DNA of 64,000 nucleotides, taken from Candidatus Woesearchaeota archaeon (lineage in GTDB: Archaea; Nanobdellota; Nanobdellia; Woesearchaeales; UBA9642). A model generated the notes under the pieces. The model saw only the letters and a program-made list of their open reading frames with translations. It ran no database searches and was not told where the DNA came from. Positions 1 to 64,000 of the stretch are shown here, one piece after another. Position 1 is the stretch's first letter, and each line of letters begins with the position of its first letter. The DNA lies in the NCBI GenBank assembly GCA_003599145.1, contig QZIT01000006.1, positions 1 to 64,000 of the forward strand, read 5' to 3'. The translations under genes and the position numbers were made by a program.

Positions 1-1
1 T

Positions 2-85
2 GTGCCTAAGGTTGGTTCAACGTTGAGTGTTGATACGACAATGCCAGGTTTGATGAGAGACAAAAGAATTTATGTGTATCCATAA
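2..85 (+). CDS. C-terminal end of an unidentified protein (partial)
   Basis: The last 27 codons of a gene entering from the left are readable in frame 2 and end in RDKRIYVYP before TAA at 83-85. T-rich tracts follow directly, which fits a real gene end. The piece is too short to assign a family. Confidence 0.45.
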   Translation: MPKVGSTLSVDTTMPGLMRDKRIYVYP

Positions 86-90
86 GGATA

Positions 91-109
91 CCTTTTTTTC
101 TTCTTTTTT
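91..109 (+). terminator. T-tract terminator
   Basis: Two runs of T (93-99 and 104-109) follow the stop at 85. Archaeal RNA polymerase commonly terminates on such oligo-T tracts. No strong hairpin is present. Confidence 0.45.
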
Positions 110-316
110 AATTGCTTAACTTTCTAAGATTATTATTTTTTTCTGCTTATTTTCACTCTCTTCTCACACCTTGTTTCTTTATTCACATATCTGCATTATC
201 TTTTCATAAAGGTAGTCTGAAATAAGTGTATTCGCCATAATTAACCGTATTTCGTGTAAATTCATATAACCACACCAATATATTAATATATGATATTGAC
301 ATACAAAATCGAAACA

Positions 317-326
317 TTTATATATG
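317..326 (+). promoter_or_regulatory. TATA box of the first surface-protein gene
   Basis: TTTATATATG lies about 26 bp before the ATG at 349, so the transcript would be nearly leaderless. The upstream stretch 86-316 is AT-rich and holds no gene; it includes the palindrome ATATATTAATATAT at 278-291. Confidence 0.6.
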
Positions 327-348
327 AGTATACATATTGATATATTGG

Positions 349-1137
349 ATGTGTAAAATGTTAAAAAAAACAATCTACGCAAAATTGCTCGTGGTTCTTT
401 CATTTTTGATAACTGTTTTTTCTATCGCTAACTTGGTCTTTGGAGCAACAGATCCTGTATCTCCACAATCTATTACTCAAATAAGCACGTCAGGATTTGA
501 TACTACGGACTACCCTGCACAGAACACTACAGCCATAGCAGGCAACGTTACTGAACTATCTATAACTGCTCTTGCTCCAACGCAATCATGGCAGGGTTAC
601 TTTGGAAACATAACAGGTACGATCACTTTACAGGATGCATCAGGCAATATATTCTATAATTGGACAGTTGCAGAGCCAAAAGGAGAAATCTATGCAAGCC
701 TTAATTCCTCTATTAACTGGTCTGCCATAAAATGCTTTAACTTTACGGCAAATACTTCTCTTGAAATTAATCTTACCACTATGGAATCTACGTATAATAT
801 ACAAACTGCTGATGTTGATGGCATTGATGAAACGTTTAACGAAACAAGCAATCCAACAATCTATGTTGGACAGTACACGGTTGCAGCAAGCAGTTGCCCT
901 ACAACGTATGTGTATCAGAACACAGGAAAACAATACACGAACTTCATAAATACACTTTTGACTGACAAGGAAAAATTAGTGTATACGACTGTTATCGAGA
1001 ACGACCAAACAAACAATAACACTGATGTTACAGGATATAATGGCCAATCTTATGACTTCCAGATGCTTGTTGCAGAAGACGGCCATAATGCAGATACAAG
1101 CACAACAATCTATTACTTTTGGGTTGAAATAACATGA
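349..1137 (+). CDS. secreted sequon-rich surface protein, subtype A (copy A1)
   Basis: About 262 residues with an N-terminal hydrophobic signal segment (LLVVLSFLITVF) and a T/S/N-rich body that looks all-beta. It has at least eleven N-x-S/T glycosylation sequons and two cysteines (IKCFN and SSCPT) conserved in all five paralogs, probably a disulfide. The core pattern is SWQGYFGNITG, then GEIYAS, DGIDETFN and a YYFW ending. ATG 349 fits the TATA spacing; ATG 358 is the alternative. The stop overlaps the next start (ATGA at 1134-1137), so A1 and the following B copy are coupled. The family is not recognised; surface location is inferred from the signal and sequons. Confidence 0.75.
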   Translation: MCKMLKKTIYAKLLVVLSFLITVFSIANLVFGATDPVSPQSITQISTSGFDTTDYPAQNTTAIAGNVTELSITALAPTQSWQGYFGNITGTITLQDASGNIFYNWTVAEPKGEIYASLNSSINWSAIKCFNFTANTSLEINLTTMESTYNIQTADVDGIDETFNETSNPTIYVGQYTVAASSCPTTYVYQNTGKQYTNFINTLLTDKEKLVYTTVIENDQTNNNTDVTGYNGQSYDFQMLVAEDGHNADTSTTIYYFWVEIT

Positions 1138-1859
1138 AACTACAGGCGATTTTTGTTGGCTTAGTCATAGTAGCGCTTTCTTTATTTTTTTTATCTCCTA
1201 AAGTAAACTCGCTTCCTGTAGGAGCAAATGTAACTTCAAATACTTCATCAAACTGGTCTGCGGCAATACCAAGCAGGACAGATGCAGGAGGAACAATAAC
1301 AACAATGGTTCTTGATGCGCAATCTCAAGATGATGGATGGAAGGGTTATGTTGGAAACATCTCAGGTAAATTTACTTTAGATGATGCAAGCGGCTATTCT
1401 ATTTATGACTGGTCTTTTACCGTAACAGAAGGAGAAGTGTATATTTCAAGAGCAGCAAGCCCTTCATGGAGCACAGCCATCTGCGCAAACACGACGATTA
1501 TTTCAAATGAACAAAACTACTTTGGCATGACTGCCGCAGAATATGACATTATTAACAAAACCTTCAATGAAACCATTCATCAGTCATTTAGAGTGGGTGT
1601 TGTGGATATTGTCAACAGCAGCTGTTCTTCAGCCTTTACCTATGTAAACGACTCAAAATACCCGTATATTAATGAAAGTACTCCCTTTCAGGAAGTGCTT
1701 CTTCAGACAGGAACTGATTTAATTTATGCTGCTCTTTTAGAAACAGACAATGAAGGATTTCACACAGGATATACCTACGACTTTCAAGCAATTGTACCTG
1801 ACAATAGAACCAACGGCGTAACGACTACCTATTATTTTTGGGCAGAATTAGGTACTTGA
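1134..1859 (+). CDS. secreted sequon-rich surface protein, subtype B (copy B1)
   Basis: 241 residues, paralogous to the preceding gene but of a second subtype. An N-terminal hydrophobic segment (FVGLVIVALSLFFL) is followed by GWKGYVGNISG, YDW, GEVYIS and the ending TTYYFWAEL. The two family cysteines (AICAN, SSCSS) and many N-x-S/T sequons are present. Its ATG overlaps the A1 stop by four bases, which implies co-translation. The 3' end overlaps the convergent gene at 1832-2302 by 28 bp. Function unknown; a paired partner of subtype A on the cell surface is the simplest reading. Confidence 0.75.
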   Translation: MKLQAIFVGLVIVALSLFFLSPKVNSLPVGANVTSNTSSNWSAAIPSRTDAGGTITTMVLDAQSQDDGWKGYVGNISGKFTLDDASGYSIYDWSFTVTEGEVYISRAASPSWSTAICANTTIISNEQNYFGMTAAEYDIINKTFNETIHQSFRVGVVDIVNSSCSSAFTYVNDSKYPYINESTPFQEVLLQTGTDLIYAALLETDNEGFHTGYTYDFQAIVPDNRTNGVTTTYYFWAELGT

Positions 1860-2302
1860 TTGTCTATAAAGCTTCTTATTAATCTGCTTTTTTCCTTTCT
1901 TTTTATTGCATACGCATCTGATTCTGCGTCGAGCGTAAAACAGGGAATTTTTGTATTGTCTATTCTCAAAATAAGCACTCTTTTTTTAAGAAGTTTGCTG
2001 AAATAGGTTCCTTTGCTTTTTTCTCCGAGAACCTGAACAGTAACTCCTGATATCTTTATTTTTATCGCCCAGGAAGGATGACCACCCAATGGTGTTAATT
2101 GCTGTATAGCTGAAGGTTTATATTCTTGAAAGAGATCCTGCATGTTTTTAAGCTCAGAAAGGTGAACGATAACATCAAGGTCGTTTGGCTGTAGAGCCAT
2201 TCCTTGCAAGACGAGATTAAAACTTCCTATAACTGCCCAACGCCTGTTTTTCAATTTTTTGCTGATTATGATAAGTGCCTCTTTGAAGTTGTTCTCTAAC
2301 AT
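1832..2302 (-). CDS. nucleotidyltransferase-fold protein (MNT/AbiEii-like)
   Basis: 156 residues. Near the N-terminus, WAVIGSFNLVLQGM followed by NDLDVIVHL resembles the nucleotidyltransferase core in which a GS motif precedes a D-x-D pair that binds metal. The rest (residues 50-156) matches no motif I can name. Such small nucleotidyltransferases are often toxin or antitoxin parts, but no HEPN-type partner lies next to it. It runs opposite to the surface-protein modules and overlaps the end of B1 by 28 bp, so the two transcripts would be antisense at their ends. Confidence 0.6.
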   Translation of the reverse strand: MLENNFKEALIIISKKLKNRRWAVIGSFNLVLQGMALQPNDLDVIVHLSELKNMQDLFQEYKPSAIQQLTPLGGHPSWAIKIKISGVTVQVLGEKSKGTYFSKLLKKRVLILRIDNTKIPCFTLDAESDAYAIKRKEKSRLIRSFIDNQVPNSAQK

Positions 2303-2355
2303 AGATTTTGCGAATCTCTTACAGTTATTAAACTTTCTTAAGTTGAAGAAAAATA

Positions 2356-2463
2356 ATACTTACTTAATTATATTTTGATACTTACTAAATAATATGAAAA
2401 TAGCAAATTATTTATTAAAAACAATAAAATATATAAAGAAATACTTACATAATAATACTTATT
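2356..2463 (+). promoter_or_regulatory. four ATACTTA direct repeats and TATA box before the duplicated-HTH gene
   Basis: ATACTTACT occurs at 2356-2364 and 2378-2386, ATACTTACA at 2441-2449 and ATACTTATT at 2455-2463. Spacings are 22, 63 and 14 bp. A TATA-like element (AAAATATATAAAG, about 2426-2438) lies between the second and third copies, and the last copy overlaps the TTG start. This layout suggests an operator array, perhaps bound by the protein encoded just downstream. Confidence 0.5.
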
Positions 2464-2914
2464 GGTAAAAAATGCGCACTTTAGACTGAAAGTTGAATCT
2501 GTTCCTTCGCTGGACCTCTCGTTCTATGCAGAAGAATCTTTGGAATATGAACTTAAGCCATCGTTGCACATCTCCGAAATTCCCCTTGCTATTTTTAAAA
2601 CTCCCTTAGGGCCTTTGCAGTTATTGGTGAAATATCTCAAGGAACAGCAAATGCCTTTTTCTGAAATTGCCTCTTTATTGCATCGATCCTATAGAACTAT
2701 CTGGCTGAGCTATCAACAGGGTAAAATGACGTCTTTGGAGTATTCTTCTGTTCAGGAAGCACTTCCTCTTTCTATTTTCAGCAAAGAGCTAAGTACGCTC
2801 GAGTCTATTGTTGTTTATCTCAAACAATTTTATTCCTATGCGCAGATTTCCCGTCTGCTCAATAAAGACCAGAGAACAATTTGGACAATATATCAGAGGG
2901 CGATAAAAAAATGA
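2462..2914 (+). CDS. DNA-binding protein with two helix-turn-helix repeats
   Basis: 150 residues. Two similar helical segments, FSEIASLLHRSYRTIW (about 70-85) and YAQISRLLNKDQRTIW (about 125-140), look like a tandem duplication of one sigma-like HTH unit. No ATG exists early in this frame, so TTG 2462, placed at the expected transcription start, is chosen. The stop overlaps the next surface-protein ATG (ATGA at 2911-2914), so regulator and target are coupled. The repeats around the promoter suggest autoregulation. Binding specificity is inference. Confidence 0.7.
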   Translation: MVKNAHFRLKVESVPSLDLSFYAEESLEYELKPSLHISEIPLAIFKTPLGPLQLLVKYLKEQQMPFSEIASLLHRSYRTIWLSYQQGKMTSLEYSSVQEALPLSIFSKELSTLESIVVYLKQFYSYAQISRLLNKDQRTIWTIYQRAIKK

Positions 2915-3642
2915 GAAGGCCAAGTGAAGCCATATGGCAAATATTACTTTTGTTGCTCATTATTTTACTGATAGTTATCATAGCAGTATCTGTTCGCGGA
3001 GCACCTCAGGGCATAACGGTTATTTCAAATACAACTGAAAATTTTACTGGCAACAGTCCTGCACAAGTAAATGCTTCTGGAGGAACAATTACTACGATAA
3101 ATTTCAATGCAACCCAGCAAACATACCGATGGAAGGGCTATGTGGGTAATGTAACAGGAAAAGTTGCGTTAAGAGATAGCAATAATTATTCACTCTACGA
3201 TTGGTCTATAACAAGCATTACGGGAGAAGTGTATGCTTCTCGAGCAAATGCAATAACGTGGACAGCAGTAAACTGCACTAATGCAACGATTATGGCGAGT
3301 GAAAACACCGCTTTGGGAATAAACAGTTCCAGCATAGATAGCATTAATAACACATTTAATGGAACAACACATAGAAGCTTTTATGTTGGGACACAGCATA
3401 TTGTCAACAGCACTTGTCCATCTATAGCTACCAATGTCAATAATACTGCTCAAAGCTTATCAGAGTCTTCATACTTTCAAGAAGTTTTGCTTGATGATGA
3501 TACTGCTATGATTTACACGACTATTCTTGAGCTGGATATTACTGGGTTTGACAGCCAATCTTATGACTTTCAGTTAATTGTGGCAGATTCTGAATCAGAG
3601 TCAACTGCAACTACCTATTATTTTTGGGCAGAACTGGTCTAA
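2911..3642 (+). CDS. secreted sequon-rich surface protein, subtype B (copy B2)
   Basis: 243 residues from ATG 2911, which overlaps the HTH gene stop. The N-terminus has a long hydrophobic stretch (ILLLLLIILLIVIIAVSV) that may be a signal anchor. The body carries WKGYVGNVTG, YDW, GEVYAS, the paired cysteines (VNCTN, STCPS) and the TTYYFWAEL ending of subtype B. It is the only copy coupled directly to an HTH gene and has no subtype A partner beside it. Function unknown. Confidence 0.75.
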   Translation: MRRPSEAIWQILLLLLIILLIVIIAVSVRGAPQGITVISNTTENFTGNSPAQVNASGGTITTINFNATQQTYRWKGYVGNVTGKVALRDSNNYSLYDWSITSITGEVYASRANAITWTAVNCTNATIMASENTALGINSSSIDSINNTFNGTTHRSFYVGTQHIVNSTCPSIATNVNNTAQSLSESSYFQEVLLDDDTAMIYTTILELDITGFDSQSYDFQLIVADSESESTATTYYFWAELV

Positions 3643-3808
3643 AATGCCTTTTTAGACGTTTTATAGATATGATTCAGTGATAAATGAAATAGTGTACTAT
3701 ATAGAAAGAAATGAAAACAGAAAAAGATAAATAATAGAAACATATATATAAAAGAATTATATAATAAAAAGAAAAGTTTTAATTTCTGTACTTAATTGAA
3801 AAACGAAA

Positions 3809-3818
3809 AGTTTATATA
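3809..3818 (+). promoter_or_regulatory. TATA box of the third surface-protein module
   Basis: AGTTTATATAGG lies about 60 bp before the ATG at 3874. The transcript would have a leader of about 35 bases carrying the Shine-Dalgarno-like GGAGAGG at 3862-3868. Confidence 0.5.
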
Positions 3819-3873
3819 GGGGTTATGCTAATGAAGATAATAAGATACTAAAGCGTATACTGGAGAGGAAAAA

Positions 3874-4425
3874 ATGGAGCATGAGACCCTATACACGGCG
3901 TCAAAATGGAACGTTTTGGAAGCTTTGGGTAATGGAAAAATGTCTCCTCAGGAACTTGCACAAGTTTGCAAAACTAGTGTTGCCAACATCAGCCAGCAAC
4001 TGCGATTGCTTGAACTGGCAGGCATTGTCAAAACAGAGCGCATCAGCAATAGAGACAAAGGCCAGCCAAGACTTCTTTATTCTTTGGTAAGCGAACGTGC
4101 GTACATTATTGCAACAGGAAAGGGTTTTGTGAGCAAAAAAACAGTACATTTGTCTCCCTTCAGAAAAGCGCTTTTGCGCATCTGGTTTTTGGACGATGGC
4201 AAAAATGCGTTGCTTGAAAAAGTATTCCTTGATTTGGAAAAGCACTTGTCCAAAATAGATGCAGTTTACTATGATCAGAGTGCATTATCTTCCTTATCTA
4301 TCCTTATTGTTACGCAACACGACTTAAAAAACCAAATTAAAAACTATACATTAGACAAAATGCCCATAACGTTCACGATAAAAACACAGGTTGATAAAAA
4401 ACTATACAAAATATATGAATGCTGA
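3874..4425 (+). CDS. ArsR-like winged-helix transcriptional regulator
   Basis: 183 residues. The N-terminal 75 residues form a typical winged helix: KWNVLEALGNGKMSPQELA, then the recognition region SVANISQQLRLLELAGIVK and a basic wing with GQPRLLYSL. This is the ArsR/HTH_20 layout. The C-terminal 100 residues match nothing I know and may hold a sensor or dimerisation function. GGAGAGG precedes ATG 3874. The two surface-protein genes follow at once, so it probably controls them. It is unrelated to the HTH protein that leads the second module. Confidence 0.75.
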   Translation: MEHETLYTASKWNVLEALGNGKMSPQELAQVCKTSVANISQQLRLLELAGIVKTERISNRDKGQPRLLYSLVSERAYIIATGKGFVSKKTVHLSPFRKALLRIWFLDDGKNALLEKVFLDLEKHLSKIDAVYYDQSALSSLSILIVTQHDLKNQIKNYTLDKMPITFTIKTQVDKKLYKIYEC

Positions 4426-4440
4426 GGAGAGGTGGAAAAA

Positions 4441-5175
4441 ATGAGGACAACAATATTGATGCTATTATCTTTGTTGATGGTGGTTGGTGCGATAACGTAT
4501 GCTTGGGCAGTGCCTTACGGGCCTGAAAGCATAACTGCTGGGGCGAGCAGCCAGGCAGACATCAATCAAACAGTAAAGAACGTGACTGCACAGGCAGGAA
4601 ATGTTACTGAACTGAATATTTCAGCGAATTCAATCACCAAATCTTGGCAGGGCTTCTACGGCCAGATTTCAGGAAGAATTGTTTTAGCGAACAGCAACAA
4701 TCAGAATTTTTATGACTGGAATCTAACATCTCCCTCAGGAGAATTATATGCAAGTCCCAATTCCTCAATTAACTGGACAGCCATAAAATGCTTCAACATA
4801 ACAGGCGACACTTCCATAGAGATAAACCTTACAACTATGGAATCTCAATTCGGCATGAGTAGCAGTGATGCAGACGGCATTGACGAGACCTTTAACAATA
4901 CTAACTCTGTGAATTTCACCGTAGGAACAACTATCATAGAAAATACGACGTGCAGGTCCACTTATGTCTATAACGGCTCTGGCTACCAAACAACCAACTT
5001 TGAGAATGTTCTGCTTTCAGATAAGCAAAGCATTGTTTTTACAACATTGCTTACTAATAATAAAAACGGTTTTAACAACAATACCTATGATTATCAGATG
5101 CTTGTTGCAGAAGACGGTCACGGAAGCGCTGCAACGACCTATACAACGTATTATTTTTGGATAGAATTAAGCTAG
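4441..5175 (+). CDS. secreted sequon-rich surface protein, subtype A (copy A2)
   Basis: 244 residues from ATG 4441, chosen over GTG 4432 because GAGGAGAGGTGG lies directly upstream. The signal segment (LMLLSLLMVVGAITYAWA) ends before VPYG. The body matches copy A1 closely: GNVTELNIS, SWQGFYGQISG, INWTAIKCFN, INLTTMES, DGIDETFN and LVAEDGH. It has two conserved cysteines and many sequons. Together with the ArsR-like gene upstream and B3 downstream it forms one transcription unit. Confidence 0.75.
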   Translation: MRTTILMLLSLLMVVGAITYAWAVPYGPESITAGASSQADINQTVKNVTAQAGNVTELNISANSITKSWQGFYGQISGRIVLANSNNQNFYDWNLTSPSGELYASPNSSINWTAIKCFNITGDTSIEINLTTMESQFGMSSSDADGIDETFNNTNSVNFTVGTTIIENTTCRSTYVYNGSGYQTTNFENVLLSDKQSIVFTTLLTNNKNGFNNNTYDYQMLVAEDGHGSAATTYTTYYFWIELS

Positions 5176-5183
5176 GTGAGACA

Positions 5184-5897
5184 ATGAAAAATATGAAACT
5201 CTGGTTACTGATGATTTTATTGGCGGTTCCTTTGCTTATGGCAACGGCTGAAGCTGCTCCGCAAGGATTGAACACGACGAGCAACACAACAGTTTCAGGT
5301 CCAACGATCCCTGATTATACTCGCCAGGATGCAGGAGGCACCATCACTACGTTGCTGGTCAACCAATCACAGCAAACAGAAGCCTGGAAGGGCTATGTGG
5401 GGAATGTAACAGGAAAAGTTGCGTTAAGAGACAGCAGCGGCTATACTATCTATGACTGGAACTTTGCCAGCATCGCAGGAGAAATCTACGCTTCAAGGAC
5501 CAATTCGATAACGTGGACAGCAGTAAACTGCACTAATCACACAACCATTACCAGTGAATATTCTGCGGTGAACATGGCAGATAGTGACGTTGATAGCATC
5601 AATAAAACGTTTAATGCAACGAAGCACGCATCTATTACCGTAGGAAGCCTGACAGTAGAAAACGATACCTGCGCTTCAACAGCAACCTATAACGGAACTG
5701 CGCAAAATGTCAATTCAACTGCAAGATTTCAAGAAGTGTTGCTTAAAGATACAGGTTCGAATATGATTTATACTACGATTCTGGAGCAGGATAAAATAGG
5801 CTATAATACGTTTACGTATGATTTTCAGCTGATTGTGCCAGATTCTGATGCAGCTGCTACAGACACAACCTACTATTTTTTTGCAGAACTAACCTGA
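5184..5897 (+). CDS. secreted sequon-rich surface protein, subtype B (copy B3)
   Basis: 237 residues from ATG 5184, eight bases after the A2 stop with GGTGAG before it. The signal segment (LWLLMILLAVPLLMATAEA) has a clean A-x-A-like cleavage site. The body shows AWKGYVGNVTG, YDW, GEIYAS, VNCTN, DTCAS and the TTYYFFAEL ending. The stretch GKVALRDS is shared with B2, which points to recent duplication. The A-then-B order repeats the first module. Confidence 0.75.
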   Translation: MKNMKLWLLMILLAVPLLMATAEAAPQGLNTTSNTTVSGPTIPDYTRQDAGGTITTLLVNQSQQTEAWKGYVGNVTGKVALRDSSGYTIYDWNFASIAGEIYASRTNSITWTAVNCTNHTTITSEYSAVNMADSDVDSINKTFNATKHASITVGSLTVENDTCASTATYNGTAQNVNSTARFQEVLLKDTGSNMIYTTILEQDKIGYNTFTYDFQLIVPDSDAAATDTTYYFFAELT

Positions 5898-5899
5898 TC

Positions 5900-5917
5900 T
5901 TTTTTTTATGTTTTTTT
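5900..5917 (+). terminator. T-tract terminator after the surface-protein cluster
   Basis: Runs of eight and seven T (5900-5907 and 5911-5917) start within three bases of the B3 stop. This fits an archaeal oligo-T terminator closing the cluster. Confidence 0.55.
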
Positions 5918-5980
5918 CTCAAAGAATACAAAACATTTAAATACCTCTCGCCATCTTATAGCAGCGGGTGAAGGTAATTC

Positions 5981-7696
5981 ATGAAGCATAAATGGTCTGT
6001 ATTATTCTTAGTTCTTTTTTTAGCGCCCATAGTCTACGCAGACCAGTATATTGTAAACTCTGCTGATTGGAGAGATGTTTATTCGGCAATGTTATATGGC
6101 AGTTTGCAGAACGTGAAAACAGACTTCATCACCAGTGCAAACCATGCGCCTGTTTTGCTTAATAATATCCCTTTAGATACGCCCATTACTATCTTTACCT
6201 CTCGTTCATCTCAGTATGTATCTAGCTATAGAAACTTGGCACTTTCAAGAGGATACCAGAACGTTACAGAACTAACTTATGCAACTATGAACCTGGATCT
6301 CGCGGAGCTCAGCGGTGCTGACAAATTCATTGTTCTGGACGACTCCTATGGATACAATGCTATTGCTGTTGCTTCTTATGCTGCAAAATCAGGCTCTTAT
6401 GTTTTGTTTGCGGACGCAGGAAATATTGCGTCAGTTGATGCTCTTTTGAACGATAGAAATCCGTCTAGCGTTATTATCTACGGCCAGGTTGACAGGGAAG
6501 TGAAAGACACCCTTGCAAAATATGCTCCTGAAACCATCAATGATGGAAACAGATTTGAAAATAATATGGCCATTGTTGATAAGTATCAGCAGATTGCTCC
6601 TTCTCAGCAGGTAGTTTTAACCAACGGAGAGTTTATTGAGCAAAGCTTAATTTCTGGAGATGATCCTGTTTTGTTTATAGGAAAGACTAATGTTCCTGAT
6701 GAAGTAAGGAAATATATAAATCAGTCTGATTTTGATGTTGCTATTCTGATAGGCAATGAGCTCGTTCAGTCTGCAGTAACCATTAGAAGGCAGATAGGAA
6801 TAAGCGTTTTTGTCAAATTTGCAAGGGGCTCAAGAACTCCTGAAGGTCCTATTGCGCAGGTTGAGGATTTGGATAGGTTTCCTATGCCTGGCTATTTTTT
6901 AAACCTTACCTATGATAACGTTGTCTATAACAGCGCAACCAAAACGCTGGAAGTGACCTATAAAAACAATGTTGATCTCGCAACGTACTTTCAAGATACC
7001 GTAACCATTTTGCCTTTGAATCAAACGGTTGGAGATGCAGAGCCTGTTTTTATTGACGGCAATGATTTTAAAACAGTCATCTATACTAAAACAACTGACG
7101 ATCAGGATATCAGTTTGGCTGAAGGAGAAAACACTGCTCGATTGTTCACTATCTATGGAGAATCTCCTCAATCATTGGAAAACATTGTGCAGGCTGAGCT
7201 TCCTATTCAAAGGATAACGGTTCTTGATGACTCTGCAATAGAAATCACGGATTTAGTGTATGATACGACCAAGGCGCGCTTTTATGTGACTTTAGAGAAC
7301 ACGGGATCTGTTGATGCATATGCAAAGCCTGAGGTAGTAGACGTTTTGGTTAATGACCAGCTAACAACAAAAAGTGCAGATGCTGTTGTTTTCTTAAAGC
7401 ATGGAGAAAACGCAAAAGTTCCTGTAAAATTGAAGCTTTCTTCTGTGGATATTGAAGATAATGCTAATATTAAAGCGAGGGCGTATTACGGCGTAAGAGA
7501 AAATTCCCTGATTAAGATAGTTGTTGCAGACTTTGCCATGGCAACGGTAAGCATGGCCATGGTTTACTATGTCATCATTGCCGTAGTTGTCTGCACCCTG
7601 TTGCTGCTTATCGTTTTCAGGAAAAAGTGCAGAATGTGTAGGCAAAAAAACATGTTTTATAGAAAACACTGCAAGAAATGCAAGGCAAAATTATGA
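5981..7696 (+). CDS. membrane-anchored surface protein with cytoplasmic zinc ribbon tail
   Basis: 571 residues. A signal peptide (SVLFLVLFLAPIVYA) leads a large extracellular part; about the first 280 residues alternate beta and alpha segments and vaguely recall cell-wall-binding repeat 2 domains, and residues 310-520 look like beta-sandwich domains. A single transmembrane helix near 530-548 is followed by a short cytoplasmic tail with two C-x-x-C pairs (CRMC, CKKC), a likely zinc ribbon. TATA at about 5935-5943. The stop overlaps the next ATG (ATGA). Function unknown. Confidence 0.65.
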   Translation: MKHKWSVLFLVLFLAPIVYADQYIVNSADWRDVYSAMLYGSLQNVKTDFITSANHAPVLLNNIPLDTPITIFTSRSSQYVSSYRNLALSRGYQNVTELTYATMNLDLAELSGADKFIVLDDSYGYNAIAVASYAAKSGSYVLFADAGNIASVDALLNDRNPSSVIIYGQVDREVKDTLAKYAPETINDGNRFENNMAIVDKYQQIAPSQQVVLTNGEFIEQSLISGDDPVLFIGKTNVPDEVRKYINQSDFDVAILIGNELVQSAVTIRRQIGISVFVKFARGSRTPEGPIAQVEDLDRFPMPGYFLNLTYDNVVYNSATKTLEVTYKNNVDLATYFQDTVTILPLNQTVGDAEPVFIDGNDFKTVIYTKTTDDQDISLAEGENTARLFTIYGESPQSLENIVQAELPIQRITVLDDSAIEITDLVYDTTKARFYVTLENTGSVDAYAKPEVVDVLVNDQLTTKSADAVVFLKHGENAKVPVKLKLSSVDIEDNANIKARAYYGVRENSLIKIVVADFAMATVSMAMVYYVIIAVVVCTLLLLIVFRKKCRMCRQKNMFYRKHCKKCKAKL

Positions 7697-8193
7697 AAAC
7701 TCTCGTCGTTATTGATATTGAAAAAGAGTGGATAACGAAAACTTCTGAGTATTATCTAGGAAATATCAGCTCTTTTATGAAGAAACTGAACCTTTTAATA
7801 GAGTATTGTAGGAGAAAAGGGCATAAGATTATCTTTGTCAGGCATGTTGAACTAGCAGGCAAAGCCTTTAGAAAGGGAAAAGGCGCAGAGTTTATTGACA
7901 ACCTGTCCATAACTTCAAAGGATGTGGTCATTGAAAAAAACAAAATAAGCGCGTTTTACAGGACGAACATTGAAAAAATGCTATCTAAAGACGTGATTAT
8001 TGCAGGTATCTTGACCAATTTGTGCGTAAGAAGCTTTGTTAATGATGCTTATGATAGAGAGTATGCCCTAACCTTGGTTGAGGATTGCTGTGTTTCAGTA
8101 TCAAAAAAGATGCACCAATACACGTTAGAAGACTTTCAGCTTACCAGGCCCGAAGTGAAAATAGCTTCCTTGCAGAATTTCTTGAAACTTTAG
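7693..8193 (+). CDS. cysteine hydrolase, isochorismatase-like family
   Basis: 166 residues from ATG 7693, which overlaps the previous stop. The fold is read from VVIDIEKEW at the N-terminus, with D8, K84 in EKNKISAFY and C111 in TNLCVRS placed as the Asp-Lys-Cys triad of nicotinamidase/isochorismatase relatives. Length is typical. The substrate cannot be told; nicotinamidase or another amide hydrolase is possible. A second family member lies at 31542-32054. Confidence 0.8.
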   Translation: MKTLVVIDIEKEWITKTSEYYLGNISSFMKKLNLLIEYCRRKGHKIIFVRHVELAGKAFRKGKGAEFIDNLSITSKDVVIEKNKISAFYRTNIEKMLSKDVIIAGILTNLCVRSFVNDAYDREYALTLVEDCCVSVSKKMHQYTLEDFQLTRPEVKIASLQNFLKL

Positions 8194-8228
8194 CAAACTT
8201 TTTAAATTGTTTATGGTTCTTGCAGCAC

Positions 8229-8810
8229 ATGAGAAAGCAAAAAAAGAACAGAACTGCTTTATGGATGGGACTGTTTGTTGTGTTTATCATGGTTGCCAGT
8301 ACGTTCGCTTTTATTTACAGCTATAACGCAGACACCACGCTTACGTATAACGGCATCAAATTTAAGCAGGATGTGCAAACAGGAGCCTACAGTGCAAAAA
8401 TAGACAAGCAGCTCTATCAGTTCTTTTACCATCCTACAGCAGTAGAGTCTTTTGCATTGGATGCAGCAGCCATTCCTGCTTTGAAAAATGCTCAGGCAAT
8501 AGCCGTTACCTTTGATCCTAATGCCAATCAGCAGCAATTGCTTTATGTTGATGGGTTTCGCTTTGAACTTGAGAAATATGTCAATAAACAAGTTTACAGT
8601 GCGGTAATTAATGAAAGCAGCATCTATCCTTTCGCTGTTTTTACTTGCGACAACGCAACAGCGCAAATACCGGTCATTTATCTTAATGACTCTTTTGAGC
8701 CGTCATTCATCTATGAAAATAATTGTCTTATCGTCAACGCAAAAGGCATAGACCTTTTGGCAATGAGAGACAGAGTGCTATATGGTTATCTGGGTGTTAT
8801 CAATGGCTAA
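8229..8810 (+). CDS. single-pass membrane protein, paralog of the next gene
   Basis: 193 residues from ATG 8229; an upstream in-frame start at 8085 would lie inside the hydrolase gene and is rejected. A basic N-terminus (MRKQKKNR) precedes one helix (LWMGLFVVFIMVASTFAFI), so the C-terminal 160 residues are probably outside. The C-terminal pattern of a cysteine, PVIYL, YENNCL and a closing YGYLG recurs in the next gene, so the two are diverged paralogs. They overlap by eight bases. Family unknown to me. Confidence 0.7.
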   Translation: MRKQKKNRTALWMGLFVVFIMVASTFAFIYSYNADTTLTYNGIKFKQDVQTGAYSAKIDKQLYQFFYHPTAVESFALDAAAIPALKNAQAIAVTFDPNANQQQLLYVDGFRFELEKYVNKQVYSAVINESSIYPFAVFTCDNATAQIPVIYLNDSFEPSFIYENNCLIVNAKGIDLLAMRDRVLYGYLGVING

Positions 8811-9513
8811 AAAGAAAAAAGTAAAAAAGGAACTCAAGAAAGAAAAGAAAAAAGTAGCTAACGCAGTAAAGAAAGATGAAAAGAACAACCTTGCGGTACT
8901 TTATATCATCATTATTTGCGCGCTGGTTATTATTGTTGGTTTTTTTGTAATTCGTTCATTGATAGCGAATAGCGCAAACATAACACCAGAAGACGTCATT
9001 CTTGATGACTTGAATAGGTCAGATGCTTATGCATACAATGGCTATGGGTTTGTAGAAAACAATGGTGTATGGAAGACGCAGGTTGAAGTAAACCTGCAGG
9101 CGTATGATGTTTCTTTTCACAATGGGCCGAGAGATTTAGAAGACATCAGCATAACCTACAATCTTAATAATTTTTCAAAGTTGCTCTTGAAGTACAAGAG
9201 AGCTTATGTTGCCATTCATCCAGAAGATGATGGAGGAAGCTATTTGGGAGTTTCTGCTTCAAGCATGGGTGTTGCTTTAAAATTGGTGTATGGTGTTACG
9301 GTCATTCCTGCATGCACGCAGAACGCAACTATTTGTGAAAACAGGGCAATAATCACCTGCGATACTACTGATAAACCAGTTATCATGCTTAGCCATGATG
9401 CTCCTATGGAAATCAGATATGAAGGAAACTGCCTGTATTTAACAGGAATGGGTGATGATTTAATCAGGGCAACAGACAAGACCATTATGGGATGGTATGG
9501 TATTTTGCAGTAA
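8803..9513 (+). CDS. single-pass membrane protein, paralog of the previous gene
   Basis: 236 residues from ATG 8803. A very lysine-rich cytoplasmic N-terminus (about 35 residues) precedes one helix (LYIIIICALVIIVGFFVI). The outer domain ends in PVIML, YEGNCL and GWYGIL, matching the C-terminus of the preceding protein. Several cysteines (PACTQ, TICEN, ITCDT, GNCLY) could form disulfides. Coupled by overlap to its neighbour; likely partners in one surface complex, which is inference. Confidence 0.7.
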   Translation: MAKKKKVKKELKKEKKKVANAVKKDEKNNLAVLYIIIICALVIIVGFFVIRSLIANSANITPEDVILDDLNRSDAYAYNGYGFVENNGVWKTQVEVNLQAYDVSFHNGPRDLEDISITYNLNNFSKLLLKYKRAYVAIHPEDDGGSYLGVSASSMGVALKLVYGVTVIPACTQNATICENRAIITCDTTDKPVIMLSHDAPMEIRYEGNCLYLTGMGDDLIRATDKTIMGWYGILQ

Positions 9514-9527
9514 CGAGAGGTTTTCTT

Positions 9528-10025
9528 ATGACATTAGAACTTGTTGTTGATGAAGAGCTACAACTGAAAGAGTTCAGGCCTGAAGATGCGGCTGCAATAT
9601 TCAATCTTATTGACAGAAACAGAGCGCATTTAAGCCAGCATGGAGACGATACTGCTCAAAAATATCCAACGGAAACTGTTGTTTATGAGAGCATTGTTCA
9701 TCCTAAAAACCCTCAGAGAAAAAGATTTGGTATGTGGTCTGAAGATACGTTGGTAGGCAGTATTAATTTGACATTAGAAGGTCATAGTGCAGAAATCGGC
9801 TATTATTTAGGCAGCGAATTTCAAGGAAAAAAATATATGACTCGTTCTGTTAGGCGAATAGTTTCCTACGGATTTGATGAGCTTGGGCTGAAAAGGATCT
9901 ATGCAAAAGTGCATGTGCAGAATATGGCAAGCAGAGCAGTGCTTATGGCTGCTGGCTTTTCTTTCATTACTCTTAAAGGCGAATCGGCAATCTATGTGCA
10001 AAACAGAAATATTACCACTACTTAG
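9528..10025 (+). CDS. GNAT acetyltransferase, RimJ/RimL-like
   Basis: 165 residues from ATG 9528, with CGAGAGG about eight bases upstream; the longer frame from 9492 overlaps the previous gene. The typical RimL order is visible: LQLKEFRPEDAAAIFNLI at the N-terminus, EIGYYLGSEFQGKKYMT with the acetyl-CoA loop, then LGLKRIYAKVHVQNMASRAV. Members acetylate protein N-termini or small amines; the substrate here is unknown. Confidence 0.8.
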   Translation: MTLELVVDEELQLKEFRPEDAAAIFNLIDRNRAHLSQHGDDTAQKYPTETVVYESIVHPKNPQRKRFGMWSEDTLVGSINLTLEGHSAEIGYYLGSEFQGKKYMTRSVRRIVSYGFDELGLKRIYAKVHVQNMASRAVLMAAGFSFITLKGESAIYVQNRNITTT

Positions 10026-10072
10026 TAAATAAAAACAAAAAATTTATAAACCCTTCTTTGCTTCAGAAAAGT

Positions 10073-10690
10073 ATGACGCTTGATGACCACGCCAACAGTC
10101 TCGGATCAATATTTGATTTTTCGCGCAAAGATAAAAAAAGAGAGCAGTCTCAAGGCCCTTTTTATGTCCAGCAAGATTTGCTTGACGATACAAAAAAGCG
10201 GCTGATAGGGGTTGCTTATGTAGCTTCTCTTTCACATATCCTCAACAATTATATTATGGGAGTTTCAGGAACCTTGCAGTTAGCCATGAGAAACCAGCCA
10301 GATCATGCGCACTATCCTGAAAGAGACACTACACACGTTGCAGAATCTTTGGCTACCTATTTGCGAACGCTAAGAACCACAACAGAAGGCGTAGGCATAG
10401 ACACATTTTTAGACATGCACAAAGTATCTTGCGATATATATCCTGCTTATGACGCCATTCCCTTCGCCACGGCAATGCTTCAGCCATTGCAAAGAATAGC
10501 GGAACTTTCTCTTTCTTGGAAAGACACTCAAAAAGGAGCATTCTACAACGCGGAAACGAGGAAAGTGATTGCAAGCATAGAGACTTTGCAGAAAGGACAG
10601 CGTCTTTCTCCAGAAAATATACCTCTGTGCATGTATGTTGGAAATAGCTATATAGTCGATGTTCAAAAATTAGAAAAAGCATTACGATAA
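10073..10690 (+). CDS. orphan protein with a histidine-kinase H-box-like segment
   Basis: 205 residues. Residues 50-70 read VASLSHILNNYIMGVSGTLQL, close to the H-box of dimerisation/phosphoacceptor domains in sensor kinases (S-H-x-x-N-N), with H55 as the candidate phosphorylated residue. No N-, G1- or G2-box of an HATPase domain follows. The remaining 130 residues are helical and unrecognised. It could be a phosphotransfer protein, a kinase inhibitor or a chance resemblance. It converges with the next gene, overlapping by nine bases. Confidence 0.5.
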   Translation: MTLDDHANSLGSIFDFSRKDKKREQSQGPFYVQQDLLDDTKKRLIGVAYVASLSHILNNYIMGVSGTLQLAMRNQPDHAHYPERDTTHVAESLATYLRTLRTTTEGVGIDTFLDMHKVSCDIYPAYDAIPFATAMLQPLQRIAELSLSWKDTQKGAFYNAETRKVIASIETLQKGQRLSPENIPLCMYVGNSYIVDVQKLEKALR

Positions 10691-11167
10691 TTCTTTCAGT
10701 ATCTCTTTCACCGTTTGCTGCACGGTTCTTTTATCCGTTTCAATAACAAAACCGTAATCAAATGCAGAAACTAATGTGTGCACTGCTTTTGCAGCGTCTT
10801 TGCCATAGCTTTTTCTTCTCCTGCTGTCTCTTGCTATGCATGTTTTCAAGGGGGCTTTCAAAGTAAAAACATTTATTTTTGAAATATTTTTTTTTAAATG
10901 CTCTATTTGCTTTTTATGGTAAAAACATCCGTCGATGATGATGGTTTTTTTCAAGCGCTTTTCAAGTATGGGAAGTATTTTCTTTTGCACAACAATAAAA
11001 TTTTTCAGAGGAATGCACGGCTCTCCTTTTTGAGGCTTATCTAACTGGTATTTTTCCAGCAGCTTATCGACGTCGATATGCTTTGCCTTTAAAACACTTG
11101 CGAGTTTTTTTGCTATCGTTGATTTACCAACGCCTAATGGTCCTCTAAGAATGATGACGTGATTCAT
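10682..11167 (-). CDS. small P-loop kinase
   Basis: 161 residues from ATG 11167, one base after the stop of the CARF-like gene. Walker A is GPLGVGKST near the N-terminus, followed by HIDVDKLL. TIIIDGCFYHKKQI in the middle resembles the shikimate/gluconate/chloramphenicol kinase group, and the arginine-rich ARDSRRRKSYG looks like a lid. The substrate is not evident. The pairing with the upstream gene suggests a shared task. Confidence 0.7.
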   Translation of the reverse strand: MNHVIILRGPLGVGKSTIAKKLASVLKAKHIDVDKLLEKYQLDKPQKGEPCIPLKNFIVVQKKILPILEKRLKKTIIIDGCFYHKKQIEHLKKNISKINVFTLKAPLKTCIARDSRRRKSYGKDAAKAVHTLVSAFDYGFVIETDKRTVQQTVKEILKELS

Positions 11168-11168
11168 G

Positions 11169-11522
11169 TTACACTTCAATAAAATCATTTTCAAAATCAA
11201 CAAATCTGATGCCTAATCCTGATTGCAGTAATGCAGAAATAATGGCCATGTGCTCCTTGCCAGTTCCCGACGATAAATTCAATGCAACTTCCGTGTCGAT
11301 AATCTTTTTTTCTAATGCCTGCTTAATGTCTTTTGCCAATGCTTTCACTGGTTTTTCAAAATCAACAACAAGCAATTCAGTATTTTTCCCTGCAGAAAAC
11401 TTTTCCTTTCCAAAATTATTCGTAATTAAAAACACTTTTTCAAATTGATTCGTGCTTATTAATTTAAGCACCGTAGTCCAGCTTCCTTTTCCTGTTGATA
11501 AACAGGCAATCAAATAAGTCAT
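11169..11522 (-). CDS. small standalone CARF-like protein
   Basis: 117 residues forming an apparent Rossmann-like unit: YLIACLSTGKGSWTTVLKLI, KVFLITNN, ELLVVDF, a helix, then VALNLSSGTGKEHMA at residues 80-93 and GIRFVDF. The last motif matches the N-x-[ST]-G-G-T-K-x-M loop that binds cyclic oligoadenylate in CARF domains of Csm6/Csx1/Card1-type proteins. No effector domain is fused and no CRISPR genes are near. It may bind a nucleotide or be a degenerate relative. TATA at about 11543-11552 gives a leaderless start. Confidence 0.5.
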   Translation of the reverse strand: MTYLIACLSTGKGSWTTVLKLISTNQFEKVFLITNNFGKEKFSAGKNTELLVVDFEKPVKALAKDIKQALEKKIIDTEVALNLSSGTGKEHMAIISALLQSGLGIRFVDFENDFIEV

Positions 11523-11597
11523 GATGCAATGAATGTTTGTTTCTTTAAAAAGATATTGCTGGTTATCCTGAAAAGTTTACGGATGGCTATTTTGTAT

Positions 11598-12266
11598 TTA
11601 GGTAATTTCTAGAATTTTCTCAGCAATGAGCTTGCCCAATTTTTTATGGTTCTTGTTGTCAAGATGAACGCCTTCAAATGCATCTACGTTTACCTGATTT
11701 GTCGGATTGAGATAATAGACCTGCTCCTCATCTGCAAGTTTTTTATACGCTTCAATGAGGTCTTGAGTTTTTAAAGTCGCTCCTTTAAATAATTTGGATG
11801 CAAAATCTGCTTCTTCATTCACTATTGCTGGAACAATAATGAGAATTTTAGGTAAAGAACAATGCTCAAGCGTCTTGATACTTTTAACAATTTTAACCAA
11901 TTTTCTCATTCCCTCAGTGATGTCCTCGACTGTTAAATGCAACATTTCTTTAGCATCAGTGGTGCCTAACATGAGCACAACAACGCTTAGGGGAGCATGA
12001 GATTCTAGCATGATGGGCAAAGTTTCAGCTCCATTTCTTAAGGGAAACTCTGGTCTGGGGTCATCAAAATTAGTCGTTCTTGCACCTAATCCTTCTTCTA
12101 TGACGTGATAGTTTTCACCTAATCTATTTTGCAAAACACCGGTCCAACGGTTATTTTTGTCATATCTCTTTGAGCCCATGCTTGAGGGCACCCATCCCCA
12201 AGTATTTGAATCGCCGTAGCATAAAATCCTTTTTACCTTGGCAGTTGAATCATAGACGTTTTCCAT
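11598..12266 (-). CDS. SGNH/GDSL-family hydrolase
   Basis: 222 residues. Block I is CYGDSNTWGW near residue 18 (catalytic serine), block II GLGARTTNFDDPR, block III MLGTTDAK in place of the usual G-x-N-D, and block V GVHLDNKNH (Asp-x-x-His). This is the arylesterase-like cytoplasmic branch; no signal peptide is present. Substrate is unknown. A more distant SGNH relative lies at 32051-32656. Confidence 0.8.
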   Translation of the reverse strand: MENVYDSTAKVKRILCYGDSNTWGWVPSSMGSKRYDKNNRWTGVLQNRLGENYHVIEEGLGARTTNFDDPRPEFPLRNGAETLPIMLESHAPLSVVVLMLGTTDAKEMLHLTVEDITEGMRKLVKIVKSIKTLEHCSLPKILIIVPAIVNEEADFASKLFKGATLKTQDLIEAYKKLADEEQVYYLNPTNQVNVDAFEGVHLDNKNHKKLGKLIAEKILEIT

Positions 12267-12356
12267 AGAACATTGCTTTGCTCTGTTCTTTAAAAATATT
12301 TCGCGAAAGAATTCCCAGAGAGCAACATTTATAAAAAAATACCTGTTTCCTATAGT

Positions 12357-12986
12357 ATGAAGTTCTTGAAATCAGCAGTGGTTATGCTTATCAGCTTTAA
12401 TATCGCTATTTTCATCCTTCAGTTTATTTTTGGGAATGCCTTTACCAATCAGGGAGTTTTGTTGTCGTCAGATGTATGGATAAGACCCTGGACGTTGATA
12501 ACGTCTATGTTTTTGCATAGCAGTATTTTTCATTTAGTCTTTAATATGTATGTCCTGCTGATTTTTGGTTCGTTATTAGAAAGCAAGATAGGCACCAAAA
12601 GGTTTCTCTTGATTTACTTCGTTTCAGGCATTCTTGCAGGCATTGTTTCAACGTTTTTCTATCCTGCTGTTTTAGGTGCCAGTGGGGCTATTATGGGCGT
12701 TATGGGCGTTATCATCATCATTATGCCTGATCTGAAAGTGCTGTTCTTTTTTGCCATTCCCATGCCTTTATGGGTTGCATCGCTGGTCATTGTCCTTATA
12801 GATGTTGTGGGCATTTTTGTCCCTTCAGGCATTGCGAACATAGCGCATTTAGCGGGCTTGGCTGTTGGTTTATTGTATGGACTTACGCTAAGAAAGGAAA
12901 AGAAGATCTATCATAAAAAATTTTCATCCAAAAGGCATTTGCAGGATGAAGACATTGACGAATACTTTAAATCAGGAAGGATATAA
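12357..12986 (+). CDS. rhomboid-family intramembrane serine protease
   Basis: 209 residues with about six hydrophobic helices. The catalytic GASGAIMG places the serine near residue 109, and the histidine is in NIAHLAGLAVG near 164. HLVFN near 59-63 is the conserved H-x-x-x-N of the second helix. Rhomboids cleave transmembrane helices of other membrane proteins. The CATTTATAAA box at 12326-12335 gives a leaderless start. Confidence 0.88.
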   Translation: MKFLKSAVVMLISFNIAIFILQFIFGNAFTNQGVLLSSDVWIRPWTLITSMFLHSSIFHLVFNMYVLLIFGSLLESKIGTKRFLLIYFVSGILAGIVSTFFYPAVLGASGAIMGVMGVIIIIMPDLKVLFFFAIPMPLWVASLVIVLIDVVGIFVPSGIANIAHLAGLAVGLLYGLTLRKEKKIYHKKFSSKRHLQDEDIDEYFKSGRI

Positions 12987-13049
12987 TAGCATCTATATAT
13001 TTCTCAACCATCATCTTTAAATAGGAAACCTAATCTCGTTAAGTACTGT

Positions 13050-14645
13050 ATGCAAACGATTTGGGTGGTTACTACAGGCGGTGTTCTTTCTGGCATAGGC
13101 AAGGGAGTCGCTTCTGCTGCTATTGCAAGGCTTTTAAAGGGAAACAAAAAAATAGTCACCATGAAGTGTGATGGCTACTTGAATGTTGATCCTGGAACCA
13201 TGAATCCTGTTGAGCATGGAGAAGTCTTTGTACTGCATGATGGCGGTGAAGTCGATATGGATTTTGGCCATTATGAACGCTTTTTGGATGTCAACTGCAA
13301 GTTTGAGTGGAACCTAACCAGCGGAAAAATCTTTGATTCTGTTATTACCAAAGAACGAAAAGGAGTTTATTTGGGAAAAACAATTCAGATATTTCCCCAT
13401 ATTGTTGATGAAATAAAATCAAAAATTTATGATATTGCAAAAAAAGAATTTGCAGACATCATGTTTATAGAAATTGGCGGTACGGTTGGAGATATAGAAA
13501 ACAGCTGGTTTATTGAAGCAGTAAGGCAGTTGAGAAATGAAGTGGGCAATGATAAAATAGTCTATATTCATTTAACCTATATTCCTTATCTGGAAACAGT
13601 CACTGAATTAAAAACAAAGCCTGCGCAGAGGGATATTGCTTTATTGAGAGAAAAAGGAATTTATCCAGATATTGTTATAGCCCGTTCAAAATTTGAATTA
13701 ACTCCCAAAATAAAAGAAAAACTTGCCTTATTTGGAGACATAGATGCAGAATCCATCATCACAGGAAAAGACGTTGATTCTGTCTATGAAGTCCCTTTGT
13801 TTTTCAGAGACCAAAATATTGTGCAATTGCTGAACAGAAAGCTGCATATGAAGCATAAAGAAGAATTGGTGCGCTGGGAAGAATTAGTAAATACTATAAA
13901 ACATCCTGAACATAGAATTAAAGTCGCCATTTGCGGCAAATATACCGAATTGCACGACAGTTATGCAAGCGTCATTGAAGCATTAAAGCACGCAGGAGCA
14001 CATCTGAATACAGGCGTCGATATTGTCTGGTTGGAAACAACAGACATAGAAAAAAATAAGGTTTCTGTAAAAGAAGCCTTGAAAAATGTCAATGGCGTTA
14101 TCATTCCAGGAGGCTTTGGCTCAAGAGGCGTTGAAGGAAAAATACAGGTTATTCAGCATTTGAGGGAAAATAACATTCCTTTTTTGGGATTGTGCTATGG
14201 ACTGCAATTAGCGGTTATTGAATTTGCAAGGCATGTTTGTAATTTAACTGAAGCAAACACAACAGAAGTGAAAAAGACAAAGGTTCCTGTTATTGATATT
14301 TTGCCCGAACAAAAAAATGTTGATAAATTAGGCGGCACGATGAGATTAGGTGCCTATGAGGCAGTTTTGCTGAAAGGCTCTGTTGTTCAACAGTTATATA
14401 ATGCAGAAAAAGCAGTCGAAAGACATAGGCACAGGTATGAAGTAAATCCTGAATATCATCAAATATTGCAGGAAAAAGGCATGGTGTTTTCAGGCATGTC
14501 TGCAGATAAACGATTAGTAGAATTTATTGAACTCCCCAATCATCCTTATTTTGTTGCAACCCAGGCGCATAATGAATTAACATCAAGATTGGAAAAGCCA
14601 AATCCTCTGTTTTACGGGTTTGTTAAGGCAGCGTTGAAAAAGTAA
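13050..14645 (+). CDS. pyrG: CTP synthase
   Basis: 531 residues, full length. It makes CTP from UTP, ATP and glutamine. The N-terminal amidoligase part starts WVVTTGGVLSGIGKGVASA (P-loop) and includes DPGTMNPVEHGEVFV. The C-terminal class I glutaminase part begins near residue 285, with nucleophile cysteine in GLCYGLQLAV and a closing NPEYHQ and HPYFVATQAH. TATA at 13016-13023 gives a leaderless start. Confidence 0.97.
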   Translation: MQTIWVVTTGGVLSGIGKGVASAAIARLLKGNKKIVTMKCDGYLNVDPGTMNPVEHGEVFVLHDGGEVDMDFGHYERFLDVNCKFEWNLTSGKIFDSVITKERKGVYLGKTIQIFPHIVDEIKSKIYDIAKKEFADIMFIEIGGTVGDIENSWFIEAVRQLRNEVGNDKIVYIHLTYIPYLETVTELKTKPAQRDIALLREKGIYPDIVIARSKFELTPKIKEKLALFGDIDAESIITGKDVDSVYEVPLFFRDQNIVQLLNRKLHMKHKEELVRWEELVNTIKHPEHRIKVAICGKYTELHDSYASVIEALKHAGAHLNTGVDIVWLETTDIEKNKVSVKEALKNVNGVIIPGGFGSRGVEGKIQVIQHLRENNIPFLGLCYGLQLAVIEFARHVCNLTEANTTEVKKTKVPVIDILPEQKNVDKLGGTMRLGAYEAVLLKGSVVQQLYNAEKAVERHRHRYEVNPEYHQILQEKGMVFSGMSADKRLVEFIELPNHPYFVATQAHNELTSRLEKPNPLFYGFVKAALKK

Positions 14646-14677
14646 CCTTTATAAACCCCCTGCTGTTTCTTTGGTTT

Positions 14678-14857
14678 ATGGAAATGGAACTTGTAAGGAC
14701 ATGCATCAGCTGCAAGAAAGATGTAGCTAATGATACAGGCAATGTGCACTTTTTATGCCCAAACTGCAATAAATACGAGATTATCAGATGCAAGCATTGC
14801 AGGGAAATTGTTGCTAAATTTGTCTGTCCAGAATGCAATTTTGAAGGTCCCAATTAA
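14678..14857 (+). CDS. HVO_2753-type small zinc finger protein
   Basis: 59 residues. Four C-x-x-C pairs (CISC, CPNC, CKHC, CPEC) form two zinc sites, as in the haloarchaeal HVO_2753 family, which also lies directly upstream of aEF1-beta. ATG 14678 is 26 bp after the TATA in CCTTTATAAACC, and the stop is one base before the next start. Role unknown; the conserved link to the elongation factor suggests translation. Confidence 0.85.
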   Translation: MEMELVRTCISCKKDVANDTGNVHFLCPNCNKYEIIRCKHCREIVAKFVCPECNFEGPN

Positions 14858-14858
14858 A

Positions 14859-15140
14859 ATGGCATCAGTTATTATTACTATGCAAATTATGCCGGAAAGC
14901 CCTTCTACGAATCTAGAGCATGTTTTTTCCGAAGCAGAAAAAATCATTGATAGTTACACGAACAGCGTTGAAATAAAAAAAGATATTCAGCCTGTTGCCT
15001 TTGGATTAAAAGCGTTAATAGTTAAATTTGTCATGGATGAAAAAAAAGGCTCTACAGAACCTTTAGAGCATCAGTTAAAATCTTCTATCAAGGGTATTGA
15101 AAGCATTGAAGTTACTGATGTCAGAAGAGCTATCGGATAA
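14859..15140 (+). CDS. ef1b: elongation factor 1-beta (aEF1B)
   Basis: 93 residues, the usual archaeal length. It exchanges GDP for GTP on aEF1A. The pattern ASVIITMQIMPESPSTNLE, GLKALIVKFVMDE and a closing IESIEVTDVRRAIG is characteristic. The start is ATG 14859, one base after the zinc finger gene stop; the longer frame from 14730 lies inside that gene. It overlaps the convergent trm1 end by eleven bases. Confidence 0.93.
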   Translation: MASVIITMQIMPESPSTNLEHVFSEAEKIIDSYTNSVEIKKDIQPVAFGLKALIVKFVMDEKKGSTEPLEHQLKSSIKGIESIEVTDVRRAIG

Positions 15141-16293
15141 GCTTGAGTACTTCTTCAATATTCATTTTTGTTTTGAGTGCATTTGGCGCAAAATGAGTTA
15201 TTGTTCCTTTTGATTTTTTTATTAAGTCACCTAATTTTGGCATGTTTTTTATTTTATACTTTTTTGCTATGCTGTTGACGCTGTAAAATCCAACGCAGTT
15301 TTCTTCATTTTTTAAAACCTCAAGAAATTGAATCATTTTTTTATCCTCTGTTTTTTTGACCATAGCAGCAATAAGCTTTCCATCTTGAAGGCTACCTGCA
15401 TATAACGGTCCAGCGAGTTGATATTTTTGGTTTTTTTCTTTTATTTTTATGAATATTTGCTCTAAACTTCCTGCAAAAAAATCCAAGTCTTCAAAATAAA
15501 CAAAATGCAGATGCTGTTTCAAAACAGCGTCTACTTTTTCCTTGCTTTTTTCGCAGTGAAAATAAATTCTAAAATAATGGTCTTTAGCATAGCTGAGTAC
15601 AGGAAACAATGCTTTGTCGTACTGCGCGCCTATTAACTGCACTTTTCTTACTAATATTCTCAAACCTATTTCGTGCATCAGCTCATTTTTTAAGGGAACT
15701 GCCCAGTATTTTCTTTTTCCCGGATTTCTATACGTTCCTGCAAGCGCAGCAATGTCTGTTGCCGTCACTGCTAAAATGCCATCTCTTGCAAGCCTTTTTA
15801 TTGCTGTATCTAAAAAAGAATTGGGGCTTCCAAACGGGTCAACATCAGTATAGTCAAATCCGTTGCTTTTTAATAAAAATACATTTGCCTCTTCATTGAA
15901 AACATTTATTTTTTGTATTTGCAGTTTTTTATTGATATTTTTATTGTTGCTGGTGATGCTATATTGGTATTGGTTTTCAGAAATATAATTGACATCGTCG
16001 ATTCCGTTCAGCTGAAAATTTTTCTCCATGATGGGAAAAAAATCTGCTTGATAATCATTGATAGATATTGTTTTTATTGTTTTTTCAGGGAGCTCTTTCA
16101 AAAAACGAATGCTTCGTATGCCGGAGCCTGCAAGCAAATCACAAATCTGCATTTCCCTGTTTAAGGATTTCAACAGTAAAATACTGACATCTCTATTAAA
16201 CGTCATGATAGGGTTGTAAAAAACATGCAGTTTTTTTGATATTTTCCCATCACTTTCAATATGAATTTTGGCTTTTCCCTCTTCAATAATCAT
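15130..16293 (-). CDS. trm1: tRNA (guanine-26 N2)-dimethyltransferase Trm1
   Basis: 387 residues. It makes m2,2G at position 26 of tRNA. Visible marks are FYNPIMTFNRDVSI at the N-terminus, the SAM-binding LLAGSGIRSIRF, YTDVDPFGSPNSFLD as the catalytic D-P-F-G motif, and ALAGTYRNPGKRKYW. Length and order are typical of archaeal Trm1. Confidence 0.95.
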   Translation of the reverse strand: MIIEEGKAKIHIESDGKISKKLHVFYNPIMTFNRDVSILLLKSLNREMQICDLLAGSGIRSIRFLKELPEKTIKTISINDYQADFFPIMEKNFQLNGIDDVNYISENQYQYSITSNNKNINKKLQIQKINVFNEEANVFLLKSNGFDYTDVDPFGSPNSFLDTAIKRLARDGILAVTATDIAALAGTYRNPGKRKYWAVPLKNELMHEIGLRILVRKVQLIGAQYDKALFPVLSYAKDHYFRIYFHCEKSKEKVDAVLKQHLHFVYFEDLDFFAGSLEQIFIKIKEKNQKYQLAGPLYAGSLQDGKLIAAMVKKTEDKKMIQFLEVLKNEENCVGFYSVNSIAKKYKIKNMPKLGDLIKKSKGTITHFAPNALKTKMNIEEVLKLIR

Positions 16294-16367
16294 AGAAAGA
16301 AAAAAGCATGGCTGTTTTATAAAGATTGTTACAAAACCTTTAAATAGGCCTTCATTTGTTAAGAACT

Positions 16368-17051
16368 ATGCCCTATAAACCTATGCTTTCTCAAAAGGAA
16401 ATTGAAAAAAGAAGACTCTGGCAGGAAAAGGTGTATACAGATCTTAAAGATATAAACACAGAAAGAACCGTTACGGTTCTGAACAAAAAAATAAAAGTTT
16501 TGCCAGGAGTCTTTGCACCTCTTTGGGGTGACTCTTTGCTTCTTGCAAAAAGCGTTAAACAGGAAATTAAAAAGGGAGAATCTGTTCTGGATGTAGGAAC
16601 AGGAAGCGGTATACAGGGAATTTTTGCTGCATACAATGGTGCTAAAGTGACGTCTGTCGATATTAACGAGTCTGCAGTACGCTGCGCAAAATATAATGCA
16701 CAAGTTCATAATCTTGCAATAACTGTTTTTAAGAGTGACTTGTTTGTCAAAGTAAAGGGAAAATTTGATGCAATTATTTTCAATCCCCCATTCAGATGGT
16801 TTAAGCCAAGAGATGTTTTAGAAAGAGGAGAGCTTGATGAAAATTATGCAACCTTGCAATCGTTCTTTTCTCAAGTTGAAAAATACCTTAAAAACAATGG
16901 AAAAATCATTCTTGTTTTTTCAAGCAGCGGAGACTTGTCATTTTTAGAGTTGCTTATAAAAAAGCACAAGTTTGCAAAAAAAATTCTTGCAAAGCAAAAA
17001 CTCAATGGGTGGCTATACGTTGTGTATAAACTAACGAAAACCTTTAAATAA
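16368..17051 (+). CDS. class I SAM-dependent methyltransferase, PrmC/HemK-like
   Basis: 227 residues from ATG 16368, placed leaderless after the TATA in CCTTTAAATAGG at 16338-16349. The SAM site is VLDVGTGSGIQGIFAAY and the acidic loop VTSVDINESAV. The catalytic motif FNPPFRWFK is the N-P-P-[FY] of enzymes that methylate glutamine or an amino group. PrmC usually has a longer helical N-terminus, so the substrate may be a release factor, rRNA or another protein. Confidence 0.8.
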   Translation: MPYKPMLSQKEIEKRRLWQEKVYTDLKDINTERTVTVLNKKIKVLPGVFAPLWGDSLLLAKSVKQEIKKGESVLDVGTGSGIQGIFAAYNGAKVTSVDINESAVRCAKYNAQVHNLAITVFKSDLFVKVKGKFDAIIFNPPFRWFKPRDVLERGELDENYATLQSFFSQVEKYLKNNGKIILVFSSSGDLSFLELLIKKHKFAKKILAKQKLNGWLYVVYKLTKTFK

Positions 17052-17072
17052 CCACTCCTGTTTCTTATTCCT

Positions 17073-18827
17073 ATGATACGGCAGCCTATTATCAGCACCA
17101 TGGGGCATGTGGACCATGGAAAAAGTAGCATTCTTGATTTTATTAGAGATACCTGTATTGTAAAGACAGAGCCTGGCGCCATTACGCAATCCATAGGCGC
17201 AAGCATTGTTCCTATAGAAACCATCAAAAAGCTCTGTGGAGATTTATTGCAGGTTTTTAAATCAGGCATCATCATTCCCGGCTTATTATTCATTGACACT
17301 CCAGGTCATGAAGCGTTCACCAGCTTAAGAAAACGAGGAGGCAATATTGCGGATATTGTCATTTTAGTGGTTGATATCAATGAAGGGTTTAAACCGCAAA
17401 CTCTTGAAGCATTGGAAATTTTAAAATCCTACAAAACACCCTTTGTTGTTGCTGCAAATAAAATAGACTTAATTTCTGGCTGGAAAAGAAACGACCAGAA
17501 ACTGTTGAAAAATATTTCCCTGCAACCACCATCATTGCAAACTACGTTTGATTATAAGTTATATGAGCTAGTTGGAAAATTGTCTGAATTGGGCTTTAAC
17601 AGCGAGCGATTTGATAGAATTGAAGATTACACAAAACAGATAGCCATTGTTCCCACGTCTGCAAAAACAGGAGAGGGCATTCCTGAACTCCTTATGGTTT
17701 TAATAGGGGTAACGCAGAAATTTTTGGAAAATTCCTTGAAATCAAATCTTGAAGGTAACGCCAAAGGTTCTGTTTTAGAAGTGAAAGAACAAAAAGGGTT
17801 AGGCTGTTGTATCGATGTCATTCTTTATGATGGTCATATTGTTGTTGATGACACCATTGTTTTGGGAACCATGAATGAACCTATTGTAACAAAAGTCAGA
17901 GGGTTATTTGAAGCAGCTCCTTTAAGTGAGATGAGAGATAAAAAAGGAAAATTTCTTTCTGTCAAAAGAGTCAATGCAGCGACAGGAGTGCGAATTGTTG
18001 CTCCCAACTTGGACAATGCAATTTCTGGCATGCCTTTAGTTTCCTGCTCTTTATCCGAGATAGAACCTGCAAAAGAGCAAATCCAAAAGGAAATTGAAGA
18101 GGTTTTAATAGAGACTGATGATACAGGCATTATTGTCAAGGCAGATTCTCTTGGAAGCTTGGAAGCATTACTGAAATTATTGAAACAGAAAAATATTGCC
18201 ATACGCAAAGCAACCATAGGAAACATTACCAAAAAAGACGTGGCTGATGCAGAAGCCAATTTGGATAAAGATCCATTGACTGCAGCTATTTTGGGATTTA
18301 ATGTGAAAAATGAAGTTGAATCAGCAAATCCTTACATTAAAATTATCACGCACAATGTTATTTATTCTTTGCTTGACGACTATGAAGCCTGGAAGTTGAA
18401 AGAGAGCCAGAGTTTAGAGGCAAGAGAGTTGGATAATGTCGTAAGGCCCTGTAAAATCCAGCTTTTGAAAAACTATGTCTTTAGACAGAATAATCCTGCA
18501 GTTGTCGGTGTCGATGTGCTTGCAGGAAAATTAAAAGTCGGCACTCCTTTAATGAAAGACGGAAAGGAATTAACCAAAGTAAAATCCATGCAGAGAGAAA
18601 AGGAAAGCGTTCAAATTGCAGAAAGAGGCTCCCAACTGGCTGTTTCCCTTCCTGATGTTACCATAGGACGACAGCTATTCGAAGAAGATGTTCTATACAG
18701 TGCAATTCCTGAACAGGACTTTTTGGTTATTAAACGCTTGAAAAAATATCTTTCTCCTGATGAAACAGAAGTCATCAAAGAAATTGCAGCTATTTACAGA
18801 AAAGACAATCCTGTTTGGGGTGTCTAA
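17073..18827 (+). CDS. infB: translation initiation factor aIF5B
   Basis: 584 residues. A GTPase that promotes initiator tRNA binding and subunit joining. G1 is GHVDHGKSS at 11-19, G3 is FIDTPGHEAF and G4 is AANKIDLISGW. Two beta-barrel domains and the domain III segment (GIIVKADSLGSLEALL) follow, as in the eukaryote/archaeal form. The start is leaderless after CCTTTAAATA. It overlaps the convergent regulator by four bases. Confidence 0.96.
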   Translation: MIRQPIISTMGHVDHGKSSILDFIRDTCIVKTEPGAITQSIGASIVPIETIKKLCGDLLQVFKSGIIIPGLLFIDTPGHEAFTSLRKRGGNIADIVILVVDINEGFKPQTLEALEILKSYKTPFVVAANKIDLISGWKRNDQKLLKNISLQPPSLQTTFDYKLYELVGKLSELGFNSERFDRIEDYTKQIAIVPTSAKTGEGIPELLMVLIGVTQKFLENSLKSNLEGNAKGSVLEVKEQKGLGCCIDVILYDGHIVVDDTIVLGTMNEPIVTKVRGLFEAAPLSEMRDKKGKFLSVKRVNAATGVRIVAPNLDNAISGMPLVSCSLSEIEPAKEQIQKEIEEVLIETDDTGIIVKADSLGSLEALLKLLKQKNIAIRKATIGNITKKDVADAEANLDKDPLTAAILGFNVKNEVESANPYIKIITHNVIYSLLDDYEAWKLKESQSLEARELDNVVRPCKIQLLKNYVFRQNNPAVVGVDVLAGKLKVGTPLMKDGKELTKVKSMQREKESVQIAERGSQLAVSLPDVTIGRQLFEEDVLYSAIPEQDFLVIKRLKKYLSPDETEVIKEIAAIYRKDNPVWGV

Positions 18828-19558
18828 ATTTTTGCAGGCTTTGCTATGCTCCAATACGTATCAAATACGAGTTTCATGGATGCAGCCACTTGTTGATTGC
18901 TGATGATAATTCCTATGAGCTCTCCTTCTAAAGTGTACATGGCAACTTTTTTACCGTAAATAAAAATCATAAGAGGAAATTTTTTCATAGAGGAAAGAAA
19001 TCTCATTTCAGTAATTTTTTTATACTGTTTTTCGTGAAACATTTTTTCGTCGTAAGGATCTATGACTATCTGAGCAGGTATTTTTCTTTCCATCCTGATG
19101 GTTCTAAAATGTTCAGGCAAATGCTTTAATCGCTCGACAGACATGCTGTAAGAACCAAAATAATAGGTTTTCTGCTTTACCTTAAAAACGTCAGAAAGAA
19201 CCGTAAAAAGGCCTTTTGTTCCTTCATAAATTTCTACGCCTGAACTTTCAGTAATCGTTTTTTTTAAGGCTTGCAATGATGGCAGTGCAGATTCAAGCAA
19301 TTTTTTTCTTTGGTTTAAGGTATCGAGCAGTTTTTGCGGATCAGCTGCTTCAAAAGCAGTGATGCCTTTTTTCACAATGGTTGCAACAAGTCCTTTTCTC
19401 ATTAAATAATGAAGCGTATTGTAAACCGTTGTGCGGGGAAAATCTAGCCTGCTTGCAATCTCTTGAAGGTTCACTGCTCCTAAAGGAAGCAAGGTTATGT
19501 AGACTTTGATTTCCCTATCGCTCAGGCCAAATTCGTGCAGAATTTCTTCTGTTTCCAT
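18824..19558 (-). CDS. TrmB-family transcriptional regulator
   Basis: 244 residues. The N-terminal 70 residues form a winged helix (LSDREIKVYITLLPLGAVNLQ, DFPRTTVYNTLHYLMRKGLV). A short coiled coil and a C-terminal effector domain follow, with VEIYEGTKGLFTVLSDVF. TrmB proteins often sense sugars or metabolites; the ligand here is unknown. A second member is at 61829-62587. The stop region overlaps infB. Confidence 0.85.
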   Translation of the reverse strand: METEEILHEFGLSDREIKVYITLLPLGAVNLQEIASRLDFPRTTVYNTLHYLMRKGLVATIVKKGITAFEAADPQKLLDTLNQRKKLLESALPSLQALKKTITESSGVEIYEGTKGLFTVLSDVFKVKQKTYYFGSYSMSVERLKHLPEHFRTIRMERKIPAQIVIDPYDEKMFHEKQYKKITEMRFLSSMKKFPLMIFIYGKKVAMYTLEGELIGIIISNQQVAASMKLVFDTYWSIAKPAKI

Positions 19559-19656
19559 AGACCGTAAACAATGCGCTTTCCTTTAAAAAGTTTTAGTTTT
19601 GTCATCCATTTTGGTGGACAAATATTCATATACTTTCTTTTCTTTATCGTTATCAT

Positions 19657-19662
19657 AGGAGG
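19657..19662 (+). promoter_or_regulatory. strong Shine-Dalgarno site deciding the start at 19670
   Basis: AGGAGG lies seven bases before ATG 19670. Most neighbours are leaderless, so this strong site stands out and rules out the upstream ATG at 19571. A TATA-like CTTTAAAAAG at about 19581-19590 would give a leader of about 60 bases. Confidence 0.65.
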
Positions 19663-19669
19663 CGATCAA

Positions 19670-19978
19670 ATGAAACAACCATTGAAAAAAACACTTTGCG
19701 TTATTGCGCTTTTGGGTGCAACAGCGGGCGGAGTTGCTCTCGATAAGGGAGCTGCATTTTTGACAATGCAAAATGTCGCAGCAATGAAAACAGAAAAAGC
19801 GGCGCTTCAACTGAAGTATGACGCGCTTTCTTCGGGATATGAAAGGCTTCATGGCCAATATAGGTACTTTGTTGAAAGCATGCCTAACTGGGATCCTACT
19901 GCTGCTTGGATAGGAGGAAATTATGAGGAGTGGATGATACACGATATCAACGCCAAGTATAAAGCTTTTCCTCACTAG
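19670..19978 (+). CDS. small secreted or membrane-anchored protein
   Basis: 102 residues. A basic start (MKQPLKKT) and a hydrophobic segment (LCVIALLGATAGGVAL) look like a signal or anchor. A short coiled coil (about 38-65) follows and then an aromatic C-terminus with WDPTAAWIGGNYEEWM. I do not recognise the family. AGGAGG sets the start. Confidence 0.55.
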   Translation: MKQPLKKTLCVIALLGATAGGVALDKGAAFLTMQNVAAMKTEKAALQLKYDALSSGYERLHGQYRYFVESMPNWDPTAAWIGGNYEEWMIHDINAKYKAFPH

Positions 19979-20021
19979 CTTTTAAAAAACCTTTTAAACA
20001 CACACTCTTTTCTTTTTTTTT

Positions 20022-20471
20022 ATGAAAATCCTCAATAGCAGAGACAAAAAGCATATCATGCAGTTATTAAAAGAGCAGTTTGGCTTTTCAGCTGATCTTG
20101 ATTATGTTTTTCTCATGAACACCAACAATAGAATTTATCTTGCCAATAGAAGCATTGAAAAAATTGATATGCAAAAAATGCGTATTGACACGTTAGGATT
20201 GTATTTTGGAGAATTGTATAATAATGCTCTGAGATTAAGCATTGAAGGAGCACAATTAATTGCAAAGCATGCAGAAAAAAACATCGTACCATTAAATAAA
20301 GAGCAGATGCTTGAGTGGGTTACGGGAAATGATATTTCCTGCACAGAACAGCATGATGGCTTTGTTATCGTTACCTGGGAAAAGGATGTTTTAGGTTGCG
20401 GCAAGACTAAAAACGGAACGTTGTTTAATTATGTTTCCAAGTCGAGAAAATTAGCAGTGGTGAATATATAA
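20022..20471 (+). CDS. PUA-like RNA-binding protein related to the RsmF C-terminus
   Basis: 149 residues. The end resembles the PUA-like domain found after rRNA m5C methyltransferases: LGLYFGELYNNALRLSIEGAQLIAK, then a hydrophobic WVTGNDI stretch and VLGCGKTKNGTLFNYVSKSR. No methyltransferase domain is present, so it probably binds RNA or guides another enzyme. Leaderless start after CTTTTAAAC. It ends one base before the convergent synthetase gene. Confidence 0.6.
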   Translation: MKILNSRDKKHIMQLLKEQFGFSADLDYVFLMNTNNRIYLANRSIEKIDMQKMRIDTLGLYFGELYNNALRLSIEGAQLIAKHAEKNIVPLNKEQMLEWVTGNDISCTEQHDGFVIVTWEKDVLGCGKTKNGTLFNYVSKSRKLAVVNI

Positions 20472-21515
20472 TTACCAGGGTTCTAATCTTCCTTTGGTGT
20501 GATAATGCAAAAATTCTCCAGGGTTGTCTCTTCTTTGCAAATCCATGATTAATGCCTGCATGGCTAGGCATTGTCTGTAAGAAACTCCCAAACTTTGCCT
20601 CGCATCAATCAACCGTTTTTCATATACTCCATGCTTTGTTCCAGGCAATCTTTCTTGATTCTGAAACATCGATGCAGTCATGATTTGCACTTCTATAGGT
20701 CTTCCGTGCCTGATAAAATTTGCCCTGTATGCTTCAAACCCTCTTATCGGATCTGCAACGTAATCTTTTGGCGGTCGGTCTTCTTCTATTCCTTCAATAT
20801 GCTGCTTGATGCTTTCATAAACTGCTATGCATCGCTTGTGGTCTGTTCTTTTAGTTTTTCCATCACTTAAGATAATCCTGCATGCACTGAGGTCACGAAT
20901 AAGCTTTCCTTCAACACTGCTCATGGCTGATAGGTGGCCATGGAGAATATCTGTTATTTTAAACCAAAGCGTATCTCCTTTAACTCTATAATTTACCCTA
21001 AGAACTCCTAATTTTTTTGCTTCTGCGCTTGCATAATCACTGGTGTTGAAAATTACTCGGCTCCTCGGCTCCAATTCAGATTCGACTTCAGCATTGAGAC
21101 AGGATCTGCAGAGTGCGGTGTAGGATGCTAAAAAACTGACATCCTTGTTGCTAATGTCTTTCAGATCTTGCGTTCTCAGATGCTCCCTTGTTTTAATAGG
21201 CGTATTTTCCCTTGGGCACACGCCCATGGTTTCAATGCTGTAGTTTCCCTGAATTCTAATGCCTAAAACGTTTTTTTCAAAATCCCTGACAAAGTTGTAC
21301 ACTTCAGACTCTGCATCTGCATACAGCAAGCTAAATTCATTCCCAGCATTGATAATATCGTCTGCTGAAATGTTAATGTCTTCTCCTGCATATATTTGTC
21401 GGGCTATTTCGAGCTCTACTTCATAGAGTGTTGTATACTTCTGTCTAATTTTAGGGTCTGCTAAAATAGCATCTAGCCCTGTAGTTCTCTCTGCATCTTC
21501 TGGTGTGTCTGTCAT
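20472..21515 (-). CDS. RelA/SpoT-type nucleotide pyrophosphotransferase (synthetase half of a split Rel)
   Basis: 347 residues. Residues 170-300 follow the RelA/SpoT synthetase order: YRVKGDTLWFKI (R177, K179), IRDLSACRIIL (D208, R213), RPPKDYVADPIRGFEAYRA (D251) and PIEVQIMT (E275), then H295 and Y298. The Tyr and His of the usual G-Y-x-S-x-H become Phe and Arg, and QIRT becomes QIMT. Family members transfer pyrophosphate from ATP to GTP or GDP to make (p)ppGpp; altered positions leave the product open. Residues 1-165 are unrecognised. ATGA overlap with the HD gene upstream. Confidence 0.75.
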   Translation of the reverse strand: MTDTPEDAERTTGLDAILADPKIRQKYTTLYEVELEIARQIYAGEDINISADDIINAGNEFSLLYADAESEVYNFVRDFEKNVLGIRIQGNYSIETMGVCPRENTPIKTREHLRTQDLKDISNKDVSFLASYTALCRSCLNAEVESELEPRSRVIFNTSDYASAEAKKLGVLRVNYRVKGDTLWFKITDILHGHLSAMSSVEGKLIRDLSACRIILSDGKTKRTDHKRCIAVYESIKQHIEGIEEDRPPKDYVADPIRGFEAYRANFIRHGRPIEVQIMTASMFQNQERLPGTKHGVYEKRLIDARQSLGVSYRQCLAMQALIMDLQRRDNPGEFLHYHTKGRLEPW

Positions 21516-23083
21516 AGTCCTTTCACGTAAAACGTTCTGTCGAGCATATAATGTTCATATAATCGTTGCAAGGAAAGCAGGTGGGCATAATAGAGCGGAG
21601 CATCAGAATCAATGCGCTCTTGAGTTTGCTTTGTCTTTAATTCGTTCTGCCCGGGTAGCAATTCTTTTAATCGTGCAATGGTTCCTTCAAAAATTAATTC
21701 GGGGCGCTGTTCAATTAAGTCTTCCCGAGGTTCTTTGCCTGTTTTGTAAAACCCTCCGTGTTGGGTGTAGTCATTGAGCAAATCTGCCATGCCCTGTTTG
21801 TACAATTGGAAATCCGGGATTTGTTCGCTTAGCGCTTCTTCTGTAGCTTTAATTTCCTTTTTCAATGCTTCGTAATTAGTAACAATGTTAAAATCAAGAG
21901 TTGCCATCATGACCTCCAGGGTAGGTCGGCTTTGCCTCCTTTTGGTGAGGTACATTCTTTGCTCGTTGATGACTTTAGTTGCCTTGATGATGTTTTTAAG
22001 TTTTCTGCTTGGAGTGTATGCTGTCATGGTTTGGTTGTTGGTGCTGTTGTCGAGATTTCGCAATGCATACGTCAATTCACGCACTGGCTTTTCAGCATCT
22101 ATGATTGCTTCTGTGCTGTCAAAATAGTTTCCTCCTTTTAATCTTGTTAAATACCAGGTGATGTCGCTGAGCAAACCGATATCTTTATCTCGTTCATCCT
22201 TTGAGGGAAATCTTATTCCTGATTGCTTGCCTATGAATGCTTCATATTCAAGAGCTCCCTTGAGGGTGTCTTCAAATACTTCAAAAATATCTCTGAGAAA
22301 TGTTTCTTTCTTATCTGTTTGGATTTTTTCTGGTTTGAAAAGCCCTTTTCTTCTTTTTTCTTTTACATACCGCTCTGTATGGAGATCTTCCTCGTCATCA
22401 ATTGAGCCGCTTTGCTCAAGAAATTCAATGATGCCGTTGGCTCTGGCTTCCCCTGCATCATGAAATAATGCGCCTGCAACCACAAGATAAGCTATTCCGA
22501 AGTATAAGGGATTTGGGCTTTGGGCGCGTTCATATAAGTAAAGCCCAATCTTTGCAGCTATTGCCTGATGCTGAAATAAGCTTCCTCCAGAATCCCATTG
22601 CTTATAGCGCTCAATGCTTAATCCAACCACTGCTGCTGTTCTCATAAATGCATATTCATATTCATTGAACTCGTAATCTTCAACGATGGCTTCCAAAAAG
22701 GCCTTTAATGGTGCTGAAACTCTCACTGCATCCCATTTGTGCATAAGGATTTCCCTGCTCTTTTCACTAAGGTCTTTTGCGATTTTTCTTGTTTTTGCTG
22801 CGCGTGCCTCGCTGTCCACCGCTGTTTCTAGTAATTTCATGGTTGCTTCATGCATTTCCTTTTCTAAAGCGTTTTTTTGCTTAAGAACTGTGTTTTCAAG
22901 GTTGATAAGGAAGGAACTTAGCTCATCAGCCGTTTCTCTTATTTGTTGATTATGGGCGCTTTGGAGATCGAGGTGATGGTAACCGCTTTCTTGTATGAAT
23001 TCCTCTAAAGCGCTAGCTACATCCGATTGATTTCTGTACATGCTTAAACGTGCTGCTAGTGTCTTAGCCTGTTGGCTGACCAT
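21512..23083 (-). CDS. HD-domain phosphohydrolase (hydrolase half of a split Rel)
   Basis: 523 residues. After a helical N-terminus (1-150, partly coiled coil), H172 in FQHQAIAAKIG and H208-D209 in VVAGALFHDAGEA make the metal-binding H...HD core. Later LDNSTNNQTM aligns with the ADRTHNMRTL motif of Rel hydrolase domains, keeping its Asp and Asn. Such domains remove the 3' pyrophosphate of (p)ppGpp. It precedes and overlaps the synthetase gene, the same order as the domains in long Rel proteins. The C-terminal 150 residues are unassigned. TATA about 23107. Confidence 0.7.
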   Translation of the reverse strand: MVSQQAKTLAARLSMYRNQSDVASALEEFIQESGYHHLDLQSAHNQQIRETADELSSFLINLENTVLKQKNALEKEMHEATMKLLETAVDSEARAAKTRKIAKDLSEKSREILMHKWDAVRVSAPLKAFLEAIVEDYEFNEYEYAFMRTAAVVGLSIERYKQWDSGGSLFQHQAIAAKIGLYLYERAQSPNPLYFGIAYLVVAGALFHDAGEARANGIIEFLEQSGSIDDEEDLHTERYVKEKRRKGLFKPEKIQTDKKETFLRDIFEVFEDTLKGALEYEAFIGKQSGIRFPSKDERDKDIGLLSDITWYLTRLKGGNYFDSTEAIIDAEKPVRELTYALRNLDNSTNNQTMTAYTPSRKLKNIIKATKVINEQRMYLTKRRQSRPTLEVMMATLDFNIVTNYEALKKEIKATEEALSEQIPDFQLYKQGMADLLNDYTQHGGFYKTGKEPREDLIEQRPELIFEGTIARLKELLPGQNELKTKQTQERIDSDAPLYYAHLLSLQRLYEHYMLDRTFYVKGL

Positions 23084-23131
23084 GTTGCAATTAATACGTA
23101 GCCCTTTAAAAAGTTATCGTTTTTTAACTAC

Positions 23132-23590
23132 TTATGAGTGAGTACTCTTCCAGATTGCGTCTCCAACATAATGGATGTTTTGCACAGCTTTGCCTTTTGC
23201 CATCTGTTGCATGTCTTTTCCAGAACATAAGGCTAGACCAATACAAATAGGCTTTTTGAAGTTCTGGTCTTTTAAGACAACAGGCTCGCCTTGTACAATA
23301 GTTTCATCAATCTGCACTATCCCTGGTCTCATAACATCTGCACCTTTAATAAGAAAAGGGATGGCAGGCATGTCAATAATGAGCGTTTTCAAATAATCTG
23401 GGTGGTCTAAGAGAAAATGAAGTGTGGGAATAGTCTTTTTTTGGTTGTGATCCTCAAAATAAAAAAATGCAGGTTTGTCATTGACAAAAATGACTGTTTC
23501 AATAATCTCAATTTTGTCTTTTTTATGAAAAGGAAAGTGAAGTTCTATACTTAATGCCTTTATTTCAGAATTACTTAAGCGCTTTCTCAT
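23132..23590 (-). CDS. DUF1947-PUA RNA-binding protein (MCT-1/Tma20-like)
   Basis: 152 residues from ATG 23590, inside the 3' end of the HAD gene. The N-terminal half (MRKRLSNSEIKAL to the hydrophobic IDMPAIPFL) is the DUF1947 part. The PUA domain runs GADVMRPGIVQIDE, PICIGLALCSGKDM and NIHYVGDAIW. In eukaryotes MCT-1/Tma20 aids translation reinitiation and ribosome recycling; the archaeal role is not settled. Confidence 0.82.
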   Translation of the reverse strand: MRKRLSNSEIKALSIELHFPFHKKDKIEIIETVIFVNDKPAFFYFEDHNQKKTIPTLHFLLDHPDYLKTLIIDMPAIPFLIKGADVMRPGIVQIDETIVQGEPVVLKDQNFKKPICIGLALCSGKDMQQMAKGKAVQNIHYVGDAIWKSTHS

Positions 23591-24275
23591 TGAGAATTTT
23601 TGCAACCTCTTTAATGTCGGTAATTTCATAATCAATAAATGCATGATGAGATGATACGTGAATGCTTTGCTTTGTCCATATGGTTTTCATACCTAATCTT
23701 TTTGCTCCAAGCAAGTCGCTTGAAGGGTCATCGCCTACCATGATGCATTCGTCTGGCTTTACATTGAATGTTTTCATAATGAGCTGATAAATCCTTGGAT
23801 CAGGTTTGTTGAATCCAGTGTCATCTGTTGTAAATACGCCATCAACCATTTTATCGACTTTGAGTTTTTTGATGCGCATCATTTTGTATTCCTTTTTGCC
23901 GTCAGAATCAGTGAGAATGGCAAGCTTGTATTTTTTTCTTAGTTCGCTTAAGAGTTCAGAAACTCCTGGAAACAGGGAAACTCTTTTGGTAATCTCCTTC
24001 CAGTATTCTTCAGTCCATGCAGTGAGCTGTTTATCCTCTGCAATGATTTTAAACTGCGCTAAAGCGCCCCTATACCAATTATAGCGGTCATGAACAGACG
24101 GGTATTTTCCTCCTCTAAGCTTGTTTTTAACGTCATTATACGCGCTCCTGAATAACGTTGGATGAAGCCCGTACTTTTTGGCGATTTTTTCAGACATGAC
24201 AATATCAACTTCTGCCTCGGGAACAATCCACTGTTCAATAGTATTGTCAAAATCAAAAATAACAACTTTAATCAT
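23571..24275 (-). CDS. HAD-superfamily hydrolase
   Basis: 234 residues. Motif I is FDFDNTIEQ (nucleophile Asp), motif II ILTDSDGKK, motif III a lysine in GFNKPDPRIY, and motif IV VGDDPSSDLLGAK. A helical cap sits between motifs I and II. This is HAD subfamily IA, a small-molecule phosphatase of unknown substrate. It overlaps the coiled-coil gene upstream by four bases and the PUA gene downstream by 20. Confidence 0.85.
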   Translation of the reverse strand: MIKVVIFDFDNTIEQWIVPEAEVDIVMSEKIAKKYGLHPTLFRSAYNDVKNKLRGGKYPSVHDRYNWYRGALAQFKIIAEDKQLTAWTEEYWKEITKRVSLFPGVSELLSELRKKYKLAILTDSDGKKEYKMMRIKKLKVDKMVDGVFTTDDTGFNKPDPRIYQLIMKTFNVKPDECIMVGDDPSSDLLGAKRLGMKTIWTKQSIHVSSHHAFIDYEITDIKEVAKILNEKALK

Positions 24276-24505
24276 TTCAAGATGTCTTCAATTGGTTTTT
24301 TCTTTTTTTGAGCGTTGTTTATCTCTTTTTGCAAATCTACACCCAGTTCTTTAAGGGCAGAGACATGCATTTGCATTAACTGTTCAACAATTTGCAATAA
24401 TCTTCCTAATTCCTGTCTTTCCTTAGCTAGTGTGCTTAATGAACCCTTATGAAAGCCTATTTCTTCCTCTTTGCTCATGCCTGATTTTTCGGTTTTTTTT
24501 GCCAT
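24272..24505 (-). CDS. small helical coiled-coil protein
   Basis: 77 residues, almost all helix: EEEIGFHKGSLSTLAKER, then ELGRLLQIVEQLMQMHVSAL and a lysine-rich tail. GAGGTGAT precedes ATG 24505. The stop overlaps the HAD gene (ATGA). Not recognised; it may be an assembly or adaptor protein. Confidence 0.65.
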   Translation of the reverse strand: MAKKTEKSGMSKEEEIGFHKGSLSTLAKERQELGRLLQIVEQLMQMHVSALKELGVDLQKEINNAQKKKKPIEDILK

Positions 24506-24579
24506 AGTATCACCTCTGTGATGGATTTTTGCCTATTTATATAGTTTATCATAAAGTATAAAAAAACAACGAGATTTCT

Positions 24580-25488
24580 ATGCGTATGACCGAGTCTTAT
24601 TATAAACATGGGCTTGTTTCAAAGGAAGAATGGGAAAAAGCCATTCGTGAGATAAAAAGGCAAACTGTTCAGGGTGTGGTTCAAAACCATGGCCAGTTGA
24701 AAGAGCAGGTTAAACGCGCCTTGATATCTGCAATAGAGTTAAGAACAAAAGGCTTAGATCATTTTTGCATTTTCTTTTCAGGAGGCATTGATTCAACCAT
24801 TATTGCAATTATTTGCAAGCAATTGAAAAAAAACTTTACGTGTATTGCTGTTGGTTTTCAGGATACTGCTTTTAAAGAGCCTGAAGACTTGATTTGGGCA
24901 AAAAAGATTGCAACCGAACTTGGCTTAGCTCTGAAAATGAAAATATACCCCTTGCAGGAAACAGAAGCTGTTTTTAAGGAAGTTGTTCATGCCCTAGGCG
25001 ATTACGCCAATGTGGTTAACGTCGGTGTTGGCAGCGTTGTTGTAGCAGCTGCAAAGCTTGCAAACGACCAAGATTTTTTCTCAGGGTTGGGCAGCGAAGA
25101 AATTTTTGCTGGGTATGATAGGCACAAAAAGAACCCTTCAAACGAGGAATGCTGGAATGGGCTGTTGCAAATGCATGAAAGGGATTTGATACGCGATACG
25201 CTTTTAGCAAATCATCTGAATATCCGGATACATACGCCGTTTTTAGATGATGGCCTTATAAAAGAAGCGATGAGTGTTCCTATAGCCATGAAATTGCATG
25301 AAGATCACGTAAAGTATATTCTGCGCGAAATCGCCATAGATTTAGGTTTAAAGGAAGCATTTGCAATGAGAAAAAAGAGAGCAGCACAGTATGGCAGCAG
25401 CTTTGACAGAGCAATGCAAAAATTAGCAAAAAAAAATAATTTTGTCTATAAGCAAGATTACTTAACAGCATTAAAGTCTCAACCTTAA
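24580..25488 (+). CDS. asparagine-synthase-like ATP pyrophosphatase without glutaminase domain
   Basis: 302 residues. The PP-loop is FFSGGIDSTIIAI near residue 70; GLGSEEIFAGYDRHK and a late KKRAAQYGS match the synthetase domain of asparagine synthetase B. The N-terminal Ntn glutaminase domain, which makes ammonia from glutamine, is absent. It may use free ammonia or catalyse another adenylation, as beta-lactam synthetase relatives do. The nearest TATA-like element is GTATAAAAAA at about 24556-24565. Confidence 0.75.
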   Translation: MRMTESYYKHGLVSKEEWEKAIREIKRQTVQGVVQNHGQLKEQVKRALISAIELRTKGLDHFCIFFSGGIDSTIIAIICKQLKKNFTCIAVGFQDTAFKEPEDLIWAKKIATELGLALKMKIYPLQETEAVFKEVVHALGDYANVVNVGVGSVVVAAAKLANDQDFFSGLGSEEIFAGYDRHKKNPSNEECWNGLLQMHERDLIRDTLLANHLNIRIHTPFLDDGLIKEAMSVPIAMKLHEDHVKYILREIAIDLGLKEAFAMRKKRAAQYGSSFDRAMQKLAKKNNFVYKQDYLTALKSQP

Positions 25489-25526
25489 AGCAAACTTTAT
25501 AAAGTCCCTGCTATTAAATAGTGCTC

Positions 25527-26090
25527 ATGGGAACTATAGGAAGTTCTATTCAAGAGTTGAGCAATGCATTCTCTACTTTAAGCCCTATTATTCTCAATAT
25601 GGTTATAGCGCTGGTAATTCTTCTTTTGGGATTTATCATTGGCAAAGTTCTTTCCAATCTGGTAAAGCGATTGTTAAGACATGTAAAACTTGATGATTCT
25701 CTTATCAAAGTTATACGCATTGATTTAAACCTCGAGTCCTTTGCAGCAGCAGTTGTCTCTTTTGTCATATATTTTTTAACGGTTATCGCAGCGTTAAACC
25801 AAGTTGGGCTGCTCGGCTGGGTGATTAAAGTCATAACCTACGCTGTCGTTATGGTTATTCTGGTTATGATCTTGTTGGGGTTAAAAGATTTTATACCTAA
25901 TATGGTTGCAGGGTTCTATGTAAAAGGAACAATGCATCTGCGGGTTGGTAGAAAAGTGCATATTGATAGTGTTCAAGGCACCATACTTTCGGTAAATCTT
26001 GTTGCTATCGCCGTGGAAACAGCACAAAAAGACCGCGTTTTAGTTCCCTTTTCGCTTTTGCTAAAGAATAAAGTTTTGCTTAGTGGTTGA
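25527..26090 (+). CDS. MscS-type small-conductance mechanosensitive channel
   Basis: 187 residues from ATG 25527, leaderless after ACTTTATAAAG; GTG 25521 is less likely. Three hydrophobic helices (about 18-40, 65-90, 95-120) precede the pore-lining end with GLKDFIPNMVAGF. The beta domain follows (VGRKVHIDSVQGTILSVNL). The usual C-terminal alpha/beta part is missing, so this is a minimal MscS. It overlaps the UPF0147 gene by eleven bases, tail to tail. Confidence 0.85.
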   Translation: MGTIGSSIQELSNAFSTLSPIILNMVIALVILLLGFIIGKVLSNLVKRLLRHVKLDDSLIKVIRIDLNLESFAAAVVSFVIYFLTVIAALNQVGLLGWVIKVITYAVVMVILVMILLGLKDFIPNMVAGFYVKGTMHLRVGRKVHIDSVQGTILSVNLVAIAVETAQKDRVLVPFSLLLKNKVLLSG

Positions 26091-26328
26091 CTTTTTCTAA
26101 AAGTGATGAAACATTCCAGATTTGCGTTCTAATAAATGTTTGCAAGTTGATGTCTTCTGCTATTTCATCAAGTTCCTGCAGGCATTGGTTTACTTTAAGA
26201 GAAATTTCGCAGTTGTCCTGAAGCTTTTTCTTTATATCTATTATTTTGCTGCGAATGTTTTTTGGAACGCCTTCATCATGTTCAAGCATTTCCAAAGCTT
26301 CAACAACATCCTGTAATTCCTGCTCCAT
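26080..26328 (-). CDS. UPF0147 family protein
   Basis: 82 residues from ATG 26328, one base after the prefoldin stop. It is helical with VPKNIRSKIIDIKKKL and the ending TFIRTQIWNVSSLLE, both typical of UPF0147. The family is archaeal and its function unknown. It closes the operon that begins with tRNA-Pro and eL37. Confidence 0.82.
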   Translation of the reverse strand: MEQELQDVVEALEMLEHDEGVPKNIRSKIIDIKKKLQDNCEISLKVNQCLQELDEIAEDINLQTFIRTQIWNVSSLLEKVNH

Positions 26329-26329
26329 C

Positions 26330-26656
26330 TTAATCACGCTTTATTTTTGACAAAACATCTTGCTGCAATTCTTCAGCTTTTTTCTTGAATTTTTCTTCCT
26401 GTTTTTCAAATGTTTTTATGCGCAATTCTATGGTTTCTTTTTTGCTTTGCAAGTCCTGCTCAAGAACTGCTTTCTCTGTTTCCACCATGATGTTGCCGAT
26501 GATTTTAAACGCAGAGGTTCTGTCTTTTAGCTCGCTTAAGGCAGATTCTATTTCCAATAGCTGGTTGTGAAACTGCTGCTTTTGCGAACTGATGTTATGC
26601 ATGTTATGCTCAATCAGTTGCAGTTGGTTAATTTTTTCTTGGGTTTCTTTGTCCAT
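26330..26656 (-). CDS. pfdB: prefoldin beta subunit
   Basis: 108 residues from ATG 26656. Two long helices flank a short hairpin (ALSELKDRTSAFKIIGNIMVE), the hallmark of beta-class prefoldin. The hexamer holds unfolded proteins for the thermosome. It overlaps the pcc1 end by 29 bases. Confidence 0.88.
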   Translation of the reverse strand: MDKETQEKINQLQLIEHNMHNISSQKQQFHNQLLEIESALSELKDRTSAFKIIGNIMVETEKAVLEQDLQSKKETIELRIKTFEKQEEKFKKKAEELQQDVLSKIKRD

Positions 26657-26885
26657 TTTTTCTCTTTGCAATGTCTTCATACACTGCTAGTGTTTTCATA
26701 ATCATGTTCATTGTGGCCCTTAAGGCAACAGCGTCTTTTGCAGTGATGGTAAAGGTTAGTGTTTTTTTAAGGGAAAACGAAAAGCTTCCCCGTTCGTTAT
26801 TCATAGGTTCTTCAGTTTTAAAAAGCTGCTCAATATTTTTTAAATCATGCAGGGGAAAATCAACGGTGAGTGTTGCTTGATACAT
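26628..26885 (-). CDS. pcc1: KEOPS complex subunit Pcc1
   Basis: 85 residues. AKDAVALRATMNMIMKTLAVYEDI is the Pcc1 signature, where a helix packs in the dimer that bridges two Kae1 subunits. KEOPS makes t6A37 in ANN-decoding tRNAs. The gene starts one base after the rpoP stop, matching the common archaeal order L37Ae - RpoP - Pcc1 - prefoldin. Confidence 0.85.
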   Translation of the reverse strand: MYQATLTVDFPLHDLKNIEQLFKTEEPMNNERGSFSFSLKKTLTFTITAKDAVALRATMNMIMKTLAVYEDIAKRKNGQRNPRKN

Positions 26886-26886
26886 C

Positions 26887-27024
26887 TTAGCGTGCTTTTA
26901 CCTTTGTTATTGAGCTTCTTGGCTTGAAGATGATTCTTGAGCCGCAGTAAGGGCATCGTATTTTCTTCTTGATATAGGTATCTGCAACAAGTTTATTGCA
27001 CGCAAAGCATTTGTATTCAGTCAT
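26887..27024 (-). CDS. rpoP: RNA polymerase subunit P (Rpo12)
   Basis: 45 residues. EYKCFACNKLV and IRCPYCGSRIIFKPR provide the four zinc-binding cysteines of this small subunit. The start overlaps the eL37 stop (ATGA at 27021-27024). Confidence 0.93.
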   Translation of the reverse strand: MTEYKCFACNKLVADTYIKKKIRCPYCGSRIIFKPRSSITKVKAR

Positions 27025-27254
27025 GCAGCCACCTCACTTTTTGATTTAGTTATGGTGTATGCCCTGCTGGCAAATTTTGCCTTGCATTTGCCGCATTGCC
27101 ATATGCCTGCAGCAATCCTTTTAACCTTGGGATAACTGCAATAAGGGCATTTATGGGATTTGCGTTGCTCTTTTTCGATGACTGCAGCCTTCTCTCTTAG
27201 CCTTCGGCCGTATCGTGTGCCGTATCTTTTGGTAGAATAGGTTGTTTTTGCCAT
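27021..27254 (-). CDS. rpl37ae: 50S ribosomal protein eL43 (L37Ae)
   Basis: 77 residues. The basic N-terminus STKRYGTRYGRRLREK and the zinc ribbon CPYC...CGKC (about residues 36-56) are characteristic of L37Ae, now eL43. Its ATG is only seven bases after the tRNA-Pro discriminator base, so 3' processing of the tRNA would leave an almost leaderless message. Confidence 0.93.
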   Translation of the reverse strand: MAKTTYSTKRYGTRYGRRLREKAAVIEKEQRKSHKCPYCSYPKVKRIAAGIWQCGKCKAKFASRAYTITKSKSEVAA

Positions 27255-27261
27255 AGTTCAA

Positions 27262-27374
27262 TGGGGCTGCCCGGATTTTCGTATTTTTTTCGAACCGGGG
27301 TCTTTCGGCTTTTTGATTACTTCCCAAACCGAAAAGGATGATTCTTGTAGGATTCCAAGCTACCCCACAGCCCC
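27262..27374 (-). tRNA. tRNA-Pro (anticodon TGG) with three short insertions
   Basis: Acceptor GGGGCTG (27374-27368) pairs with CAGCCCC (27269-27263), with discriminator A at 27262 and no encoded CCA. The D-arm GGGGTAGCTTGG, anticodon stem TTCGG/CCGAA and T-stem CCCGG/CCGGG fit archaeal tRNA-Pro. The anticodon is TGG at 27326-27324. Extra bases: 14 nt in the D-arm (between repeated ATCCT at 27353-27349 and 27339-27335), 13 nt after position 37 (about 27322-27310) and 13 nt in the T-loop (within 27291-27276). The position-37 insertion is the canonical intron site. Confidence 0.85.
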
Positions 27375-27397
27375 TCTTCTGCAAGAAACAGCAGGGC

Positions 27398-27407
27398 ATT
27401 TTTAAAT
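27398..27407 (-). promoter_or_regulatory. TATA box of the tRNA-Pro operon
   Basis: ATTTAAAAAT on the minus strand is centred 28 bp before tRNA base G1. Transcription would start at or within two bases of the mature 5' end, leaving almost no leader for RNase P. Confidence 0.55.
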
Positions 27408-27445
27408 GTTGTGGTTTGGTTTTGAGTGTGTTTTAAATAAAAAGG

Positions 27446-27455
27446 TTTATATATA
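27446..27455 (+). promoter_or_regulatory. TATA box of the 20-residue peptide gene
   Basis: TTTATATATA predicts a transcript start near 27476, just at the stem-loop that precedes the small ORF. Confidence 0.55.
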
Positions 27456-27471
27456 ACTTATTTCAGAGACA

Positions 27472-27489
27472 GCTTACGGAGGTGTAAGC
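27472..27489 (+). promoter_or_regulatory. stem-loop presenting the Shine-Dalgarno site
   Basis: GCTTAC (27472-27477) and GTAAGC (27484-27489) are perfect inverted repeats with GGAGGT as the six-base loop. The ATG at 27490 follows directly. The hairpin could display or mask the ribosome site. Confidence 0.5.
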
Positions 27490-27552
27490 ATGGAAGATGA
27501 CTTTGACACTGACTATTTTGGAGCTGAAGATTCTGAGGATGACGAAATATAG
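27490..27552 (+). CDS. 20-residue acidic microprotein
   Basis: ATG 27490 to TAG 27552 encodes 20 residues, eleven of them Asp or Glu (starts MEDDFDTDYF). The TATA box, stem-loop with GGAGGT and proper spacing support translation. Its 3' half is antisense to the C-terminus of the M20 peptidase, so that overlap alone could explain the open frame. Confidence 0.4.
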   Translation: MEDDFDTDYFGAEDSEDDEI

Positions 27553-28538
27553 CCCTTTATTTTTTTCATTTCTTCTACGAGTAATTGGTACGTCATAACT
27601 GCCTTTTCAAGTTGTTCTTTTTCAATATACTCTTTATCCGTGTGCGCTTTTTTTGGATTTCCTGGGCCAAAAATAATGCCTTTTTTCCAAAAATACAATT
27701 CAGTAAAGCCTCTTGCAATTTTTACTTTTTTTCCTATTGTTTTTTCTGCGGTTTTCTGCAGTTTATTGCTCATCATAACAGGATTATAGTCTGTTTTATA
27801 CATTATGCTGTATCCCTTGAGTTTTTTCTTCAATATGCGTTTATATCTATAGTTATCTTTTACTGTTCTGAGTTCACAGCTAATGGTTGCTTTATCCGGA
27901 ACAGTATTGATAGCAGTTCCTCCCTGAATAAATCCTATATTTAATGCAGTTTTTCCCAAGGATGATTCTGGAAACGTTGTTTCCTGCAATATCCTTACTG
28001 CTTCACTAATTTTTGTAATGGCGCAACTGCCTTTTTCAGGAGTTGCACCGTGTGCATTTTTGCCTTTTGCGGTTACGTTAAATCCCAGCAAGCCTTTTTG
28101 CCCTATTTCAGGAAAAAGATTTGTCGGCTCTCCAACAATTGCAAACTCTTTTGGAACTTTTTTTGCGCCGCAAAAGTCTGTTTCCTCTCCGACAGTAAAG
28201 TAAAGTCCAAAATCAGTAACTCCTTCTTTTTTCAGAGCTATCGCTGCGCAAATCATGCTCGCAATGCATCCTTTTGCATCGCAGGAACCTCTGCCATAGA
28301 TTTTTTCTTTGTCTTCTCTCACGATTGCCTTTCCAGGAACCGTGTCCATGTGACTCGCTAAATAGAGTTCAGGATTTCCTGTTGTTGCTTGAATATTTAA
28401 CCTGTTTTTCGCTACGTAGATTTTTCTTACGTTAAAATAGGAAGATAAAAAAGAAAAAAGAAAGTTTCCTATTTGTTCTTCATTGCCGCTGACAGAAGAT
28501 ATGGCAATTAATTTTTTCAGCAGTGTTTCAGGATTCAT
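27513..28538 (-). CDS. M20-family metallopeptidase/deacetylase (ArgE/DapE/LysK-like)
   Basis: 341 residues. Metal ligands lie in LASHMDTVPG, IYGRGSCDAKG, FTVGEETDFCGAKK (catalytic Glu pair) and a late GNPKKAHTDKEYI. A dimerisation domain (about 165-270) includes GKNAHGATP. Members remove acyl groups from amino acids such as N-acetyl-ornithine, -lysine or succinyl-diaminopimelate. No lysine or arginine pathway genes lie nearby, so the substrate stays open. Overlaps the GNAT gene by four bases. Confidence 0.85.
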   Translation of the reverse strand: MNPETLLKKLIAISSVSGNEEQIGNFLFSFLSSYFNVRKIYVAKNRLNIQATTGNPELYLASHMDTVPGKAIVREDKEKIYGRGSCDAKGCIASMICAAIALKKEGVTDFGLYFTVGEETDFCGAKKVPKEFAIVGEPTNLFPEIGQKGLLGFNVTAKGKNAHGATPEKGSCAITKISEAVRILQETTFPESSLGKTALNIGFIQGGTAINTVPDKATISCELRTVKDNYRYKRILKKKLKGYSIMYKTDYNPVMMSNKLQKTAEKTIGKKVKIARGFTELYFWKKGIIFGPGNPKKAHTDKEYIEKEQLEKAVMTYQLLVEEMKKIKGYISSSSESSAPK

Positions 28539-29123
28539 AATTCCACCTTGAATACATACACTCTGCCGTCTTTGTATGCAGATTCTTCTGGAAAAGAGAG
28601 TGCCTCTTGTCCATAGGTTTTTCTCATTAAGCGAAGCATTGCAGGGTTTTTTGTTCTGAATACTCCTGCATCGTAGCCATGCATGCCTATGTTTGCTAAA
28701 AGCATTGTGCCTAATCCCTGTTGTCTATACAAAAGCTTAACGCCTAAATCTGCTCCATAAAATGCCTTTTCTGGATCGAATTTTGCTAGTTCAAGCTGTT
28801 TGCGTATGGCAACAAAATCTACACGCGTTGTATTTTCTTCGGGAACTTTGTAGCCCCAGGAAAATCCAATAACTTCTTCATCTATAGCCATAGAGCCTGC
28901 AAAGCCCTCTTTTTGCATGACTTCTATAAGTTCTTCCAAAGCAGATTGCATGGTCCAGCTTTCGTTCCATGGCTCTCCCTTGTAGACTTCTGCATAGAGC
29001 TTTGCCAGGGTGATTTTTCTATAGGGAAAATCTTCAAGAAATCTTTTATTGATGGGGATGAATACTTTGCACTGCTTTGTTTGCCGAATACCGTCCTGTT
29101 TCCTGTTGTGTTGTTTGTTTCAT
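28535..29123 (-). pseudogene. GNAT acetyltransferase with a disrupted 5' frame
   Basis: The main body (from 28951) has the GNAT acetyl-CoA motif YRQQGLGTMLLANI and an N-terminal part that continues upstream in the same frame (ITLAKLYAEVYKGEPWNESW) with no start codon before an in-frame TGA at 29122-29120. A good start, ATG 29123 with GGAGGT upstream, opens a different frame that stops at 29046. One +1 shift between 29119 and 29046 would join them. It may be a pseudogene, a sequencing error, programmed frameshifting or an ATT start near 29089. Confidence 0.6.
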
Positions 29124-29130
29124 AGTCTAT

Positions 29131-29136
29131 ACCTCC
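29131..29136 (-). promoter_or_regulatory. Shine-Dalgarno site of the GNAT gene
   Basis: GGAGGT on the minus strand lies seven bases before ATG 29123. It supports that ATG as the original start even though the reading frame is broken after it. Confidence 0.55.
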
Positions 29137-29257
29137 ATTTGTTTTTGATGAACTTGATTATTGATAAAAACTCTATAAGAACGTCTAACTATGATGAACA
29201 CAACCAGCATTGTATGCCTTAGCCTCGATCATAAAATAGAGAAATAGGTTTTACTAT

Positions 29258-31489
29258 TTATACTTTTCCCTTTTTAAAATCTTCTTTGACAGGGCCGTCT
29301 TGAATTTTTTCGGTGTGCCTGCATTTTGGGAAATTGCTGCAGCCGTAAAACTCTCCATAGACGCTTCGTCTGACAACTAGATTGCCTTTGCATTTTGGGC
29401 ACTCTTTTTCTACGATGCCTTTTTTGACTTCGTCCATTTCTTTTCTTACTTCTTTGTCATTGATTCTTTTGGTTTCACAGCTTGGATTTAAGCAGATTCT
29501 TCTTGTTCCTCTGCCCATGCCTACTAGAACCATAGGATAATTATCTTTTTCGCATACTTTATCGGTTGCTTTAATGCCATTTTGAGGAATGTTAAAGATT
29601 GTTTTGCATTTTGGATAGTTGTTGCAGGCAACAAATTTCTTCTTTATTTTTTTTGAATACATGATTTTGAGCATGCCGTCTTTGCATTTTGGGCATTTTC
29701 CCAACTGGCTTTCATTTTCCAGGCTTTCTTTATACGACGCCTGTAGTTCTTTGCCTATTTCCTTTTCCTTTTTCTGGAATTTATCAAGAATTTTGATAAG
29801 CTCTTTTTTAGCTTCATCCAAAACCTGTTTTTCTGTTAATTTTTTTTCACGTATTTCTTCCATTTCATCTTCAAAGTGCCTTGTTAATGCTTCATCGATG
29901 ATGTCAGGCAAATATTTCTCAAGAATGGCGATAGTTTGTATGCCCATTTCTGTTGCTTCAATAGAATCTCCTGTAACGTAATTTCTTTGATATAGCGTGT
30001 CAATGATAGATGCTCTGGTTGCCTTTGTTCCAAGATTTCTTTTTTCCAATTCTTTGATGATAGATGCAGGAGTGTATCTTTTGGGAGGGGTTGTTTGCTT
30101 GTCATGCTTGACAATTTTTTCAACGGCGACAGCATCTCCTTTTTTTGTTTCAGGCATAGTTTGCTCTTCAACTTTAACATAAGGTTTATAGTAAAGCTGC
30201 CATCCCTCTTTAATGGTTCGAGAGCCTTTGGCAACAAATATTTCCTTGTTTACATCTATTTTTATAGTTACCGTCTCTCTTTGTGCAGGCTCTGCGAAAC
30301 ATGCCAGAAATCTTCTGACAATCAAATCATAGATTCTTTTATCCCTGTCTCTGAGATTCTTTGCAACGACGCCTGTAGGAAAGATGGCGGGGTGTGCAGG
30401 GTCTGTTTTAGCGCCTTCATTTGGCTTTAAGCTTGTCTTTAATAATGCGTCTGCTAAAGGTTTGTACTCAGGATATTTTGCAAGTCCATTAAAAATATTT
30501 TTGTAGTTTATTTCAGGAGGCAATTTTTGCGAACTTGTTCTTGGATAAGAAATCAATCCTTCCAAGTAAAGGTTTTGTGCAATGGCCAATGCATCTTTTG
30601 GCGTTATGCGCAATACACTATAGGCTTCTGTTTGCAAGGTTGTTAAATCAAAAGGATTGGGAGGAGATTGTTCGTGCTGTTTTTTTTCAACGCTTTCAAC
30701 TATGCCTTGTTTGCCTTTTGTTTTTTGTAAAACTGCTTTTGCCTCGCTTTCTTTCCAGAATTTGTCTTTTTCATGCCATGCTTCAATATTTTCTTTTTTT
30801 AATTTTCCTAATAATTGCAATTCCCAATACGGTTCCGGCTTGAAGGCTCTGATTTCTTTTTCCTTTTCAACTACGAGCTGCAATGCAGGCCCTTGCACTC
30901 TGCCGATGCTTAATACTTTAAAACTTCCTGTTTTTTTGATTGCGGTTGTTAAAGCTCTGCTTAAGTTTATGCCGTACATCCAGTCGAGATAATGGCGGGT
31001 TTCTCCTGCTTCTGCTTGACCCCAGTCAAGGGTTTTGTTTTTGTTTGCATAGCTTTTTATCAAATCAGGTTTTGTCAAGGTAGAAAATTTCATTCGTGCA
31101 GCATCTTTTTGCTTGCAAATATATTTGACAATGTTCATGCCTATGACTTCGCCTTCAATATCGTAATCGCATGCTACCGTAAATGATTTTGCGTCTTTTG
31201 CTATTTTTTTCAGGGTATTGACATATTTTTTAGAGAACGTGTTATGTTTATCAACGTCATGCGTTGGCTTCCATTCCAGATCAAAAACAGGATATTTGAA
31301 CGATTTTTCTTTTTCAGCGACGGTGTAAAGGTGGCCTACTGCACATCCGATAACTAAATCTTTGCCTTTATGCGTTACTTTGTAATAGGCAACTTTCTCA
31401 TTCATCTCCTTCACAGGTTTTCCGTCTGCCAAAGCTTCTGCTATTTTTTTCGCAGCGCTGGGTTTTTCCGTGATGATAAATTCGTACAT
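29258..31489 (-). CDS. topA: DNA topoisomerase I (type IA)
   Basis: 743 residues from ATG 31489; the longer start at 31507 is less likely. The TOPRIM domain starts FIITEKPSAAKKIA. The catalytic tyrosine is in LISYPRTSSQ near residue 310, and YGINLSRALT is a conserved helix. Three four-cysteine zinc ribbons (CPKC...CNNYPKC, the third ending CSNFPKC) fill the last 150 residues. It relaxes negative supercoils and partners the gyrase encoded by gyrB at 34051. Confidence 0.95.
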   Translation of the reverse strand: MYEFIITEKPSAAKKIAEALADGKPVKEMNEKVAYYKVTHKGKDLVIGCAVGHLYTVAEKEKSFKYPVFDLEWKPTHDVDKHNTFSKKYVNTLKKIAKDAKSFTVACDYDIEGEVIGMNIVKYICKQKDAARMKFSTLTKPDLIKSYANKNKTLDWGQAEAGETRHYLDWMYGINLSRALTTAIKKTGSFKVLSIGRVQGPALQLVVEKEKEIRAFKPEPYWELQLLGKLKKENIEAWHEKDKFWKESEAKAVLQKTKGKQGIVESVEKKQHEQSPPNPFDLTTLQTEAYSVLRITPKDALAIAQNLYLEGLISYPRTSSQKLPPEINYKNIFNGLAKYPEYKPLADALLKTSLKPNEGAKTDPAHPAIFPTGVVAKNLRDRDKRIYDLIVRRFLACFAEPAQRETVTIKIDVNKEIFVAKGSRTIKEGWQLYYKPYVKVEEQTMPETKKGDAVAVEKIVKHDKQTTPPKRYTPASIIKELEKRNLGTKATRASIIDTLYQRNYVTGDSIEATEMGIQTIAILEKYLPDIIDEALTRHFEDEMEEIREKKLTEKQVLDEAKKELIKILDKFQKKEKEIGKELQASYKESLENESQLGKCPKCKDGMLKIMYSKKIKKKFVACNNYPKCKTIFNIPQNGIKATDKVCEKDNYPMVLVGMGRGTRRICLNPSCETKRINDKEVRKEMDEVKKGIVEKECPKCKGNLVVRRSVYGEFYGCSNFPKCRHTEKIQDGPVKEDFKKGKV

Positions 31490-31541
31490 GATAACAGAAG
31501 GAAACAATTCCTTTAAAAATGTTTGGAAAAGACTTTTTCCC

Positions 31542-32054
31542 TTAGAACAGCTTGGTTATTTCTGCCGTCGATAAAATGTGCTTCTTCCCTATCACATACT
31601 GCAAACTTTTCACTGCAGCAGCATGGGCGCCGTTTCCATGCAATGACGTACACGCATCTGCAACAACAGCGACGGAGATTTTTCTGTCAAATAAGTCCAT
31701 TGCCGCTTTTGAAATGCATACATCGGTATACACTCCACAAAGAGAGATCTTTTCTATTTGTTTATTTTTTATATGATTTCGTAATGCAGAGGTGAGGACG
31801 GTGTATCCTGCGTGATAATATTTCTTATGGCAATAGCTCTGTAGTTCTTTCATTAAAGCCACATCACTCTCTTTTTGAAACCTTTTCCAGTGAAGTGTTT
31901 TTTCAAAAAAGGAGTTTTTTTCATTCCTGAAGCAGCAAAAAATAACGTCCTCAGAAAAATGAGCCATCAATTTTTCTATGTTGGGAAGTATCTTTTCAGA
32001 TGCCTTACTCCTAAAGCCTTCCTGCATGTCGATAACCAGCAAAAGTTTCTTCAT
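31542..32054 (-). CDS. cysteine hydrolase, isochorismatase-like family (second copy)
   Basis: 170 residues. LLLVIDMQEGF carries the Asp (D9), KKYYHAGYTVL the likely Lys (K78) and GVYTDVCISKAAMD the nucleophile Cys (C113). AHAAAVKSLQ near the end is common in nicotinamidase relatives. It overlaps the SGNH hydrolase upstream (ATGA), so the two are co-translated. Substrate unknown. Confidence 0.82.
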   Translation of the reverse strand: MKKLLLVIDMQEGFRSKASEKILPNIEKLMAHFSEDVIFCCFRNEKNSFFEKTLHWKRFQKESDVALMKELQSYCHKKYYHAGYTVLTSALRNHIKNKQIEKISLCGVYTDVCISKAAMDLFDRKISVAVVADACTSLHGNGAHAAAVKSLQYVIGKKHILSTAEITKLF

Positions 32055-32656
32055 AGTATTTTTAGTGCAATGAGATTTTTTTTGATATGCTGAAATAATT
32101 TCTCATGGCCTTTGTTGGTCGGATGAACGCCATCGTCGTATAAGTCTTTTTTTCCGATGATGTCCATAACCGGAATGAACGGTGTTTTATTTTTATCGCA
32201 AATCTTTTTTATTTCCTTATTGAAAAGAACGATCTGTTTGTTGATAAATTCCTCTTCAGCTGACCAGATCGTCGGTCTTGTTTTTGCTTCATCAATCTTC
32301 GTTAATCCGATGAAGATGATGTTTTGAGCGTGCTTTCTTGACAATGTGATTATTTTTTGTATGGTTTTCTTGACTTCCTGTATCTTGCTGACAGGCTTTC
32401 CATTCACATATCGCGCATCATTAACGCCGATGGCAAAAATGACTATATTTTTTTCTGCTTTTCTTGCGGTAAATTCTCGTTCAAATCTTTTCAAGATATC
32501 TATTGTTGTATTGCCTGGAATGCCTAAATTATAGACTGCTATTTCTTCTTCATAATGCGTTTCTATAAAGCTTCTCAGCCTTCCTGCCCATCCTAAACCT
32601 TCTGGATCAAAGCTGCCGTACGTATCGCTATCTCCGAAAAGCATGATGGCTTTCAT
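32051..32656 (-). CDS. SGNH/GDSL-family hydrolase (second copy)
   Basis: 201 residues from ATG 32656. Blocks: MLFGDSDTYGS with the serine, LGIPGNTTIDIL, IGVNDARYV and DDGVHPTNKGHEKL with the Asp-His pair. No signal peptide, so cytoplasmic. Its start overlaps the lipoprotein gene stop. Likely a small esterase or lysophospholipase-like enzyme. Confidence 0.85.
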   Translation of the reverse strand: MKAIMLFGDSDTYGSFDPEGLGWAGRLRSFIETHYEEEIAVYNLGIPGNTTIDILKRFEREFTARKAEKNIVIFAIGVNDARYVNGKPVSKIQEVKKTIQKIITLSRKHAQNIIFIGLTKIDEAKTRPTIWSAEEEFINKQIVLFNKEIKKICDKNKTPFIPVMDIIGKKDLYDDGVHPTNKGHEKLFQHIKKNLIALKIL

Positions 32657-32883
32657 ATGCACTCCGTTCCATTCCAGCATTCTTCATTGCAATCACAACT
32701 GTCGGTTAATACTTGTGCACATTGCGCCCTGCTTGCATTGGTGCAAAAATCAGCGCAGCTGTCTCCAAATGTTCTCCATGTTCCTCCCTGATTTGCACAT
32801 GCTTGCTCTGGAGTTGTGGTTGGAGCGCGTTGAGTGCAGGAAATAATGAGAAACAGCATAAGCATAATTATTATTAATTTCAT
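32653..32883 (-). CDS. small cysteine-rich lipoprotein candidate
   Basis: 76 residues. The hydrophobic start ends LFLIISCTQ, a plausible lipobox with the acceptor cysteine at residue 16. The mature part has eight further cysteines (ACANQGGTW, DSCADFC, DSCDCNEEC and others), probably disulfide-bonded outside the cell. A TATA (ATTTATAAAG, about 32905-32915) makes it leaderless. An Lgt-type acyltransferase is encoded at 40534, which would modify such a protein. Confidence 0.6.
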   Translation of the reverse strand: MKLIIIMLMLFLIISCTQRAPTTTPEQACANQGGTWRTFGDSCADFCTNASRAQCAQVLTDSCDCNEECWNGTECI

Positions 32884-32927
32884 AAAACTATGTATGTTTT
32901 TTATTCTTTATAAATATTATCAGAAAC

Positions 32928-33170
32928 TTACAGGCAATGGCCCCACTGAATAACTAAATCGACACCTAAATTTTTTGCTTCCAAGGGAATATCGCATGCC
33001 CCAAAGCAGCTACCCCCCCAGATGAGAATGTTTGCCTTTGTCTTTTCTGCTAAATACTCCTGAATTTCCCTTGCCCTTGGTTTTAATCCATCAGCCAATT
33101 GAATGAGAACGCGTTTTGCATGATTCTGCTCAATTTCATGCACTGCTTTGTCAAGTTCTAAATTATACAT
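32928..33170 (-). pseudogene. truncated diphthamide synthesis protein Dph2 (N-terminal fragment)
   Basis: 80 residues match only the first domain of archaeal Dph2: KRVLIQLADGLKPRA, then IWGGSCFGACDIPLEA with the iron-sulfur cysteine C59, and VIQWGHCL. Full Dph2 is about 320 residues with two more cluster cysteines. TAA comes at 32930-32928 and no frame resumes the protein. The start overlaps the eS1 stop by eight bases. A remnant or a repurposed small protein are both possible. Confidence 0.7.
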
Positions 33171-33996
33171 CGGTCTTCTTTGCTTTTTTCTTTTTAGGCT
33201 TTTTTTCTTCTTTCTGTTCTATTACTTCTGCTTCTTCCTTTGCGTCTTCTGGCTCTTCTTTTGTCTCTTCAGATTCTTCGTCTTTTTCTTCTTCCGCTGC
33301 TTCCTCAGCTACGTCAGACTTTTTCTGCGTTTCCTTGATTTTTTCCTTTAATTTCTCTTCATGTTCGTCTTCTTCTGGTTCTTCTGTTTTTTCTTCCTTG
33401 CTCATTTTTAACTGCACTGTTTCTTTCTGGGTAGTTTCAAGGCCAACATACCTTATTTCTGCCTGTTTCAAAGGGTAGATTTTGTTTAACTTTTCTTTCA
33501 GCTCTTTTTGCAAGCGATAGTCAACCAAATCTCTGACAAACGTTTCAAAGTCTCTTGCAACTACAAATTCTTTGATAACGGCTCTTGCTTTTTTGACTAA
33601 GGATGCTCTTACGGCTCTGCTGGTTAATCCAACCGTAATAAGCACAGGCTTAACGCGCATCATGATGCCGTCTTTGTTTTTTACCGTAAAGGAGTCATCA
33701 ACCTTGTTTCTTCCTCTTCTGATTAATCTCTTGAGAAAGCTGTTTGATAGTTTAAATCGTGTGACACTGGTGTATCCTTTTCCTTCCTTGACATTGACTA
33801 TAGTGAAGTGTAATTCCATCTGCTGCTTTCGTACATCTCCAAGAAGATTCATCAAATTGGCAGAGACGCTCTTTCCTTTTAAGAATGCAGCATCTTCTAT
33901 TAAGGTTTCCCCTACAATGCGCTGGTTCAGGAAATCAGGTGCAAGAATGGTAAACCATTTCTTTTTCTTTTTTCGTAATTTATCCTCTTCTGCCAT
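33163..33996 (-). CDS. rps3ae: 30S ribosomal protein eS1 (S3Ae) with long charged tail
   Basis: 277 residues. Residues 1-195 match S3Ae (KKWFTILAPDFLNQRIVGET, then GKGYTSVTRFKLS). The last 80 residues are low-complexity Glu/Lys, absent from most archaeal S3Ae proteins, and end KPKKKKAKKTDV. The tail is probably disordered and exposed. Downstream overlap with the Dph2 fragment. Confidence 0.92.
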   Translation of the reverse strand: MAEEDKLRKKKKKWFTILAPDFLNQRIVGETLIEDAAFLKGKSVSANLMNLLGDVRKQQMELHFTIVNVKEGKGYTSVTRFKLSNSFLKRLIRRGRNKVDDSFTVKNKDGIMMRVKPVLITVGLTSRAVRASLVKKARAVIKEFVVARDFETFVRDLVDYRLQKELKEKLNKIYPLKQAEIRYVGLETTQKETVQLKMSKEEKTEEPEEDEHEEKLKEKIKETQKKSDVAEEAAEEEKDEESEETKEEPEDAKEEAEVIEQKEEKKPKKKKAKKTDV

Positions 33997-34050
33997 AGCT
34001 TGAGGGAAATTGGGTGTCTTTATAAAGGTTTCTGATGAGCTTTAGAATAA

Positions 34051-36008
<1,958 letters not shown>

Positions 36009-36082
36009 CTTTCGCTTGCAAACGGTGTTTATAGGCGCTGTAAAGCCCTAATTTGTGTGTTTTAGGGGGTTTATAAATAGGG

Positions 36083-36095
36083 ATATATATTTAAA
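36083..36095 (+). promoter_or_regulatory. TATA box of the gene at 36117
   Basis: ATATATATTTAAA is centred about 27 bp before ATG 36117, predicting a leaderless message. Confidence 0.55.
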
Positions 36096-36116
36096 TCATG
36101 AACGCTTTCCGCCAGC

Positions 36117-36521
36117 ATGAACAAAGAACCTTTTTTATCGGATACACGGATTTTTGCAACGCTGGATTTTCTTGTTGACTACTACGCCCATGATGGTAAC
36201 CTGGGAGAAGAGCAGTTTCAGTGCGTTATTTCTGAAGGAGGATATTCGTTAGTTGGCAGTAGAATTGTAGAAGCTTTGCCTCTGAGTCAGGGCTTTCAAT
36301 ATTTTTACATACTCTATGATTTTTCGCTGCCTGATGCAGAGAAAACTATCAAACGAAGTCAAGAAAAGGGAACAGCAAGAGTAAAAATCGAACGAGATCT
36401 TACAGGTCTAGTGAGACAAGTATTAAAAATTCCGGACTATGCTGGTATGGTTGGTTATCATGTTCAGCTTATTGTGAAGGATGGCGAAGTCTGCGGTTTC
36501 AGAGCAGAACCTAAATCTTAA
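36117..36521 (+). CDS. uncharacterised cytoplasmic protein
   Basis: 134 residues, mixed alpha/beta, no signal or membrane segment. Visible pieces: FATLDFLVDYYAHDG, a central FQYFYILYDF strand and a C-terminal GYHVQLIVKDGEVCGF strand pair. It is a single-gene unit with its own promoter. Not recognised. Confidence 0.6.
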   Translation: MNKEPFLSDTRIFATLDFLVDYYAHDGNLGEEQFQCVISEGGYSLVGSRIVEALPLSQGFQYFYILYDFSLPDAEKTIKRSQEKGTARVKIERDLTGLVRQVLKIPDYAGMVGYHVQLIVKDGEVCGFRAEPKS

Positions 36522-36552
36522 TCTTTATATACTTTGAACTTTTATGAAGAGC

Positions 36553-36909
36553 ATGGCAACCATTGCACTGGTTAACCAAATGCGTCCTGACGATTATTTT
36601 TCGATGATGACGCTTTTCTATGGGAGAAGTTTAGACGCCCATGGTCATACGATTGAAAATGATGACCCTGCTGTCTATGTATTAATAACCAGCTGCTTTG
36701 TGGATCCAGAGGAAATGCAGAGGATGTATCAACAGCTGCGCCAAAGGGGAAAGCCTATTATTGTTGCAGATGCAACGCCTAGACAATCTCAAATCAGGAT
36801 GGAACAGGGAGATATTTATTTTAATTTTTACCCTTTGTTCAAGAGAGAAAAAAGTCCTCGTAGAATTATGGGGATTTTGGTTGAGCAGGCTTTAGAGCAA
36901 TATCTTTAA
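36553..36909 (+). CDS. uncharacterised Rossmann-like small protein
   Basis: 118 residues from ATG 36553, which sits 26 bp after TTTATATA at 36524-36531; ATG 36544 is the alternative. Alternating strands and helices (YVLITSCFVDPEEMQRMYQQL, KPIIVADATPRQSQI) suggest a flavodoxin- or receiver-like fold. No catalytic motif is clear. Not recognised. Confidence 0.55.
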   Translation: MATIALVNQMRPDDYFSMMTLFYGRSLDAHGHTIENDDPAVYVLITSCFVDPEEMQRMYQQLRQRGKPIIVADATPRQSQIRMEQGDIYFNFYPLFKREKSPRRIMGILVEQALEQYL

Positions 36910-36933
36910 AAACGCAAAAAGAATTCTGCATCA

Positions 36934-39048
36934 ATGGGCTTTTGGGGAAAATTCTGGAATCTTGATGATGTCCTTTGTCAGGAGCCAAATGTTTTTCTGA
37001 AATCAATAGACACAGTAACGAAAAATAATGGAACTGTAGGCATTCTTGTAGGTACAGCTGCAGGACTGTTATGCTATGACTTCATGTCTGATTATCTTAT
37101 GCTTCAAAATTCTATCAATGCACTTTCAGCATCTATACATGAAATGGTTGCTCCTCTTGCTCCTGAAAGCAAATTAACTCTGGATTCTTCAATAGCAAAA
37201 ACGATTTCTGCTTGTTATGGTGTTTTGATGGGAAGCGTTGCAAGTTACAGCTTGAAAAAAATAAGGCAAAAAAGAATATCTCGTTTTTTTGGAAAAGAGC
37301 GTTTTAGCATAAGCACCTTGGTAAAAGGCGCTCTTGCTGTAGGCTGTTTATGGATTGGATATAAAACGCATCAAGCAGTAACGATTGATGAATCAGTGAT
37401 ACAGCCTAAACTCTTAGAGCTGAGAGATGCTGGCTATTTTTTTCAGGGGAAAGAAACAAAATTTATTTCTGTCGATGTACAAGATGAATTGCAGGAGTAT
37501 AAAACAACTCCAGAAAAAGACAGTGTTCTTGGAGAACAGCTTTTGCAATTGGCAGATAAAAGCAATGAAGCAGTTGCGATGTTTCAGCAAGGTTCTGTTT
37601 ATCTGGCTACAGGCGTTACTGCAGCATTGTGGGCTGCGCTATCCTTAGGATTAACTGTTACTAGCAGTTCTTTTTTCAGGCCTAGAAAGTTTATGCTAGG
37701 CGTTTCTGCTATGGATATTGCTGAGCCTATCCCTAGAAAAATGAAATTGGTTTATGGTGCTCTTGCTCCCTCTGCTGTAAAAATCGTTTTTGAACGAATT
37801 GATGACGCGCAGTATAGAAAAACATCTGCAAAAATGCTTGCTGTTCTGCAGCAAGATCCCTCTTTAAAAGATATCTGGCAATTAGCAAAGTATCTCAGAA
37901 GCTCTCCAGAACAGATCATGGTTGAGGAAATGCTGTTCAGGCATCTTGCATTAAAGCCAGATGAAGCAAAAGGAATGTCGCCTTTAGCCATGAATAGAGA
38001 CATGATGGCACTGTATTATGATTGGATAATGCACCGATATGATAATGCGGTTATGCTGTTGAATTTTTCTGCGCTGTGCAGAAAAGAACATCCTTTGGTT
38101 GCCGATGCTCTTATAAAACATTTGCGCGAATCACCTGTGCTTAAGACATTGCTTCCGCTCTATGATGCTAGTGCTGAAGATGCATTTTCTATAGACAACT
38201 ATTTTTTAAATCTTCATCCTGTTGCTGTGTTTCAAGGAACAGAAAAACAAGTTACGGTGTATCAAGATGAACATGTTTTTGCCGTGCATAAAAAAGCTGA
38301 AAGAGACTTTTTTGAGGATTTCTTGCTTGCAAGAAGAGTGCATCAGCAATTATTACAGCAGCCAAGCATTGCTTCAGAGTTTCCTTTAGTGTATGAAGAT
38401 AGACAGTCTGTTGAATTCATGGTGAGAGGAGAGCGTTTGGAAACGGTGCTCCAGCAGCATAATCAGCGTGATATTTTAGAAGAACTGTATGAAAGCATTG
38501 CGTTGTATCATAAAACGCTTTTACCTCTGGCTGAGCATGAGGGCATTATCGCGCAGTATCATCAGCAATCTCATAGAATAACCATTCCTAGAAAAAAACT
38601 GACTGATTTTTTGGAAAAAAGAGCGGTATCGAGATTAGGAAGAAATGAGCTAAGCATACCCTTGATTGAGGCATATGCACCTTTTGATGATGCTTCATCA
38701 CCTGTGCTTAACCATGGAGACATTTCGGAAACAAACGTTTTTTGCAGTCCTTATCAGTATATTTTTACTGACGCACGATTGGTTATTGCAAACCCGCTGT
38801 ATGATTATGCAAAAGCAGCATTGTTAACTGATATTTCTCCTTTTGAAAGCTCAAGCATGATTCCCTTGCCTGTCTCTGATGAGGAAAAAAGAATATGGAC
38901 AGTGGCAGTTGCATTGTGCGAAGCAGGTTCTGCACTTGCCCACCAAAAAGGCAGCGATGCAGTGCAAAAACACCTGAATGCTGCAAGAGTTTTAGTTGCA
39001 GATACCTCTTTGGAGAACATAACCCTTGCCTATCTGGAACGCCTATAA
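36934..39048 (+). CDS. membrane protein with C-terminal aminoglycoside-phosphotransferase-like domain
   Basis: 704 residues. N-terminal hydrophobic helices (about 35-52, 95-110, 123-145 and 225-245) anchor it. Residues 430-640 look like an APH/choline-kinase fold: VTVYQDEHVFAVHKK as the ATP-binding strands, then LNHGDISETNVF (H594, the H-G-D-x-x-x-x-N catalytic loop) and FTDARLVIANPLYDYAKA where the metal-binding Asp is expected. Such enzymes phosphorylate small molecules, lipids or proteins. The target here is unknown. Leaderless after ATCTTTAAAAAC. Confidence 0.55.
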   Translation: MGFWGKFWNLDDVLCQEPNVFLKSIDTVTKNNGTVGILVGTAAGLLCYDFMSDYLMLQNSINALSASIHEMVAPLAPESKLTLDSSIAKTISACYGVLMGSVASYSLKKIRQKRISRFFGKERFSISTLVKGALAVGCLWIGYKTHQAVTIDESVIQPKLLELRDAGYFFQGKETKFISVDVQDELQEYKTTPEKDSVLGEQLLQLADKSNEAVAMFQQGSVYLATGVTAALWAALSLGLTVTSSSFFRPRKFMLGVSAMDIAEPIPRKMKLVYGALAPSAVKIVFERIDDAQYRKTSAKMLAVLQQDPSLKDIWQLAKYLRSSPEQIMVEEMLFRHLALKPDEAKGMSPLAMNRDMMALYYDWIMHRYDNAVMLLNFSALCRKEHPLVADALIKHLRESPVLKTLLPLYDASAEDAFSIDNYFLNLHPVAVFQGTEKQVTVYQDEHVFAVHKKAERDFFEDFLLARRVHQQLLQQPSIASEFPLVYEDRQSVEFMVRGERLETVLQQHNQRDILEELYESIALYHKTLLPLAEHEGIIAQYHQQSHRITIPRKKLTDFLEKRAVSRLGRNELSIPLIEAYAPFDDASSPVLNHGDISETNVFCSPYQYIFTDARLVIANPLYDYAKAALLTDISPFESSSMIPLPVSDEEKRIWTVAVALCEAGSALAHQKGSDAVQKHLNAARVLVADTSLENITLAYLERL

Positions 39049-39086
39049 AAAATAACATTTATAAATACGTAAATGATTATAAAGCT

Positions 39087-39431
39087 ATGGCAGTGAAAAA
39101 AGCAAAAAAACCTGTAAAAAAAGAGCTTCCCGTGAAAGCTGTTGAAAAACCTTCACAGCAAACACAACAAAAAACATCTGGCTTTGCCGTAGCATCTTTA
39201 GTTTTAGGATTAATCTTCTTTCTGCCGTTCACGTCTATTTTAGCAATCATTTTCGGTATTATCGCGCTCAACGACATTAAAAAGAAAAATTTAGACGGAA
39301 AAGGAATTGCCATTGCAGGCATTGTTTTGGGAGCGATATTCTTTGTTATCAAGATATTTATTCTTTTGGTTGTTTTCTTCGCACTGCTGTCCTTGACTGC
39401 GTATACGGCAACACCGCTTACTGCGTACTGA
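39087..39431 (+). CDS. DUF4190-type small membrane protein
   Basis: 114 residues from ATG 39087, leaderless after ACATTTATAAATACG. A lysine-rich N-terminus (about 30 residues) precedes two helices: SGFAVASLVLGLIFFLPF with the DUF4190 pattern and IAGIVLGAIFFVIKIFIL. IIFGIIALNDIKKK between them is typical. Function unknown. The 3' end overlaps the next gene tail to tail by 14 bases. Confidence 0.75.
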   Translation: MAVKKAKKPVKKELPVKAVEKPSQQTQQKTSGFAVASLVLGLIFFLPFTSILAIIFGIIALNDIKKKNLDGKGIAIAGIVLGAIFFVIKIFILLVVFFALLSLTAYTATPLTAY

Positions 39432-39744
39432 TTGAAGGCACTTTATCTTTTCTTATGTAATAACGCAAATGGTCTATTTTTCTGAGATTAACAAAAAGTT
39501 CAAGTCCTCTAAATCCCATATAGGTTAATGCTTGAGGAGTTAAACTTGCTGCGGCGATGCCCTCTGGTTTTAAGTCCATAGCGTAACTTGTTACAAGTAT
39601 AGGAAGCGAAAGGCAGAGAGCTTCAACACCCATAAGCAGAAGCTCTATTCGCGTAGGTTTAAAATAGTCGGTTATCTGGTAATTTTTCATTATTGTTTCT
39701 CTTTCTTGCCTGTATTCTTCTTGGATGGTTTGCATAGTGTTCAT
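39418..39744 (-). CDS. small membrane protein downstream of a Bat-type regulator
   Basis: 108 residues from ATG 39744, preceded by AGAGGT; ATG 39690 is a shorter alternative. One or two hydrophobic segments (IELLLMGVEALCLSLPILV and a weaker second) and a charged C-terminus. The start lies inside the 3' end of the regulator gene. Not recognised. Confidence 0.5.
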   Translation of the reverse strand: MNTMQTIQEEYRQERETIMKNYQITDYFKPTRIELLLMGVEALCLSLPILVTSYAMDLKPEGIAAASLTPQALTYMGFRGLELFVNLRKIDHLRYYIRKDKVPSISTQ

Positions 39745-40456
39745 TGACCTCTTGGGATAGATATAGACAGATATATCTTGAACCATAAGTATTTTTTACC
39801 GATATATATCGGTATTGATAACGATGGGTAAAGAATGCATGAATCTTTTTTTCAGCGTATTTTAAATGTTGTTGATAGGTTGCATAGGCAATTTTTGATA
39901 TTTTTGCCAATTGCTTAAGCTCTATTTTTTTTGGATACGCATAATATCCTTCTTTGACAGCCAGCTCATACGCGCTTTTTTGCTTTTCTGTTAAATTTGG
40001 CTGTATGCCAAGAATAGAAATGTATTGCAGTTTTTCCTGTTTCATGCTCACTAATGTTGAAGCGTATTTCTTTTGCACAACGCTGAGTAATTTTTGAAGC
40101 TCTTCTCTCTGCCAGCATCCCAGATGGTATGAATACATTCCTTTTTCGTCGATAAAAACAGGAGAGATGTAGATAAAATAAGGGCTGTAAAACGGTTTGA
40201 ACAGGTTATTTTCTTTTATTAATATGCTGAAAAAATTGTTATGTTCCTCTATCTTTAAAACCAGGCTGTTTTTTTTCATATACTGAAGGATTTTTTCTTT
40301 TTTTTCTCCTTTCACTGTGCCGATGATGGTAACATATAATTGGTTGTTTTTTTCATAGCTGGAAAGAGGATACCCTGTAAAAGAAACATTGAACTTTTTC
40401 GCAATTTCGCCGAAAAAAACTTTGCTTCCATCAAATTTAAATTTTGCAACCCACAT
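39659..40456 (-). CDS. Bat-type helix-turn-helix regulator
   Basis: 265 residues. Residues 155-205 are an HTH_10 (bacterio-opsin activator) domain: LTEKQKSAYELAVKEGYYAYP, ELKQLAKISKIAYATYQQHL and KYAEKKI. The N-terminal 150 residues should be a sensor domain. Family members usually end soon after the HTH; this one has about 50 extra residues that run through an 18-bp palindrome and into the next gene, so the last part may be read-through. Confidence 0.7.
   Translation of the reverse strand: MWVAKFKFDGSKVFFGEIAKKFNVSFTGYPLSSYEKNNQLYVTIIGTVKGEKKEKILQYMKKNSLVLKIEEHNNFFSILIKENNLFKPFYSPYFIYISPVFIDEKGMYSYHLGCWQREELQKLLSVVQKKYASTLVSMKQEKLQYISILGIQPNLTEKQKSAYELAVKEGYYAYPKKIELKQLAKISKIAYATYQQHLKYAEKKIHAFFTHRYQYRYISVKNTYGSRYICLYLSQEVNEHYANHPRRIQARKRNNNEKLPDNRLF
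39797..39814. promoter_or_regulatory. 18-bp perfect palindrome with TATA core (candidate operator)
   Basis: TACCGATATATATCGGTA is a perfect inverted repeat that encloses GATATATATC. It lies about 55-70 bp before the ATG of the membrane protein at 39744 and within the 3' part of the Bat-type gene. A regulator bound here would block TATA recognition. Confidence 0.5.
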
Positions 40457-40533
40457 AAACTACCGTTAATAATCGGCATATAAAAAGTTTTGCCTTTCCT
40501 AAACTTTATAAACTGCATTTATTTTCTTCCACC

Positions 40534-41304
40534 ATGTTCATTCATAATATCAATCCTGTTCTTGTATCTCTAGGGCCATTGCAAATAAGGTATTACGGCT
40601 TAGTTTATGTCATAGGATTTCTTTTGGCACACTTTATTCTTATCAAGCTTGCAGAAAAAAAGAAAATTCAAAACTTAACAAAAGAACGGGTTGAAAATTA
40701 CATTATTTTCTTGATTTTATTTGTCTTAATAGGCGCACGATTGTTTGAAGTGCTCTTATGGGAGCCAAGCTATTACTTTGCAAATCCCTCTGAAATTATC
40801 AAAGTATGGCATGGAGGATTGAGCTTTCATGGAGGTTTGGTGTTTGGCGTTCTTTGGACCATTTGGTATTGCAGAAAATATAAGATTAAATTTTTTCAGA
40901 TAGCAGATATTTTAGTTATTCCTATGGCGATCATGCTGTTCTTTGGCAGAATAGCTAATTTTATCAATGGAGAATTATGGGGAACCGTAACGAACGCTCC
41001 CTGGGCAGTAAATTTCAATCATGAGACTGCTGCGGGGGAATTAGTGTATAGGCATCCATCACAGTTGTATGAGGCGTTAAAAAACCTCTTTATTTTTGGA
41101 GTGTTGTTCGGCCTGAAAAAGAAAAAACTTCCTGATGGCTTTTTATTTTGGATGTTTGTTGCCTTATATGGCTATTTGAGGTTTATTGTTAATTTCTGGA
41201 GAGTTGATGTTCCTATTGTTTTTGGCTTTAGCGTAGGCCAGATTATGAGTTTGGTTATGGGAATTGCTGGAACAATCATGCTGGTGAAGCTATGGCGAAA
41301 ATAA
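40534..41304 (+). CDS. lgt: prolipoprotein diacylglyceryl transferase (Lgt)
   Basis: 256 residues with about seven membrane helices. The Lgt signature GRIANFINGELWG is near residue 145; RYYGLVYVIGF and HGGLSFHGGLVFG are also conserved, as is RHPSQLYEA. It moves diacylglycerol from a phospholipid to the lipobox cysteine. Bacterial-type Lgt is uncommon in archaea. Leaderless after ACTTTATAAAC. It overlaps the HAD gene by 13 bases. Confidence 0.9.
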   Translation: MFIHNINPVLVSLGPLQIRYYGLVYVIGFLLAHFILIKLAEKKKIQNLTKERVENYIIFLILFVLIGARLFEVLLWEPSYYFANPSEIIKVWHGGLSFHGGLVFGVLWTIWYCRKYKIKFFQIADILVIPMAIMLFFGRIANFINGELWGTVTNAPWAVNFNHETAAGELVYRHPSQLYEALKNLFIFGVLFGLKKKKLPDGFLFWMFVALYGYLRFIVNFWRVDVPIVFGFSVGQIMSLVMGIAGTIMLVKLWRK

Positions 41305-41933
41305 AAGCAATAGTCTTTGATTATGATGGTGTCATTGTAGATTCTTTTCCTATTGTACACACTATTTATCATCGCATCTGCGCGCAATTTGGCAAGCATT
41401 GCCCTTTGGATTTTCAGGATTTTAAAAAAGTCTATGGAGTAAGCTCTCAAAAATTTTTAACAGAATCAGGGTTTACTGACGAAGAAAAAAATCAGGCAAA
41501 CCTGCTTTTTAAGAAATTAATCCTTGAACACACTCCTCCTTTTTTTCCAGATATTGCAGAAGTTATTGAAGTGCTAGCAAAAACACATACGCTCTTTGTA
41601 GTTACTGCTAACCATATGGAGGAAGTTGTGGCAAAAATGAATGCGTTGGGTGTTGTGCATTGCTTTAAGGAAATTATAGGCTCTCAGTTAGCAGGCCCTA
41701 TGAAAAAAGTAGATCCTTTAAAGGCGCTGCTTCAAAACTATCATTATGCTTCTGAAGAAGTGGTTATGATAGGCGACAGGGATCCTGATTATATCCACGC
41801 AAAAGAAGCAGGTTTTTTGCACGTCATCTTGGTTGATTACGGGTGGGGTTATTCAAAAGATAAATACCCTCAGAAAATTCCTATCAAAAAGCCAAAAGAC
41901 ATTGTTAAGGCTATTGCAGCTCTAGAGCGTTAG
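41292..41933 (+). CDS. HAD-superfamily phosphatase, phosphoglycolate-phosphatase-like
   Basis: 213 residues. Motif I FDYDGVIVDS, motif II VVTANHMEEV, motif III lysine in MKKVDPLKAL and motif IV GDRDPDYIHAKEAG. The helical cap lies between motifs I and II. Translated with lgt through a 13-base overlap. Substrate not evident. Confidence 0.85.
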   Translation: MAKIKAIVFDYDGVIVDSFPIVHTIYHRICAQFGKHCPLDFQDFKKVYGVSSQKFLTESGFTDEEKNQANLLFKKLILEHTPPFFPDIAEVIEVLAKTHTLFVVTANHMEEVVAKMNALGVVHCFKEIIGSQLAGPMKKVDPLKALLQNYHYASEEVVMIGDRDPDYIHAKEAGFLHVILVDYGWGYSKDKYPQKIPIKKPKDIVKAIAALER

Positions 41934-42652
41934 TATTCTCCAAGCTGTTTTTGATTCTTTTTATGATTTTCCAGATAGTTAGGAGGGTCAATCTGTTTAT
42001 AGGTGTATCCGTAATCTGCAAGCATATCAAGCGCATTTTTTGTTATTGAAGGGGCAATAACCATTCCCCTTACTTTTGACAGTCCTTTGTCTTTCTTTAT
42101 TCTTTCAACGTATCTTCTTAATTGGGTAACTGCATCCGGTCCTGCCTTAAAGCGTTTGCATTCAATAACAACCAAGGTATTTGTTTGGTCATAGCCAAAA
42201 ATGTCAATAAATCCGTATTTGGTATGCTCTTCTCTGCTTAACGGCTTAAATCCCTGTTCTATCAAAGACGGATGCTGATAAATATAATCTGAAAAATGCC
42301 TTTCGCTTCCCTGCAAAACCAATGACGCAGCATCTTCTAATTTTTTTGATTCTAAAAAATAGATTTGAAGAAGAGTGATTTCCAGATTTTCTTTTAATGC
42401 TTCATTGATGCATGCAAGATGCAAATGGTTGTTATCAGCAGCAATTTTGAATGACGTCGGAGGTTTCATGTAATTAACAGGATTATTGCCCAAAGGCTGA
42501 TGAACGATGACAGAAGTGTCTTCTTTAATAATGATAATTCTTTCTCCCTCTGGCAAGTAGCTTTCAGCCCTGCCGCTGTAGGCAATGCTGCACTTTGCGC
42601 AGATAACTACCGTTTCTCTTTTTTTTAGCGCTGCTTTAAGCTTTTCTAGCAT
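41930..42652 (-). CDS. nucS: endonuclease NucS
   Basis: 240 residues. The N-terminal DNA-binding half includes CAKCSIAYSGRAESYLPEGER. The C-terminal nuclease has GFIDIFGYDQ and VVIECKRFKAG, the D...E-x-K core of the RecB-like fold, then DAVTQLRRYVE. NucS cuts mismatched or branched DNA with the clamp PCNA and serves mismatch repair where MutS/MutL are missing. Convergent four-base overlap with the HAD gene. Confidence 0.92.
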   Translation of the reverse strand: MLEKLKAALKKRETVVICAKCSIAYSGRAESYLPEGERIIIIKEDTSVIVHQPLGNNPVNYMKPPTSFKIAADNNHLHLACINEALKENLEITLLQIYFLESKKLEDAASLVLQGSERHFSDYIYQHPSLIEQGFKPLSREEHTKYGFIDIFGYDQTNTLVVIECKRFKAGPDAVTQLRRYVERIKKDKGLSKVRGMVIAPSITKNALDMLADYGYTYKQIDPPNYLENHKKNQKQLGEY

Positions 42653-42721
42653 ACAGAGAGAATGCAGGTTCGATTTAAAAAGTTTAACAAACTATATAAA
42701 TAACCTTCTGCAAGTTTAATT

Positions 42722-43387
42722 ATGGAATATCCTGTTATCATCGTTAATTTTAAAACCTACAAAGAATCAACAGCAGAAACAGCAGTGAAACTAGCTAAAA
42801 TCTGCGAGAAAGTTGCCAAAAAAACGAAAAAGAATATTATTGTCGCTGTTCAGCATTCTGATATATACAGGGTTTCTCAGGCAGTGAAAATTCCTGTGTT
42901 TGCACAGCATGTTGATACCATAACTGCAGGAGCGCATACAGGTCATATTCTTGCAGAAACAGTAAAACAAAATGGTGCAGTAGGAACGTTAATTAATCAT
43001 TCTGAACATACGCTGGCTTTAGAGGTTATCCAGCAGACTATTGCAAGGGCAAAAGAAGCAGGATTGTTTACGGTTGTTTGCGCCCATGATGCAAAGTTAG
43101 CAGAAAAAATTGCAAAGTTTTCTCCTGGCTGCATTGCGGTTGAGCCTCCTGATTTAATAGGAGGAAAAGTAAGCGTCAGTACAGCAAAGCCAGAGTTGAT
43201 AAAAAATACAGTTGAAAAAGTAAACAAGGTTGCAGCCATTCCTGTTTTATGCGGTGCAGGCGTTCAAAACAGTCAGGATGTGAAAATTGCTTTGCAATTA
43301 GGAAGCAAAGGAATTTTATTGGCTTCAGGTGTTGTCAAGGCAGAAAATCCAGAACAGGTTTTGTTAGATTTAGTGAGTGTTCTTTAA
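42722..43387 (+). CDS. tpiA: triosephosphate isomerase (archaeal type)
   Basis: 221 residues, the short archaeal form. Substrate-binding NFKTYKEST, catalytic His in LINHSEHTL near residue 97, catalytic Glu in AVEPPDLIGG near 142, and phosphate loops VLCGAGVQNSQD and GILLASGVVKA. It interconverts glyceraldehyde 3-phosphate and dihydroxyacetone phosphate. Leaderless after ACTATATAAATA. Confidence 0.95.
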   Translation: MEYPVIIVNFKTYKESTAETAVKLAKICEKVAKKTKKNIIVAVQHSDIYRVSQAVKIPVFAQHVDTITAGAHTGHILAETVKQNGAVGTLINHSEHTLALEVIQQTIARAKEAGLFTVVCAHDAKLAEKIAKFSPGCIAVEPPDLIGGKVSVSTAKPELIKNTVEKVNKVAAIPVLCGAGVQNSQDVKIALQLGSKGILLASGVVKAENPEQVLLDLVSVL

Positions 43388-43905
43388 ACTTTTGCTATGA
43401 ACTGTTTTACATCATAGACATTGCCGTTATTGTTTACGGTTACAGTAAAAACATAATTTCCAGAAGCTGCATTTTCAGGAAGTTTAATAATGACTAATTT
43501 TAATGCGTACTCGTTTTTCTTGATGGAAACTGCATTTTCATCGTAGGCTATTTGTGCTGATTTTTGCACTCCCTCTGCACTAGGTGTTTCATAGTACATC
43601 GGATCACTCACTGCTAACGTAAAATCACTTTGTGCTGCATTAGGAATTTCATTAAAAATGCCGATGCCAAAAATTGCACTTCCTTTTTCTGTTTGCTTTA
43701 AATTATTGGGAACTAAAACTTTAACGTCTCCTGAAGCAAGAGCCTGCTCCATTTCCTCTCTCGTTTGATCCATAACCTGCTGTTCAAGGTTGCTTGCTTG
43801 CTTGACGATATTGAAAACAAACATGATGCCTAAACCTACAATAATAACAGAAATAATAATGACAACAATGATGTTTGCGGAAAGCTCTAATGCTGCTTTT
43901 TTCAT
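43384..43905 (-). CDS. pilin-like membrane-anchored protein (C)
   Basis: 173 residues. The N-terminus KKAALELSANIIVVIIISVIIV is a short charged leader followed by a hydrophobic helix, the layout of archaeal type IV pilins. The outer domain is beta-rich with GNYVFTVTVNNN near the end. Overlaps the upstream gene by four bases. It is the third of three co-transcribed genes. Confidence 0.65.
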   Translation of the reverse strand: MKKAALELSANIIVVIIISVIIVGLGIMFVFNIVKQASNLEQQVMDQTREEMEQALASGDVKVLVPNNLKQTEKGSAIFGIGIFNEIPNAAQSDFTLAVSDPMYYETPSAEGVQKSAQIAYDENAVSIKKNEYALKLVIIKLPENAASGNYVFTVTVNNNGNVYDVKQFIAKV

Positions 43906-44123
43906 GCTTTCATAAATTCATATTCCTTTATAAGGATTGCCATGAAAACCAGCAAAATCACTATGCCTGCCATCAATATCAAAAAGCTGTAAAAGGCATT
44001 TTCTGTTGAGCTTACTAATCTAAAAAATCCATAGCCCATGATGGCTATACCGAGCCATAAAAATTTATCTAACACCATTTTCATGATGTCGAATTCTTCT
44101 GATTTAGTTAAGTGTCTTTTCAT
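43902..44123 (-). CDS. two-helix membrane protein of the pilin-like cluster
   Basis: 73 residues from ATG 44123; longer frames lie in the upstream gene. After a charged N-terminus (KRHLTKSEEFDIMKM) come two helices (FLWLGIAIMGYGFF and FYSFLILMAGIVILLVFMAIL). It sits between the two pilin-like genes and may anchor or export them. Not recognised. Confidence 0.6.
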   Translation of the reverse strand: MKRHLTKSEEFDIMKMVLDKFLWLGIAIMGYGFFRLVSSTENAFYSFLILMAGIVILLVFMAILIKEYEFMKA

Positions 44124-44131
44124 GATTTCAC

Positions 44132-44581
44132 CTATATTACCTGAACGCTTAGGTCTTTGGTAAATTCTCCCGCAGTAATCTGGCATAAATAAATGCCTGG
44201 TGCTGCATGAGGAAGTTTTGCAACAAGTTCATACTGCTGAAATCCATTTGGTGGAATGCTTTGAGAATTTGCTGTAAAAGGAATCTCTATATCTGTACAG
44301 GTCACTCCTGGCTTTACATCAACAGCTTCAGATTCCTTGTTATACACTTTCATTTTAAAGCCAACAGGTTTTCCTCCTTGTTCAACTATTCTTCCAGGAG
44401 AAACAGTTATTTCATCTCCGCTTGAAGGATTTGAAGGATCAGGTATTTCTGCTAAAATTTGTTTATTCAAATCAACAAACTTGCTTCGTACAAATCCAAT
44501 GATTAAACCTAAAACTGCAATAGCAATGATTAAGATAACTATAGAATTGACACTGAGTTCTAAAGAACCTTTTTTTGCCAT
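44132..44581 (-). CDS. pilin-like membrane-anchored protein (A)
   Basis: 149 residues. KKGSLELSVNSIVILIIAIAVL at the start is close to that of the third gene. The outer part is a probable beta-sandwich with VGFKMKVYNKESEAVDV, two cysteines (VTCTD, YLCQI) and APGIYL. GAGGTG precedes ATG 44581. First gene of the trio. Confidence 0.65.
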   Translation of the reverse strand: MAKKGSLELSVNSIVILIIAIAVLGLIIGFVRSKFVDLNKQILAEIPDPSNPSSGDEITVSPGRIVEQGGKPVGFKMKVYNKESEAVDVKPGVTCTDIEIPFTANSQSIPPNGFQQYELVAKLPHAAPGIYLCQITAGEFTKDLSVQVI

Positions 44582-44739
44582 GATAACACCTCTTTTCTTT
44601 GTTTTTTACGAGTTTAAGGTTTATAAATGTTTCTTTTCAATAATAATTTTCCATATAGAAAATAAAACTCCTGTGTGAGTATATGTTATAAATTCACAAA
44701 CTATAAATAGGTAGTTTCCATAGCTAGTAGTTAGTTCTC

Positions 44740-44757
44740 TTATGAAAAAAATCATAA
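44740..44757 (+). promoter_or_regulatory. stem-loop in the leader of a small zinc ribbon gene
   Basis: TTATGA (44740-44745) and TCATAA (44752-44757) flank an all-A loop. GGGGG follows and then ATG. A TATA-like ACTATAAATAGG at about 44700-44711 puts the hairpin near the transcript 5' end. Confidence 0.4.
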
Positions 44758-44770
44758 ACGGGGGATGTGC

Positions 44771-44872
44771 ATGAGCTCTGAACCAGAATTTTTTGTCAAG
44801 TGCCCAAGTTGCAGGGTAAAAATTGCAGAAGATGATATTTTGTGCCCTAATTGCGGGGCAGATTTAGAATAA
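44771..44872 (+). CDS. 33-residue zinc ribbon protein
   Basis: ATG 44771 (or 44765) to TAA encodes 33 residues with two C-x-x-C knuckles, KCPSCRVKI and LCPNCGADL, and an acidic remainder. GGGGG at 44760-44764 is a possible ribosome site. Minimal zinc ribbons like this are common in archaea and of unknown use. Confidence 0.65.
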   Translation: MSSEPEFFVKCPSCRVKIAEDDILCPNCGADLE

Positions 44873-44880
44873 TTATTTTT

Positions 44881-45606
44881 TTATTTTTTTGCTTCTTTTT
44901 TATCGTCTTTCTTTTCCTGAGGAACCAGTTTGGCAATCATATCATCTGGGATGCCTGCTTCTCTTAATTTTGCCCTAATAGCAGAAGCTTCCTTACCTGT
45001 CATTTCCTTCATAACTGCCTGTGCAGTCTTGTCTAACTCTGCGTGTCTCTTTTCCAAGTCTGCCTGCAATCTCTTTCGCTCTTCTTCTAATTCTTTTTGT
45101 TCCTGAGCGGAAATTTCTGTTTTTTCCTCTTTAATTTCCTTATCAAATTTTCCTTGGTCTACAAGCGCCATGGCTTCTCTTGCGTCAACGCCTTCAACCA
45201 AAACGCCCATAGAGTCGCATGAACCAATAACTTCCTTCATCTTATGCTTTAAGTCCTTGCCTAAAACAGCGTCTTCTTTCATTTTAGAAATCTTGATAAC
45301 TTGTTCAATTTTCAAATCAGCAACTTTCTCTACATGGGGTTTTCCAGAGCCTTTTTCAATGCCTGCTTCTTTTAAGATTAACTGGCTGGTAGGCGGAGTT
45401 CCGATAGAAATAGAAAATTCCTTTGTTTCACTGTCAACTTTGACTTCAACAGGCACTTGCATTCCTTTAAAAGAGGCTGTTTTTTTATTAATCTCGCTAA
45501 CTACCTGTCCTATATTGATGCCTAAAGGTCCTAAAGCAGGTCCTAAAGGTGGAGCAGCGCTAGCTTGGCCTCCATTTACTAATGCTTTAACCGATTGCAT
45601 TGCCAT
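44881..45606 (-). CDS. rpl11: 50S ribosomal protein uL11 with C-terminal extension
   Basis: 241 residues. Residues 1-160 are L11: PPLGPALGPLGINIGQVV, KEAGIEKGSGKPH and SCDSMGVLVEG. L11 forms the GTPase-associated centre with 23S rRNA. The last 80 residues form a long charged helix (ELEEERKRLQADLEKRHAEL) and a lysine tail, not part of the usual protein. No L1, L10 or L12 gene follows. Confidence 0.93.
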   Translation of the reverse strand: MAMQSVKALVNGGQASAAPPLGPALGPLGINIGQVVSEINKKTASFKGMQVPVEVKVDSETKEFSISIGTPPTSQLILKEAGIEKGSGKPHVEKVADLKIEQVIKISKMKEDAVLGKDLKHKMKEVIGSCDSMGVLVEGVDAREAMALVDQGKFDKEIKEEKTEISAQEQKELEEERKRLQADLEKRHAELDKTAQAVMKEMTGKEASAIRAKLREAGIPDDMIAKLVPQEKKDDKKEAKK

Positions 45607-45651
45607 GCCTTGAGGAAATTAGGGGGTATTTATAAGTGTTTCTATGAGCAT

Positions 45652-45969
45652 TTACAATGCTAATGCTGTTTGTTTAGGGTCAGGGGGAGGTACTGATTGT
45701 TTATAGTTTATTTCTGGTATTGCATAGCGGTCATCAGCGCAGTAATGCATTATGGCTGTATCTGTCCAAGCTACGTCTACCGTATACGCATCATTGTACA
45801 TGCCGTCTGCAGGATATTTTTTTGCTTCTTTCACTGTTCCTTCTGCTCCGATATCAAGATAAAGCATCTGATTTTCTGTTTGTATAGTCTGCTTTTGAGC
45901 AGCGGTAACAATGACCGTCAGGCCCTTTGAGCATTCTTCTATGATGAATTCTATATCTGCCTCGTTCAT
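45652..45969 (-). CDS. uncharacterised small protein
   Basis: 105 residues without signal or membrane segment. DIEFIIEECSKGLTVIVTAA at the start, a YLDIGAEGTVKEAKKY middle and DVAWTDTAIMHYCADD toward the end. It lies between mscL and rpl11 as an apparent insertion. Not recognised. Confidence 0.55.
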   Translation of the reverse strand: MNEADIEFIIEECSKGLTVIVTAAQKQTIQTENQMLYLDIGAEGTVKEAKKYPADGMYNDAYTVDVAWTDTAIMHYCADDRYAIPEINYKQSVPPPDPKQTALAL

Positions 45970-46023
45970 TCTTGATGAAGAATTATCTTTTGTTTATATG
46001 ATTTTACAAAAAAAATAAAAAAA

Positions 46024-46329
46024 TTATTTCTTTTTTACTTGGTCTTCTTTTAATACTTTCTTTGCAACGAGAAAGACAACCAAGGCAATAATGACAAAGT
46101 TGATGACTGCTCCTAAAAATGCGCCCCAGCTAATAATAATTGGTCCCAAAGCAAATTGTGCAGTTTGCCATTGGCCTCCTGGAATAAACGGCGTAATAAT
46201 AGGCATAATAACGTTGTTAACCAAAGACTGTATTAACGTTGTTGCTGCAACGCCCATGATGAAGGCTATAGCTAGTCCTAAAACTTTATACTCTTTTATA
46301 AAATCCTTAAATTCAGACATCACTCCCAT
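46024..46329 (-). CDS. mscL: large-conductance mechanosensitive channel MscL
   Basis: 101 residues. FKDFIKEYKVLGLAIAFIMG is the amphipathic start and first pore helix; ISWGAFLGAVINFVIIALVV is the second helix. The lysine-rich C-terminus is cytoplasmic. It opens under membrane tension to release solutes. GGTGAT precedes the start; ATG 46320 is the alternative. Confidence 0.93.
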   Translation of the reverse strand: MGVMSEFKDFIKEYKVLGLAIAFIMGVAATTLIQSLVNNVIMPIITPFIPGGQWQTAQFALGPIIISWGAFLGAVINFVIIALVVFLVAKKVLKEDQVKKK

Positions 46330-46374
46330 GTAATCACCCCGATAGCCATAAGAGTAAAGAATGCTTTATTAATA

Positions 46375-46782
46375 TTATGTTTTTAGGTTGTCTGCTCCGA
46401 ATAGGTCAGGAAGCAATTCTCCCAGTGTTTTTTGTTCTCTTCTCTGCGTTAAATTGGCTCCAATAATGCCAAAATCCGGTTTGCAGTGATGAGACAGTTC
46501 TTGCCTGCAGGAACCGCAAGGATATGGCATGTTCGCATCGTTGGTCACTACTACCAAACCGAGAAATTCAGTTTCTCCTGTCATTAATGCAACATACAAT
46601 GCTAAGTTTTCTGCATGAACTGCAGAATATGTTGCGTTTTCAATATTCATTCCTGTATAGATTCTTCCCGTTGCTGCCATCAGTGCAGCTCCAACTTTAT
46701 ATTGAGAATAAGGCGCAACAGCTCTTGACTGCACTGCTCTTGCGCTTTGCAATAATAATCCTATTTGATCATCATTCAACAT
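46375..46782 (-). CDS. cdd: cytidine deaminase
   Basis: 135 residues. The zinc site is TYSAVHAENLAL (catalytic Glu) and PYPCGSCRQEL (two Cys). SQYKVGAALMA and GMNIENATY bind substrate. It converts cytidine to uridine in pyrimidine salvage. Bacterial-type homotetrameric form. Confidence 0.93.
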   Translation of the reverse strand: MLNDDQIGLLLQSARAVQSRAVAPYSQYKVGAALMAATGRIYTGMNIENATYSAVHAENLALYVALMTGETEFLGLVVVTNDANMPYPCGSCRQELSHHCKPDFGIIGANLTQRREQKTLGELLPDLFGADNLKT

Positions 46783-46814
46783 AAAACTGCAGAATACTCT
46801 TGCTGTATAAAAAT

Positions 46815-47369
46815 TTATTCTTCGCTTTCTCTTCTGATAACTTTGATGGCGTCTATTTTAACCGTAATAGGAATAGGAACTGCTGTTTCAAGCAATTCAA
46901 CAACCACTTCTTCTTTCACTTTATCAACTCTGGTAATTTTGCATTTTTCTCTTTTGAAAGGTCCTGAAATGATTTCTGCAATGTCGTTTTTCTGGATATT
47001 CATGTCCTTTTTGACCTGTTCAAGCATATGCTCGATTTCAGTATAGCCTATTTCGTTAGGCAATAAACCTCTTGCATAAGGAATGCCAAAAACAGCCTGT
47101 TCAGCATCCTGCCTGTTGTTTGCCTCAACAAAGATATAGCCTCTCATGCCATGAGGTCTGACAACAGAAAAAATGTTTACTGCCTTTCTTTCAGCATTGC
47201 TGACAATAAAGCTCATAACCTGGTCTTCTCTGTTTGCTGTAGTTCTGACTGCATAAATATGAGTAGTTATTTCTTTTTCATTTGAAGCTTTTTCCTGAAC
47301 TTCCTCTACTTCAGTAATCTCTTCAGGCTTTACTTCTTCTCCTAAAACTGGCGGTTTGTCTTGTTTCAT
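46815..47369 (-). CDS. spt5: transcription elongation factor Spt5 (NusG)
   Basis: 184 residues from ATG 47369, which overlaps the secE stop. After an acidic 45-residue N-terminus comes the NGN domain (THIYAVRTTANREDQVM, GYIFVEANNRQDAEQAV) and a KOW domain (IISGPFKREKCKITRV). It clamps RNA polymerase with Spt4 for processivity. Confidence 0.92.
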   Translation of the reverse strand: MKQDKPPVLGEEVKPEEITEVEEVQEKASNEKEITTHIYAVRTTANREDQVMSFIVSNAERKAVNIFSVVRPHGMRGYIFVEANNRQDAEQAVFGIPYARGLLPNEIGYTEIEHMLEQVKKDMNIQKNDIAEIISGPFKREKCKITRVDKVKEEVVVELLETAVPIPITVKIDAIKVIRRESEE

Positions 47370-47563
47370 CGTATGAGTGTAACAATCATGTACACAATAA
47401 AGCCTACTAATCCAATAGCTGCTGTTCCCAATGCAGTGACCTTTGCTATGGTCTGAAATTCCTCTTTGGAAGGCTTTTTGGTTATTCTTAAGACTCTTGA
47501 GCATTCTTTGACAAATGCCTTAAGCCTTCCCCAAGCGTTTGTTGGTTGCTCTACTTCGTACAT
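47366..47563 (-). CDS. secE: preprotein translocase subunit SecE
   Basis: 65 residues from ATG 47563. The amphipathic FVKECSRVLRITKKPSKEEF and one transmembrane helix (GTAAIGLVGFIVYMIVTLI) are the SecE pattern. The four-base overlap with spt5 is the normal archaeal arrangement. It clamps the SecY channel. Confidence 0.93.
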   Translation of the reverse strand: MYEVEQPTNAWGRLKAFVKECSRVLRITKKPSKEEFQTIAKVTALGTAAIGLVGFIVYMIVTLIR

Positions 47564-47615
47564 TTGAGTAAGAAACACTGATTGTTTTTTAAAGCTTTTG
47601 TATTTTACAGCTGTG

Positions 47616-48191
47616 TTAAGGTTTATACAATAACACAGTATATCTTTTTGATCTGTGTCTGATAGAAAATGTTTCTACAGGCGCTGGGGGAATATAAGCA
47701 CCCTCATTTTCTATGACCCAAAACGGGCGGTTCATCAACGATGCTATGTCTGCTGTTTTTTTTTCGTCATTCCAGATATGTCCAAAGCCAATAAAAATTA
47801 CCTTTATTTTTTCAGTGCCTGATTGAATGGCTTTTTTCCAATGAGCTACTCGTTCTCTTGATTCAGCATCTTTAATTCTTCTTGGATATTCTGGATGGTC
47901 AATCCCGTGTACAGAGACGATGCTTTTTACAGAATCGATAAGCCTTCTGTAAGGCATTCCTTGTAATTCAGCATCCCATCCTATAACAGAACCCTCATAA
48001 CTTTCCTCAATAACATTCGCAGTGGAATAAAGCGCTTCAACATATAATCCGACATCAACTCCTGCTTTTTGTAATTCTTTTACTAAATCAGCAGTGAATT
48101 CTTTAGGCTCAGAAACAAAATGCGCCTCACCAACAAAGACGTATTGAGGATGATCCTGTTGGATCCTCTTCACCAAATCTTGTAAAGCCAT
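47616..48191 (-). CDS. Tiki/ChaN/erythromycin-esterase-like protein
   Basis: 191 residues from ATG 48191; ATG 48197 is close. YVFVGEAHFVSEPKEF near the start and IFIGFGHIWNDEK near residue 135 resemble the G-E-x-H and G-x-G-H pairs of the TraB/Tiki/ChaN/EreA superfamily of metal-dependent hydrolases. An internal EALYS adds a possible ligand. No signal peptide. It lies between secE and ftsZ. Confidence 0.5.
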   Translation of the reverse strand: MALQDLVKRIQQDHPQYVFVGEAHFVSEPKEFTADLVKELQKAGVDVGLYVEALYSTANVIEESYEGSVIGWDAELQGMPYRRLIDSVKSIVSVHGIDHPEYPRRIKDAESRERVAHWKKAIQSGTEKIKVIFIGFGHIWNDEKKTADIASLMNRPFWVIENEGAYIPPAPVETFSIRHRSKRYTVLLYKP

Positions 48192-48245
48192 GAGCATAGA
48201 GTTGTCTCTGTATTTATAAATATTCCTTTTGTTACTACTTAAAAG

Positions 48246-49310
48246 TTATTCCAAAAACTCAATGCCAAGGCTCTCTTCCATCTCACTGCCTTTCCTGTCT
48301 TTAAGGCTTTTTCCCCTTATCTGAGGGCTTTTGACACCGGTAACAATCAGCATAACTCTTAAGCTTCCTTCTAAATCCTCGCTGATTTGAGCTCCCCAAA
48401 TCATTCTTGCGTTTTCATCAAGCCTTTCAGAAACGGTTTCAACAACAGATTTCGCTTCAGCAAGTGTCATATCATTCCCTCCTGCAATATTGATTAAGGC
48501 GCCGTTTGCTCCTCTGATATCAACATCAAGCAAAGGATTAAGAATGGCTTTTTCCACTGCCTCTATTGCTCTTCTTTCGCTGTCGCTTTCTCCTACACCG
48601 ATTAATGCAACTCCTCCGTTGCCCATAACAGTTCTGATATCTGCAAAATCAAGATTGACTAATCCTGCCTTGGTTACTAATTCTGCAATGCCCTTGACAG
48701 AATTTGTTAAAATTTCATCAGCGACTTTAAATGCAGTTTGCAATGGCAAGTCAGGAGCAAGTTCAATTAATTTGTCGTTGGGAATAACAATTAACGTATC
48801 AACATTTCTCTCTAATTTTTCCAATCCTATCATTGCGTTTTCAAATCTTCTGTTGCCTTCCATGGAGAATGGCAGGGTTACCACGCCAACAACTAACGCA
48901 TTTTGTTTTTTGGCTATTTCTGCAACAACAGGTATTGCTCCTGTTCCTGTTCCTCCTCCTAAACCGCAAGTAATAAAAATCATGTCAGCTCCTGATAGAT
49001 ACTGTTTGATGTCATGTTCTTGCTCTCGCGCAGATTCCTCTCCAACTTGCGGGATGCTTCCCGCTCCCAATCCTTTGGTTAATTCTTTTCCTATGAGAAT
49101 TTTTTTATCTGCATTCGTGTATAATAAATCTTGAGCATCAGTATTTATGGCAATGGTTTCTGCACCATAAATGCCAACTTCAGAAACTCTGTTGATGGTG
49201 TTATTTCCGCCTCCTCCAATGCCTATTACTTTGATTTTAGCCTTCTGTTTAGAGAGCATTTCTTCAAGCTCAGCGTCAACAGCGCTTTTTGAGTATTCCT
49301 CTGGCATCAT
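48246..49310 (-). CDS. ftsZ: cell division protein FtsZ
   Basis: 354 residues. IGIGGGGNNTINRV starts the Rossmann part, CGLGGGTGTGAIPVV is the tubulin/FtsZ GTP signature, and NLDFADIRTVMGNGG with GANGALINIAGG follow. The GTP-dependent filament drives division. GGGAGGTG precedes ATG 49310. Proximity to secE-spt5 is ancestral in archaea. Confidence 0.96.
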   Translation of the reverse strand: MMPEEYSKSAVDAELEEMLSKQKAKIKVIGIGGGGNNTINRVSEVGIYGAETIAINTDAQDLLYTNADKKILIGKELTKGLGAGSIPQVGEESAREQEHDIKQYLSGADMIFITCGLGGGTGTGAIPVVAEIAKKQNALVVGVVTLPFSMEGNRRFENAMIGLEKLERNVDTLIVIPNDKLIELAPDLPLQTAFKVADEILTNSVKGIAELVTKAGLVNLDFADIRTVMGNGGVALIGVGESDSERRAIEAVEKAILNPLLDVDIRGANGALINIAGGNDMTLAEAKSVVETVSERLDENARMIWGAQISEDLEGSLRVMLIVTGVKSPQIRGKSLKDRKGSEMEESLGIEFLE

Positions 49311-49313
49311 AAC

Positions 49314-49321
49314 ACCTCCCT
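49314..49321 (-). promoter_or_regulatory. strong Shine-Dalgarno site of ftsZ
   Basis: GGGAGGTG on the minus strand sits just before the tandem ATG ATG at 49310/49307. It shows that ftsZ has a leader, unlike most neighbours. Confidence 0.6.
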
Positions 49322-49360
49322 AACTCCTCACCAATGATAACGGGATATATCTTTACTAAT

Positions 49361-49963
49361 TTATAAAGTTTCCGCAAGACCATTTTCATGAAGGCCTCTT
49401 GCGAGAAAAATGTATTGCCCTGCATGGCTTTTTCCCTGCGATTTTTCAAAAACTCTCCTAGGCACGAGCGCATATGCTCCATGAGGAATTTCTTGATAGG
49501 CCAACCAGTCAACTGCATGGAATAATCTATTTAGAGTATGCAATTCTTTTTCAAAACCTGCTAAACTTCTTTCCTTATTGAAGGGAGCATGAAATGGTGG
49601 TCTTAAAAAAGAGAGCGTTTCAACCAATGATTGATACGTTTGAAGCTGCCTTAATAGATCATGCAACGCTCCTTTGAGTATAGGCCCTTCTCCATGATTG
49701 CTGTCTACGTTGACCGTTATTAATTTATAATCATCAATAATTTGTTTGTGCATAGTAAGATATTTCTGTAATGGTTCCGCGTGCAGGGAAATTCTTGCCG
49801 TGAGCTCATCTCTAGTGCAGGAAACAGGATTTTTCAATGGGTCAAGCATGACTTCAAGGATGCTTTCTTGCAATAAAAATAGAGCGCTTGCTACTTCTGC
49901 CATTTCTTCTTTGTGGGACTTGCTATCTCCCCAATTCAATCCGTCTTCTTCACAATAACTCAT
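49361..49963 (-). CDS. uncharacterised helical protein
   Basis: 200 residues, mainly helical, no membrane segment. Visible pieces: EVASALFLLQESILEVML, LQTYQSLVETLSFLRPPFH and a C-terminal QYIFLARGLHENGL. It starts one base after the FKBP stop, so it is probably co-transcribed with it. Not recognised. Confidence 0.6.
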   Translation of the reverse strand: MSYCEEDGLNWGDSKSHKEEMAEVASALFLLQESILEVMLDPLKNPVSCTRDELTARISLHAEPLQKYLTMHKQIIDDYKLITVNVDSNHGEGPILKGALHDLLRQLQTYQSLVETLSFLRPPFHAPFNKERSLAGFEKELHTLNRLFHAVDWLAYQEIPHGAYALVPRRVFEKSQGKSHAGQYIFLARGLHENGLAETL

Positions 49964-49964
49964 C

Positions 49965-50597
49965 TTAAGAATGATGTCCTTGTTTTAATCCTATTAATCG
50001 TTCAATGTCCTGCTCGAATTTCTGCAGCATTTCCTTTGGATGTTCTCCATCATAATGAACGTGGAATGTTTTCTCATCAAGATGAATGTCTTTTACTTTT
50101 ATTCTCATCAAGTCGGCAAGGCCTTGAATTCTTTCTTTGTTGTCTGTAACAATTTTTTTTACGGTGATGTCATACACAACATCTCTGCTTGCTAAAGGAT
50201 GATTGAAGTCTACAATGATTCTTCCGCCTGCAACATTTCTGACCGTGCCTCTTAAACCGTCCATGTTGACCTCTAACCCGACAAACGGCTTTATTTCTTG
50301 CTTTGCAAATGCCCGTGCAGGAATTAATTTTAATAAGTCAGCAGATTTTTTTCCAAATGCTTTTTCGGAAGGCAGTTCAAAATGATATTTTCCTAATTCT
50401 TTTCCCTCTAGTTCGTCATCCAATCCTGGAATTAAGTGATTTTCTCCTATGACTACTATGACAGGGCCGTATTTCATATGCTCATGATGCAGATGGTGGT
50501 CTTTTGCAACTTTTTCTTCTGTCGTGTCAAAAATCTCTCCATCCTTGACTTTTCCCGTATAGTCAATTTCAATAAAATCTCCTTTTTTGATTGCCAT
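49965..50597 (-). CDS. FKBP-type peptidyl-prolyl isomerase (SlyD-like)
   Basis: 210 residues. FIEIDYTGKVKDGEIFDTT and NHLIPGLDDELEGKELGK are the FKBP half-barrel; an inserted-in-flap domain lies at about 85-140 (GLEVNMDGLRGTVRNV) and DFNHPLASRDVVYDI closes the fold. A 55-residue C-terminal extension is unassigned. A histidine cluster (HHLHHEH near 35) may bind metal. It helps protein folding. Confidence 0.9.
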   Translation of the reverse strand: MAIKKGDFIEIDYTGKVKDGEIFDTTEEKVAKDHHLHHEHMKYGPVIVVIGENHLIPGLDDELEGKELGKYHFELPSEKAFGKKSADLLKLIPARAFAKQEIKPFVGLEVNMDGLRGTVRNVAGGRIIVDFNHPLASRDVVYDITVKKIVTDNKERIQGLADLMRIKVKDIHLDEKTFHVHYDGEHPKEMLQKFEQDIERLIGLKQGHHS

Positions 50598-50668
50598 GCT
50601 GCTAAGAAAAATACGCCTTTTATAAATGTATTGATAATCTTTTTATATCCCTGAAAATTCCTTTTGCC

Positions 50669-51139
50669 ATGAACGAGTCTCTTGCAGAAGTTGTCAGTCT
50701 TTGGACAGCGCTTGATAAAAATTTTACCGTAACTGCAGCCGTTATTGATCCAACGCCTGAAACAGAAATGCGCAGTTTGATGGAGACTGTTTTTGAGGGA
50801 TATACACTTTCAGGAATGAGAACGTTTACAGCAATAAAAGCAACCATTGATAGCTCTATTGCAGCCATGAATGCAGATGCATTAGAAGCTTTATTTGAGC
50901 ATGGTCCTTGGAACCCGCAATCTCCTGTTTATTATCCAACGAGAAAGATTATTGCAAGATTGCAAAGCGTGAATGAATATAGCAATACGGTGGGTTATTT
51001 GTTTCATAAAGCATTAGATCAGCTTAGAAAATCGGGAAAGCACGATATTGCTCTAAGAATTCTAGCAAATCCTTCGATGAAAGGAATGGCATATCATCCG
51101 TATGGGGGAAATATTGGAGAACCTGTGTTCATTGCGTAA
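50669..51139 (+). CDS. uncharacterised helical protein
   Basis: 156 residues, mostly helix; MNADALEALFEHGPWNPQSP and VGYLFHKALDQLRKSGKHD are its clearest parts. Leaderless after CTTTTTATATCC. Followed by another small helical gene with its own TATA. Not recognised. Confidence 0.55.
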   Translation: MNESLAEVVSLWTALDKNFTVTAAVIDPTPETEMRSLMETVFEGYTLSGMRTFTAIKATIDSSIAAMNADALEALFEHGPWNPQSPVYYPTRKIIARLQSVNEYSNTVGYLFHKALDQLRKSGKHDIALRILANPSMKGMAYHPYGGNIGEPVFIA

Positions 51140-51171
51140 AGTTTATATTCTTATTTTTTATTCTGACGTTT

Positions 51172-51492
51172 ATGGATGCAGAAACTATTGATAATAATAT
51201 TCAAGAGTTATTGGCTAGTGTGCGGGAGAACTATCCTAATGAATCTGCGCTGGTTGGTGTTGCTGCCGCTACGTATAAAGAAGCATTGGAGCCTATAGAT
51301 GCATCAATGCCTGCATTTTTACAGGCAAGAAAAAAAATTCGCAAGCTGGAGGCGTTTGGAGATTATTATGTTATTGCAGCGGTACTCTTGGAAGCGCAGA
51401 AAAGACCGCAGGAAATGATAGCGCATTATCTTGGAAATGCAAAAACTGCATATACTGCTGCAATTGAATTAACTACGCCAGCGCGTTCATAA
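51172..51492 (+). CDS. uncharacterised helical protein
   Basis: 106 residues, nearly all helical, with FLQARKKIRKLEAFGDYY and EAQKRPQEMIAHYLGN resembling a TPR-like bundle, though no repeat is clear. Leaderless after AGTTTATATTC. Overlaps the convergent cmk end by 20 bases. Not recognised. Confidence 0.55.
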   Translation: MDAETIDNNIQELLASVRENYPNESALVGVAAATYKEALEPIDASMPAFLQARKKIRKLEAFGDYYVIAAVLLEAQKRPQEMIAHYLGNAKTAYTAAIELTTPARS

Positions 51493-51997
51493 TTTTGTTC
51501 AACGTTTCTTCTTCTTTTGTTATGGTTGTGTCGAGAATAATATCATAGTGTTTTTCATCTCTGAAATCAAAGCCATAATATTTTTTGTATCTCAATGCGT
51601 CGCTGTTAATTCGTTTTTCCAATGCAAGAATAGTTTCCTGCAAATGGCTATAGCTTTCATCGTCTCTTTTTTGATGCAAAATTCTTTTTGCTCCTTCTTC
51701 CATGGCAACGGTTAAAAAAACCTTGAATGAATCAGGAATGAAATGAAACGCAACTCTGCTGTCAATAACGAGATTGTCTTGCGTTGCTAACTGTTTAAAT
51801 TCTTCATCGATTAATTTGTCTGTCCAATCTTCTTTTTCGCCGAGAGCGTTTAATTGCTCTATGGTCAATCCTTTGCTGACTGCTAATTTGCCTCTTAAAT
51901 CACCCATAGAAATAAACGTATAGCCTAATTTTTGAGCAAGCATTTTTCCAATAGTGGACTTTCCGCTTCCTGGTAAACCAGTAATGGTGATAATCAT
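51473..51997 (-). CDS. cmk: cytidylate kinase (archaeal type)
   Basis: 174 residues. Walker A GLPGSGKST, then FISMGDLRGKLA where CMP binds, VIDSRVAFHFIPDSFKVFL and the lid KRDDESYSHL. Short archaeal Cmk phosphorylates CMP and dCMP. A second lysine-rich tract (LRYKKYYGFD) is usual. It overlaps the next upstream gene (ATGA). Confidence 0.88.
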   Translation of the reverse strand: MIITITGLPGSGKSTIGKMLAQKLGYTFISMGDLRGKLAVSKGLTIEQLNALGEKEDWTDKLIDEEFKQLATQDNLVIDSRVAFHFIPDSFKVFLTVAMEEGAKRILHQKRDDESYSHLQETILALEKRINSDALRYKKYYGFDFRDEKHYDIILDTTITKEEETLNKIMNALA

Positions 51998-52239
51998 AAG
52001 TACGTTCCGAATATTGTTACGTTTTTTTGCGTTGTTTGTCTTGGGATACTTTTCTGGTCTGCAGAATGGCCCGAGTGCCGTTTATATCCAGGAGGTCCCA
52101 TGCCCATAGCAAGCAGTATGCTCAAAGGGATTTCCTGAGCAGGAGTTTGCGATGGAGGTGTGCTTTTCGGAAGAGCAGCAAACTCTTCAAAGGTACTGTC
52201 ATAGGCATGCATCAGTCTGTCGAGAGTGTCATCGTTCAT
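51994..52239 (-). CDS. uncharacterised small protein before cmk
   Basis: 81 residues from ATG 52239, which fits a TATA centred near 52264; GTG 52257 is the alternative. Helical N-terminus (DTLDRLMHAYDSTFEEF), Pro/Gln-rich middle and GMGPPGYKRHSGH. Coupled to cmk by overlap. Not recognised. Confidence 0.5.
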   Translation of the reverse strand: MNDDTLDRLMHAYDSTFEEFAALPKSTPPSQTPAQEIPLSILLAMGMGPPGYKRHSGHSADQKSIPRQTTQKNVTIFGTYL

Positions 52240-52320
52240 CCTTTGAGGAACATACACTCTTTTTTAAATCTTTTCCCAAATATTTAAAAACACCTCTGCA
52301 TTATCATTTTCAGGGGGAAC

Positions 52321-52959
52321 ATGAAAAGAAAGTATACCAAGGAACAGTTGATATTCTATTTTAAAAAATTAGCTGGGCAATTAAACAGAATACCCACTAT
52401 TGAAGACTTGGAAAAGCAAAAAAACTTTCCTTCTCTCACGGTTTACAAAGAACGATTTGGTTCCTGGGAAAATGTCAAAAAATCCTTTGCAACAAAGGAA
52501 ATGAACAAGAAGTTCTGCAAAAACTGCGGCAAAGAGATTTTATTTGAAAAGCAGACAAAACAATTCTGCTCTCCTAAATGCGATCAGGCATATTTAAAAA
52601 AAGAAAAGCAAAAAGCAATACCTCCCAAACAATGCAGCATCTGCAAAAATCCTTTTTATGTTTATGAAGTGAAGAATTTCAAGAAAAGAAAAATCTGCAA
52701 TAAAAAAGAATGCAAAGAGTATTTTACTATTTCGCTCTCAGTAAAAAAAATAAACAAATTGACCAAACAACATAGGCAAAAATTAACAACATTAAAGGGA
52801 AATAAATGCTTCTATTGCGATTTTGATAAAATTTTGCATCTTATGACAAAAAACAGACACTCTGAAAAAAAATTAGTCAGCATGATAAAGAAGAAAAATT
52901 TTGATTTTTTTCTTGTTTGTCCTAATCATAAAGAAATGCTGATGAGAAAAATGATTTAA
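52321..52959 (+). CDS. zinc-finger protein with homing-endonuclease-associated repeat and HNH-like end
   Basis: 212 residues. Residues 1-55 (KLAGQLNRIPTIEDLEKQ, FGSWENVKKSF) match the homing endonuclease associated repeat. Cysteine knuckles follow (CKNCGK...CSPKC, CSICKN...CNKKEC). The last 45 residues, GNKCFYCDF to LVCPNHKEML, resemble an HNH nuclease zinc scaffold, but the usual catalytic H-H is replaced (LHLMTKN). GGGGG precedes ATG 52321. It may be a domesticated or inactive endonuclease. Confidence 0.6.
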   Translation: MKRKYTKEQLIFYFKKLAGQLNRIPTIEDLEKQKNFPSLTVYKERFGSWENVKKSFATKEMNKKFCKNCGKEILFEKQTKQFCSPKCDQAYLKKEKQKAIPPKQCSICKNPFYVYEVKNFKKRKICNKKECKEYFTISLSVKKINKLTKQHRQKLTTLKGNKCFYCDFDKILHLMTKNRHSEKKLVSMIKKKNFDFFLVCPNHKEMLMRKMI

Positions 52960-53381
52960 TCGCTGTATGCCCCGCCAAATCTTCTTGGTTTGTCTCCTTC
53001 AGGGTCTTGCTCCATTTCAGCAACTTCCATAATCATCATTGCCCATGGATTTGCTCCTGTGAATTCTTCAATGTTTTTTCCTATTATTTCAAATTGTATA
53101 GGTTTTTTCAATAGCGCTTCGAGTGATTGTCCTTGTTTTAATGCAAATGCTTCAAGTGCTTCTCTTGTTTCTGTTGGAGTGTTTATTCTTACCGTGTAAA
53201 GCTGAGTCTTTTCTTTAAGAGGAGTGCCAAACATGCCCATATACATAAATTGGTTTCCTTGTATTGCACCTATAGGTGTAAAAGCCTGTCCTTGTTGAGA
53301 AGGCATCGATAATAAAGGAAAATACATTTGTATAGCTGCTTGATAGAGCTCTGCAAAATCCGGAGCTATGCTGATTGCCAT
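52956..53381 (-). CDS. uncharacterised protein downstream of lonB
   Basis: 141 residues, no signal. FAELYQAAIQMYFPLL, then TQLYTVRINTPTETREALEA and a helical C-terminus with NPWAMMIMEVAEME. Tail-to-tail four-base overlap with the HNH-like gene. Not recognised. Confidence 0.55.
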   Translation of the reverse strand: MAISIAPDFAELYQAAIQMYFPLLSMPSQQGQAFTPIGAIQGNQFMYMGMFGTPLKEKTQLYTVRINTPTETREALEAFALKQGQSLEALLKKPIQFEIIGKNIEEFTGANPWAMMIMEVAEMEQDPEGDKPRRFGGAYSD

Positions 53382-53412
53382 AGAGAAGAGAACTTTTTAA
53401 GAATTTATAAAA

Positions 53413-55338
53413 TCATGCATTTTCTTCTATCTTTTTCAGAATTGCTTCCTTGCCTTTCCAGTCTAACGCCTGCTTCAACACTTCAACAATATTGCTCACG
53501 GGAATAATCTTTATTTTTTCGAGTTTTTCCTTGTCTACAATGATGTCCTGTATGTTGCTCATAGGCACTAAAACTGTTTTAACGCCTGCTTCGATTGCTG
53601 CTTCGACTTTGCTTGCAACACCGCCAACAGGCATGACTTCTCCTCTCACACTTAAAGAGCCTGTCATGGCTAAATCCTGTCTGATAGGTATTTTTTTCAG
53701 CGCGCTGATGATAGAAGTTGCAACGGCAATGCTTGCGCTGTCTCCTTCTACGCCTTCATAGGTTTGCAAAAACTGAACGTAAATATCGTATTTTCCTTTA
53801 ATGTCCTCGCCAAAATATTTTTTAATGATTGCACTGACATTGGTGATAGCTTCTTTTGCTATTTCCCCTAATTTTCCTGTTGCTATAATCTTGTGTTCCT
53901 TTCCTCCTGGTGTAACTTCAGATTCTATAGGTAACATGATTCCAGAGTAGGTTGTTCCAGAGCCTAAAACAGCTAAACCATTGACTCTTCCGATTTTCTT
54001 TCCTTCAACAACTAAAACCCTGTATTGTTTTTTTCTGTCAATAAACCTGTCTGCAATTTGCTGTTCTAGGGTTCTTGCAAGCGTTCTAGCCTTGATGATA
54101 TGCTCTTTAGTAACTAATTCTGCCTTGTCTTCTATGGCAACATCTCCTGCTGCCCTGACTAATCCGCCTAATTCTCTTAAAATTAAAGATAAATGGCCTT
54201 TTCTGTTTGCTTTTCTTCTTGCCTCTTCAATAATATACTGTATTGCTTCATTTGAAAAGTGAGGAATTTTTTTGTCTTTGGTAACTTCCTGCGCAACAAA
54301 AATTGCTATTTTATTTCTGTTTTCAGGTGTATCTGGCATGGTATCCTGCATGTAGACTTCATAGCCGTAACCTCTGATTCTAGAGCGCAATGCGGGATGC
54401 ATGTGTTGCAATGTTTCAATGTTTCCTGCTGCAACAAGAATAAAACTGCAAGGCACTGGCTCTGTTCTTACCATTGCTCCTGCGCTTCTTTCACTCTGGC
54501 CAGTAATTGCGAATTTTCCTTCCTGCATGGCACTCAACAATTCCTGCTGTGTTGGAGGATGCAAGGTGGAAATTTCATCAACAAATAATACTCCCATATT
54601 TGCCTTGTGAATCATGCCCGCAACAATTCTTTCATGGGCAGGTGTTCCTAAACCGCCTGACTGAAAGGGATCGTGCAAAACATCTCCCAATAATGCTCCT
54701 GCATGAGAGCCTGTAGCATCATAAAAAGGAACTTGTTTTTTGTCAAAATTATCAACAATGACTTTTGGTGTTTGGTTTTTTACGTCCATTCTTTTTCCTA
54801 AATTCATGAATAAAACAACTGCTCCTAAAAATATCATGCCTCCTAAAAATACCGCTGTAAAAATGATGTTTGCAGCAGTAGGTCCATCTGTTTTCAAATA
54901 ATAGGATCTTGCCCACCATGGCGCAATCATGGCCAGAATAGCTAGAATGATTAAAATGAGATTTTGTTTTCTGAAAAAGCCCATGTTTTCCATTTTGGCT
55001 TTGGCAACAATTTCCCTTCCCTTTCCAGCATCAACTGTTCTGATTAATGGTTGATTTTCATCGTTGGGATTTCCAAATGCCAGAACATCCTGTAATTTTT
55101 CCCTTGGCAATAATTCAGCTAACGCCATTCCCAGCATGCTTTTTCCTGTTCCAGGCTCTCCTATTAATAAAACGTGCCTTCTCTGGCTTGCTGCTTTTTT
55201 GATAATGTTGACTGCTTCATCCTGCCCAATAACCTGATCTATCATTCTTTTAGAAACAGGGATGTCTTTAGTCGTTTTATACTTTAAATCCTGGACTTTT
55301 ACTGTTACTTCTTTCTTTTTTGCCTTCTTCTTGGCCAT
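53413..55338 (-). CDS. lonB: ATP-dependent membrane protease LonB
   Basis: 641 residues. AAA part: Walker [12 protein letters not shown], Walker [10 protein letters not shown]. Two membrane helices are inserted at about 125-180 ([36 protein letters not shown]), as in archaeal LonB. The protease end has catalytic Ser in [13 protein letters not shown] and Lys in [11 protein letters not shown]. It degrades membrane and misfolded proteins. Divergent from the Ntn hydrolase gene. Confidence 0.95.
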
Positions 55339-55421
55339 GATGGCAGTAACAATATGCTTATTATAAATCTTTTGGATTTGACCTCAACCTTTAAATACAC
55401 GAAAAACTTTCCGTGCACTTC

Positions 55422-56402
55422 ATGACAACAATATTGGGAATTAAGACGAATGAAGGAACTCCTACTATTGTTATGGCTGCAGACAGGCAGATGAATTTTG
55501 AAGATGGCGATGAAAAAATAAAATTAGATACTGATAAGCTTAGAGTATTTGGGGACTATGTAGTTTCTTATTCGGGTACGGCAATAACATCTCTTGATGG
55601 CTTGTTTAGTTTGCTTGCGGGAAAGAAGGATATCTCTACGTTTCTAAGAACAAATGTTGGCAGAAGAGTAAAACCAATTCCTGATTTGACTACTGCTGTT
55701 TCAAGAAAATTACTTGCTCGTCTTGCAGGTTTAAAAATAGACGATGGAGAAACAGATTTTGAAAGGGCAATTGTGCCTTATATTAGAGGAACTGCAGATT
55801 CTGAGTCTGAACTCGAGAGAGGATTGGGGGCTCTATTAAAGAATTTGGCTGAGGTAGATCAAAATCCCTTGCAGGAAGGAATCCGTACAGGATATTTTCA
55901 TCCTATTGTTTTTTTGAATAGAATTGCAAAGGAGCAGTATACAGAGTATGATGGTACAGAACTTCTTGTTGCTGCAACAAAGCCATTACTGGAATTGTAT
56001 CACATTAATGAATTTGGCCATGTTCAGCCAGTTGAAGATGACGGGGATTTAGAGTATTTTTCTTTAGGATCTGGCTCGAAGCATGTGACTGACTATTTTG
56101 AGAAAGAGCGATATAAAACAGATATCTTGATACCAGAATCAATCAGGGAGAGTGGGCTGTCTTTAGATAATATCTCATCCCCTATTGCGTTATTGCTTGC
56201 TGTGTGTGCGCTAAAACGTGCATCAAAAGACCCGTATACAGGAGCTTCAATTGACTTGGTGCTTGTTCAGCAGGACCACATGATTAATTACGGTCTTGCT
56301 ACAAGAGAAAGAATGGCTTCAGCAGAATGGGACTCCTATTTTACTGCAGTAGAAGACCAAGGTTTGACGTTGCCGGAAAGGCAAAGACACGAAAATCCGT
56401 AA
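55422..56402 (+). CDS. proteasome-like Ntn hydrolase
   Basis: 326 residues from ATG 55422, leaderless after CTTTAAATAC; GTG 55413 is rejected because it would bury the nucleophile. After Met removal the start is TTILGIKTNEG, as in proteasome beta and HslV. T1, an Asp in AADRQ (D20), a Lys near 38 and the glycine of SYSGTA fit the catalytic set. Normal beta subunits have about 200 residues; this has a long middle and C-terminus (SPIALLLAVCALKRASKDP and DLVLVQQDHM still look beta-like). Divergent from lonB. Confidence 0.65.
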   Translation: MTTILGIKTNEGTPTIVMAADRQMNFEDGDEKIKLDTDKLRVFGDYVVSYSGTAITSLDGLFSLLAGKKDISTFLRTNVGRRVKPIPDLTTAVSRKLLARLAGLKIDDGETDFERAIVPYIRGTADSESELERGLGALLKNLAEVDQNPLQEGIRTGYFHPIVFLNRIAKEQYTEYDGTELLVAATKPLLELYHINEFGHVQPVEDDGDLEYFSLGSGSKHVTDYFEKERYKTDILIPESIRESGLSLDNISSPIALLLAVCALKRASKDPYTGASIDLVLVQQDHMINYGLATRERMASAEWDSYFTAVEDQGLTLPERQRHENP

Positions 56403-56477
56403 TCTTTTCTTTGTTGTTCGGATTTTTTTTATTTTTTGCTTATGCACCTTTTTATTTCTTAAAAATAATCTTGAGCT

Positions 56478-56822
56478 ATGGAAGACAAAACGCTTTTAAC
56501 CATTGCCTTGATAATAAGCAGCCTAGGCATTGTTTTTCTTTTTTTCATCGTGCAGTTTTCATCTCTTGAATCAATTTCGCTGGATAATATTGAAACGGTT
56601 GATGAAGATACTACGATAAAAATAGTGGGAACCGTTGAAAGGATATCGGCAAAAGAAAATGCAACCTTCCTCGATATTTCTCAAAAAACAACTATCACTG
56701 CAGTTATTTTTGAAAACGTTTCCGTGCAAAAAGGAAATCTTGTCGAAATTACAGGAAAGCTTTCAGAGTATAAGGGAGAAAAAGAAATTATTGTTGATGT
56801 ACTGACGATTGCAAAGCCATAA
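56478..56822 (+). CDS. membrane-anchored OB-fold protein
   Basis: 114 residues. One N-terminal helix (LLTIALIISSLGIVFLFFI) and then an OB-fold: TIKIVGTVERISAKE, ATFLDISQ, ITAVIFENVS and VEITGKLSEYKG. This resembles the RecJ/YhcR-type nucleic acid binding OB unit, here facing outward. Leaderless. Ligand unknown. Confidence 0.65.
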   Translation: MEDKTLLTIALIISSLGIVFLFFIVQFSSLESISLDNIETVDEDTTIKIVGTVERISAKENATFLDISQKTTITAVIFENVSVQKGNLVEITGKLSEYKGEKEIIVDVLTIAKP

Positions 56823-56858
56823 CTAAACCTTAATAAATCAATTTTCATTTCCAACCTT

Positions 56859-57254
56859 ATGTTAACCCACGTGCCGTTGCCTGATTTGGAATATGCAATT
56901 TATGCTTCATGGAATAGAGGTACGAGCGCAAAGCCAGAGCGATGGAACAATAACAATCCTGCGCTGGGGCAGTGTGCAGTTACTGCACTTGTTGTTCAGG
57001 ATTATCTAGAAGGGGAAATAGTTTGGGCAGAAGTTTCTGTAGACATACTTAAAATTTCGCACTATTTTAATCTTGTCGATGGAAAAGAAATTGATTTTAC
57101 CAGATCCCAATTTCCTCAAGGTACCATTGTTCCAAAAGGAATTCCAAGAACAGGACATTGTGAAACAACAAGAGAGTATGTTCTTTCTTATCCTTCAACC
57201 GTGCAGCGCTATAAATCCTTGAAGCGAAGCGTTGAAGAAGTTCTTGCTCACTGA
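56859..57254 (+). CDS. YunG-like family protein
   Basis: 131 residues. NNPALGQCAVTALVVQDYL, SHYFNLVDGKEIDFTRSQF and a closing helical tail match the YunG pattern, in which Cys, His and Asp could form a papain-like triad (C in GQC, H in SHYF). No activity is established for the family. Leaderless. Confidence 0.75.
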   Translation: MLTHVPLPDLEYAIYASWNRGTSAKPERWNNNNPALGQCAVTALVVQDYLEGEIVWAEVSVDILKISHYFNLVDGKEIDFTRSQFPQGTIVPKGIPRTGHCETTREYVLSYPSTVQRYKSLKRSVEEVLAH

Positions 57255-57256
57255 AT

Positions 57257-58981
57257 TTATTTCACTAATTTTTTCAGTTCATCAACATCCTTTTTAATAA
57301 GGTTAAATCCTTCCTGCCAGAATGATTCCTGAGTGATATCGATGCCCACTTCTTTTAAAATGGCATAAGGAGATTTTGAACCGCCATAGGACAATATTTT
57401 GATGTATTTGGGAATAAAGCTTTTTCCTTCTTTTGCATATTTGTTGTATAACGCTAAAACCAATAAATTTCCAAAGCTGTAGGCATAGCAGTAGAATGGC
57501 GAGTGAAAAATGTGAGGAATGTATTTCCATTCATGCTGGAATTCTTCTGGAACAGCAACAGCACCTCCGAATTGTTCATTCAGGTTTTTTCTATACGCCC
57601 TGTTCAAATCTTCTACGGTTGCACCTTCTGCAATCATCTGATGAGCCTGCAATTCAAACAAAATAAAATACGCCTGCCTCATAATCGTTGCATAGGTGTC
57701 ATCTAATTTTTGCATCAGCAGCGCAATTTTTTCTTTTTTCTCTGCCTTTGCAACTAATTTTTTGAACAGCAGCATTTCTCCAAATACCGACGCTGTTTCA
57801 GCCAACGGTAAACCGGCATGAAACGTGAAGATGGTTTGCTGGTGCGCAAAAAGTGAATGCACTGCATGACCTAACTCGTGCGCCATAGTAGAAACATCTC
57901 GAGGCTTATTGACGTGGTTGAGCAAAACATAGGGAGTTATTTGCGGGGTTATGGAATAGCAGAATGCGCCGCTTCTTTTGTTTTCGGTTAATCGTGCATG
58001 CACGTGGTTTTCATCAAAAACTTTTTTTGCCATGGCATAGAATTCAGGGCTAAAGTCTTTGTAGGTTTCCAGAACAATTTTTTTTGAAGTTTCATAGTCA
58101 TACTCTTTTTGTTTTATCTGATAAGGAGCATAAAGATGATACCTGCTCATCTCTATGTTGAGTATCTTTGCCTTTAACCTGAAGTACTCTTGAAAAAGAG
58201 GCGTGTTTTTTCTGATAACCGCTAATACAGAGTCAATGGCCTTTGCAGGAATATCATTTCCCAAATGTCTTACCGCAATAGGTGATTCATATTTTCTTAC
58301 TTTGACATTTTCATTTCTCCAGTCATTGACAATGCCCTTGTACAATTCGCTTAAAATGGTCTCTTCTTCTCCATATTTTTTCATAACTAATTGATAGGCT
58401 TTTTTTCTTTTTTCTGCATTTGCATCGGAAAAGAATTTTGTAATAACTGCCTGCTGTACTTTTTTCCCTTCCCAATCATAGAGAAATTTATTAGTAAACA
58501 GGTCATACATTCTCGTTAAGGTTTCATTGCCTGTTAAATCCTTTAATCTGATAAGCTGCTCTGATTTTTCATCTAATGAATGCTTTTGAAAATCTCTGAT
58601 GCGCTTTAAAAAATAGGCATATTTTCCTGCACTTTTGATGTATATTTTGGCTTTTTTTTCAGGCAGTTCCTTAAACCAGATGGAAAAAAATAACAAGGTG
58701 TTTCCTATATCGGTTAATGCTTCGCTTATTTTTGCCTCATGGGCATTTCTTTCTGATGATGCTGTGTTTTCACTTAACCATAAATCTGCATAGGACGATA
58801 TTTTTGCAGATAAAACGGTTATTTCTTCAAATTCTTTTAATAAATTTACAAACGCTTTGGGAGAAAGATTTTTAAGTTTTTTTCTGTACAAAGCAAATTT
58901 CTCTGCTTTTTCCTTTACCTGTTTTAATAATGTCCCTGTCTGCGAGAAATCGTAAATGTCATTGAGATTCCAAACGACCAT
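57257..58981 (-). CDS. pepF: oligoendopeptidase F (M3 family)
   Basis: 574 residues. The zinc motif is STMAHELGHAVHSLFA near residue 365, with a downstream Glu in LAETASVFGEMLLF. The long helical N-terminal half is typical, as is HIFHSPFYCYAYSFG near 495. It degrades cytoplasmic peptides of about 7-17 residues. Its 5' end is 80 bases from the divergent gene at 59061. Confidence 0.93.
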   Translation of the reverse strand: MVVWNLNDIYDFSQTGTLLKQVKEKAEKFALYRKKLKNLSPKAFVNLLKEFEEITVLSAKISSYADLWLSENTASSERNAHEAKISEALTDIGNTLLFFSIWFKELPEKKAKIYIKSAGKYAYFLKRIRDFQKHSLDEKSEQLIRLKDLTGNETLTRMYDLFTNKFLYDWEGKKVQQAVITKFFSDANAEKRKKAYQLVMKKYGEEETILSELYKGIVNDWRNENVKVRKYESPIAVRHLGNDIPAKAIDSVLAVIRKNTPLFQEYFRLKAKILNIEMSRYHLYAPYQIKQKEYDYETSKKIVLETYKDFSPEFYAMAKKVFDENHVHARLTENKRSGAFCYSITPQITPYVLLNHVNKPRDVSTMAHELGHAVHSLFAHQQTIFTFHAGLPLAETASVFGEMLLFKKLVAKAEKKEKIALLMQKLDDTYATIMRQAYFILFELQAHQMIAEGATVEDLNRAYRKNLNEQFGGAVAVPEEFQHEWKYIPHIFHSPFYCYAYSFGNLLVLALYNKYAKEGKSFIPKYIKILSYGGSKSPYAILKEVGIDITQESFWQEGFNLIKKDVDELKKLVK

Positions 58982-59031
58982 ACTGATTCAAAAAGAAGGG
59001 GTTTTAAAAAGTTTGTGGAAAAGTCGAAATG

Positions 59032-59040
59032 TTTTTAAGG
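59032..59040 (+). promoter_or_regulatory. promoter of the first coiled-coil gene (duplicated element)
   Basis: TTTTTAAGG lies 26 bp before ATG 59061. The 15-mer TCGAAATGTTTTTAA (59024-59038) recurs with one change before the next gene. Confidence 0.5.
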
Positions 59041-59060
59041 GTGAATTCATAAGGAAGCAT

Positions 59061-60617
59061 ATGCTTGAATCTTTAAAAGGCGCATTCCAAAAGGATTTCA
59101 GTAAGGAAATTGGCAGGATAAATACGTTGCTGGAAGACATAAAAAATAGACTGGTTGATATTGAACATAGCAATGTGAACTTGCAGTATTATTTTCCTCG
59201 TTATGGAGATAATGCATTATCTATTTCCTCAGTAAAGCCTTACTTTAGATTTCTTAATGCGATCTATGATTGTAGGTTTTTTAACTATCAGATGAGGCCT
59301 GTTGTTGATGAATATGATGTAAAACGTATCTTTTCTGAGTTTCAATTATCTGCTTTTGAGCGTAATGAGGATAATGACGACGTTGCGAGACTTAAACTTT
59401 TTGTAAGCTTTTTTAAAAATACAGAAAATGTTGTGCATATCCTGCAAGCAGCAGTAGCCTTTGATGAATATGTCAAATCTGTTTTCATACCATCCTTAAA
59501 GTCCTTAAAATATGCAAAAATCAATAGACAATTTTATAGGGACTGGGAAAAATTGCTGCAATCTCTTAAAGTTCAGCTTTCCGCTTTTGATACTCATGTG
59601 CTGAAAAAACTAGCGCCTGTTACTGCTGAGTATTATCAAAAGCACACAGAAACCATGAATGAGCTGAAAAGGGTGCTTGGAGTTTTGCAGGAGTATGATA
59701 CTCATTTTCAAGGAGGAAATAACCATAAGTTTGGAAGCTTTGGATTTTTTAAAACAGGTTCTGGTACAGATGACGTTAGTCTTTCCAACGCAGATATAAA
59801 AAAGAGTTTACAGCGTATGAAAGAGCTTTATCAAAGAAACATCCAAAGCCTTATCAAGATTAAAGAAAAACTTTTTTCTCTTTATCAAGATGGATATGCT
59901 CAGACGCTTATTGAAAGATATCGCCTAAATGAGCTTATCCAGCAAAAGTCAACCTACGTTGAAACTATAGAACAGAGATTGCGATTGCTTGATGAATTTA
60001 TCCGTATTTTTGAGAGAAATGACCAAAAGGAGATGTATGCATATTTTCAGCAAAACCCTGTCTCAGGAACTCTCAAGGTATTCTGGGGAACTCCATCTAT
60101 GTATGCATATGCGGGAATAATGGAAAGAGGACATAGAAAAGGGGGCATGGCTCGTGAACAAGTATTGCAACCTGAACAGTATACACAGATACTGAAAAAT
60201 ATTTATCAGCACGGCTACAGGCCTGCAGAAAGAGATTCTCATCTGGGAATATCTGGCTTTGAATCTGATAAGAATATTTATTTCTTTATGGAACCTCACA
60301 CTAAATACGGCATATGCCTTGCAAAATTCAGCGTTGCAAATTATTGCGTCTTTCAATCTAACAGTGAATTTTTTATTATTACAAAACAAGCTATTCCTGC
60401 TGCTGAAATTAAGTTGGCGTTGCCCTTGCACATTTATGATAAACTAAGAACGTCTAAGCCAGGCGAAAGTGAACAGCTTGATTATGCTGCGCGTTTAATG
60501 AAAGAACTTGACAGAATAGGTGTGAAATACTACTTTTGGATGCTTGATGGAAGATTGGTGGATGCATCGCAACTTAACGTTTCTGAAACTACTTCTCGGC
60601 AGTATTCAAGAGCTTAA
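59061..60617 (+). CDS. long coiled-coil protein with possible ADP-ribosyltransferase-like C-terminus
   Basis: 518 residues from ATG 59061; the in-frame start at 58956 lies before the TATA box. Residues 1-340 are helical with coiled-coil parts (KEIGRINTLLEDIKNRLV, MKELYQRNIQSLIKIKEK). From about 345, KVFWGTPSMYAYAGIMERG, KNIYFFMEPHTKYG and SEFFIITKQAIPAAEI recall the strand order of ART-type transferases (a G-T motif, then E-x-x-I). This is weak and there is no clear catalytic Glu. Paired with the next gene by promoter sequence. Confidence 0.45.
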   Translation: MLESLKGAFQKDFSKEIGRINTLLEDIKNRLVDIEHSNVNLQYYFPRYGDNALSISSVKPYFRFLNAIYDCRFFNYQMRPVVDEYDVKRIFSEFQLSAFERNEDNDDVARLKLFVSFFKNTENVVHILQAAVAFDEYVKSVFIPSLKSLKYAKINRQFYRDWEKLLQSLKVQLSAFDTHVLKKLAPVTAEYYQKHTETMNELKRVLGVLQEYDTHFQGGNNHKFGSFGFFKTGSGTDDVSLSNADIKKSLQRMKELYQRNIQSLIKIKEKLFSLYQDGYAQTLIERYRLNELIQQKSTYVETIEQRLRLLDEFIRIFERNDQKEMYAYFQQNPVSGTLKVFWGTPSMYAYAGIMERGHRKGGMAREQVLQPEQYTQILKNIYQHGYRPAERDSHLGISGFESDKNIYFFMEPHTKYGICLAKFSVANYCVFQSNSEFFIITKQAIPAAEIKLALPLHIYDKLRTSKPGESEQLDYAARLMKELDRIGVKYYFWMLDGRLVDASQLNVSETTSRQYSRA

Positions 60618-60643
60618 AGCAATCTTATCGAGAAATCGGAATG

Positions 60644-60655
60644 TTTTTAAATTTA
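60644..60655 (+). promoter_or_regulatory. promoter of the second coiled-coil gene (duplicated element)
   Basis: TTTTTAAATTTA lies about 25 bp before ATG 60673. TCGGAATGTTTTTAA (60636-60650) matches the promoter of the preceding gene at 14 of 15 positions. Confidence 0.5.
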
Positions 60656-60672
60656 TCTTGATAAAAAAAGCC

Positions 60673-61827
60673 ATGGCAATTACTGTTGATGAAATTTCAA
60701 CATTGCAAAGACAATCTATTGAACTTATTCATTCTGTAAAAAAAAGCGAAGGAGAAAGAAGTAAAAGATTGAATAAAGCATGTGAGGAAATCCAAAAAGA
60801 GTTAGGAGCAGTAAAAGAATTTCTTCAAAACATGAAGATCGATCATTTGGTTGCTGTACATCTAACAGATCAATTTCCTGCAGGGGGAGTTATGCGACCA
60901 AGAAGCAATGGTTTTTTTGTAAAACTTTCGGCAACCACGATCATTAAAAGTGTGTTGCATGATACAACTATTCCCTATCCAAGATATACGCTTCATTTTA
61001 CACTCAATCATGCTGTTGCATCCCACCTTGGAGGGAATTGGCAAGGAAAACGATTCGCTATTATCTTGCCTCTCAGCACGTTTATTGAAAGAGTGATATG
61101 TCTTTCTCCTGTTGATACGTGGGTGCTTGGCAATTTGACCTTGCCTCCTTCTGCAGAGATTCTCATGTCTGAAACACTGTATGGAGGTTTAAAGACAAGC
61201 AGTCTTAAAGAGCAAAGAAGGCAGTATTGGGACGTACGCAGAGGATATGCTAAAATTGTGCCCTTCTCAGATGGATTGCCCATACATGTTGCTGTTGAGA
61301 ATAGACTCAGAGAAAAAGGATTCACTGTTGTTACAGGAGGAATGTGGGATTGGAATCTTCTTGGAGCGTTTAGCAGCATTCTAAAAAAAGCTGATGAAAA
61401 TCATATTCGTTTAAGTTACCAAGATTATTTTCGTTTGCTTGCTGATGAAGGAGAAGAAAAATGGAATGTTCTTTTTAATAAACTGTCAAATGATTTTAAA
61501 ATTCTTATTGGCGGCGCCTCTCATGCTGGAACTGTTTTTATGTCTATAGAAGAGCTCTTTCATCCACTGCAGCTTGTTGATTATAAACACGCCACTGCAA
61601 ATCGAATACCCTTCTCTGGTGAGATTGAAAAAATTATAGAAAAATTTGAAACAGAAAGACAAAACTTGCTTTCGGTAAAAGGTCAGTATCTATCGAAAGA
61701 AACAATAGCGGCATTGAATGCTCTGCACGATGTTCTAAAAAAGTATTATGCTTATGTGGTGGAGCATGAAAAAATGAATCGTGATGAAGGCATTGAAAAA
61801 TATGGTGATGATGACAATAGATTATAA
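60673..61827 (+). CDS. coiled-coil protein with HFTLNH-type domain
   Basis: 384 residues from ATG 60673, leaderless. Helical start (residues 1-55), then a domain with LVAVHLTDQFPAGGVM, YTLHFTLNHAVASHLGGNW, FAIILPLSTF and LPPSAEILM, which suggests an enzyme-like beta core with conserved His and Asn. A helical C-terminus (320-384) follows. I do not recognise the family; an ART-like or other effector fold is only a guess. Ends two bases before the convergent regulator. Confidence 0.5.
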   Translation: MAITVDEISTLQRQSIELIHSVKKSEGERSKRLNKACEEIQKELGAVKEFLQNMKIDHLVAVHLTDQFPAGGVMRPRSNGFFVKLSATTIIKSVLHDTTIPYPRYTLHFTLNHAVASHLGGNWQGKRFAIILPLSTFIERVICLSPVDTWVLGNLTLPPSAEILMSETLYGGLKTSSLKEQRRQYWDVRRGYAKIVPFSDGLPIHVAVENRLREKGFTVVTGGMWDWNLLGAFSSILKKADENHIRLSYQDYFRLLADEGEEKWNVLFNKLSNDFKILIGGASHAGTVFMSIEELFHPLQLVDYKHATANRIPFSGEIEKIIEKFETERQNLLSVKGQYLSKETIAALNALHDVLKKYYAYVVEHEKMNRDEGIEKYGDDDNRL

Positions 61828-61828
61828 C

Positions 61829-62587
61829 TCACTTTGCGCTTTTCCACAAGATCTCAAAATATTGCTTAAAGCTGTCTGCGGCTTCTTTTCCAGTAATGCG
61901 TATGGTCAACGGCTCTTTTGTGAGTATGATGATGCAAACTCTGTTCTTATAGCACATGATTTCTACAGGCGTTGACTGCGCTATAAATCTGCAGTCATAT
62001 GCTTTAGATTTAAGAAAATAATCGATGCGCTCTTTGCGCGACTTCATTTCGTTATTGAAAATGATTTTAGTTTTTATTCCCTTGCGTTCTCGCATTTTTG
62101 AATATTTGAGAAAAAAAGCATCTGCTGTTTTTTCGCTTTCTCCTTTGCTTGCTCCGAATACTCTATTTTCATCGCCTTTAGTGCACTCTTCAAGCAGCTC
62201 TTCAAAGACAGTTTTAAGGCCTTTCCATCCATTGAATACCTGAACGCTTACGTTGTCAGCATGCTCATGATACTGTTGCAGGAGCGCAGGAATAATTGAC
62301 TCTGCAAGTTGTTTTTCTTTAGCCAGTGTTTCTTCTTTTTCAGCAATATACGACCGTATGCTATTGGGATTTGCAGGACTGAAGTGCTGAATTCCATCTT
62401 TTACGACACGGGAAATGAGTCCTTTTTCTGCTAGCCTGTTAGTGATGTCATAAATATTTGCAGGCGATACTCCTGAATGTTTTGCCAAAAGCGTTTTGGT
62501 GCATTCCCCTATCTCTAAAAGTGCATAGTACACTTTAATTTCTCCTTGGCTTAGTCCTATCTGCCTTAAATCAGGTATTTCTTGCAT
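61829..62587 (-). CDS. TrmB-family transcriptional regulator (second copy)
   Basis: 252 residues. Winged helix at 1-75: LSQGEIKVYYALLEIGECTKT, GVSPANIYDITNRLAEKGLI. A coiled coil follows (EEKETLAKEKQLAESII is typical) and then an effector domain with VQVFNGWKGLKTVFEELL. Divergent from the gene at 62660, with an inverted repeat between them, so it probably controls that gene and itself. Confidence 0.82.
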   Translation of the reverse strand: MQEIPDLRQIGLSQGEIKVYYALLEIGECTKTLLAKHSGVSPANIYDITNRLAEKGLISRVVKDGIQHFSPANPNSIRSYIAEKEETLAKEKQLAESIIPALLQQYHEHADNVSVQVFNGWKGLKTVFEELLEECTKGDENRVFGASKGESEKTADAFFLKYSKMRERKGIKTKIIFNNEMKSRKERIDYFLKSKAYDCRFIAQSTPVEIMCYKNRVCIIILTKEPLTIRITGKEAADSFKQYFEILWKSAK

Positions 62588-62612
62588 TAGTAGTCCTGTA
62601 TAACAACACCTA

Positions 62613-62644
62613 AGTATATATAGTTATGTTACTATTAAATAGTA
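62613..62644 (+). promoter_or_regulatory. TATA box and inverted-repeat operator before 62660
   Basis: AGTATATATA (62613-62622) is followed by TACTATT-A-AATAGTA (62630-62644), a 7-1-7 inverted repeat lying at the predicted transcription start. A TrmB dimer is the natural candidate to bind it. AGGAGGTG follows at about 62646-62653. Confidence 0.55.
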
Positions 62645-62659
62645 GTAGGAGGTGAGAAC

Positions 62660-63151
62660 ATGACTGAAGAAACCTACGTGAATCAGACGCTCAGAGAATC
62701 AACAGAAAACCTTGAACGAGTATGCAGAGAGGCTGATGAAAACTTGCATAGAATATCTATGAATCTGAATACGCGCCTTGCCGAGATTCATCGGGATGTT
62801 TATGGCAAAATCGAACTTAAAAACTGGTATAACGAGTATAGAGTTTTTGGCTCTGCAGACCCTCGTTTTCCAACTGCAAAAAAGCTTTTGCGTACCTATT
62901 CCTACAGTTATTTTGGAGTCTATAAAGATTCAGAGTACAGGATTATGCTAAGAGATGAAACAACGCAAAAACCTAGCGTGAGGTTTTTAGGAAGCTATTT
63001 TTCTTCTAAAGAAGCAAATGATGCAGCATACACTCTTGCTAGAGAATTCGCAGAAGGCCACGCTGCAAAAATGGGCGTTGGCATTGATGATTTTGTTGAA
63101 AAATATCTTGAGTACACAAAAACGAGGGGTGAAACCAATGGAAAAACTTGA
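62660..63151 (+). CDS. uncharacterised helical protein under the TrmB-type promoter
   Basis: 163 residues. Charged coiled-coil N-terminus (ENLERVCREADENLHRIS), then a beta-containing middle (YSYSYFGVYKDSEYRIML, VRFLGSYFSSKEAND) and a helical end. AGGAGGTG precedes ATG 62660. Overlaps the next gene by 14 bases. Not recognised. Confidence 0.6.
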   Translation: MTEETYVNQTLRESTENLERVCREADENLHRISMNLNTRLAEIHRDVYGKIELKNWYNEYRVFGSADPRFPTAKKLLRTYSYSYFGVYKDSEYRIMLRDETTQKPSVRFLGSYFSSKEANDAAYTLAREFAEGHAAKMGVGIDDFVEKYLEYTKTRGETNGKT

Positions 63152-63449
63152 ACAAAGAGTGGAAAGGTTGGCAAATATGTGGAAAGAAAAAGCGCATTTA
63201 GCCTCGGATGATGAGCAGGGCAATGTTGTGGTTAATTTGTACTGCAATCTTATGGCGTATTGTGCAAGGCCAACGATGCAGGGAATGGAGTGGAAAGCTG
63301 ATTTAGATCAGTCACTTGCTGATTATGTGGCGTTTAACCAACGACAAAGAGAGGTTCATGTCAAAATGCATGGAGAAGGTTCAGGAGCAAAAGCGTATGA
63401 TGCCATGCTTAACGACATCAAACAGTATTTCCCTGAAGTAAAAGCATAA
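63138..63449 (+). CDS. uncharacterised small helical protein
   Basis: 103 residues from ATG 63138. Helical throughout: EQRVERLANMWKEKAHLA, then WKADLDQSLADYVAFNQRQR. Co-translated with the preceding gene through the 14-base overlap. Not recognised. Confidence 0.55.
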   Translation: MEKLEQRVERLANMWKEKAHLASDDEQGNVVVNLYCNLMAYCARPTMQGMEWKADLDQSLADYVAFNQRQREVHVKMHGEGSGAKAYDAMLNDIKQYFPEVKA

Positions 63450-63481
63450 CCTTTATAAATTTCCAGAAACAAAAAAAGAGA

Positions 63482-64000
63482 GTGAAAAAAGAGGATCCTC
63501 AGAAACAATTTCCTTTGGAATGGTTTTACTCAGACATATTTCATAATGCCATCGTAGACAAGGTTCACGAGGATGAAAAGCTCCATTGGATGCTTGGCAT
63601 ATCTGCATTGGTGATGAGCCTTACTCTTACAACCATGAGAGCAGGGTTCACTCTTGAAAACTTGGGATTTGTCATTATTTTCTTTTCTTCATTGATGGCA
63701 TTTTTGTTGTCTCTTTTTATTTTTGAGCTTCCTGAATTCTGCAGAAAAATTCCCCATTCCTATAAGAGTATCATGTATTATTCATCTCATAAAAAAATGT
63801 CTGCAGATGAGTTTGCGGAAAAGCTGAAAAAAATCAGAACACAAGAAGACATTTCTGATCAATATGCCTATAATGTTGCAAATTTGGTAAATAGAAATAG
63901 TCATTTAAAAAGTGTGCTTGTTAAGTGGCCTGTCTATATTCTGTTTTTTGGTATTATTATTGGAGTTGTATGTATTGTTCTTTTCGGAGGAGTTGGGTTA
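63482..64000 (+). CDS. Pycsar-effector-like membrane protein (partial)
   Basis: 173 codons run off the right edge from GTG 63482, which sits 26 bp after CTTTATAAAT at 63452-63461. Two hydrophobic helices are near 42-58 and 68-90, an amphipathic stretch has ADEFAEKLKKI, and YNVANLVNRNSHLKSVLVKWP precedes a third helix. That order recalls the DUF5706/PycTM membrane effectors of cyclic-nucleotide anti-phage systems. No cyclase gene is in view to the left. Confidence 0.45.
   Translation, partial: MKKEDPQKQFPLEWFYSDIFHNAIVDKVHEDEKLHWMLGISALVMSLTLTTMRAGFTLENLGFVIIFFSSLMAFLLSLFIFELPEFCRKIPHSYKSIMYYSSHKKMSADEFAEKLKKIRTQEDISDQYAYNVANLVNRNSHLKSVLVKWPVYILFFGIIIGVVCIVLFGGVGL

Follow-up and report, generated by a model that had tools for sequence, protein, structure and literature searches.

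Does a pair of overlapping genes beside infB in a small archaeal genome encode a RelA/SpoT-type enzyme divided between two polypeptides and, if so, how would the two parts work together? The genes lie in the 64,000-nucleotide stretch of DNA analysed here (hereafter, the window), which belongs to the 1.31-Mb archaeal genome of a Candidatus Woesearchaeota member. A sequence-only reading of the window had described an HD hydrolase gene that overlaps by ATGA a gene for a RelA/SpoT-like synthetase, and had proposed a two-subunit alarmone enzyme; both ORFs (hereafter, HD and SYN) and their overlap exist as described. The same reading noted that most archaea lack (p)ppGpp metabolism. RSH enzymes have classically been reported as rare in archaea, the RSH classification listing a few singletons from archaea, divRel, divSpo and Mesh1-L among them (PMC3153485), and (p)ppGpp was undetected in two archaeal models (PMC8646023). 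As a ground for novelty, archaeal absence gives way in the order to which the window belongs: the Pfam RelA_SpoT model (PF04607), run on all 353 genomes of the order, matched 171, mostly through long Rel, and RelA/SpoT has been reported in 41.7% of Woesearchaeota (PMC8407392). RelA/SpoT in such archaea is thus known; what appears to be new is the HD-SYN pair at infB, conserved and hypervariable, with its parts encoded by separate genes; we found no description of it in the non-subscription literature searched.

The gene pair and its relatives at the infB locus

The features of the locus, in window coordinates, are as follows.

17073..18827, plus strand: infB of the archaeal aIF-2/IF5B type, the locus anchor (TIGR00491, aIF-2 equivalog, E=1.6e-221)
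20022..20471, plus strand: PUA/RsmF-C-like gene, convergent (Pfam PF13636, E=2.4e-9)
20472..21515, minus strand: SYN gene, 347-aa ORF, predicted divergent RelA/SpoT-fold pyrophosphokinase
20613..21005, minus strand: SYNTH domain (SYN residues 171-301), scored at 41.4 bits by the domain profile built without the window
20685..20693, minus strand: E275-x-Q277, catalytic Glu motif of SYN
20892..20894, minus strand: D208, catalytic Asp of SYN
20979..20987, minus strand: R177-x-K179, ATP-site motif of SYN
21512..21515, minus strand: ATGA stop/start overlap of HD and SYN, read from both ORFs
21512..23083, minus strand: HD gene, 523-aa ORF, predicted Rel/Mesh1-type HD pyrophosphohydrolase, upstream member of the pair
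21962..22609, minus strand: catalytic core of HD, residues ~159-374, aligned to the family profiles
22037..22051, minus strand: D345 and N349 of HD, equivalents of ADRxxN in Rel
22457..22462, minus strand: H208-D209 metal-binding motif (HDAGE) of HD, with H and D kept in 35/35
24580..25488, plus strand: asparagine-synthase-like gene

The stop codon of SYN directly abuts that of the convergent PUA-like gene, a conserved flank that was detected at most infB loci. An arCOG00985 PUA protein and a HAD phosphatase (23132-24275, minus strand) lie between HD and the asparagine-synthase-like gene, homologues of which also accompany the pair at many fetched loci; the gene at 23132-23644 encodes a universal archaeal PUA protein, which, together with the aIF-2 equivalog match of infB, supports the assignment of the window to archaea. 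HAD-like genes are present beyond the PUA gene also in two genomes of the same family (G001 and G005).

Direct searches with either window protein detected no relative in the 60 nearest genomes, the genome contigs or the viral contigs, and no credible one among phages and plasmids; SYN, searched directly against all 353 genomes of the order, had no relative there. These searches failed because the sequences are too diverged, such hypervariability causing single-gene searches to miss the pair, and infB was therefore used as the anchor instead. Most PF04607 matches are canonical Rels of ~650 aa, the rest being weaker matches to shorter proteins, and around the weak matches one gene order recurs: infB, the PUA gene and then two genes on the opposite strand, one RelA-like and the next one larger. 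We located infB in 348 of the 353 genomes and fetched 100 further infB regions, arriving at 120 loci that, with the window, come from 119 genomes. A profile of 28 long Rels from the order is divided between the two genes at these loci. Its HD part (positions 6-157) matches the gene farther from PUA (L161, E=5e-19; L105, 4e-11; also L162, L129, L090 and others), its synthetase part (216-347) matches the PUA-adjacent gene (L133, L063, L065, L141, L154 and others), and at L141 and L162 it recognises both neighbouring genes at once.

SYN of the window matches Pfam RelA_SpoT over residues 204-288 (E=2.1e-4) at 22 bits, below the cut-off of 27. Profiles built without the window recover SYN far better: a profile of 12 syntenic relatives detects it at 33 bits (E=5.1e-10 among 446 ORFs), and a domain-only profile at 41 bits, compared with 8.0 bits for the best of 2000 shuffles. 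Among the SYN relatives, 22 of 25 match Pfam RelA_SpoT (E<=0.1). When the SYN family profile, in which the window is one of ~25 rows, was searched against the PDB, every match below 1e-6 was a RelA/SpoT synthetase, with RelQ at the top (1e-22), followed by RelP and Rel (5e-19); of the toxSAS structures in the PDB, a small sample, CapRel was matched at 2e-9 and FaRel2 at 9e-8.

On its sequence, HD of the window is the weaker case of the two. Alone, it has no curated HD-domain match at E<=10 and no credible Pfam, NCBIfam or PDB match; the SRA1, IS240 and MarA (Pfam/NCBIfam) and GCN4 (PDB) matches were rejected as coiled-coil or chance noise. A profile of 10 syntenic HD genes, with the window left out, detects it at E=8.3e-8 and 21.9 bits versus 5.9 for the best shuffle, and a MAFFT domain-only profile is weaker (14.2 bits versus 10.2). 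Because the domain-only score is modest, the assignment rests on the full-length profile, the position and the complete active site together. For the family as a whole, hhalign aligns the ten HD seeds to long Rel with a probability of 99.2 (E=1.2e-19), Pfam HD_4 matches 6 of 24 HD proteins and the family profile, again with the window among its ~25 rows, finds in the PDB below 1e-6 only Rel (top, 1e-18), Mesh1 (9e-12) and SAH hydrolases. AlphaFold models from the single sequences, with pLDDT values of 32 and 41, were uninformative. The weak single-sequence scores are what would be expected if these were hypothetical genes unrelated to RSH that resemble it by chance, but the window-excluded profiles, the shuffles, the synteny and the PDB profile matches make this explanation scarcely credible.

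Conservation in both families is concentrated in the active sites. In the alignment of 48 SYN proteins, R177 (39/47), K179 (42/45), K186, D208 (45/47), E275 (39/48) and Q277 (41/48) are among the best-conserved columns, and in that of 36 HD proteins, H172, H208 and D209 are invariant where present, along with E212 (33/35), R159 (32/35), D345 (33/36) and N349 (28/35), the window HD holding this full set; fitting the alignments to profiles favours shared columns, yet little else is conserved in them (mean column identity 18-19%). We take the conserved HD and SYN columns to be the hydrolase and synthetase catalytic residues of the RelSeq structure. All residues that had been singled out from the sequence, namely, H172, H208, D209 and D345 (the first D of LDNSTNNQTM) of HD and R177, D208, D251, E275 and H295 of SYN, fall in conserved columns. 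The further suggestion that replacement of Tyr by Phe and of QIRT by QIMT signals a different nucleotide product did not survive comparison within the family: the acceptor-stacking position, Phe260 in the window, is Tyr in 27 of 46 SYN proteins and Phe in 12, and the QIRT positions vary throughout, so neither change is special to the window SYN. Phe260, together with Arg264, which stands where His is the commonest residue (22/48), could also suggest catalytically dead relatives kept as regulators, and the matching Tyr-to-Phe change impairs the toxSAS FaRel2 (PMC11782079). In the window pair, both sites nevertheless keep their core catalytic residues, which lie in some of the best-conserved columns of otherwise variable families, and we consider such loss of activity very unlikely.

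Distribution of the pair and of canonical Rel

The survey of related genomes, proposed in the original reading, did reveal the gene pair elsewhere: adjacent HD and SYN genes are present in 29 of the 119 sampled genomes, and one more pair was found later (L206). In 71 loci, PUA is followed by 3.5 kb or more of sequence; SYN or HD was recognised in 40 of these and both in 21, counts from which more divergent copies may be missing. Within the sample of the class that was searched, HD matches of at least 100 bits occur only inside the order, and the same holds for SYN. A search for a fused HD-SYN form found none, each ORF of the candidate set having at most one of the two domains.

Several loci and protein groups depart from this arrangement. 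At five loci (L133, L174, L154, L080 and L126), only SYN or only HD was recognised, which could reflect either loss of the partner or a partner too divergent for the profiles. At two others (L161:2085-3182 and L165:2125-3222), the order is different, with HD adjoining infB and SYN beyond PUA; these loci, from G088 and G010, encode proteins with identical scores despite the placement of the two genomes in different families, and G088 has a second infB, so contamination is possible. RelA_SpoT proteins of 355-460 aa with a WRASHSYPLH-like motif and a common C-terminal half are widespread (L034, L037, L040-L046, L049) and represent a separate small-synthetase family in the order. Genomes of family f63 (L203, L204, L205, L207-L209, L212, L213) encode stand-alone HD proteins of ~390 aa, and most of them also carry canonical Rel; these proteins match the HD family profile, but the profiles used recognised no SYN gene next to them, and they were left uncounted.

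The genome that holds the window lacks canonical Rel, the PF04607 search giving no match in it, whereas four genomes of the same family (G001, G003, G004, G005) have long Rel. It does encode a 183-aa stand-alone HD protein outside the window (L214:5899-6450, contig C2 near 367.9-368.4 kb) that matches the long-Rel profile at E=8e-46; the occurrence of this SAH-like small alarmone hydrolase where canonical Rel is missing hints at a pyrophosphorylated nucleotide in the organism. A test for mutual exclusion of the pair and canonical Rel over the sampled genomes gave no significant result, with 6 of the pair genomes having Rel and 23 lacking it (p=0.63).

The pair might have originated by fission of the canonical long Rel of the order, in which case the halves could still constitute one heteromeric, allosterically coupled stringent-response enzyme. 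Such an origin would fit the gene order, which is the domain order of Rel, the ATGA coupling and the presence of long Rel in same-family relatives of the window genome, which itself has none. It fits less well with G001 and G005, which have neither SYN nor HD at the infB locus, or with the large extra regions of both proteins and the lack of TGS/ACT, and the six genomes that hold both the pair and long Rel indicate that the former is more than just a divided version of the latter.

Hypervariability and decoupled divergence of the partners

Across the 24 loci with SYN, HD and infB, the median pairwise identity is 0.60 for infB and 0.49 for PUA, compared with 0.25 for SYN and 0.24 for HD, which is no higher than the shuffled baseline of 0.27. 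Outside the catalytic residues, SYN and HD are no more alike than expected by chance, in most cases even between loci whose infB genes are 78-85% identical. The identity of infB is 65% or higher in 56 locus pairs. PUA is alignable in all of them, whereas SYN and HD are both alignable over 250 aa in a single pair, only one of them in 17 and neither in 38. For example, L072 and L149 (infB 83%) share 38% identity over 393 aa of SYN and no significant HD similarity by BLAST, and L149 and L122 (infB 81%) share 49% over 341 aa of HD and no SYN similarity. Thus, SYN and HD each diverge or are replaced without the other.

This decoupling argues against any need for close mutual recognition of the partners, which therefore most likely meet via the product. 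Accordingly, the two-subunit enzyme stands only in part: a Rel/Mesh1-type HD hydrolase and a RelA/SpoT-fold synthetase are encoded separately and in tandem in a genome with no canonical Rel, but tight association is at odds with a pattern so unlike that of a co-evolving interface. Independent change of the two proteins likewise speaks against the halves of a split Rel, an origin that we regard as unlikely. A shared product, rather than a co-evolved complex, probably links the two enzymes, and the reading that we prefer, and deem likely, is that of a split RelA/SpoT-type pair, with opposing enzymes on separate chains linked in this way.

Extreme divergence at a fixed locus, with the two genes diverging independently, is also what a conflict module might produce. 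SYN would then be a toxSAS-like effector, acting by pyrophosphorylation of tRNA CCA ends or by synthesis of toxic (pp)pApp, with HD as its enzymatic antidote, and the variable extensions of the two proteins would sense invaders or other triggers; in line with this, SYN proteins range from ~300 to 914 aa, with the variation mostly outside the SYNTH domain. Conversely, the chromosomal position is fixed beside infB rather than in mobile islands, no virus-borne copies were found in the viral and phage sequences searched, and the window pair has no significant PADLOC defence match (none for SYN; best 0.04 for HD). The SYN profile also seems nearer to RelQ, RelP and Rel than to CapRel or FaRel2 in the small sample of the PDB, though those toxins are themselves diverged. 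On balance, we see a conflict module as a tenable but less probable explanation.

A putative reversible brake and its known counterparts

On this basis, we infer the enzyme activity, the reaction direction, the acceptor and the physiological role of the pair as follows. The conserved residues imply pyrophosphate transfer from ATP by SYN and removal of a 3'-pyrophosphate by HD. The acceptor, which would receive the pyrophosphate at its 3'-OH, could be a nucleotide of guanosine or adenosine or the 3' end of an RNA, and HD would take off the group that SYN had added. Translational coupling through ATGA would keep the two proteins made together and, with the hydrolase gene first, the brake would not be made without its release. 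Meeting via the product would let either gene diverge or be replaced alone, and SYN and HD together could serve as a reversible brake, whether on growth or on translation. A house-keeping brake is favoured by the location next to infB and the apparent nearness to the RelQ/Rel profiles; the hypervariability favours a conflict role. A product-linked enzymatic pair and a conflict role overlap, the latter being one use of such a pair. Tentatively, and with less confidence than in the enzymatic pair itself, this could be a hypervariable core-genome module for putting pyrophosphate on and taking it off, fixed beside infB and serving as an immunity or conflict system that controls translation through alarmones or tRNA pyrophosphorylation. 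If so, such a module would lie in a domain of life where signalling of this kind has barely been studied.

Besides many canonical Rels, an archaeal order with small genomes carries, at a fixed translation locus, a separate pair of genes for a synthetase and a hydrolase, a concrete candidate for pyrophosphate-based control of archaeal translation. The combination of fixed place, fixed active sites, free sequence and decoupled partners is unusual and could help separate house-keeping from conflict roles.

Among known systems, the long RSH enzymes (Rel/RelA/SpoT) have the HD and SYNTH domains in the same order and the same catalytic residues in both sites; unlike them, the pair consists of two polypeptides of hypervariable sequence, with long variable extensions and no TGS-ACT region. 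RelQ (YwaC) and RelP (YjbM), the best PDB profile matches of SYN, share with it the stand-alone SYNTH domain, whereas SYN is archaeal, has a large N-terminal extension (160 residues in the window), is accompanied by a dedicated HD partner gene and shows much lower similarity. Mesh1 and the small alarmone hydrolases resemble HD in standing alone and in having the active-site residues of Rel/Mesh1 (R, H, HD, E, D and N), but the HD proteins of this family, at ~340-600 aa, contain an insertion between the HD motif and the last Asp, and their gene adjoins that of a synthetase. CapRel, like SYN, combines the SYNTH domain with a variable accessory region; it is a single polypeptide with a pseudo-zinc-finger antitoxin, whereas here the HD enzyme is encoded by a separate gene. 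The toxSAS-SAH operon FaRel/ATfaRel similarly encodes a synthetase and an HD hydrolase together as opposing enzymes, and the product-linked action proposed here for the pair is akin to that of the FaRel SAH antitoxin, described as promiscuously neutralising toxSAS products (PMC11782079), a parallel that also speaks for a conflict module. The archaeal pair differs from that operon in its fixed core-genome locus, its lack of known toxicity, its weak toxSAS similarity and the lack of a visible second protein antitoxin.
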